This document shows, piece after piece, positions 1 to 34,144 of a stretch of 34,144 nucleotides of DNA. The DNA lies in NCBI GenBank assembly GCA_913060465.1, contig CAJXTR010000008.1, positions 1 to 34,144 of the forward strand, written 5' to 3'. Source of the DNA: an uncultured Cryomorphaceae bacterium (GTDB taxonomy: Bacteria > Bacteroidota > Bacteroidia > Flavobacteriales > Schleiferiaceae). The notes under the pieces were generated by a model. The model saw nothing but the letters and a program-made list of their open reading frames with translations, ran no database searches and was not told the DNA's origin. Every line of letters starts with the position of its first letter. The stretch's first letter is position 1. A program made the translations under genes and the position numbers.

Positions 1-313
1 TTATTCGTTCAGCCTTTTCTATTTCTTTTCTCGGTGTTTTCTGATTCTTCTTTTTGAAACCATTGCATAGGATCAAGGTCGTAGTATTTGAGTAAAAGCA
101 GAAGACCCTGCAAATATTGGTGCCTAGCTGACTTCGTATTTCATACAGTCCGCTAGAATTCGTTATCATCTTTAAGTAAGAACTCGGCACAATCTTGAGT
201 GTCCTAATAGCTCTAAGTGTCCACAAAAGCTTATCCTGTTCTTTAGGTGGGAGGGTTACATAGAACGCCTCAAAGTGGTTTCCAAAAACTACAATGCTTC
301 GGTAATCTTTCAT
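1..313 (-). CDS. RelE/HigB-like (phage Gp49-like) toxin family protein, C-terminus cut by window edge
   Basis: Manual minus-strand translation from ATG at 313: MKDYRSIVVFGNHFEAFYVTLPPKEQDKLLWTLRAIRTLKIVPSSYLKMITNSSGLYEIRSQLGTNICRVFCFYSNTTTLILCNGFKKKNQKTPRKEIEKAERI..., with no stop before position 1. The 'GLYEIR...RVFCFY...LLCNGFKKKxQKTPxKEIEKA' pattern is characteristic of the HigB/Gp49-like family. Absent from the ORF track because it runs off the edge. Confidence 0.85.
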   Translation of the reverse strand, partial: MKDYRSIVVFGNHFEAFYVTLPPKEQDKLLWTLRAIRTLKIVPSSYLKMITNSSGLYEIRSQLGTNICRVFCFYSNTTTLILCNGFKKKNQKTPRKEIEKAERI

Positions 314-332
314 CAAAAATACAATAAAATTA

Positions 333-342
333 TCCGTACGGA
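333..342. promoter_or_regulatory. Palindrome TCCGTACGGA upstream of the toxin start; candidate autoregulatory operator
   Basis: Perfect 10-bp palindrome about 20 bp upstream of the toxin ATG. A further GGACA-n7-TGTCC arrangement on the minus strand overlaps it (about 341-356). Confidence 0.35.
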
Positions 343-425
343 CAACTTTTGTGTCCTGACTATTTAAGGTCAATTGAAATTGCCGAAGATTAAAGAAAGG
401 TGAATAAAGAAAACTTAGGAACAGC

Positions 426-662
426 TTATTTCAGTCCGTTCTCTTTGAAATTAATATACATCTGCTCGAAGTTCTTGTACACCCCGTTAAGAAAGTCTTC
501 CGACAGCGCCTCCTTAACGGCAGCAGGGGTAGGGTGACTATCCTTCATAAACTTATAGGCCTGCTTCATTGGCCCTGCCTCAAATTCCACGACGTGCCAG
601 CGCTCCATCGCGTAGATGGTCGTTTTAAACTGTTTGGTACTCCAAGATTCAACTATTCGCAT
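426..662 (-). CDS. Conserved-looking hypothetical protein, 78 aa, last gene of the M23/TonB operon
   Basis: ORF track; start lies 2 bp beyond the TonB receptor stop, same strand, plausible composition. Confidence 0.6.
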   Translation of the reverse strand: MRIVESWSTKQFKTTIYAMERWHVVEFEAGPMKQAYKFMKDSHPTPAAVKEALSEDFLNGVYKNFEQMYINFKENGLK

Positions 663-664
663 GG

Positions 665-2902
665 CTAGAAATCCACATGGACTTTAAAGTTCAACAATCG
701 GTTCGTCATGTAGTTCGGCACGGCATACTGCCCGGCAGCGCTAATGTCCTTAACCCAAAGGTAGCTCACCGTATTGCGCGCTTGCAAGAGATTGAAGATT
801 TCGGCACTGATCCATACCTCTTCAAATTGTTCGGTCCAATTTCCTTTAAGCACCTTTATAAATCCTATGTCCGCGCGGCGGTATGGTGGGCTGCGGAAGA
901 ATCTATCTTCCGGCTGCGCAATCTCATTGCCTATGCCATCGGGACCAAAAGGAAAACCACCGCCGACCATCAAGGTCAGAGACAATCGGGTAGAAGGGTC
1001 GTTCGGTAAGTAATCTTGGAAATACACTGCGAAATTAAAACGCGTATCGGTCGGGCGGGCGTGCCAATCCTGAATGAAGCTCGTGGTGCTGCGCTCCTGG
1101 GCGCGGAATAAACTAAAGGTGAACCAGCTGTCAGTTCCCTTCACGAATTCTCCGTTGATGCGGGAATCTATCCCATATACTCGGGCGAGCCCGTCGTTAT
1201 TGCCCTGGTAGCGAATGCGAACGTTCTCCACATCGAACAGGTTCACGCGTTGCAACCCTTTGTAGTACGTCTCAAGGCTCCAAACGAAGGGGCGGTTCCA
1301 CAGGTTGAAGTAGCGGTCTTGGCGTGCGATTAGGTGCAAGGCCTGCTGACTCTTCACACCGGTGTTGAGCGTGCCGTCTTTGAGGCGCATTTCACGATAG
1401 AACGGGTATTGGTCGTATAGACCAGCGCTGAAGGTCCAGCGGTAATCGGCCAGTATGCCGCCTTCAGGGGTAAATTTAAAATTCGCACGGGGGCTGATGC
1501 GGACTTCGTTGGATAATTGGGCCCACTGCATTCGTGCCCCAATATTGTAACGCCATGTTCCTTTGTCGATCACCTTATTTCCACTGAAATTCACCCAGGC
1601 CTTGGCTCTAGCATTAATTAGGGTTTGTGTGGCAGCAACATGGCTATACAGCTCCAAGCCTTCCGCAGGCGTGCTGTACAGTCTTCCGCCGACCACACTG
1701 TCGAGGGTGCTTCCTTCATAGGGTAGGCTATAGCCCGCGCTATCAATGCGTTCCCATTCTTTGTAACGGTCGTAGATGTTCTCACCTTGAACCAAGGCGC
1801 CAAAGGTCAAGTCAAAGTTGTTGAAGCCTATAGACTCGTCGTATTTGATGTTGCCGATGTATGCGTCGAGGAAGTTGCGTCTAAAATCTTGGAAGGCGCC
1901 CACGCCACGAACGAGGGAGATCTCACCGAAATCGTCAGAGCCGAGGTCGTTGTTCAGTTCGTTCAAGCGGTAGTAGCCGATAACATCCGTAATCTCCACC
2001 TCCGTAGTGTGGAAGCCGGTAGCAGAGAAGGTGCGTACTCCGCCGCCTGCAATGCTGGTGATGGTGGTGTATTTGGTAGCGAGGAATTGGGTGTCGTATC
2101 CGAATTGCTCTTTCCCGTCGAAATACACATTGAGGCGCAAGGCCTCCTGCAAAGACCCAAAGTTGGTTTGGCGGTTTTGCGGAATTTGGTTCATTCTGTT
2201 GTGCGCAAAATGAGCGAAGAACTCCAACCTTGCATGGCCGTAATCGCCTTCTTCGTTCCCGTACATGCGACTCAACATAATCTGTCCATCTGCATTAACC
2301 GGGAAGTAGTCGCTTTGCACGTCTGTGGCATTGAGTAGCAAGGCATTGTTGCGGTAGCGCAGCCCGGTTGCCACTGTCCATGGACCTGAATTCTGCTTCA
2401 AGGCCCAGCTCGCACCTGTGAGTGATGTTTCCGCGGTCATTTCACGGAAACCGGGTCCTCGGGGGTAGGAGTAGTTCACATCTAAAACCGAACTGAGCTT
2501 GTCGCCGTACAAGGCGCCAAAGCCGCCGGCGCTGAAGTTTATGCTAGTAACGAGGTGGGGATGAATGATGCTCATCCCTTCTTGCTGACCGGCCCGCGCC
2601 AAGAAAGGACGAAAGACTTCGAAGCCATTGATGTAGACGAGGTTCTCGTCGAAATTCCCACCGCGCACATTGTATTGCGAGCTCATCTCGTTTCGAGAAC
2701 TTACCCCGGCAAAGGTCTTAACAACACCTTCCACGCCGCCCTCGGCGCCCGTGGTAAACCTGATGTCCTTGCCTAAAACTGTCGTGCCTTTTTCGGCTGT
2801 GCGTTCGCTCTGTACCTCGACTTCATCCAAGAGGGTGGAGTCCATGACCTGCGCGGAGACGGCCCATGGCAATAGCCCAAGGATGAGAAGGAATTTTTTC
2901 AA
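665..2902 (-). CDS. TonB-dependent receptor plug-domain outer membrane protein
   Basis: 745 aa; signal peptide MKKFLLILGLLPWAVSAQ; plug-like 'VEGVVKTFAGVSSRNEMSSQYNVRGGNFDENLVYINGFEVFRP'; aromatic-rich barrel; ends in '...KVHVDF'. Confidence 0.92.
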   Translation of the reverse strand: MKKFLLILGLLPWAVSAQVMDSTLLDEVEVQSERTAEKGTTVLGKDIRFTTGAEGGVEGVVKTFAGVSSRNEMSSQYNVRGGNFDENLVYINGFEVFRPFLARAGQQEGMSIIHPHLVTSINFSAGGFGALYGDKLSSVLDVNYSYPRGPGFREMTAETSLTGASWALKQNSGPWTVATGLRYRNNALLLNATDVQSDYFPVNADGQIMLSRMYGNEEGDYGHARLEFFAHFAHNRMNQIPQNRQTNFGSLQEALRLNVYFDGKEQFGYDTQFLATKYTTITSIAGGGVRTFSATGFHTTEVEITDVIGYYRLNELNNDLGSDDFGEISLVRGVGAFQDFRRNFLDAYIGNIKYDESIGFNNFDLTFGALVQGENIYDRYKEWERIDSAGYSLPYEGSTLDSVVGGRLYSTPAEGLELYSHVAATQTLINARAKAWVNFSGNKVIDKGTWRYNIGARMQWAQLSNEVRISPRANFKFTPEGGILADYRWTFSAGLYDQYPFYREMRLKDGTLNTGVKSQQALHLIARQDRYFNLWNRPFVWSLETYYKGLQRVNLFDVENVRIRYQGNNDGLARVYGIDSRINGEFVKGTDSWFTFSLFRAQERSTTSFIQDWHARPTDTRFNFAVYFQDYLPNDPSTRLSLTLMVGGGFPFGPDGIGNEIAQPEDRFFRSPPYRRADIGFIKVLKGNWTEQFEEVWISAEIFNLLQARNTVSYLWVKDISAAGQYAVPNYMTNRLLNFKVHVDF

Positions 2903-2903
2903 G

Positions 2904-3536
2904 TTACTTGCGTTTCAAGCTTTGGAATAGTTCGGTCCAAGCGAATGGGTTGGATAGAGCACCCAAAATAGCCGAAGCCCCGGAGCCGCCGTAGTAGCGC
3001 CCCTGATTGTAGAGCTGTTGGTTCTGCATGGTGATTAAGTAATCTTGCATCTCCGCGGCATCATAGCCCATGGCTTGTGCACGCGCGCGCAGTTCGTCAA
3101 GCGCTAGGTTGCGCTGTGCAATGTCCAATTCTGTGGTTTGAATTTCCATCGCCAAGAATTCCTCTTTGAAGTTCTCTTTGGATGGCCAAGGGTAGACGAT
3201 AACAGGATCCAAAACTTCGGTATCCCATTCCAGGATGATGCGTGCCAAGAAGTTATCTCCCTGCAAGGTATCCGGGACCCAGAATCGCGTTAGTTTGAAG
3301 CCTATGTGCTGAAACAATACCGTATCTCCCGGCATGACTACCAGGGAAAAGAAGCCATCGCGGTCGCTCACGTTCATCTGTCCGCGGCTTTTGACGAGGA
3401 TTTGAACGTTAGGGAGTAATTGGACCAAACTATCATTACTCACCACTACACCGTGCAGTTGAATGGGCTCGTGGCCCTGCGCCTGAGTAGTGATTGCGGC
3501 TAAAAGGAATCCAAAAAGGAGTACTAATTTTCTCAT
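2904..3536 (-). CDS. Carboxypeptidase-like regulatory domain (CarbopepD_reg_2-like) secreted protein
   Basis: Signal peptide; 'LHGVVVSNDSLVQLLPNVQILVKSRGQMNVSDRDGFFSLVVMPGDTVLFQHIGFK' is typical of this domain. 4-bp overlap with the upstream gene. Confidence 0.8.
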   Translation of the reverse strand: MRKLVLLFGFLLAAITTQAQGHEPIQLHGVVVSNDSLVQLLPNVQILVKSRGQMNVSDRDGFFSLVVMPGDTVLFQHIGFKLTRFWVPDTLQGDNFLARIILEWDTEVLDPVIVYPWPSKENFKEEFLAMEIQTTELDIAQRNLALDELRARAQAMGYDAAEMQDYLITMQNQQLYNQGRYYGGSGASAILGALSNPFAWTELFQSLKRK

Positions 3537-5170
3537 AAAACGATGTCGTATTCTTCAACGGTCGTGTTTCCAACACCGTCAATAACAACTATGCGCAAAT
3601 TATGGTTTCCGGCGGGGATATCCTTGGGAACAATCACTTTTAACAAATCCTGTTTATAATCGAAATCAATGCGGGCGAATTCCCCATCGATCCGAGCACT
3701 ATAACGGTCTACACCAGTTTTGTCGTCTGCAGCGCGAACGAGAAGTTGTCGGAAGTTGCTGTTCGGTCGAGCGGATGGCGTACGACTCACGATACTGATT
3801 GTAGGCTTCTTAAGATCTTGGTCGAGGTAATACTTGCCTGTGCTCCGCGTTTCGAAGACCAATTGGTCGCCTTCACGCGTTCCGGTAATAGCGTCCTTAC
3901 TGCCTTTGCGGCCAACCTCCCAAAGGAACCAGCCCACCTTAGTTCGCTGAACGCTGTCGAGGTCCCACGTAATGGTCATATGTTTTTGCAAGGCATTTCC
4001 TTCGCCTATGATGTAGTTTTCATTGGCCAATTGGACCAAATCAAAAACCGCATCATGGTATAACGCCCCGCTCGGGATGAACACATGAACCGCCCCGTTT
4101 TCCAATACATTATCTGCGTTCCAACGGATTTGTTCGGGCTTAGGCACCTCCGCCAAAGCCGCCGTCCCCTTCAAATAAAAACTAAACGCGCTTTGATTTC
4201 CCTCGTAATCCAGCACGGAAACCTCAATGGTCACCACGCTGTCCTGAGCCACGGTGAACCAGCCTTTGGTTGCTCGAAAAGCCGGAGTCGTAAGCTCCCA
4301 AGTGTTGGTCACCTCCAAAGGATTATTGTCCAATTCATACAATCTCGTATACCGAACTCCTTGACTGTAGTAGCGCTCAAAGTTCACGTGGGCGTTAATG
4401 AATCGCGAGGTGCTGAAATTTATTCGTCGGTAGTTTGCAGTGAAGAAAACCTGCCCATCGGCACTGGCCTCGATCGCATACACCCCATTATTGTTGTTTG
4501 CCCCATCTTGCTTATCCGTGGTAAATAAATCAAACCCCTTGCTGTGTGGCATGGCAATGGTATCCCCCGCATTAAACACGCCTACATCGCCAAAATCCGC
4601 GCTGGTCCACATCAACCCACGAACATCTGGTTTCCGAGTATCCTTCACCTTCAACCCAAACTCCAATGGATTCAATGGTTCCTCAGTTCTTGTATCTCTG
4701 ATTTCAAAGTGCAAGTGGGGGCCCATAGATCCTCCCGTATTCCCTGAGAAAGCAACGAATTCGCCTTTGGCTACTGGGAATTGGTCCGCAGTGGGGTATA
4801 GGTTGCCGTCGTTTTTACTGCGGTCGCGTAATTGGTCCTCCACCCACTCCTCAATAGCCGGAGAAAAAGCGTTCAAATGCCCATAAACCGTGGTGTAGCC
4901 CTCCGGATGACGGATGTACAATGCGTTCCCATATCCGTATGGACTCACGGCAATTCTACTCACATACCCATCCGCAACGGAATAGACCTTCAAGCCACTA
5001 CGTCCTTGGGTCTTAATATCAATGCCGCCGTGGAAGTGATTGCTTCGTAATTCAGCAAAAGTGCCGCTTAAAACAAGCGGGATGTCCAATGGGGACTGAG
5101 GTTCAAAGGTTTGGGCGTTCGAAACGAGGGGCGTTAAGAAAATCCCTAATAAGAGGATAAATTTCTGCAT
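3533..5170 (-). CDS. M23 family metallopeptidase
   Basis: 545 aa; 'HFHGGIDIKTQGRSGLKVYSVADGYVSRIAVSPYGYGNALYIRHPEGYTTVYGHL' and 'GPHLHFEIRD' are the peptidase M23 HxxxD and HxH motifs. Confidence 0.92.
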   Translation of the reverse strand: MQKFILLLGIFLTPLVSNAQTFEPQSPLDIPLVLSGTFAELRSNHFHGGIDIKTQGRSGLKVYSVADGYVSRIAVSPYGYGNALYIRHPEGYTTVYGHLNAFSPAIEEWVEDQLRDRSKNDGNLYPTADQFPVAKGEFVAFSGNTGGSMGPHLHFEIRDTRTEEPLNPLEFGLKVKDTRKPDVRGLMWTSADFGDVGVFNAGDTIAMPHSKGFDLFTTDKQDGANNNNGVYAIEASADGQVFFTANYRRINFSTSRFINAHVNFERYYSQGVRYTRLYELDNNPLEVTNTWELTTPAFRATKGWFTVAQDSVVTIEVSVLDYEGNQSAFSFYLKGTAALAEVPKPEQIRWNADNVLENGAVHVFIPSGALYHDAVFDLVQLANENYIIGEGNALQKHMTITWDLDSVQRTKVGWFLWEVGRKGSKDAITGTREGDQLVFETRSTGKYYLDQDLKKPTISIVSRTPSARPNSNFRQLLVRAADDKTGVDRYSARIDGEFARIDFDYKQDLLKVIVPKDIPAGNHNLRIVVIDGVGNTTVEEYDIVL

Positions 5171-5174
5171 AGTA

Positions 5175-5182
5175 CAAAGCTA
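5175..5182 (-). promoter_or_regulatory. TAnnTTTG -7 element (TAGCTTTG) for the M23 operon
   Basis: Plus-strand CAAAGCTA, 4 bp upstream of the ATG ending at 5170. Matches the Bacteroidota -7 consensus TAnnTTTG. Confidence 0.6.
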
Positions 5183-5191
5183 CAATTATGG

Positions 5192-5199
5192 TATCTTTG
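5192..5199 (+). promoter_or_regulatory. TAnnTTTG -7 element (TATCTTTG) for the coiled-coil/zapA/6S/rny unit
   Basis: Exact consensus match, 16 bp upstream of the ATG at 5216. Confidence 0.6.
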
Positions 5200-5215
5200 A
5201 TGGAAACTGATTTGC

Positions 5216-5512
5216 ATGTCAAACGAATTTTCTGATTCAGTTCGCCGTATTTCCCATAAAGCCCAACGATTGGCTGAGGTGAATACTGAATTGCGCCAGA
5301 AAATCAGTGAACTAGAAGAACAAGTGGACCACTTGCAAGAGACCTTAGAGGCCCTTCAAGCGGAGCATGCGGACTTCCAAAGTCAGTTACAACAACGCGA
5401 TCTAGCGCTCACTGTCCAGAGTGGTTCGCCCGCAAGGGACACGTACAGCGAAGAAAAGATTGCGGAGTTGGTGCGGGAAATTGACCGTTGCATGAAATTA
5501 TTAAGTGCCTAA
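5216..5512 (+). CDS. Small coiled-coil protein encoded next to zapA (ZapB-like in size and character)
   Basis: 98 aa heptad-rich protein; ends 'VREIDRCMKLLSA'; immediately upstream of zapA. Confidence 0.7.
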   Translation: MSNEFSDSVRRISHKAQRLAEVNTELRQKISELEEQVDHLQETLEALQAEHADFQSQLQQRDLALTVQSGSPARDTYSEEKIAELVREIDRCMKLLSA

Positions 5513-5517
5513 TCTCC

Positions 5518-5814
5518 GTGAGTGAGACATTAAAAATAAAAGTAACCATAGCCAATAGAGTGTATCCCTTGACCGTGAAAGTGGAAGAGGAGGAGCAGAT
5601 CAGGGCCGCGGTTAAAACTATTAATGATGCTGTATCGCGCTTCGAGAGCCGCTACGCTGTTCAGGACAAGCAAGATGTCCTTAGCATGTGTGCCCTCCAG
5701 CTCGCCTCGAAAACGGAAATTGCACTGAAACAATCTCAAGCCGTTCAATCCCAGGCCAATGATGCATTGGCTGAAGTTGAAGCTGTCTTAAACACAGCTT
5801 TACAAGGAGAATAA
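5518..5814 (+). CDS. zapA: Cell division protein ZapA
   Basis: 'LKIKVTIANRVYPLTVKVEEEEQIRAAVKTIND...' is ZapA-like. GTG at 5518 is preferred over the track's ATG at 5488, which would overlap the previous gene. Confidence 0.85.
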   Translation: MSETLKIKVTIANRVYPLTVKVEEEEQIRAAVKTINDAVSRFESRYAVQDKQDVLSMCALQLASKTEIALKQSQAVQSQANDALAEVEAVLNTALQGE

Positions 5815-5819
5815 CGTTT

Positions 5820-6005
5820 CCCGCACTTGCTATTTTTGTGCTAAACTCAACGAGCACGTTGTTATGTTGCTGACTCGCAGCGTTACGAGCAGGCCGCCAT
5901 TCCCTCGGGAAGAGCTCGCTCCAGCGGAAGGTCAAGACGAAGTGGCAGCAACAGATCCTGATATGAAGGAGTTTAGACAACATGCTAGCAGGTGCGGGAT
6001 TTTTA
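5820..6005 (+). ncRNA. ssrS: 6S-like RNA (possibly the Rfam 6S-Flavo family) between zapA and rny
   Basis: Nested complementary arms form a long interrupted rod: CCCGCACTTGCT (5820-5831) with AGCAGGTGCGGG (5987-5998, one G-U); CTAAACTC (5841-5848) with GAGTTTAG (5969-5976); GTTGCTG (5866-5872) with CAGCAAC (5946-5952); internal hairpin TTCCCTCGGGAA (5900-5911). The rod is followed by ATTTTTAAAAAA. Position after zapA matches the enterobacterial zapA-ssrS order. Confidence 0.78.
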
Positions 6006-6027
6006 AAAAACACTAACCCTAAGTGGT

Positions 6028-7563
6028 ATGACAACAGAAATCATTTTTGCAGTTGTAGGCCTATTGGTTGGTTTGGGTGGAGGCTATGTCCTCTGGCAGA
6101 GTGCGATGAAGAAGAAAACCGCACTGATGCTGTCCGAAGCAGCTAAGGAAGCAGAGCAAATTAAAAAGGATAGAATCCTAGAGGCGAAGGAGAAATTCCT
6201 GAACCTTAAAGAAGAGCACGAGCGTGCGGTACAAAAGCGCGATCAAAAATTGGCCGAACGCCAAAACTCCTTCCGCGAGAAGGACGAGCGACTCCGCCAA
6301 AGCATTCAGGACTTTAAGAAAGAAGAACGTTCGGTTCAGAAAGAAAAAGAAGTCTTGGCGAAAAAACGCGAAGCATTAGAAGCAAAAACCGCTGAGGTTG
6401 AAAAGTTGCGCGACAAGCAGATTGCACAACTCGAAGCCCTAACCGGTATGACCGAGGAAGAGGCAAAAGAGCAAATGATGACGGCTTTGAAAGACAAGGC
6501 AAAACTCGATGCCCAAGCCTACATCCAAACAACTATTGAAGAAGCGAAACTTACGGCCTCGCAAGAAGCGAAGAAGGTCGTTATTCAGAGTATTCAGCGT
6601 GTGGCTACGGAAAACGCCATCGAAAATGCGGTTTCGGTATTCAACATTGAGAACGACGATATTAAGGGTAAAATCATTGGCCGCGAGGGACGTAATATTC
6701 GTGCCATAGAGGCAGCTACGGGTGTGGAGATCATCGTAGACGATACCCCTGAGGCAATTCTTCTGAGCTGTTTTGATCCAGTACGTCGCGAGATCGCACG
6801 TTTGTCGATGCACAAACTCGTTAGCGATGGCCGTATCCACCCGGCGCGTATTGAAGAGGTAGTGGCCAAGACCACGCGTCAGATTGAAGAGGAGATTGTA
6901 CAAATAGGTAAGCGTACGGCAATTGATTTGGGTATTCATGGGTTGCACCCTGAACTCATCAAAACGGTAGGTCGCATGAAGTACCGCTCGTCGTATGGAC
7001 AGAATCTATTGCAGCACAGCCGTGAGGTGGCTAATCTTTGTGCAATCATGGCCTCGGAGCTCGGCTTGAACCCGAAACTTGCTAAACGTGCTGGTCTATT
7101 GCACGATATCGGTAAGGTGCCGCACGAAGAAACAGATCTACCACACGCCATCTTAGGTATGCAGTGGGCAGAGAAGTACGGTGAGAAGCCAGAGGTATGC
7201 AATGCCATTGGTGCGCACCACGATGAGATTGAAATGACTTCACTGATTTCGCCTATTGTTCAAGTATGTGATGCTATCTCAGGCGCACGCCCAGGAGCAC
7301 GTCGCATGATCGCAGATAGCTACATCCAGCGTTTGAAAGACCTTGAGAATTTGGCATACGACTTTGATGGAGTTACCAAAGCTTACGCTATTCAAGCGGG
7401 TCGCGAACTCCGCGTAATGGTTGAAAGTGAGAAAGTAACGGATGCTATGGCTAGCCAAATCTCTTTCGACATCTCTCAAAAGATTCAAAACGAAATGACC
7501 TACCCAGGTCAAGTTAAGGTGACGGTTATTCGCGAATTGCGTTCTGTGAATGTTGCGAAGTAA
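6028..7563 (+). CDS. rny: Ribonuclease Y
   Basis: 511 aa; N-terminal TM, long coiled coil, KH '[33 protein letters not shown]', HD 'AGLLHDIGK', C-terminal '[12 protein letters not shown]'. Confidence 0.97.
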
Positions 7564-7585
7564 AATTTGAACCTTTTAAAGACTT

Positions 7586-7616
7586 AAAAAGCGCCCCGTC
7601 GGGGCGCTTTTTTTTT
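7586..7616 (+). terminator. Rho-independent terminator after rny
   Basis: AAAAAGCGCCCC-GTC-GGGGCGCTTTTTTTTT. Confidence 0.9.
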
Positions 7617-7657
7617 GCCTGCGGTCGTCGCGCTCGTGAGTTTACGATTCAATTGTT

Positions 7658-7680
7658 TCATAAATGAACCGTATTTATGA
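7658..7680. promoter_or_regulatory. 23-bp inverted repeat TCATAAAT-GAACCGT-ATTTATGA; candidate operator
   Basis: Perfect 8-bp arms. Overlaps a TTG-n16-TATTTATG promoter-like arrangement (TTG at 7653-7655). Confidence 0.3.
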
Positions 7681-7810
7681 TAATCACGCCTTGATTGGAC
7701 GCAAATACATCTGTTTATCGACACATATAGAGATTTTTTCGTTTCAGCACCGCCTGAGGGAATTGGACTTTAGCACTATCGAATTCATTAAAAACCAAAA
7801 ACAAAACAAA

Positions 7811-8353
7811 ATGAAAAAGATTATTGCACTATTCGCCTTGATAGTAGTTGGAACTACCGCTAAGGCACAAAACTTCGAGATTAAGACCAATCCTTTTGGA
7901 ATGGCTGCCGGCGCTTACAACATCACCGGTGAGATGGTGCTTTCGGAGTACCAGAACCGCTCAGTACTTTTTAGCGCATGGTATAACACAGAAGATTTTC
8001 AGGAATTTACGTGGACCGATCGCGATGGCGGGCTATCACTTGGCTACCGTCAATACTTCGACAAGTTTGAGGATAAGGGAATGTTCTTGGGACTAACCTC
8101 GCGATACATCATGAATAGCTACTATTCGACGGGCTATTACGATGCCAATTGGAATTGGATCCCTGAAGAAGGTTCAAACAAGAGTGACGACTATTTATCT
8201 CTAGGTTTTACTGGTGGATACAAATACGTCTACAACGATAAGATTACCGTCGAAGCCTTTTTGGGAATGGGACGCATCATTTATGAAGAAATCGATGACT
8301 CATGGGACGCTGCCGAGTTCATAAGTGGATTAAACTTCGGATACAGATTCTAG
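7811..8353 (+). CDS. Outer membrane beta-barrel family protein
   Basis: The start at 7811 gives signal peptide MKKIIALFALIVVGTTAKAQ; alternating aromatic strands, ending 'GLNFGYRF'. The track's start at 7664 is an N-terminal over-extension. Confidence 0.75.
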   Translation: MKKIIALFALIVVGTTAKAQNFEIKTNPFGMAAGAYNITGEMVLSEYQNRSVLFSAWYNTEDFQEFTWTDRDGGLSLGYRQYFDKFEDKGMFLGLTSRYIMNSYYSTGYYDANWNWIPEEGSNKSDDYLSLGFTGGYKYVYNDKITVEAFLGMGRIIYEEIDDSWDAAEFISGLNFGYRF

Positions 8354-8377
8354 GAAAAGCTCCTAGGTTTATTGGTT

Positions 8378-8409
8378 CCCCGGCGCTGCTCTGCAGCGCC
8401 GGGGTTTTT
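8378..8409 (+). terminator. Rho-independent terminator
   Basis: CCCCGGCGCTGC-TCT-GCAGCGCCGGGG followed by TTTTTG. Confidence 0.9.
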
Positions 8410-8455
8410 GTTTATATATGTCTACCTTAGGTACAATCATTTAGTCAATGCAATC

Positions 8456-9139
8456 ATGTTCAAGCTCATAACTACGGTAATCGTTTTAATTTCGTTTTCT
8501 TCATGTTCTGCCTATTTACCAGAATTTGAACGTGCTGAGCCTTTGGAGCAGGGAGAACAGCGCTTAGCAATGGGTGCCTTTGTTGGTGGCTTACCAGATG
8601 CGCAAGAACAAAGGATGGACCCATTCTCTTATGGGGTTGCTGCTTTCCATAGTATTGGAATTGCGGATAACATTAATTGGTCAACATTAGCTTCAATGGG
8701 CAGTCAAAACTGGTATAACGATCCTTCTGGTTTAAATCTATACTCAATTTCAACAGGTCCTAAATTTAGTTCTAAGTCTTTATTTAGAAATGGGTCTTTT
8801 GGAGCGTTAACCATACCTATGACTTACATGGTATTTCCAAATGACGATCCTCTAGGTGAGTACGGACCTGACTTTTTTAGTCCTGCTTTTGGAATCACAC
8901 CAACGTGCTATATGCAGACCCCTCTACCACGGTGGAGTGCTGATTTGGACGTGGATCTTTCGACCTTCTTTCGTGGTGAATTAATGGTTGGCCAGGAAGG
9001 ACCGATATATGGTTACACGTTTGGTTTGCGATTTGAGTGGCTTGATGCGGTTTATCCTAAGAGTTTCAATTTTAATCTTGGTTTTACAGGAATTTTTTTC
9101 GGGTGCGCAATGGATCTATTCCCCTCAACTCAATTCTAG
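8456..9139 (+). CDS. Hypothetical lipoprotein / outer-membrane-like protein
   Basis: The start at 8456 gives MFKLITTVIVLISFSSCS (signal plus lipobox-like Cys); C-terminal half resembles barrel strands. Confidence 0.6.
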   Translation: MFKLITTVIVLISFSSCSAYLPEFERAEPLEQGEQRLAMGAFVGGLPDAQEQRMDPFSYGVAAFHSIGIADNINWSTLASMGSQNWYNDPSGLNLYSISTGPKFSSKSLFRNGSFGALTIPMTYMVFPNDDPLGEYGPDFFSPAFGITPTCYMQTPLPRWSADLDVDLSTFFRGELMVGQEGPIYGYTFGLRFEWLDAVYPKSFNFNLGFTGIFFGCAMDLFPSTQF

Positions 9140-9973
9140 TTCCACCGCCCAGTCCAGCACCTTTTCAATTAGCGACTCCACCGCACTGGCAGGATCCTCG
9201 TGGAACGTGCCGAGACTGCGGTTGGCTAATAGTGCAGAGAAACTGTAGGCTTCATGACCCAGCAGGTGGGCCATAGCGTAGATGCCGGCAGTTTCCATTT
9301 CGAAGTTGGTAATGTTCTCGCCCGCCACTTCTTGTGTGTACAATGCATCCATCGCGTCCGCGAAGACGCTCGTCGTACGTATAGTGCGCCCCTGTGGTGC
9401 ATAAAAACCGGGCAGGGTTGCTGTGATGCCCGTGGCGACCTCCTTCATGTGTTCAATAGAAGCGCGGTCAAAAGGTGCAGGTATGTAATAGGGATCAAAA
9501 GGTGCACCTGCGATTTGAACGGTCGCGAAATCATGTTTGTAGAAGGGAAGCAGTCCATCAAAGCTCAACGCGCCTGTACTACACAAATGGGTGCCTAGAG
9601 GCAGGTTAGGATCGATAGCGCCGGAGGTGCCGATTCGAATAATGGTTAATTTTCTGAACGATGCACGGTCTTCGCGTGTTACAGGGTCTATGTTAACCGC
9701 TGCGTCCAACTCATTCATGACAATATCGATGTTGTCTGTTCCCATTCCCGTAGAAAGCGCCAAAACGTCGTGCCCATTTAGGGTGCCTCGCACCATGGTG
9801 AACTCACGTCGGGTTTTGGTCCAATCAATAGATTCGAAGTGGGCGGTGATGTTAGCAACGCGATCTGGATCACCTACCGTGAATACCAGGTTCGGGATAT
9901 CTTCGCCACGCAATCCTAAGTGGTATACGGTCCCGTCTGGGTTTAAGATGAGTTCAGATGCGGAATACGACAT
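9125..9973 (-). CDS. Nucleoside phosphorylase (uridine phosphorylase-like, PNP_UDP_1)
   Basis: 'LVFTVGDPDRVANITAHFE', 'GMGTDNIDIVMNELDA', 'IIRIGTSGAI', 'NFEMETAGIYAMAHLLGH'. The start at 9973 (MSYSASELIL) is preferred because of promoter placement. Confidence 0.88.
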   Translation of the reverse strand: MSYSASELILNPDGTVYHLGLRGEDIPNLVFTVGDPDRVANITAHFESIDWTKTRREFTMVRGTLNGHDVLALSTGMGTDNIDIVMNELDAAVNIDPVTREDRASFRKLTIIRIGTSGAIDPNLPLGTHLCSTGALSFDGLLPFYKHDFATVQIAGAPFDPYYIPAPFDRASIEHMKEVATGITATLPGFYAPQGRTIRTTSVFADAMDALYTQEVAGENITNFEMETAGIYAMAHLLGHEAYSFSALLANRSLGTFHEDPASAVESLIEKVLDWAVELELS

Positions 9974-9980
9974 AGCAGTG

Positions 9981-9988
9981 TAAGTTTG
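9981..9988 (+). promoter_or_regulatory. TAnnTTTG -7 element (TAAGTTTG) for cinA
   Basis: Exact consensus match, 20 bp upstream of the GTG at 10009. Confidence 0.55.
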
Positions 9989-9994
9989 TTCCCT

Positions 9995-10002
9995 CAAAAG
10001 TA
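9995..10002 (-). promoter_or_regulatory. TAnnTTTG -7 element (TACTTTTG) for the nucleoside phosphorylase
   Basis: Plus-strand CAAAAGTA, 21 bp upstream of the minus-strand ATG at 9973. Confidence 0.5.
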
Positions 10003-10008
10003 AAGGAA

Positions 10009-11253
10009 GTGAAAGCAGAGATTATCACCATTGGCGATGAAATTTTAATTGGGCAGATTGTCGATACCAACAGTGCTTGGTTGGGACAGGTGCTTGGTGA
10101 AGAAGGTATTGAAGTAACGCGCATCAATAGTATTTCTGATACTCCAGAAGCTATTATTGGGGCCATTGAAGGATTATACCCTGAAACGCAATTGGTCCTG
10201 ATGACCGGTGGCTTAGGTCCCACTAAGGATGATTTGACCAAGCAAACCCTTGCTTCTTACTTTGGGAGTGAGATGGTCTTTCGCGAAGATGTTTGGGAGC
10301 ACATCGTTCAACTTTTTAAAGGTTTTGGGCGCACACCGGTGGAGCGCAACAAGCAGCAGGCATTGGTTCCTGAGGTGTGTGAGGTGATTTTTAACCATAA
10401 AGGAACAGCACCAGGAATGCTGTTTCGTCATGAAGGCCGTCGCATCATTAGCATGCCGGGAGTACCGTACGAAATGAAGCACATCGTTCAAGATGGCCTT
10501 TTGCCGTTATTGCGCGATGAGATTGATTACCAAATCCTGCACCACACCTTGTTTGTGGTGGGTGTTCCTGAGAGCGTATTGGCCGATCGCATCGAACCGT
10601 TGGAAGAAGAGTTTGCGCCGAGTATAAAATTGGCCTACCTCCCAAAGCCAGGGCTCGTGCGTTTAAGATTAACTGCCCGTGGAAAGCGCGATGACGATTT
10701 GAAAAGTGATATCGACCGCGCAGTACTGACCCTACGCAAGGCCGTTGGAGATGATCTCATGGACGGTTCGAACAAGGCTATTGAAGAATACCTAGGAGAA
10801 GTGTTGACCAAGCGTGGACTTACCGTTGGTGCAGCAGAGAGCTGTACTGGAGGGGGTATAGGCGCGGCTTTAGTTAGTGTGGCAGGAAGTTCGGCGTATT
10901 TCCAAGGCAGTATCGTGGCGTACAGTTACGATATTAAAGAAACAATGCTCGGTGTGGATCATGATACCATTGTGACGAAAGGCGCGGTTAGTGAAGAGGT
11001 CGTTATTCAGATGTCAGAGGGTGCCCGCGCAAGATTAAATGTAGATTTTGCCGTTGCCGTGAGTGGAATCGCTGGTCCAGGGGGAGGAACACCGGATAAA
11101 CCGGTAGGGACAAGTTGGATTGCAGTAGCCGGTCCAACCCGTACGGTTACTGAGAAATTTACCTTTGGTAAGGTCCGTGACCGCAACATCCAAAAGACGA
11201 TTTTTGCGGCATTGAATATGTTGCTAAAAGAAGTTGAAGATTACAGTGCTTAA
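10009..11253 (+). CDS. cinA: CinA family protein (competence/damage-inducible; nicotinamide-nucleotide amidohydrolase domain)
   Basis: 'MKAEIITIGDEILIGQIVDTNSAWLGQVL', 'MTGGLGPTKDDLTKQ', C-terminal 'TVGAAESCTGGGIGAALVSVAGSSAYFQGSIVAYS'; GTG start. Confidence 0.96.
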   Translation: MKAEIITIGDEILIGQIVDTNSAWLGQVLGEEGIEVTRINSISDTPEAIIGAIEGLYPETQLVLMTGGLGPTKDDLTKQTLASYFGSEMVFREDVWEHIVQLFKGFGRTPVERNKQQALVPEVCEVIFNHKGTAPGMLFRHEGRRIISMPGVPYEMKHIVQDGLLPLLRDEIDYQILHHTLFVVGVPESVLADRIEPLEEEFAPSIKLAYLPKPGLVRLRLTARGKRDDDLKSDIDRAVLTLRKAVGDDLMDGSNKAIEEYLGEVLTKRGLTVGAAESCTGGGIGAALVSVAGSSAYFQGSIVAYSYDIKETMLGVDHDTIVTKGAVSEEVVIQMSEGARARLNVDFAVAVSGIAGPGGGTPDKPVGTSWIAVAGPTRTVTEKFTFGKVRDRNIQKTIFAALNMLLKEVEDYSA

Positions 11254-11257
11254 ATAG

Positions 11258-11288
11258 TTGGTCAATAAGTTTTATTGACTTAATTTTG
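11258..11288 (+). promoter_or_regulatory. Promoter TTG-n20-TAATTTTG with a 19-bp palindrome in the spacer
   Basis: TTG 11258-11260; GTCAATAA-GTT-TTATTGAC at 11261-11279; TAATTTTG 11281-11288; rpmB ATG at 11326. Confidence 0.7.
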
Positions 11289-11325
11289 CAAACCATTTTG
11301 GTACAACCCATAAGATTAAAAGATT

Positions 11326-11565
11326 ATGTCACGTGTTTGTGATTTGACAGGTAAGAAGGCAATGACCGGAAACCACGTATCTTTCTCGAATAAGAAGAAC
11401 AAGCGCAAGTTCAATGCGAACTTGTTCACTAAGAAGTTCTACATTCCTGAGGAAGACCGTTGGGTAACGTTGAAAGTTGCTGCTTCTACATTGAAAACGA
11501 TCAATAAAAAAGGTATCTCTGCTGTGCTTAAAGAAGCTGAAGCTAACGGATACATTGTTAAATAA
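11326..11565 (+). CDS. rpmB: 50S ribosomal protein L28
   Basis: MSRVCDLTGKKAMTGNHVSFSNKKNKRKFNANLFTKKF... Confidence 0.97.
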   Translation: MSRVCDLTGKKAMTGNHVSFSNKKNKRKFNANLFTKKFYIPEEDRWVTLKVAASTLKTINKKGISAVLKEAEANGYIVK

Positions 11566-11573
11566 TTTAGGAC

Positions 11574-11756
11574 ATGGCGAAGAAAGGTAACCGCGTTCAA
11601 GTAATCCTAGAGTGTACCGAGCACAAAGAGTCAGGTATGCCAGGTACTTCTCGTTATATCACAACTAAGAACAAGAAAAATACGCCAGATCGTATGGAGT
11701 TGAAGAAATACAACCCGATCTTGAAGCGTATGACTGTTCACAAAGAGATTAAGTAA
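11574..11756 (+). CDS. rpmG: 50S ribosomal protein L33 (lacks the CxxC zinc motif)
   Basis: [52 protein letters not shown]... Confidence 0.97.
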
Positions 11757-11757
11757 G

Positions 11758-11904
11758 ATGGCAAAGAAAGTAGTAGCAACGCTTAAAAGCGCAGATGCAA
11801 AGCAGTTCACTAAGGTGATTAAAGCTGTTAAAAATGCTAAGGGGTCATACTCTTTTGAAGAGCGCGTTGTGTCTAAGGACATGGCTAGCGACTTCTTGAA
11901 GTAA
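11758..11904 (+). CDS. DUF4295 family small protein (48 aa)
   Basis: Manual translation MAKKVVATLKSADAKQFTKVIKAVKNAKGSYSFEERVVSKDMASDFLK*. Absent from the ORF track because it is under 60 aa. Location after rpmG is typical of Bacteroidota. Confidence 0.9.
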   Translation: MAKKVVATLKSADAKQFTKVIKAVKNAKGSYSFEERVVSKDMASDFLK

Positions 11905-11929
11905 GAGTCCTTCTTAATACCGATATTTG

Positions 11930-11954
11930 AACCACTCTCCGGAGTGGTTTTTTT
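11930..11954 (+). terminator. Terminator/attenuator between the DUF4295 gene and ftsY
   Basis: AACCACTC-TCCG-GAGTGGTT followed by TTTTT. Confidence 0.75.
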
Positions 11955-11976
11955 ATATCTACCCAATTATACTAGT

Positions 11977-12930
11977 ATGAGCTTCTTTTCAAAATTCTTT
12001 ACGCGAGACAAGAAAGAGACCTTGGACCAAGGCCTCGAGAAAACCCGTAGTAGCGTTTTCGAAAAGATTACCCGTGCCGTTGCTGGAAAGAGCACCGTCG
12101 ATGATGAGGTTCTGGATGAGATCGAAGAAGCATTGATTACTTCAGATGTCGGACTAGATACCACGGTGAAAATCATTGAAGCATTAGAGGAGCGGGTCGC
12201 TCGCGACAAGGTTATGGGCCAGCAGGAGCTCATGGACATGCTTTATGAGATCATCTCAGGATTGATGAAACATGAGGGTGGTCTTTGGGAAGATTTTGAA
12301 TTGCCAAAAACCGAAGGCCCCTATGTTCTGATGGTAGTAGGTGTGAACGGTGTAGGGAAGACCACGACTATTGGTAAGCTAGCGCATCAGTTCAAGCAGA
12401 AAGGATATAACCTCGTCTTGGGTGCTGCGGATACGTTCCGTGCGGCCGCTATTGACCAATTGGTCGTTTGGGGCGAACGCACAGGCGTTCCAGTGGTAAA
12501 ACAACAAATGGGTTCAGACCCTGCCTCTGTGGCTTACGATACCTTGCAGCATGCCGTGAGTAAGGGAGCTGACCTCGCCATCATTGATACTGCCGGTCGA
12601 TTACATAATAAAACCAACCTCATGCAGGAGCTTTCGAAAGTTCGACGTGTGATGGATAAGGTTATTCCAGGAGCACCTCATGAAGTGTTGCTCGTATTAG
12701 ACGGTTCTACAGGACAGAATGCTTTGCTGCAAGCCAAAGCTTTTGCGGAGGCGACACAAATCACTTCGTTGGCCGTGACGAAATTGGACGGTACGGCAAA
12801 AGGAGGTGTGGTCATCGGTATTTCAGATCAACTCAATATTCCAGTGAAATTCATCGGTGTCGGTGAGGGAATGGAGGATCTTCAACTATTTAATCCACAG
12901 GCATTTGCCTCAAGCTTATTCAATAAGTAA
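11977..12930 (+). CDS. ftsY: Signal recognition particle receptor FtsY
   Basis: 'GVNGVGKTTTIGKLAHQFKQKGYNLVLGAADTFRAAAIDQL', 'IIDTAGRLHNKTNLM', 'TKLDGTAKGG'. Start at 11977 (MSFFSKFF). Confidence 0.97.
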   Translation: MSFFSKFFTRDKKETLDQGLEKTRSSVFEKITRAVAGKSTVDDEVLDEIEEALITSDVGLDTTVKIIEALEERVARDKVMGQQELMDMLYEIISGLMKHEGGLWEDFELPKTEGPYVLMVVGVNGVGKTTTIGKLAHQFKQKGYNLVLGAADTFRAAAIDQLVVWGERTGVPVVKQQMGSDPASVAYDTLQHAVSKGADLAIIDTAGRLHNKTNLMQELSKVRRVMDKVIPGAPHEVLLVLDGSTGQNALLQAKAFAEATQITSLAVTKLDGTAKGGVVIGISDQLNIPVKFIGVGEGMEDLQLFNPQAFASSLFNK

Positions 12931-12933
12931 TCC

Positions 12934-14247
12934 ATGCGTACAAAAAGCCCAAAAAAGAACAAGATCAACGTTGTGACCTTGGGGTGTTCAAAGAACATCT
13001 ATGACTCAGAGGTTTTGATGGGACAGCTCAAAGCCAATGGCAAGGAGGTCACCCACGAAGCTCCTGAGGAGGAAGAAGGTAATATCGTTGTTATCAATAC
13101 TTGTGGCTTTATTGATAATGCGAAGCAAGAAAGCATTGATACCATTCTCCATTACGCCGATAAAAAGGAGCGTGGTGAGGTAGATCATGTTTATGTGACG
13201 GGCTGTTTGTCCGAGCGCTATAAACCGGATTTAGAACAAGAGATTCCAGATGTAGATGCCTACTTCGGAACTCGCGATATGCCTTTACTGCTCAAGACTT
13301 TGGGTGCGGATTACAAGCACGAGTTAGTGGGGGAGCGCATGACCACTACGCCAAAGCACTTCGCCTATTTGAAGATTGCAGAGGGTTGTGACCGTCCGTG
13401 TAGTTTCTGTGCCATTCCATTGATGCGCGGTGGACATAAGTCTACACCTATTGAGGATTTGGTCACTGAGGCGGAGAAATTGGCCGCTAAAGGCGTTAAG
13501 GAATTGATTCTTATCGCACAAGATTTGACGTACTATGGCCTCGATCTATACAAGGAACGCAGATTGGGTGCTTTGTTAAAGGAACTAGTTAAGGTTGAAG
13601 GTATTGAGTGGATCAGGTTGCACTATTTATTCCCTTCTGGATTCCCTCAGGATGTTTTAGACATCATTCGTGAAGAGCCGAAGGTGTGTAATTACATCGA
13701 TATTCCGTTGCAGCATATTGCAGATCCAGTGCTGAAGAGCATGCGCCGTGGGACCACGAAGGCTAAAACGGATGCACTCTTAGCGCAAATGCGTGAGAAG
13801 GTTCCAGGCATTACTATTCGAACCACGTTGATTGCAGGCTATCCTGGTGAGACAGAAGAAGACCATCAGGTAGTGTTGGATTGGATCCGTGAGCAACGCT
13901 TTGACCGACTTGGAGTTTTTGCCTACAGCCACGAAGAGAACACACATGCCTATAACCTAGAAGATGATGTTCCTGCAGAAGTGAAGCAGCAGCGTGTTGA
14001 TGAGGTGATGGCGCTTCAGATGGAGATTAGCCGTGAGTTGAACCAGAAAAAAGTGGGACAAATCTTTAAGGTACTCATCGACCGCAAGGAGGGAGGCTAT
14101 TTCATCGGGCGCACGGAATTTGATAGTCCAGATGTGGATAATGAAGTGCTCATTCCAGCCGAGGATATCTATTTGAAAATTGGTGATTTCTGCCAGGTTG
14201 AAGTAGAGGAAGCTCACGACTACGACCTGATCGGTCGGGTGATTTAA
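12934..14247 (+). CDS. rimO: Ribosomal protein S12 methylthiotransferase RimO
   Basis: 'VVTLGCSKNIYDSEVLMGQL', radical-SAM 'EGCDRPCSFCAIPLMRGGHKS', TRAM-like C-terminus. Confidence 0.96.
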   Translation: MRTKSPKKNKINVVTLGCSKNIYDSEVLMGQLKANGKEVTHEAPEEEEGNIVVINTCGFIDNAKQESIDTILHYADKKERGEVDHVYVTGCLSERYKPDLEQEIPDVDAYFGTRDMPLLLKTLGADYKHELVGERMTTTPKHFAYLKIAEGCDRPCSFCAIPLMRGGHKSTPIEDLVTEAEKLAAKGVKELILIAQDLTYYGLDLYKERRLGALLKELVKVEGIEWIRLHYLFPSGFPQDVLDIIREEPKVCNYIDIPLQHIADPVLKSMRRGTTKAKTDALLAQMREKVPGITIRTTLIAGYPGETEEDHQVVLDWIREQRFDRLGVFAYSHEENTHAYNLEDDVPAEVKQQRVDEVMALQMEISRELNQKKVGQIFKVLIDRKEGGYFIGRTEFDSPDVDNEVLIPAEDIYLKIGDFCQVEVEEAHDYDLIGRVI

Positions 14248-14323
14248 GTCAGGCCGTAGCATATATCACATAAGGGATGGCGACTTTGGCGCAATTTTGC
14301 CTTGAAACCGCAATCTCTGCCGC

Positions 14324-15700
14324 ATGAGTGTTGAAATCCTAGCGCGAATACAGTTCGCCTTTACCGTAGCCTTTCATTACATCTATCCGCCCTTATCTAT
14401 CGGTTTAGGGCTGTTGATGGTCATTTTCGAAGGCACTTACCTCCGCACAGGAAAAGTTATTTACCACACGTTGTCCCGATTCTGGACCAAGATTTTCGCC
14501 TTGACCTTTGGTATAGGCGTGGCTACTGGAATCGTGATGGAGTTTGAATTTGGGACGAATTGGGCCGCTTACTCACGTTTTGTTGGAGATATTTTTGGGT
14601 CAGCGCTCGCCGCGGAAGGACTTTTTGCTTTTGCCCTAGAATCTGGTTTTCTCGGGATATTGCTCTTCGGTTGGAACCGTGTAAGTCCACGTATGCACTT
14701 CATCGCTACGTTGGGGGTGTGGCTGGGTTCTATGTTTAGTGCTGTTTGGATTGTGGTGGCCAACTCCTGGCAGCAAACCCCATCCGGATACCACCTCGTG
14801 GGAGAAGGGCTTAAGGTTCGTGCAGAAGTCACGGATTTCTGGGCGATGGTTTTTAATCCAAGTTCAGTGGATCGCTTGACACACACGTGGATCGGCGCAT
14901 TCTTAGCTGGTGGATTTCTGATCATCAGTGTTCACGCCTGGTACCTCCTCAAAAACAAGCATGTTGAGATTTCTAAAACGGCATTGCGTATTGCCATCCC
15001 ATTTGTAGCTGTGGTTTCTTTGGGCCAATTACTCACTGGGCATCACAGCGCTGAGGGAGTGGCAGAGAACCAGCCGGCAAAATTGGCCGCGCTCGAAGGG
15101 CATTACCCGGACACGGCTGCGGCAGATATGTATATAATGGGTTGGGTAGACCAAGAGCAACAAAAGGTTTATGGGTTGAAGATTCCCGGGGGACTGAGTT
15201 TCTTGTTGGATTACGATTTTGAGCATCCTGTGGTAGGTCTGAACGCCTTTGCTGAGGAGGATCGACCGAGACAGGTCAATGCCATTTTCCAATTTTATCA
15301 TTTAATGGTGGCCATTGGTATGACCCTTATTGGCCTTTCCTTGTTGGGTGTATTCTTTCTGTGGCGCGGTACCTTGTGGGATAAGCGATGGTTTTTACAA
15401 GCCTTGGTTTGGAGTGCTTTGTTGCCGCAATTGGCCAATCAGTTCGGTTGGTTTGCAGCGGAAATGGGGCGTCAACCTTGGGTAGTATATGGATTGCTTA
15501 GAACCTCTGAGGCCTTTTCTTTGGCCGTAAGTGCCCAGCAACTCATCTTCTCTCTCATCCTATTCGCGGTGATTTACAGCCTTTTATTTGCGCTGTTCAT
15601 TTACCTGCTCAATAAGAAGATTGTGCATGGACCAGAGGATTTCACCTTACGCGATTATCGACCTAAACAGGCGGCTACTGCGGACGTCTATAAATCATAA
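14324..15700 (+). CDS. cydA: Cytochrome bd ubiquinol oxidase subunit I
   Basis: 458 aa; 'RIQFAFTVAFHYIYPPLSIGLGLLM', 'GRQPWVVYGLLRTSEAFS'; short Q-loop. Confidence 0.97.
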   Translation: MSVEILARIQFAFTVAFHYIYPPLSIGLGLLMVIFEGTYLRTGKVIYHTLSRFWTKIFALTFGIGVATGIVMEFEFGTNWAAYSRFVGDIFGSALAAEGLFAFALESGFLGILLFGWNRVSPRMHFIATLGVWLGSMFSAVWIVVANSWQQTPSGYHLVGEGLKVRAEVTDFWAMVFNPSSVDRLTHTWIGAFLAGGFLIISVHAWYLLKNKHVEISKTALRIAIPFVAVVSLGQLLTGHHSAEGVAENQPAKLAALEGHYPDTAAADMYIMGWVDQEQQKVYGLKIPGGLSFLLDYDFEHPVVGLNAFAEEDRPRQVNAIFQFYHLMVAIGMTLIGLSLLGVFFLWRGTLWDKRWFLQALVWSALLPQLANQFGWFAAEMGRQPWVVYGLLRTSEAFSLAVSAQQLIFSLILFAVIYSLLFALFIYLLNKKIVHGPEDFTLRDYRPKQAATADVYKS

Positions 15701-15703
15701 GCC

Positions 15704-16759
15704 ATGGATTACAGTACAATATATACAGCGACCATCTTTGGATTGGATTACCCTACCTTATGGTTCTTAGTAGTAGGCGGAGTATTCTCCGGATATGCTA
15801 TTCTCGATGGTTTTGATTTAGGTGCGGGAAGTTTGCATCTATTCTTTAAAAAGGAAGAAAACCGTCGCGTTGCATTAAATGCGGTAGGCCCCGTATGGGA
15901 TGGAAATGAAGTTTGGTTGGTCATCGGTGGAGGTGCCCTGTTTGCAGGCTTTCCCAACATGTATGCAACCTTGTTTAGCGGCTTGTATGTGCCGTTCATG
16001 CTCTTTGTTGCACTCCTGATTTTCCGTGCCGTGAGCATAGAGTTTCGTTCGAAGGAACCTATGGCATGGTGGCGCAAGACCTGGGACACCGTTTACATGG
16101 TTAGTTCTTCCGGTTTGTCTATTGCTTTAGGTGCTGTGATGGCGAATGTATTAGAGGGTTTGCCAATTAATGCTAATGGTGATTATGTCGGTAACGGTTG
16201 GGATTTTTTAAGTCCATATGCGGTGTTGGTGGGCTTGACTACTTGGGCCCTCTTTATGATGCATGGCGCCATTTACCTGGCCTTGAAAACGCAAGGAGCT
16301 ATGTATGAGTTTGTCACACTTTGGGTGCGCCGCTCCATTATTTTCTTCATCATCATGTTCCTGATGACCTCTGGTTATACAATGCTATTTGTTGAACATA
16401 TGGTGGTCCGATTAAAAGAATATCCAATACTCCTCCTAGTACCTGTAGTAGCTATGCTGAGCATTGCGAACATTCCCCGCCTCGCTGAAAAACGAAACTT
16501 TACCCTGGCCTTTGTGTTCAGTTCTATCACCGTGAGTATGCTCTTTGTTTTGGTGGCGATCGGACTCTATCCAACCTTCCTTCAAAGTACCATCGATCCG
16601 GCCTACAATATCACCGTATATAATAGTGCTGCATCTGAAAAAACCTTGGGTATAATGCTTCTCATGGCCAGCATTGGTGCGCCTTTAGTGGGGTTGTACA
16701 CATTTATTGTTTATAGATCCTTTAGAGGCAAGGTAAAATTAGACGAACACTCCTATTAG
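15704..16759 (+). CDS. cydB: Cytochrome bd ubiquinol oxidase subunit II
   Basis: 'FSGYAILDGFDLGAGSLHLF', 'GPVWDGNEVWLVIGGGALFAGFP'. Confidence 0.97.
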   Translation: MDYSTIYTATIFGLDYPTLWFLVVGGVFSGYAILDGFDLGAGSLHLFFKKEENRRVALNAVGPVWDGNEVWLVIGGGALFAGFPNMYATLFSGLYVPFMLFVALLIFRAVSIEFRSKEPMAWWRKTWDTVYMVSSSGLSIALGAVMANVLEGLPINANGDYVGNGWDFLSPYAVLVGLTTWALFMMHGAIYLALKTQGAMYEFVTLWVRRSIIFFIIMFLMTSGYTMLFVEHMVVRLKEYPILLLVPVVAMLSIANIPRLAEKRNFTLAFVFSSITVSMLFVLVAIGLYPTFLQSTIDPAYNITVYNSAASEKTLGIMLLMASIGAPLVGLYTFIVYRSFRGKVKLDEHSY

Positions 16760-16765
16760 AAGCGT

Positions 16766-16773
16766 TATCTTTG
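16766..16773 (+). promoter_or_regulatory. TAnnTTTG -7 element (TATCTTTG) directly before the LysM gene
   Basis: Exact consensus match ending 5 bp before the ATG at 16779; no clear -33 TTG seen. Confidence 0.45.
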
Positions 16774-16778
16774 TGTAA

Positions 16779-17810
16779 ATGGGCACAAAAAACAGCATTC
16801 TTTTAGGCATTTCATTGCTTCTTACACCCCTGGTTTCTCTAGGGTCAGCATTGCATTTGCCGGCTGTGGACACGCTGGAAGTAAGGCCGACACTTTGGTC
16901 GCTTTCAGGAATCCCTGGGGCCTTTGAACCGGCAGGATGGTCGACAGAAGATCTCTTGGCCTTAACCCGCGCTCAGGCCATTCGTATGGGACTTACTATT
17001 GATGAGTTCGTGGACGAACGCTTTGACCCAGTGAAAGGGAAAAAAGCCGCTGCGGCCTATTACGGGGAAACTTTATTGCTCGAGGCGCCGGCCTTTACCT
17101 ACAAAGGCGGTTCTTTATTGTTGGCGGACCTAGCTGATGAGGCGAATGTTCCGCTTCGAAAAATTGAAAACGCAAACCCGCATTTAAGACGAGATGTGTT
17201 GCCTGCAGGTGTTCGCTTGTATGAAACCCTCGTTTATCTCGGTGATGATCAGTTGGCCGAGTTATCAGAATCTCAGTTGAACTATCAAAAGGGGCTGGAG
17301 GAGCAATATGAGCGACGCAGAAAACAGATTCTATCGTTCATGCCTGACCCCAATACGCATAAGTTGATTACCTATACGGTGCGCTCTGGAGATTATCTCG
17401 GTAAGATTAGCGCAAACACGGGCGCAAAAGTCGATGATATTCGCAAGTGGAATAGAATTCGTGGGAATACCATTTACGCGGGGCAAAAGCTCAATGTTTG
17501 GGTTCCAAAGGGTAGAGAAGTTGAAACGACTTCTGTAGCCGTCGTAGCACCAAAGGAGAAACCGGCTGAAAAAGAAGAAAAAGTATTGGCCAGTGCTCAA
17601 GAAGTGGAATCGGATGCTAAATACATCACCTATGAAGTAAAACCAGGGGATACCTTGTGGGGAATCGCCAATAAGTTTCCAGGGGTGAGCGCCGACAATA
17701 TTAAGTCATGGAATAAGGTGGATGAATTAATTAAGGCTGGAGAAAAGCTTAAGATTCAAACGCAAACTATCTCAGATTACTCACCTGATAAATACCCGAG
17801 TACGCTTTAG
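16779..17810 (+). CDS. LysM-repeat envelope protein, MltD-like but lacking the SLT catalytic core
   Basis: Signal-like N-terminus; 'AIRMGLTIDEFVDERFDPVKGKKAAAAYY' resembles the MltD 'YGLxIxxxVDERxDPxKSTxAAAxYL' segment; two LysM units at the C-terminus ('HKLITYTVRSGDYLGKISANTGAKVDDIRKWN...', 'YITYEVKPGDTLWGIANKFPGVSADNIKSWN...'). Confidence 0.8.
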   Translation: MGTKNSILLGISLLLTPLVSLGSALHLPAVDTLEVRPTLWSLSGIPGAFEPAGWSTEDLLALTRAQAIRMGLTIDEFVDERFDPVKGKKAAAAYYGETLLLEAPAFTYKGGSLLLADLADEANVPLRKIENANPHLRRDVLPAGVRLYETLVYLGDDQLAELSESQLNYQKGLEEQYERRRKQILSFMPDPNTHKLITYTVRSGDYLGKISANTGAKVDDIRKWNRIRGNTIYAGQKLNVWVPKGREVETTSVAVVAPKEKPAEKEEKVLASAQEVESDAKYITYEVKPGDTLWGIANKFPGVSADNIKSWNKVDELIKAGEKLKIQTQTISDYSPDKYPSTL

Positions 17811-17813
17811 GGT

Positions 17814-19328
17814 ATGCAAAAGCCAGGGCACATCTTTCTCTTTTTGTTGGTATTAGGCTTCTTCGTTTTGGGGCTAAGCTTTTTATCACCTAAAAGTCCA
17901 TTGAAACTGGGTCCTATTGAACTGAGTTTCTATCAGCCACAAGACCTTTTAGGGCTGCAGTGGGAAGAGGAGTCGGTCGATACATTAGGGACTGTGGGCC
18001 TTCTTGATTCCCTAGACCTCGATAGTTTACCTGCGGAAGTCGTTGAGATCGTTAAAGAAGTCCCTGCATTAGATACAACCTTGCAAATGGCTAGTTGGGA
18101 TGCTCTTGCGCCCTTGTTCGATGCCTTAGCGGATTTGAAAGTAGGAAAGCGCAGTACCGTTCGTATTATTCATTACGGGGATAGCCAGCTCGAAGGTGAT
18201 CGGATAACGATGCAGTTAAGGAACGCTTTACAAAAGCAATACGGTGGTCGGGGATTTGGATATGTGGCGCTTGAGCCGCTAGTAGAGCCGGCCTCATTGG
18301 ATTTTGTGGAATCCCAAGGCATGTTGCGCAAGACTGCCTTCGGTCGACGTGATACGGCGATAAAGGATATGGCTTACGGTCATTTAGCCTCCTTTACCAT
18401 GCTCGAAGAAAACGATGGTAGTTCGGGATATTCCGGGTATGTGACCTTTGCCAAGCGCAACTGGGGGTATTCAATGGCGAGGGACTTCACCAAAGTAAAG
18501 ATGAGTCTTGGTACGACCGCGATGACCATTGCTCAAATTTGGGTGGCCGATACCATTTATTCCACGCAGACTTTTCCTGAGAATAGCGAAGGCACCATGG
18601 TCTTGGAGGTTCCAGAGGATGGTGAATTCACTTTGGCCTTACAATCGGATGCGAGTCCGCGTATTTATGGAATTAGTTTTGAGAGCGGCACTGGAGTGCA
18701 CGTCGATAACGTAGCCATGCGCGGTGCATCTGGTATGGTCTTTTCAAAATTGGACCCAGACCAATTCCAAAAGCAACTCAACGAAGAGGACTACAAGCTT
18801 ATCATTTTACAATATGGAGGCAATGCGGTACCGTACCTAAAAGATGAGGCGCATGCACGACGATTCGCACGATCTGCGGCACGTCAGATAGATCACATAA
18901 AGCGATTGTATCCTGGCGTAGCTATGATATACATAGGTCCTTCGGATATGGCGCGTAAGAATGGCCTCAAGATGGAAAGCTATCCCCTAATCCAACCCTT
19001 TAAAACTGCTTTGCGTGCTGAGGTCCTCTCAAGAGGTGCTGTCTATTGGGATCTTTATGATGTTATGGGAGGTACAGGTTCAATGGTACGCTGGGTAGAC
19101 AGCGAGCCTGCCTTAGCGGTGAAAGATTACATTCACTTTACCCCAAAAGGTGCGCAGTGGGTGGGGAATGCACTTGCTGCTCAACTTACAGCAGCAAGTG
19201 ATGCTTACACAGCTGAATTGGAACGTCAATCCATGGAGGCCAAACGTAAAAAAGATTCTATTAACGCATGGGTCGCAAGCTTAGTCGTTGAGGTTGATTC
19301 AAATGCAGTAGATACCATTAATCCATGA
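17814..19328 (+). CDS. Membrane-anchored SGNH/GDSL hydrolase-like protein (candidate O-acetyltransferase/esterase)
   Basis: N-terminal TM; block I 'IIHYGDSQLEGD'; block III-like 'QYGGNAVPYL'; block V 'VKDYIHFTPKGAQWVGNAL'. Confidence 0.8.
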   Translation: MQKPGHIFLFLLVLGFFVLGLSFLSPKSPLKLGPIELSFYQPQDLLGLQWEEESVDTLGTVGLLDSLDLDSLPAEVVEIVKEVPALDTTLQMASWDALAPLFDALADLKVGKRSTVRIIHYGDSQLEGDRITMQLRNALQKQYGGRGFGYVALEPLVEPASLDFVESQGMLRKTAFGRRDTAIKDMAYGHLASFTMLEENDGSSGYSGYVTFAKRNWGYSMARDFTKVKMSLGTTAMTIAQIWVADTIYSTQTFPENSEGTMVLEVPEDGEFTLALQSDASPRIYGISFESGTGVHVDNVAMRGASGMVFSKLDPDQFQKQLNEEDYKLIILQYGGNAVPYLKDEAHARRFARSAARQIDHIKRLYPGVAMIYIGPSDMARKNGLKMESYPLIQPFKTALRAEVLSRGAVYWDLYDVMGGTGSMVRWVDSEPALAVKDYIHFTPKGAQWVGNALAAQLTAASDAYTAELERQSMEAKRKKDSINAWVASLVVEVDSNAVDTINP

Positions 19329-20563
19329 GAATACTTTTCGCAATAGCAATCCTATCTATAATGAGTTTCAGTGCATACGCACAAGATGAAATGGGTGCCA
19401 TTGCTTTGAAGTATCCGTTCCTAGATACCAGTGCCAATCATTTAACGTTTTATGGTAACCGGAAGGGTATGGATGCCCTATACGAGAAACTGGACCGCGT
19501 ATTGTTCGAGCAAGATGGTAAAATCAACGTGGTTCATATGGGAGGTTCGCATGTTCAAGGCGGAACCTTGAGTCACACACTACGTTCACAACTTGGGTTG
19601 CTAGCACCTGATTTAAATGTGGAACGCGGCTTTTTCTTTCCGCACCGTTTGGCAAATACTAACATGCCAGGAAATATCTATGTGAAGAAAATAGGTACAT
19701 GGGAAGGGTGTCGTAACAGCATACCTCGTAATAATTGCCCTTGGGGTTTTAGTGGTATCGATGCCATTACGCGTGATGCTTCAGCAGGATTTGAATTGCA
19801 AAGTTTTAAGGAGGCCGGTAAAGCCTACAGGTTTACTGAGCTAAGACTTTTTGAGCACATGTCAAGCAATACTATGGTGCCCGTTGGGAGTCCTGTGCCT
19901 GATTCCATCCACGTAGACACGGTAGCAGGTGTTCGTAGTTGGTTTTTTGATCAAATGATTGATAGCATTGCCATTTCTTTTGAGCAAATAGGGGATGAAG
20001 CGCCTCAATATACTTTGCAGGGTGTTCAAATGGTCCGTGAAGAGTCTGGGCTCATTTACCACGCATTAGGAGTAAATGGTGCAGCAACAAAGAGCTTTTT
20101 GCGCAGCGAAAATTTCGTGGAACAGGGTAAATATGTGGGGGCAGACCTGGTCATTTTTGGCCTTGGCATTAACGATGCGTACAAGCCGGATAGTGAGTGG
20201 CATCCAGAGGAATACAAGCAGCGCTACGATACACTTGTTACGTGGTTTAGAGCGATTAACCCGGATTGCCAATTCATCTTCATGACGAACAACGATAGCT
20301 ACTATAAGCGTCGTACACCGAACGAACACGCCATAGACGTACAAGAGGTGATGCAGCAGCTCAGTAAAGAGCATAATGCCGCCTATTGGGATTTATTTCA
20401 AGTCATGGGTGGCCTCAACAGTATCGCAATCTGGGAGGAAAAAGGGTTAGCAAAGTCTGACAAGATTCATTTTACCAATGCAGGATACCGACTCAATGCA
20501 ACCTTGTTGTTCTGGGCAATTTGGGAAGATTATGAACGCCATTTAAAGTCCTTAGCACCGTGA
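19325..20563 (+). CDS. Secreted SGNH/GDSL hydrolase-like protein, variant GGSH nucleophile block
   Basis: Signal peptide MRILFAIAILSIMSFSAYAQ; 'VVHMGGSHVQGG'; 'FGLGINDAY'; 'KSDKIHFTNAGYRLNA'. 4-bp overlap with the upstream gene. Confidence 0.78.
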   Translation: MRILFAIAILSIMSFSAYAQDEMGAIALKYPFLDTSANHLTFYGNRKGMDALYEKLDRVLFEQDGKINVVHMGGSHVQGGTLSHTLRSQLGLLAPDLNVERGFFFPHRLANTNMPGNIYVKKIGTWEGCRNSIPRNNCPWGFSGIDAITRDASAGFELQSFKEAGKAYRFTELRLFEHMSSNTMVPVGSPVPDSIHVDTVAGVRSWFFDQMIDSIAISFEQIGDEAPQYTLQGVQMVREESGLIYHALGVNGAATKSFLRSENFVEQGKYVGADLVIFGLGINDAYKPDSEWHPEEYKQRYDTLVTWFRAINPDCQFIFMTNNDSYYKRRTPNEHAIDVQEVMQQLSKEHNAAYWDLFQVMGGLNSIAIWEEKGLAKSDKIHFTNAGYRLNATLLFWAIWEDYERHLKSLAP

Positions 20564-22227
20564 TCTTTGAACAGTGGGACATAGCGAATTGGTTCACCTA
20601 TAGCGTTGACGAGCCATTGCTCTTCACCCAGAAGTACTTCTGGATATTCTTCGCACTAGTTATGGGAGGGTATAGTTTGGTGCATAAGCATACGGCTCGC
20701 CGTAACACCTACCTGTTCTTGGTATCCCTGTTCTTTTATTACAAGACCAGCGGATTCTACTTTATTATTTTACTGTTTTCTACCCTCGCAGATTTCCTAA
20801 TAGGAGGAGCCATTTACCGGAACAAAGTCAAATGGCAGCGGCAAAGTCTTGTTGCTCTCAGCGTTGTAGTAAACCTCTTTGTCTTGGGCTATTTTAAATA
20901 TGCCTATTTCGTTGCCGATTTTATCCACGACCTCACCGGTATACAGCTCGAGGTAATGAACCATTTTGCCCTGTGGACGAACAATGCCATAGGGACCAAC
21001 TTTGTGTTTGAGAAGATTCTGCTTCCAGTTGGGATTTCTTTCTTCACGTTCCAGACCATTTCCTATAGTGTAGACATATACCGTGGCCATATCAAACCGG
21101 TTAAAAGCATCTTGGACTTTGGGTTCTACGTTAGCTTTTTTCCGCAGCTTGTCGCCGGTCCCATTGTGCGTGCATCAGAATTCATTCCACAACTATATCA
21201 GCCGTATCAACTCTCTAAAGAGCGCGCCGGTCTCGCGGTTTTCTGGATCTTAAATGGATTGCTTAAAAAACTGTTTTTAGCGGATTACCTCGCGGTCCAA
21301 TTCATCGATCGCGTCTTTGATAACCCCCAACTCTATAGCGGTTTCGAAACCATGAGTGCGCTCTTCGGGTATTCCATGCAGGTCTATGCAGATTTCTCAG
21401 GCTATACCGACGTGGCCATCGGGATTGCGATGCTTATGGGCTTTACGTTGCCAAAGAACTTTAACAGCCCTTACAAGGCAACGAGTGTGGCCGATTTTTG
21501 GCGCCGTTGGCACCTGTCCTTGTCCACATGGCTACGCGACTACCTCTACATTCCGTTGGGGGGGAATAGAACCGGCTCCATTGCTTCTTATACCATCGTG
21601 TTCTTATTCTTCTTAATGATTGCCCTCATAGTAGGCGATGGCTACCTCACGCTCGCCCTTGGAGGTCTATTCACCTTAGGCTTCGTGCTTATGCGTGTTA
21701 GTCCAAAAACAGAGCGCTGGGTAAACACGAACATTAACCTTATGCTGACCATGGTGCTCGGCGGTCTATGGCACGGGTCTTCTTGGAATTTTGTTACATG
21801 GGGGACTCTTAATGGTGTCGGGTTGGTCGTTTATAAAAACTGGAAGAAAATCTCACCATGGTCCGACCGATCGAAATGGTGGAACAAAGCCATAGGCCTG
21901 GCACTAACCCTCACCTTCATCACCTTTACTCGCGCTTGGTTCCGTTCTCCAACTTGGGATGGAGCCATCGCCATTCTCGCCAAGATCCCCGAAGACTTTG
22001 GCTGGTCGACTGTAGGGGCGGTGTTGACGAGTAATTGGAAGTTCTATCTGGTCTTGATTGGTGGCTACCTCATCCATTGGATACCTGGAGCTTACAAGGA
22101 ACGATTGCGCCAGAGTGTCGCGCATTCTTCAGTATACGTGCTGTTCCTGCTCGCCCTACTAAGCATCATGGTCATTTACCAAATCCTTAGTGCTGAGGTA
22201 CAGCCCTTTATTTACTTTGCGTTCTAA
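20560..22227 (+). CDS. MBOAT family membrane-bound O-acyltransferase (AlgI/PatA-like)
   Basis: 555 aa polytopic; 'NSPYKATSVADFWRRWHLSLSTWLRDYLYIPLGGNR' and 'LGGLWHGSSWNFVTWGTLNG' (conserved His). 4-bp overlap with the upstream gene. Confidence 0.93.
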   Translation: MIFEQWDIANWFTYSVDEPLLFTQKYFWIFFALVMGGYSLVHKHTARRNTYLFLVSLFFYYKTSGFYFIILLFSTLADFLIGGAIYRNKVKWQRQSLVALSVVVNLFVLGYFKYAYFVADFIHDLTGIQLEVMNHFALWTNNAIGTNFVFEKILLPVGISFFTFQTISYSVDIYRGHIKPVKSILDFGFYVSFFPQLVAGPIVRASEFIPQLYQPYQLSKERAGLAVFWILNGLLKKLFLADYLAVQFIDRVFDNPQLYSGFETMSALFGYSMQVYADFSGYTDVAIGIAMLMGFTLPKNFNSPYKATSVADFWRRWHLSLSTWLRDYLYIPLGGNRTGSIASYTIVFLFFLMIALIVGDGYLTLALGGLFTLGFVLMRVSPKTERWVNTNINLMLTMVLGGLWHGSSWNFVTWGTLNGVGLVVYKNWKKISPWSDRSKWWNKAIGLALTLTFITFTRAWFRSPTWDGAIAILAKIPEDFGWSTVGAVLTSNWKFYLVLIGGYLIHWIPGAYKERLRQSVAHSSVYVLFLLALLSIMVIYQILSAEVQPFIYFAF

Positions 22228-22264
22228 GTGTCCTTGCGTATCTTAACGCAAACACATCACGAAC

Positions 22265-23353
22265 ATGTCGAAGCGTATTTATTGGGCAGGAGCGTTTTCT
22301 GTCCTCATTCTAGCACTTGCATTTTGGAAGAGTTACTCGTCCTCCGATGAATACATAGGACCCGTACAAGTAGCCCTGTTTGAAGGCGAGCCCGATTGGA
22401 GTTTCCGTGGGCTTCACGCGACCCAAGATTCAGTGGTTGTGGTTGGCGGAAGTGATGGTGTCTTTGGATTCAGCCTCGATGCCGGAATACATTGGATCTT
22501 TCAAAAAATTCCCGGCGCCGGCAAAAGCCAATTCCGGAGTGTTTGGGCACATGATGATTCTAAATTCGTGGCAGTAAGTGCGGGTGCACCTTCCTACATC
22601 TATGTAACCGAAGATCGCGGCCATCAATGGACACGAGTATTTACCGATACCGCACAAAGCACTTTTTTAGACGGCATCGTCTTCGTCAATGACAGTATCG
22701 GATTCATCTACGGTGATCCTATCAATGGAAGGTTCAAACTTCTGCGAACCGCAGATGGCGGAATGTCCTGGAATGAAATTGAAGGTCCCGAGGCTATTGA
22801 TGGCGAAGCAAGCTTTGCTGCAAGCGGATCTGCAATTACTGTGGGCAACAACTTCATGTCTATAGTCACCGGAGGAACGGTAAGTAGGTTACACCTTACC
22901 ATGGACTTGCGCGATGGAACTGGATGGGAAGCTTCATATATCGAAATGGCCCAGGGTTTACCGTCTCAAGGGGCCTTTGCCCACTATTGGGATCAGGAAA
23001 AGCTATTCATCGTGGGAGGTGATTATATGGCGGATACGGATACCACGGGAACCATCTTGGTGGCAGATCTTGCTACTGGTCAGGACGATAAAGAAACCAT
23101 GAAACAACTTGCTGGCTTGCCCTACACTTCGGATGTCAGTGGCGATGGTGAATACGTATATTTTACAGGAACTACGGGCGTTCGTTATTTAGATAGTGCG
23201 CTTCACGTTGTAGATACCACTGCAATGCACTCACTTGCGTACAGCGGTAAATATGTGTTCTGCTCAGGTCCTAAGGGCAGGGTAGGCAGAATTTTTACAG
23301 GAACAAAAGCAGAATTGGACGCTTTGATGAGCGAATTAAAAAATAGAAAGTAA
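22265..23353 (+). CDS. BNR/Ycf48-like beta-propeller protein, membrane-anchored or secreted
   Basis: Repeated 'DAGIHWIFQKIPG', 'DRGHQWTRVFTDT', 'DGGMSWNEIEGP' motifs; N-terminal TM. Confidence 0.8.
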   Translation: MSKRIYWAGAFSVLILALAFWKSYSSSDEYIGPVQVALFEGEPDWSFRGLHATQDSVVVVGGSDGVFGFSLDAGIHWIFQKIPGAGKSQFRSVWAHDDSKFVAVSAGAPSYIYVTEDRGHQWTRVFTDTAQSTFLDGIVFVNDSIGFIYGDPINGRFKLLRTADGGMSWNEIEGPEAIDGEASFAASGSAITVGNNFMSIVTGGTVSRLHLTMDLRDGTGWEASYIEMAQGLPSQGAFAHYWDQEKLFIVGGDYMADTDTTGTILVADLATGQDDKETMKQLAGLPYTSDVSGDGEYVYFTGTTGVRYLDSALHVVDTTAMHSLAYSGKYVFCSGPKGRVGRIFTGTKAELDALMSELKNRK

Positions 23354-23357
23354 GTAG

Positions 23358-25592
23358 ATGGAGGGAACCCCAAGCACAGGATTCAAAGGACTGATTCAAA
23401 ACTGGAAAAGTGATTTAATCGCTGCCGTAAGTGTTGCACTTATTGCATTGCCGCTTTCTCTCGGTATTGCATTGGCCGCCGGTGCTCCTGCGATGGCGGG
23501 GATATTCTCGGCGGTCGTTGGTGGGGTAGTAACTACATTCTACCGCGGCGGGCATATTTCAGTCAACGGCCCTGCAAAGGGAGTCATCGGTGTCATCCTA
23601 TTGGGAATAGTCCTTATGGATGATGGCACCGGACAAGCATTCAACTATGTCCTCGCGGCCATCGTCGTTTCCGGTGCTTTGCAAACACTTCTTGGAATTT
23701 TTAAGTTGGGCCGTATTGCCGACATATTCCATGGTTCAGTCATTCAAGGATTATTAGCGGCCATCGGGATTATCATTTTTGCAAAACAGATCCATGTGGC
23801 CCTTGGTACGCATTCAGACAGTTCCAATATTGTAGATAACCTTGTGGATGCCGTGCGCATGATACCCGAGGCAAATCCTTTCGTCGTAATGATTTCGCTT
23901 GCAGGATTATTAATGATTCTGTTCAACTCAAAAATCACCAATAGATTTTTTCACTTCTTGCCGGTGCCCATGTGGGTTATAGTGCTTTCATTGCCTTTTG
24001 TCTACATATTCAATTTTTTTGAGCACCATGAGATCCCCTTATTAGGTGCCAGCTTTACGGTAGGGCCAGAGCTATTGTTGGATATTCCAGATTCAATAGC
24101 GGATTCCATTATGCATCCGAACTTTGGGAAAATAGGCACGCTTGAATTTTGGTCCATTGTATTCTCCTTACTCATTATCACCAGTATCGAACATTTGGCG
24201 ATTGCAAAGGCGGTCGATAAGATTGATCCATATCAGCGCAAAACAGACTTAAACAAGGACCTCACGGGTATTGGAATTAGCACCATGGTTGCAGGGTTGA
24301 TCGGAGGTTTGCCTATTATTTCTGTGATCATTCGCAGCACGGTGAACATTCATAACGGGGCGAAAACGAAATGGTCTAACATGTACCAAGGATTACTCTT
24401 GTTACTGTTTATTGTAGTCTTGAGCCCAGTAATGCGTCAAGTACCGCTCTGTGCTTTCGCCATCCTTTTGGTGCACACCGGGTTTAAGTTGGCTTCTCCT
24501 GCGGTATTCAAACAAGTGTACAATCAGGGGATAGAGCAGTTGGTCTTTTTCATGGCTACCATGATTATGACCCTCTATACTAACCTTTTGGTGGGCTTAT
24601 TAGGAGGTTCTATCTTGGTTTTGGTAACGCACATCTTATTGGCGCGTATTCCCGTACCGCAGTTTTTTAGGTTGGTTTATTCGAATAGGACCCGATTAAT
24701 TTCGCTGCCAGACGGGAGCTACATTCTCAAGGTTCGTGGGATAGCAAACTTCTTGTGCATCATCAAGGTGGATAAGCTGATTTCGAAGGTTCCTGCAGAT
24801 GCGGACGTCAACATTGATCTTTCTGAAACACGCTTGGTTGATATGTCCTACATGGATTATCTCGTTGAGTTTCTGAACAAACAACGCGCCTCGGGAGGTA
24901 AGGTATTTATCACAGGTCTCGACGGCCATATTTCTTCTTCAACCTACAACAAAGCCTTGAAGTTTATGGTGACTGGCGAGAGTGTAAAGCTCAATCACCG
25001 CCAAAAGCGTTTGCGCAATTTGGCCACAGAGCGTGGATATAGCTATTCACGAGAGGTGAATTGGAATACAAGCTACCTCAAGCAATTCCACTTCTTTGAA
25101 ATCCGACCCATTGAACGCAAATACAACTGTCTTGTAGGCGAGTATAGAAATTTAGATGTGTCGTGGGAAATATCGGATGTTTGCTTCAACGAGGGACAAG
25201 CATTTACGGCGGAAACGATCAACAGTACAGTGATGGTGCTCAAGCTAAACCGCTCACTTCCCATCTTTACTATGGAGAAAGAGCGTGCTTATGAGAAGTT
25301 GTTCGATCGTGTCATTGCTTTTACAGGCTATCGTGATTTAGAGTTCCAGTTGTTCTCGAAATTCTCCAAAAAACTAATGATCATGGGGAATAACGAGGAG
25401 GAGTTGCAGTCGTTCTTCACTCCTGAGGTGGTCCAATTCTTCGAGGACCATCAGATCTCACATATCGAAAGCAATGGCGAGGCATTACTGATTTTCAACA
25501 AGCTTAAGTTGGCCCGCACTGACGAGACCATCGAGTTCATAGACTACGGTCAAGAGCTCACTGAGTTATTGAATACAACCGCGCAGGCATAA
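23358..25592 (+). CDS. SulP family anion transporter with STAS domain and extra C-terminal region
   Basis: 744 aa; 'LIAAVSVALIALPLSLGIALAAGAPAMAGIFSAVVGGVV', 'SIEHLAIAKAVDKIDPYQRKTDLNKDLTGIGISTMVAGLIGGLPIISVIIRSTVNIHNGAKTKWSNMYQG', STAS-like 'DVNIDLSETRLVDMSYMDYLVEFL'. Confidence 0.93.
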   Translation: MEGTPSTGFKGLIQNWKSDLIAAVSVALIALPLSLGIALAAGAPAMAGIFSAVVGGVVTTFYRGGHISVNGPAKGVIGVILLGIVLMDDGTGQAFNYVLAAIVVSGALQTLLGIFKLGRIADIFHGSVIQGLLAAIGIIIFAKQIHVALGTHSDSSNIVDNLVDAVRMIPEANPFVVMISLAGLLMILFNSKITNRFFHFLPVPMWVIVLSLPFVYIFNFFEHHEIPLLGASFTVGPELLLDIPDSIADSIMHPNFGKIGTLEFWSIVFSLLIITSIEHLAIAKAVDKIDPYQRKTDLNKDLTGIGISTMVAGLIGGLPIISVIIRSTVNIHNGAKTKWSNMYQGLLLLLFIVVLSPVMRQVPLCAFAILLVHTGFKLASPAVFKQVYNQGIEQLVFFMATMIMTLYTNLLVGLLGGSILVLVTHILLARIPVPQFFRLVYSNRTRLISLPDGSYILKVRGIANFLCIIKVDKLISKVPADADVNIDLSETRLVDMSYMDYLVEFLNKQRASGGKVFITGLDGHISSSTYNKALKFMVTGESVKLNHRQKRLRNLATERGYSYSREVNWNTSYLKQFHFFEIRPIERKYNCLVGEYRNLDVSWEISDVCFNEGQAFTAETINSTVMVLKLNRSLPIFTMEKERAYEKLFDRVIAFTGYRDLEFQLFSKFSKKLMIMGNNEEELQSFFTPEVVQFFEDHQISHIESNGEALLIFNKLKLARTDETIEFIDYGQELTELLNTTAQA

Positions 25593-25630
25593 AGAGCATG
25601 CAACTAGGTGTTTTTCTAGGTTTTCATGGT

Positions 25631-25638
25631 TAATTTTG
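25631..25638 (+). promoter_or_regulatory. TAnnTTTG -7 element (TAATTTTG) for miaE
   Basis: Exact consensus match, 29 bp upstream of the miaE ORF start at 25668. Confidence 0.5.
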
Positions 25639-25667
25639 CGTTCAACACATCGACAAACAAAGCATAG

Positions 25668-26255
25668 ATGAGCATGTTGGGATTGAAGTTGCCTACGGAT
25701 CCGCGATGGGCAAATGTTGCAGAGAAGAATATTGAAGAGATTCTAACGGATCACGCTTATTGTGAGCAAAAGGCCGCTTCTACTGCCATCAGTCTAATCA
25801 TTGGTTATCCCGAAAAATCAGAATTGGTCGATAAAATGACCGCCTTGGCACGTGAAGAAATGGGCCATTTCCAAATGGTTCATAACAGAATCATGCAACG
25901 CGGACTTACCCTAGGTCGTGAGCGTCGTGATGAATATGTGCATGAATTACAGTCTTATTTCCCAAAAGACGGGCACCGCGACAAAAGACTCGCTCAAAAG
26001 TTGCTTATATGTGCGTTGATAGAGGCGCGTTCATGTGAGCGTTTTAAGGTCTTAAGTGAAAATATTGAGGACCAGGAATTGGCCTCCTTTTACAATACTT
26101 TAATGGTCTCAGAGGCCAATCATTACACCATGTTCATCACCCTTGCACGTAAGTACTACGACCGTGCTAAAGTGGATGAAATGTGGGAGGGTCTGCTTCA
26201 GTTTGAGGCTGAAGTCATGGCAAAATTGGGTACAAGCGAACGTATCCACGGATAA
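25668..26255 (+). CDS. miaE: tRNA-(ms[2]io[6]A)-hydroxylase
   Basis: 'ILTDHAYCEQKAASTAISLIIGYPE', 'REEMGHFQMVHNRI', 'LLICALIEARSCERFKVLSE', 'SEANHYTMFITLARKYY'. Confidence 0.93.
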   Translation: MSMLGLKLPTDPRWANVAEKNIEEILTDHAYCEQKAASTAISLIIGYPEKSELVDKMTALAREEMGHFQMVHNRIMQRGLTLGRERRDEYVHELQSYFPKDGHRDKRLAQKLLICALIEARSCERFKVLSENIEDQELASFYNTLMVSEANHYTMFITLARKYYDRAKVDEMWEGLLQFEAEVMAKLGTSERIHG

Positions 26256-26276
26256 GAACCTATTAACAGAGAAATC

Positions 26277-27374
26277 ATGAATACAGAATTGAAATCAACC
26301 GCACTAGAAGCTGTGCATATCGAAATGGGGGCTAAGATGGTTCCTTTCGCGGGGTACAACATGCCCGTTCAGTACAGTGGGTTGAAACTTGAGCACCAAG
26401 CCGTACGTGAGCGCGCTGGGATGTTTGATGTTAGTCACATGGGCGAGTTCTTCGTCACTGGACCTGATGCGTTGAATTTTTTACAGAAAGTCACCTCGAA
26501 CGATGTAAGTAAATTACTTCCAGGTAAGATTCAATACAGCTGCATGCCCAACGAGCAAGGCGGTATTGTTGATGATCTTTTGGTTTACTGCTTTTCTAAC
26601 GAGCATTTCCTTTTGGTAGTAAATGCGTCGAACATGGACAAAGATTGGAACCATTTGATGAAGTACACCGAAGGTTTTGATGTCCAATTACGCAATGATA
26701 GTGATGCTTACTCATTACTTGCGGTTCAAGGTCCTAAAGCCACAGAAATCCTTCAGACTCTTACCGGTGAGAACTTGAGTGAGATTAAATACTACCATTT
26801 CGTCATTGGCGAGATTGCCGGTATTTCAGATGTGATCATTTCAGCGACAGGCTACACGGGTGCAGGTGGTTTTGAACTCTATGCCTATAATCAGGACGCC
26901 AAGAAGCTGTGGGATGCTGTTTTAGCCGCCGGTGAACCACATGGACTATTGCCAGCAGGATTGGGTGCACGCGATACATTGCGTTTAGAAATGGGAATGT
27001 GCCTATATGGCAACGATATTGACGATACTACAAGCCCATTGGAGGCTGGTCTTGGTTGGATTACAAAATTCACCAAAGACTTCATTTCTTCAGAAACCTT
27101 TGCGGCTCAAAAAGAAGCTGGCGTTTCGAAGAAGCTCGTTGGTTTCGAAATGGTTGAACGTGGTATCCCACGTCACGGTTACGATATCGCAGATTTAGAA
27201 GGAAACGTGATCGGCCGAGTAACCTCCGGTACCAACAGTCCAACCACCGGTAAGAACATCGGTATGGGCTACGTTCCGGTTGCTCTTGCCGAGGAAGGCA
27301 GCGAATTCGCGGTTGTGATTCGAGAGAAGTTAATCAAAGCACAGGTAGTTAAACTGCCCTTTGTGAAGAAGTAA
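26277..27374 (+). CDS. gcvT: Glycine cleavage system aminomethyltransferase GcvT
   Basis: 'HIEMGAKMVPFAGYNMPVQYSG', 'AGMFDVSHMGEFFVTGPDALNFLQKVTSNDV', 'TGYTGAGGFELY'. Confidence 0.97.
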   Translation: MNTELKSTALEAVHIEMGAKMVPFAGYNMPVQYSGLKLEHQAVRERAGMFDVSHMGEFFVTGPDALNFLQKVTSNDVSKLLPGKIQYSCMPNEQGGIVDDLLVYCFSNEHFLLVVNASNMDKDWNHLMKYTEGFDVQLRNDSDAYSLLAVQGPKATEILQTLTGENLSEIKYYHFVIGEIAGISDVIISATGYTGAGGFELYAYNQDAKKLWDAVLAAGEPHGLLPAGLGARDTLRLEMGMCLYGNDIDDTTSPLEAGLGWITKFTKDFISSETFAAQKEAGVSKKLVGFEMVERGIPRHGYDIADLEGNVIGRVTSGTNSPTTGKNIGMGYVPVALAEEGSEFAVVIREKLIKAQVVKLPFVKK

Positions 27375-27383
27375 GATGTTAAG

Positions 27384-27410
27384 AGCGCCCTTGTAAGGGC
27401 GCTTTTTTTT
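27384..27410 (+). terminator. Rho-independent terminator after gcvT
   Basis: AGCGCCCTT-GT-AAGGGCGCT followed by a T tract. Confidence 0.9.
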
Positions 27411-27415
27411 GGAGC

Positions 27416-27448
27416 AAAAAAAAGTAGCGCTGCTTTCCTCAGCGCTAC
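27416..27448 (-). terminator. Minus-strand terminator for the 78-aa gene
   Basis: On the minus strand: GTAGCGCTG-AGGAAAG-CAGCGCTAC followed by TTTTTTTT. Confidence 0.85.
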
Positions 27449-27485
27449 CTTAACCCAAATACAAACAGAGTGAACGGAAAGACGT

Positions 27486-27722
27486 TTATGCGTTAGCCAA
27501 CTCTAATTCTGCTAGGATTGCTTGTCCTGCAGGGTGGTGGCTGTATCGTTCTAAATATTCGTCAACAGCGTAAGTGTATTCCTTGCATCTGTTGTAGTTC
27601 AAGCACTTAAGTTCGCGTACAACTCCCGCCTCAGCATCCAAGTAAACCTCAATGACACTTTCTGGATTATTGATGGTATACAAAGGTTGGTTGGCGTTGG
27701 ATGTTGTGTTAAACTCAGTCAT
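27486..27722 (-). CDS. Hypothetical protein, 78 aa, monocistronic
   Basis: ORF with its own TAnnTTTG element upstream (27777-27784, minus strand) and its own terminator (27416-27448). Confidence 0.7.
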   Translation of the reverse strand: MTEFNTTSNANQPLYTINNPESVIEVYLDAEAGVVRELKCLNYNRCKEYTYAVDEYLERYSHHPAGQAILAELELANA

Positions 27723-27776
27723 GTGCTAAAACTTTCTTTATGGAGTAATAAAACTCGCTTATTATTAATTCTAAAG

Positions 27777-27784
27777 CAAAAATA
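27777..27784 (-). promoter_or_regulatory. TAnnTTTG -7 element (TATTTTTG) for the 78-aa gene
   Basis: Plus-strand CAAAAATA, about 55 bp upstream of the ATG at 27722. Confidence 0.45.
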
Positions 27785-27905
27785 GCGTACTTTTCTTGAA
27801 TAGGGAATAATACAATTGGATTTTTTGTGATTTCTGTACAATTAGACAGAGAAATACTACTAATGATGAAATGATGTACTTTTACGGCAGAATCTATACA
27901 GACCT

Positions 27906-28376
27906 ATGAAAATTGATAAGCTAGACAAACAAATTCTAGAATACCTGGTCAAGGATGCTAGAAAACCCTTCACGGAAATAGCGAAAGATTTATTAGTCAG
28001 CCCGGGAACCATCCACGTTCGTGTAAAGAAGATGGAGCAATTAGGCGTCATTAAAAGCACGTCCATTAGTGTGGATTACGAGAAGCTCGGCTTTGGCTTT
28101 ATTGCCTATGTAGGTTTGTATACCAAGCGTTCGTTATCCTCTCCAAATATTATCGAACTCTTGAAGGAAGTGCCGGAAGTTACTGTTGCACACTTAGCAA
28201 CCGGTAAATATGGAATCTTCTGTAAGATTCGTTGTCGCGATGCTTCCCATGCGAAAGATGTGATTTTTAGAATCAATGATATCGAAGGTGTAGAGAATAC
28301 AGAGAGTATGATCAGTTTGGAAGAGAGTATCAATTCAAATGCAGGGTTGCTTCAGTTGATCATAGACGAGAAATAA
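27906..28376 (+). CDS. Lrp/AsnC family transcriptional regulator
   Basis: 'MKIDKLDKQILEYLVKDARKPFTEIAKDLLVSPGTIHVRVKKMEQLGVIKSTSISVDYEKLGF' HTH plus a RAM-like C-terminus. Confidence 0.96.
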   Translation: MKIDKLDKQILEYLVKDARKPFTEIAKDLLVSPGTIHVRVKKMEQLGVIKSTSISVDYEKLGFGFIAYVGLYTKRSLSSPNIIELLKEVPEVTVAHLATGKYGIFCKIRCRDASHAKDVIFRINDIEGVENTESMISLEESINSNAGLLQLIIDEK

Positions 28377-28401
28377 TTTCGAGAAAAATTATAGAAACAA
28401 G

Positions 28402-28439
28402 AACCCCCGCGAGGCGCAGCCTCGCGGGGGTTTCTTTTT
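28402..28439. terminator. Bidirectional terminator between the lrp-like gene and GAPDH
   Basis: AACCCCCGCGAGGC-GCA-GCCTCGCGGGGGTT, 14-bp perfect stem, T-rich on the + side and A-rich upstream, between convergent genes. Confidence 0.9.
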
Positions 28440-28467
28440 GGTTTGATTTGCGCGCTTCGCGCGCTAC

Positions 28468-29901
28468 TTAATAGTAGGCAGGTCTACGTACGCCAGTGAA
28501 ATGCTTGGCGAGACGAATAACTTGACGGCTGTAGCCGTATTCATTATCATACCACACATAAAGGATGGCGGTCATGCCATCTTCGGTGACTTGGGTGGCG
28601 TGTACGTCGAAGATGCTAGGTGCAGCATTTCCTACGATATCACTTGAAACCAATTCATTTGAGGTGTTGTAATGAATTTGCTCCACTAGGGGGCCGTTTA
28701 GTGCTGCTTCCTTTACGGTTGCAAGCAAATGCTCTAAGGTTGTCGGTTTTTCAAGTTGAAGGTTCAGGATCGCAAGTGAACCATTAGGCACCGGTACACG
28801 AATGGCATTTGAGGTAAGTTTTGATCCTAATCCAGGAATACACTTATCTACTGCCTGTCCGGCACCAGTTTCAGTAATAACCATATTCATGGCAGCAGCG
28901 CGTCCTCTGCGGTATTTGCTGTGCATGTTGTCCACCAAGTTCTGATCGTTGGTGTAGGCATGAATGGTTTCTAAATGGCCTTTGCTTATACCATAGGTTT
29001 CGTTCATGACCTTAAGCACTGGTGAGATGGCATTGGTCGTACAACTCGCTGCGGAGATGATGCGCTCTTTTTTACCTACCGATTGTTGGTTTACACCATG
29101 AACGACATTCGGAATGCCTTTTCCTGGAGCGGTAAGGAGTACTTTGTCAATGCCTTTGCCTTCGAGATGTTTGCTCAAGGCGACATCGTCGCGGAAGGCT
29201 CCAGAGTTGTCGATCAACAGCGCATTGTTAATACCATAGCTGGTGTAATCCGCTTGGGTTGGGTCCGGGGTTGGAATGAAGTAGACAGGGCGACCATTTA
29301 CAACAAGTGCCATGTTTTCTTCATCCACGAGCACTGTGCCTGGGAAATCGCCGTGTACTGAATCAATTTTCAGTAGTGAAGCACGCTTGTGAAGACTTGC
29401 TGTATTGATGCTACGTACGGCGACGGCGCGCAAGCGCAATTGGTTCCCACTGCCTTCTTGAACAATAAGCTCTCGGGCAAGCAAGCGACCTATTCGGCCA
29501 AAACCAAACAATACAACATCTCTAGGTTCTAGGGTAGAGGGACGGAATAAATCACTGAGGTTGTTGATGATAAATGCATCTGCGGTGTCTTCACTTTGAC
29601 GCCATTCATGTGTGAGTTTGCCAATGTCTATTTTGGCATTTTCGATGGCAGTGAGTTTTAACGCTTGTAGCATTTCGAGTGTATTATCAATACTGATCGC
29701 CTTTCCAACGAAATCGTTCGCGTATTGATGGAGCTCTAAGATTTGGCTTGAGCTCTTATCGCGCAATTGGTTTCTGAAAAGGACAATCTCAACTCCTCGG
29801 TTGTAGAATAATTCATGGACACAGGCACTGATGTCCACTGCAAGACGTTCGTTGTGAATACGAAGTCCTACTTTTTGAGAGTACTCATTTTGAGCAATCA
29901 T
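28468..29901 (-). CDS. gap: Glyceraldehyde-3-phosphate dehydrogenase, N-terminally extended form
   Basis: 477 aa; Rossmann 'VVLFGFGRIGRLLARELI', catalytic 'SAASCTTNAISPVLKVM', 'WYDNEYGYSRQVIRLAKH'; about 125-aa N-terminal extension. Confidence 0.93.
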   Translation of the reverse strand: MIAQNEYSQKVGLRIHNERLAVDISACVHELFYNRGVEIVLFRNQLRDKSSSQILELHQYANDFVGKAISIDNTLEMLQALKLTAIENAKIDIGKLTHEWRQSEDTADAFIINNLSDLFRPSTLEPRDVVLFGFGRIGRLLARELIVQEGSGNQLRLRAVAVRSINTASLHKRASLLKIDSVHGDFPGTVLVDEENMALVVNGRPVYFIPTPDPTQADYTSYGINNALLIDNSGAFRDDVALSKHLEGKGIDKVLLTAPGKGIPNVVHGVNQQSVGKKERIISAASCTTNAISPVLKVMNETYGISKGHLETIHAYTNDQNLVDNMHSKYRRGRAAAMNMVITETGAGQAVDKCIPGLGSKLTSNAIRVPVPNGSLAILNLQLEKPTTLEHLLATVKEAALNGPLVEQIHYNTSNELVSSDIVGNAAPSIFDVHATQVTEDGMTAILYVWYDNEYGYSRQVIRLAKHFTGVRRPAYY

Positions 29902-29932
29902 ATGTGAAAGAATAATTGGTGGTTCTATGGGA

Positions 29933-29940
29933 CAAAGTTA
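29933..29940 (-). promoter_or_regulatory. TAnnTTTG -7 element (TAACTTTG) for gap
   Basis: Plus-strand CAAAGTTA, 31 bp upstream of the ATG at 29901. Confidence 0.5.
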
Positions 29941-30054
29941 CTGACCACCTTGGGTTCGGCATAGAATAAAAATGCTTTTTATCTTTCTGTAAATGAGCGG
30001 TTTATGGAGTTTTTAAAGTGTGTATTTTGGACACTTAGAAGAAAGTTCTTGCCT

Positions 30055-30087
30055 AAAAAAAGAGCGCGAGCCCAAGGGCTCGCGCTC
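30055..30087 (-). terminator. Rho-independent terminator after the htrA/deg-like gene
   Basis: Minus strand: GAGCGCGAGCCC-TT-GGGCTCGCGCTC followed by TTTTTTT. Confidence 0.92.
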
Positions 30088-30092
30088 AGAAA

Positions 30093-31547
30093 TTACCATT
30101 CAAACGCGTAGTAATTTGCCTTTCCATTGGGTTCAAATCCTTGAATGAGGACACCATCGCCGGGATTGAATTGCCGTGCGAGGTTTTCAAATTTTTCAAC
30201 TTCGTCAATGTAAATATTGTTGAGTTTGATGATGATGAAGTCTTCTGGGATTCCGGCTTTTTCGAATCGGCCACCAACAACTTTGGTCACCCGTACACCG
30301 TAACGCAAGCCCATTTTACGTTTTTCTGCCGAACTGAGATCTTCCAACTCTGCTCCAAAGCTGCGCAATAGCTCTTCTTCCTTGGTCAACATTTCAGTGG
30401 TGCCCAATTTATTCTTCAATAGCAACTCAAATTTCTTGTTTTGACCTTTGCGGTTTACCACTATTTCTAGGCGTTCGCCAGGGCGGTGTTGGCCTAAGGC
30501 CTCTGTTAAATCAGCCCCGCTTTTTACCACTTTACCAGCCACATTGACGATAACATCGCCCATTTCGATGCCTGCGTCGTCTGCGGATCCGCCTTTAATT
30601 ACGTTTGCAACATAGACCCCGGCATTAATATTAAGATCCAGCTCGGCAGCTAGGGCAGGAGTAACTTCATTGTAGTTGATGCCCATAAAGGCTCGCTGTA
30701 CTCTACCGAAATCACGCAAGTCTTTGACTACTTTCATCATAAGATTTGCCGGCACAGCGAAGCTATATCCTTCAAAAGAGCCACTTCGACTAGATATGGC
30801 GGTGTTGATGCCCACTAGATCCCCAGCGGTATTCACTAATGCACCGCCAGAGTTTCCTGGATTAACGGCGGCATCAGTTTGCAGGAAGCTTTCGATAGCA
30901 CTCTGCTCATCAATAATATTAATATCCCGACCCTTGGCAGAAATTATTCCTGCGGTCACGGTGCTGGTAAGGTTGAATGGATTGCCCACTGCGAGCACCC
31001 ATTGGCCTAATCGGACTTCATCAGAATTTGCCACATTAACGGTAGCCAGATCTTTAGCATCGATCTTTAATAGCGCAATATCTGTTGTAGGGTCAGTGCC
31101 CACAAGGGTTGCGGTGTATTCGTCATTGTTTGCGGTAGCCACTACAATCTCCTTCGCGCCATCTATGACGTGGTTATTCGTTACTATGTATCCATCAGAG
31201 GTCAGTATAACCCCCGAACCCGATCCTTGGACTTCATAACGCTGTGGCGTTGATGGTCGACCGAAAAATAGGTCGTTAAACGGGTTGTAATAGTTTTGGA
31301 CGCGCTCTGCTGTGGTTTTAACGTGGACCACGGCCTCCACCGTTTTTTCTGCCGCTTCGACAAAATCGTTCGGCATAGCGGCCGCCGCGGCCGTGAAACT
31401 TGCACGTTGAATAGGGGCTTGTTCCTTTTGTTCTACAACTACTGTTTTCGAACCTAAGCCCAATGCATATGCTCCACCTAAAGCGATAGCTGCTCCAGTA
31501 ATGGCGGTAACAAGTAAGGTGTAAGAATTCTTGTTTAGCACTTTCAT
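30093..31547 (-). CDS. HtrA/Deg-family trypsin-like serine protease with two PDZ regions
   Basis: 'GSGSGVILTSDGYIVTNNHVIDGA', 'TDIALLKIDA', 'TDAAVNPGNSGGALVNTAGDLVGINTAI', PDZ 'GVYVANVIKGGSADDAGIEMGDVIVNVAG'. Confidence 0.96.
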   Translation of the reverse strand: MKVLNKNSYTLLVTAITGAAIALGGAYALGLGSKTVVVEQKEQAPIQRASFTAAAAAMPNDFVEAAEKTVEAVVHVKTTAERVQNYYNPFNDLFFGRPSTPQRYEVQGSGSGVILTSDGYIVTNNHVIDGAKEIVVATANNDEYTATLVGTDPTTDIALLKIDAKDLATVNVANSDEVRLGQWVLAVGNPFNLTSTVTAGIISAKGRDINIIDEQSAIESFLQTDAAVNPGNSGGALVNTAGDLVGINTAISSRSGSFEGYSFAVPANLMMKVVKDLRDFGRVQRAFMGINYNEVTPALAAELDLNINAGVYVANVIKGGSADDAGIEMGDVIVNVAGKVVKSGADLTEALGQHRPGERLEIVVNRKGQNKKFELLLKNKLGTTEMLTKEEELLRSFGAELEDLSSAEKRKMGLRYGVRVTKVVGGRFEKAGIPEDFIIIKLNNIYIDEVEKFENLARQFNPGDGVLIQGFEPNGKANYYAFEW

Positions 31548-31655
31548 AGGAATGTGATTTTTAGTTGAAGGTTCTTTATGGTATCTTCAAATTGTACACC
31601 AAATCAACGTAGGAGTCGGAGCGAAACACATAACTTTAACGGCTTTTAACACAGA

Positions 31656-32420
31656 ATGGCCACAACCTTTTATAAATATCACGGCGCAGGTAATGATTTC
31701 ATCCTATTCGATAATAGGCTGGGAGACATTTCGCTATCTACTGAACAAGTGGCAGCCCTCTGTCACCGTCACTTTGGCATTGGAGCGGACGGTTTGATGC
31801 TTCTTGAAAAACCCCAACGCGATGGTGATCATTTCCACATGGTCTACTACAACTCTGATGGCAATGAAAGCACCATGTGTGGTAATGGGGGGAGATGTAT
31901 TTCGCTGTTCGCACACGATCTTGGTATTGTTGAAAACCGTGCGTTATTCACAGCCATAGATGGCCCACATTGGGCAGAGATTGAAGAAGGTCGCGTACGT
32001 TTAGGCATGGTAGATGCCAGCCCTATTACGGAGCGCAATGGCGGCTTTTTTATCGATACAGGATCGCCGCATCATGTGGAGTTGCGCCAAGCAGGGCCTG
32101 ATTTTCATACAACTGCACAAAATTTGCGCAATGCCTACGGCGAATCAGGGTGTAATATAAACTTTGTCCAGGCCTGTAATGATGAAATGTCCATCCGTAC
32201 CTATGAACGTGGGGTAGAGGGTGAGACCTTGGCATGTGGAACAGGTGCTACGGGTGCGGCCATAGTGGCTGTGGCGAAGCAATGGGTCTCCGCCGCACCG
32301 GTGAAACTATATGCCCAAGGTGGGGTCTTGGAGGTCGATTTTAAAGGAGAAGGACCCTACACAGATGTTGTATTGACCGGACCTGCAGTAAAAGTATTTG
32401 AAGGAACTATCAAACTATAA
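31656..32420 (+). CDS. dapF: Diaminopimelate epimerase
   Basis: 'FYKYHGAGNDFILFDNR', 'YNSDGNESTMCGNGGRC', 'RTYERGVEGETLACGTGATGAAI'. Confidence 0.97.
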   Translation: MATTFYKYHGAGNDFILFDNRLGDISLSTEQVAALCHRHFGIGADGLMLLEKPQRDGDHFHMVYYNSDGNESTMCGNGGRCISLFAHDLGIVENRALFTAIDGPHWAEIEEGRVRLGMVDASPITERNGGFFIDTGSPHHVELRQAGPDFHTTAQNLRNAYGESGCNINFVQACNDEMSIRTYERGVEGETLACGTGATGAAIVAVAKQWVSAAPVKLYAQGGVLEVDFKGEGPYTDVVLTGPAVKVFEGTIKL

Positions 32421-32424
32421 ACCT

Positions 32425-32937
32425 ATGATACCAGTTGGAGAAATTGGCTTTTTGAGAGCCCCAGAACAATCGGACCTCAAATGGTTAATGCATCTTGAGA
32501 ATGATATGACCTTGTGGTATGTCGCCACGACGAAGGAACCGTTTTCTACTTTAACGATGCAGTCGTATTTAGCTAGACACCAGAGTGTTGTGACGGATCA
32601 GCAGTTGCGACTAGTCTTTGAAGTAGATGGCGACCCTGTTGGGGCTGTAGATGTCTTTGATTATGATCCTACAGTGAATAAAGCCGGGGTGGGCATCATC
32701 TTAGAAATGAAACACCGCGGCAAAGGATGGAGTAAACTGATGTTGGCTGCATTTGAAAATTATTGTAGTAAGGTTCTAAATATCCAGAACCTCTATGCGC
32801 ATGTGCCGTTACACAATGAACCAAGCCTAGCCTTATTTACGGGGGCCGATTATACTATCGTTGGCGACCTGAAAAATTGGATTTGGATGCATGGAAATCA
32901 CGACGATGTGCGCCTTTTCCAAAAGATTTTAGGATGA
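32425..32937 (+). CDS. GNAT family N-acetyltransferase
   Basis: 'LRAPEQSDLKWLMHLEND...', 'VGIILEMKHRGKGWSKLMLAAFENYCSKVLNIQNLYAHV...NEPSLALF'. ATG at 32425 preferred over the upstream TTG. Confidence 0.9.
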   Translation: MIPVGEIGFLRAPEQSDLKWLMHLENDMTLWYVATTKEPFSTLTMQSYLARHQSVVTDQQLRLVFEVDGDPVGAVDVFDYDPTVNKAGVGIILEMKHRGKGWSKLMLAAFENYCSKVLNIQNLYAHVPLHNEPSLALFTGADYTIVGDLKNWIWMHGNHDDVRLFQKILG

Positions 32938-33962
32938 AAAAAGCGCTCGTAGTACTCTTTGGACTTTTGGTCCCTGCGGCATTGATCTATGTAGCTTATA
33001 CCGGCTACAATGTGATCTTTGAACCGAATGTCAATCCAGATAAGGTGCCGTATGCTTTGTATGTCAATGAGGGAACTACGGCGGAAAAACTATTTGCTAC
33101 ACTGCTCGAAGACGAGGTATTGCTCGATCCGCAAGGGTTCTTACTATTGGCCAAAAACAAAGGTTTGGCTAAGGTGAAATCGGGACATTACATCATTGAG
33201 GAAGGTATGAGTAACAATACCTTGATCAATTCATTAAAAGCAGGTCTGCAGCAGCCCATTCGTATTACCTTCAATAGCGCCGCTGACCTTGAAGATTTGG
33301 CCGGTAAGCTCGGAAAGCAGTTGCTTGCGGACAGCGCAGATCTATACAAAGCATTGAAACAACCGATGGATGGCTGGGAAGGTCCATTGGCCATGGGGGC
33401 GTTTCTACCCGATACGTATGAAGTGTATTGGAATGCTTCGGCAAAATCTATTGCCATGAAGCTGTACCAAAACACCATTGCTTTCTGGACGCCGACGCGC
33501 ATTAAACAGGCGGAGGCACTGAAATTGACGCCGGGTGAGGTAAGTACCTTGGCCAGTATCGTTATGAAGGAAAGCAGTAAGGCTAGTGATCGGCCGATGG
33601 TGGCCCGATTATATTTGAATAGGCTTCAAAAAGGCATGAAGCTACAAGCGGATCCGACGGTGATCTTTGCGCTAAAAGACATCAATCCAGACGAACCGGT
33701 TCGTCGAGTGCTTACAAAGGACTTAAAGCTGGATCATCCGTACAATACCTATATGATCAAGGGTTTGCCACCCGGCCCCATTTGTGTTCCTGAAAAAGCA
33801 GCGTTGCTAGCGGTTTTAGAGGCGCCTAAGCATGATTATTTATTTATGTGTGCTAATCCAGATAACCTTGGCTACCATGCCTTCGCACGCAATTACGCAG
33901 GCCATTTAATAAACCAACGTCGTTGGACGCAGTATTTAGATTCGCGTAAAATCTACCGATAA
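32934..33962 (+). CDS. mltG: Endolytic transglycosylase MltG
   Basis: 'LASIVMKESSKASDRPMVARLYLNRLQKGMKLQADPTVIFAL', 'YNTYMIKGLPPGPICVPEKAALLAVL'; N-terminal TM; start overlaps the GNAT stop. Confidence 0.95.
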   Translation: MKKALVVLFGLLVPAALIYVAYTGYNVIFEPNVNPDKVPYALYVNEGTTAEKLFATLLEDEVLLDPQGFLLLAKNKGLAKVKSGHYIIEEGMSNNTLINSLKAGLQQPIRITFNSAADLEDLAGKLGKQLLADSADLYKALKQPMDGWEGPLAMGAFLPDTYEVYWNASAKSIAMKLYQNTIAFWTPTRIKQAEALKLTPGEVSTLASIVMKESSKASDRPMVARLYLNRLQKGMKLQADPTVIFALKDINPDEPVRRVLTKDLKLDHPYNTYMIKGLPPGPICVPEKAALLAVLEAPKHDYLFMCANPDNLGYHAFARNYAGHLINQRRWTQYLDSRKIYR

Positions 33963-34144
33963 TGGGGACCGTTATTTCAGCAGCATCGGCTGCAGCCTTG
34001 CATGGATCCGCTGTATTCTGTGATGTCGTTGCAGGTCATATTCCTGGTGCAATCAATATGCCTTTGACAGAGGTTCTTGAGAATGGCCAATTCCTAGCGC
34101 CACAAGCACTGAAAGAACATTTCGTGGCTCTATCTGAAAATCAG
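33962..34144 (+). CDS. Rhodanese-domain sulfurtransferase, cut by right window edge
   Basis: TAATG overlap with mltG; MGTVISAASAAALHGSAVFCDVVAGHIPGAINMPLTEVLENGQFLAPQALKEHFVALSENQ...; 'GHIPGAINMPLTEVL...G.FL.P..L...F' is rhodanese-like. Confidence 0.7.
   Translation, partial: MGTVISAASAAALHGSAVFCDVVAGHIPGAINMPLTEVLENGQFLAPQALKEHFVALSENQ

Follow-up and report, generated by a model that had tools for sequence, protein, structure and literature searches.

Why would a gene for a secreted LysM protein that resembles a lytic transglycosylase without its catalytic core stand at the head of what looks like an O-acylation cluster? The question is raised by a gene at positions 16,779 to 17,810 (+ strand) of the window, that is, the whole stretch of 34,144 nucleotides analyzed here, which codes for a protein of 343 aa that we call X, a pseudo-MltD LysM protein. 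Its limits are exact, with the ATG at 16,779 and the end of the stop codon at 17,810. X starts 19 nt after the stop codon of cydB and is followed, after 3 nt, by the gene of an SGNH protein (GDSL1); 4-nt overlaps then join GDSL1 to a second SGNH gene (GDSL2) and GDSL2 to the gene of an MBOAT O-acyltransferase. Because of these short gaps and overlaps, the four genes look translationally coupled.

Descent of X from MltD

MltD is the membrane-bound lytic murein transglycosylase D, which carries a GH23/SLT domain and C-terminal LysM. The initial annotation had proposed that X keeps an MltD-type segment and has lost the catalytic core, followed by a LysM-like linker and two LysM repeats. The layout of the protein, all of it on the + strand, bears this out. 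The N-terminal signal peptide (16,779–16,850) is hydrophobic from about residue 5 to residue 24 and has no lipobox Cys; a helix at residues 5–21 was predicted here with low confidence. A conserved remnant of the SLT domain (residues 69–95, inside AIRMGLTIDEFVDERFDPVKGKKAAAAYY; 16,983–17,063) is followed by the site of an internal deletion (17,064–17,120), where 19 residues of X stand against 92 model positions in MltD and the GDWNLALAAYNSGPG motif is lost. Then comes a degenerate LysM-like module (residues 105–152, with NPHLRRDVLPAG; 17,091–17,234), recognized by an MltD profile, by the NCBIfam model of MltD (NF008050), and in the predicted structure, where strands at residues 105–107 and 146–148 enclose helices at 115–122 and 126–132, which is the strand-helix-helix-strand order of a LysM domain. 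A long linker helix (residues 156–187; 17,244–17,339) in the same predicted structure leads to the two LysM repeats (17,373–17,501 and 17,631–17,756), both matched by PF01476. LysM is able to bind chitin-like glycans besides peptidoglycan.

The relationship to MltD was supported by several lines of evidence. NF008050 aligned residues 114–242 of X with model positions 273–389 (E = 1.1e-15, far under the cut-off of the model), in an alignment that runs through the linker into LysM. When the LysM repeats were removed, the N-terminal 196 residues of X scored 22.1 bits (E = 6e-5 at Z = 20,000) against an MltD profile built for this analysis, which retained some LysM at its end while the cut of X itself was clean; the N-termini of L076, L082, and L112 and several MltD rows were incompletely trimmed of LysM, and their profile scores were not used. 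As a control, 8000 shuffles of operon-linked N-termini gave a top score of 9.3 bits. The profile matched X in two collinear blocks, residues 69–95 to positions 192–218 (the VDERFDP segment) and residues 115–152 to positions 311–348 (the post-SLT module). Between these blocks MltD has about 70 residues more, including the GDWNLALAAYNSGPG motif, which are deleted in X, and the region before the SLT domain, including the ES motif, is missing as well. Intermediate forms from other genera close the gap between X and MltD. A chance match to VDERxDP, which would have made the resemblance coincidental, was rejected on the basis of the shuffles and these intermediates.

In the phylogenetic tree, X and MltD were split by one branch, with support of 99/100 and 100/100; given the long branches of X, we regard a single origin as likely but not proven. 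In the AlphaFold2 model of X (mean pLDDT of 81), the N-terminal helices are too few to make up a lysozyme-like domain, and the top fold match of the model in the PDB was 8rhf, an MltD with two LysM domains (E = 1.2e-6). The global TM of this match is low (0.21), as expected for domains that are flexibly linked. For L080, a relative of 466 aa, MltD was again the best match, with an E-value of 7e-13 to 8rhf and a TMt of 0.57–0.60 to 8rhe. X thus shares with MltD the VDERxDP block, the post-SLT LysM-like module, the tandem LysM repeats, and the best structural match, and differs from it in that most of the SLT domain is deleted and in being tied to SGNH and MBOAT genes in an operon. With the profile match, its collinearity, the intermediates, the tree, and the fold search in agreement, it is well supported that X descends from MltD and has lost the catalytic core.

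Loss of the active site and conservation of the gene

As first noted, the catalytic ES motif and the downstream SLT region are not visible in X. X has no residue equivalent to the catalytic Glu. The corresponding column contains Glu in all 13 MltD sequences vs none of the 14 full-length X proteins (among them L080 and L062), which read L, I, or V, with one A and one Q; likewise, the Asn of AYN is present in 13/13 MltD and in 0/14 full-length X. Where MltD has ESALNP, L080 reads LSGLNP and L062 reads LTGLHP, and both of these forms span the SLT region. In X the GLWQF position reads LALTRAQ and AYNSGPG is deleted. No conserved Glu was found among 40 Schleiferiaceae X proteins, a stray E of L048 lying in unalignable N-terminal sequence, and the active site was kept in none of the 52 operon-linked X proteins (199–533 aa), the shorter of which lack the region. 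Pfam reported the two LysM domains of X (98.7 bits) and no other domain, SLT included. A search of the whole genome with PF01464 gave matches on one other contig (C3) alone and did not match X, and even L080 scored 18.7 against a cut-off of 21.3. An intact but divergent SLT domain was rejected on the strength of the Pfam scan, the SLT scan of the organism's own genome, and the structural model. As judged from these sequences, it is well supported that X would be inactive as a lytic transglycosylase, and we infer on good grounds that it would bind glycan without cutting it.

X is a functioning gene, given a dN/dS of 0.07–0.18 in the closest pairs within the genus, which indicates purifying selection, and a remnant block constrained as strongly as the whole protein. 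DERFDP and KGK show no change among 15 members of the genus, in which the linker between the LysM repeats alone varies freely, and L72, D79, and R81 are invariant over 26 aligned X and MltD proteins. None of the matches of X in the genus contains internal stops; this and the low dN/dS led us to reject an assembly or frame artefact.

The putative O-acylation cluster and its distribution

The three genes downstream of X carry the marks of an O-acylation system. GDSL1 (17,814–19,328, +) has an N-terminal TM-like hydrophobic segment followed by an SGNH domain with GDSQ, GGN, and DYIH, and GDSL2 (19,325–20,563, +) is predicted to be secreted through a signal peptide and has GGSH, GIND, and DKIH. 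The two are related to each other, and both keep the catalytic Ser, GxN, and DxxH, with GGS instead of GDS in GDSL2. Their best solved relatives are Ape1-type proteins (4k3u for both and 8gkd for GDSL2, besides 8gld; E = 1.7e-22 and 4.3e-17). The entry 4K7J, of the same sequence as 4k3u, is an O-acetylesterase from Neisseria meningitidis, and 8GKD is one from Campylobacter jejuni (PMC12115436). PatB was not among the PDB matches of the SGNH proteins. The MBOAT gene (20,560–22,227, +) codes for an O-acyltransferase of the PatA/AlgI/DltB type (PF03062; TIGR04091 below its cut-off; DltB in the PDB), which ends in FIYFAF (22,207–22,224), an instance of the FXYXXF acyl-shuttle hexapeptide (PMC12148441). 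This tail was present in every C-terminally complete MBOAT copy that we compared; in four loci (L126, L128, L130, and L131) the C-terminus reads MPIYLQF instead of FIYFQF, a variant of the acyl shuttle. The motif does not fix the acceptor polymer, as it is common to MBOATs acting on other polymers.

The initial annotation had also predicted that the neighbors of X O-acetylate, and here the evidence proved stronger than first seen. The order SGNH-SGNH-MBOAT agrees with that of published peptidoglycan O-acetylation (OAP) clusters, which begin with ape1b and continue with ape1c and pat; such genes are listed for Bacteroides and Porphyromonas (PMC1199599). The window trio resembles them in gene order, catalytic motifs, Ape1-type similarity, and the FXYXXF tail, and the likeness to Bacteroides pat, ape1b, and ape1c consists of motifs, gene order, and Ape1 similarity only. 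Peptidoglycan O-acetylation is reported at 69% for B. fragilis and 27% for B. thetaiotaomicron (PMC1199599). The difference from these clusters is the extra first gene, X.

Within its genus X is a conserved single-copy gene, matched in most of the other sampled genomes, with GDSL1-GDSL2-MBOAT next to it where the contig allows, and it lies directly upstream of this trio in the whole genus and beyond. With GDSL2 as the anchor of the search, the cluster was found in 58 of the 85 Schleiferiaceae genomes and also outside the family. The longest X proteins of Schleiferiaceae have 515 aa (L062) and 466 aa (L080), followed by forms of 354–387 aa (L075, L055, L076, and L077), 327–357 aa (the window's own genus), and 323–331 aa (L057, L078, and L082). 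Shorter forms of 286–304 aa (L087 and L090) and of 199–252 aa (genus g11) have one LysM. In four other families of Bacteroidia (f21, f22, f73, and f75) X heads the cluster with a length of 403–533 aa, and the loci with X outside Schleiferiaceae are L115, L116, L134, L136, L138, L139, L141–L145, and L153. An oddity local to one genome was rejected, as X recurs across the genus and across families. On the sequence evidence, operon-linked, apparently dead MltD paralogues are a widespread class in Bacteroidia.

The trio also occurs without X, namely in many other Bacteroidota and at three Schleiferiaceae loci (L079, L089, and L091), from which we conclude that X is dispensable for the basic chemistry. 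The survey beyond the family worked with thinned ORFs, which dropped some MBOAT and SGNH copies, and a missing member of the trio there does not mean absence; a later listing of the profile matches was free of such thinning. The trio, or part of it, was seen with X missing at L097–L103, L117–L133, L146–L152, and L154–L173, some groups having the order SGNH-MBOAT-SGNH.

At least one SLT protein was found in each of the 75 family genomes searched, so X is an addition to these proteins and not a replacement. In the genera g8, g11, and g12, the gene adjoining MBOAT on the opposite strand (convergent) codes for an SLT domain or has an SLT match at its place, with examples at L055, L076, L084, L088, L090, and L092; at L055, in g8, this gene is MltF-like and carries SBP_bac_3 too. 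By inspection of their sequences, sulfotransferase-like genes adjoin the trio at L057, L089, and L091.

Proposed role of X and alternative explanations

How O-acetyltransferases locate mature peptidoglycan is an open question in the field, given that a canonical carbohydrate-binding domain is absent from PatB (PMC12148441). The window resembles the PatA-PatB system in pairing an MBOAT that has an acyl-Tyr shuttle with a membrane-anchored SGNH protein and differs from it in co-encoding a LysM protein. A precedent for a partnership between the two protein types exists in Neisseria, where LtgA, a lytic transglycosylase, enhances the O-acetylesterase Ape1 by binding to it, also when the two have no substrate in common, and where the catalytic mutant LtgA E481A has no morphological defect (PMC7083599). 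In both cases a lytic transglycosylase, MltD-derived in X, is matched with an O-acetylesterase type, and by analogy X may contact an SGNH protein; LtgA is active, however, whereas X appears to be dead and is co-encoded with acylation genes. Being apparently inactive, LysM-bearing, and co-encoded with SGNH and MBOAT proteins, X fits a targeting or scaffold subunit, in line with the LtgA-Ape1 precedent and the gap left by PatB. We therefore consider it fairly probable that X is a pseudo-lytic transglycosylase that serves a peptidoglycan O-acetylation cluster of the Pat/Ape type as its accessory, wall-binding subunit. The MBOAT would load cytoplasmic acetyl onto the Tyr in the FIYFAF motif at its C-terminus, and the membrane-anchored GDSL1 would accept the acetyl and pass it to MurNAc, with GDSL2 acting as a transferase or an esterase. 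X would keep its SGNH partner or partners on glycan strands, which would thereby be marked and not cut. That the group is acetyl, that the acceptor is peptidoglycan, and that X is in physical contact with SGNH proteins are parts of this model that we infer.

Several other explanations were weighed. X might regulate or compete with active lytic transglycosylases, by occupying or masking strands or by sequestering MltD/MltF; the O-acetylation by its neighbors would have the same effect chemically, and X need not contact the SGNH proteins. The MltD-like fold of the full-length X proteins speaks for this, as do the SLT proteins in all family genomes and the SLT gene that adjoins the operon in three genera. 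However, little of the SLT fold is left in the X proteins of g1 and g11, which excludes a common substrate groove as the conserved function. What is conserved is LysM and the position in the operon, and we consider this explanation unlikely. Less likely still is that the target of the acylation is a different envelope polymer (exopolysaccharide, capsule, or lipopolysaccharide), with X merely an anchor to the sacculus. MBOAT-SGNH pairs with a similar hexapeptide do serve other envelope polymers, e.g., teichoic acids via DltX (PMC12148441), the best NCBIfam match of the MBOAT was DltB, below its cut-off, and the sulfotransferase-like genes mentioned above would fit such a role, but the closest PDB matches of both SGNH proteins are O-acetylesterases of the Ape1 type, the gene order is that of the OAP cluster, and the neighbors are related to lytic transglycosylases.

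A new catalytic activity of X on peptidoglycan, or one that uses another acid such as D79, could be read from the invariant L72, D79, and R81. It seems highly improbable to us, because the DER block is conserved in active MltD too, where the catalytic Glu lies elsewhere, and because X persists in g11 though the block is largely lost there. As to X being a decaying relic in the operon, which the stepwise decrease in length among lineages, from 533 to 199 aa, might suggest, the selection on the gene and its freedom from internal stops in the genus contradict it, and we give it hardly any credence.

O-acetylation of peptidoglycan blocks cutting by lytic transglycosylases. If X is the accessory subunit that we propose, a former cutter would direct the very modification that blocks cutting, and the loss of enzyme activity in lytic transglycosylases would have yielded a helper on the same substrate. 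A dead but conserved relative of lytic transglycosylases, encoded together with acylation genes, would be a natural targeting subunit, and in the literature searched, from which subscription papers were mostly outside the scope, we found no description of inactive lytic transglycosylases. We are evenly balanced on the broader proposal that the pseudo-lytic transglycosylases found across Bacteroidia, apparently of single origin, have become a fourth, dedicated member of the clusters that O-acetylate peptidoglycan, in which a former cutter would read the glycan strand and direct its acetylation.

Two further genes were observed in the course of this work. A YCF48/BNR-like protein (positions 22,265–23,353 of the window) follows the MBOAT in most members of the genus whose contig is long enough, and locus L073 (8,373–9,905, − strand), in the same genome, codes for a protein of 510 aa that carries a LysM at its N-terminus and weakly resembles periplasmic binding/LppC proteins.
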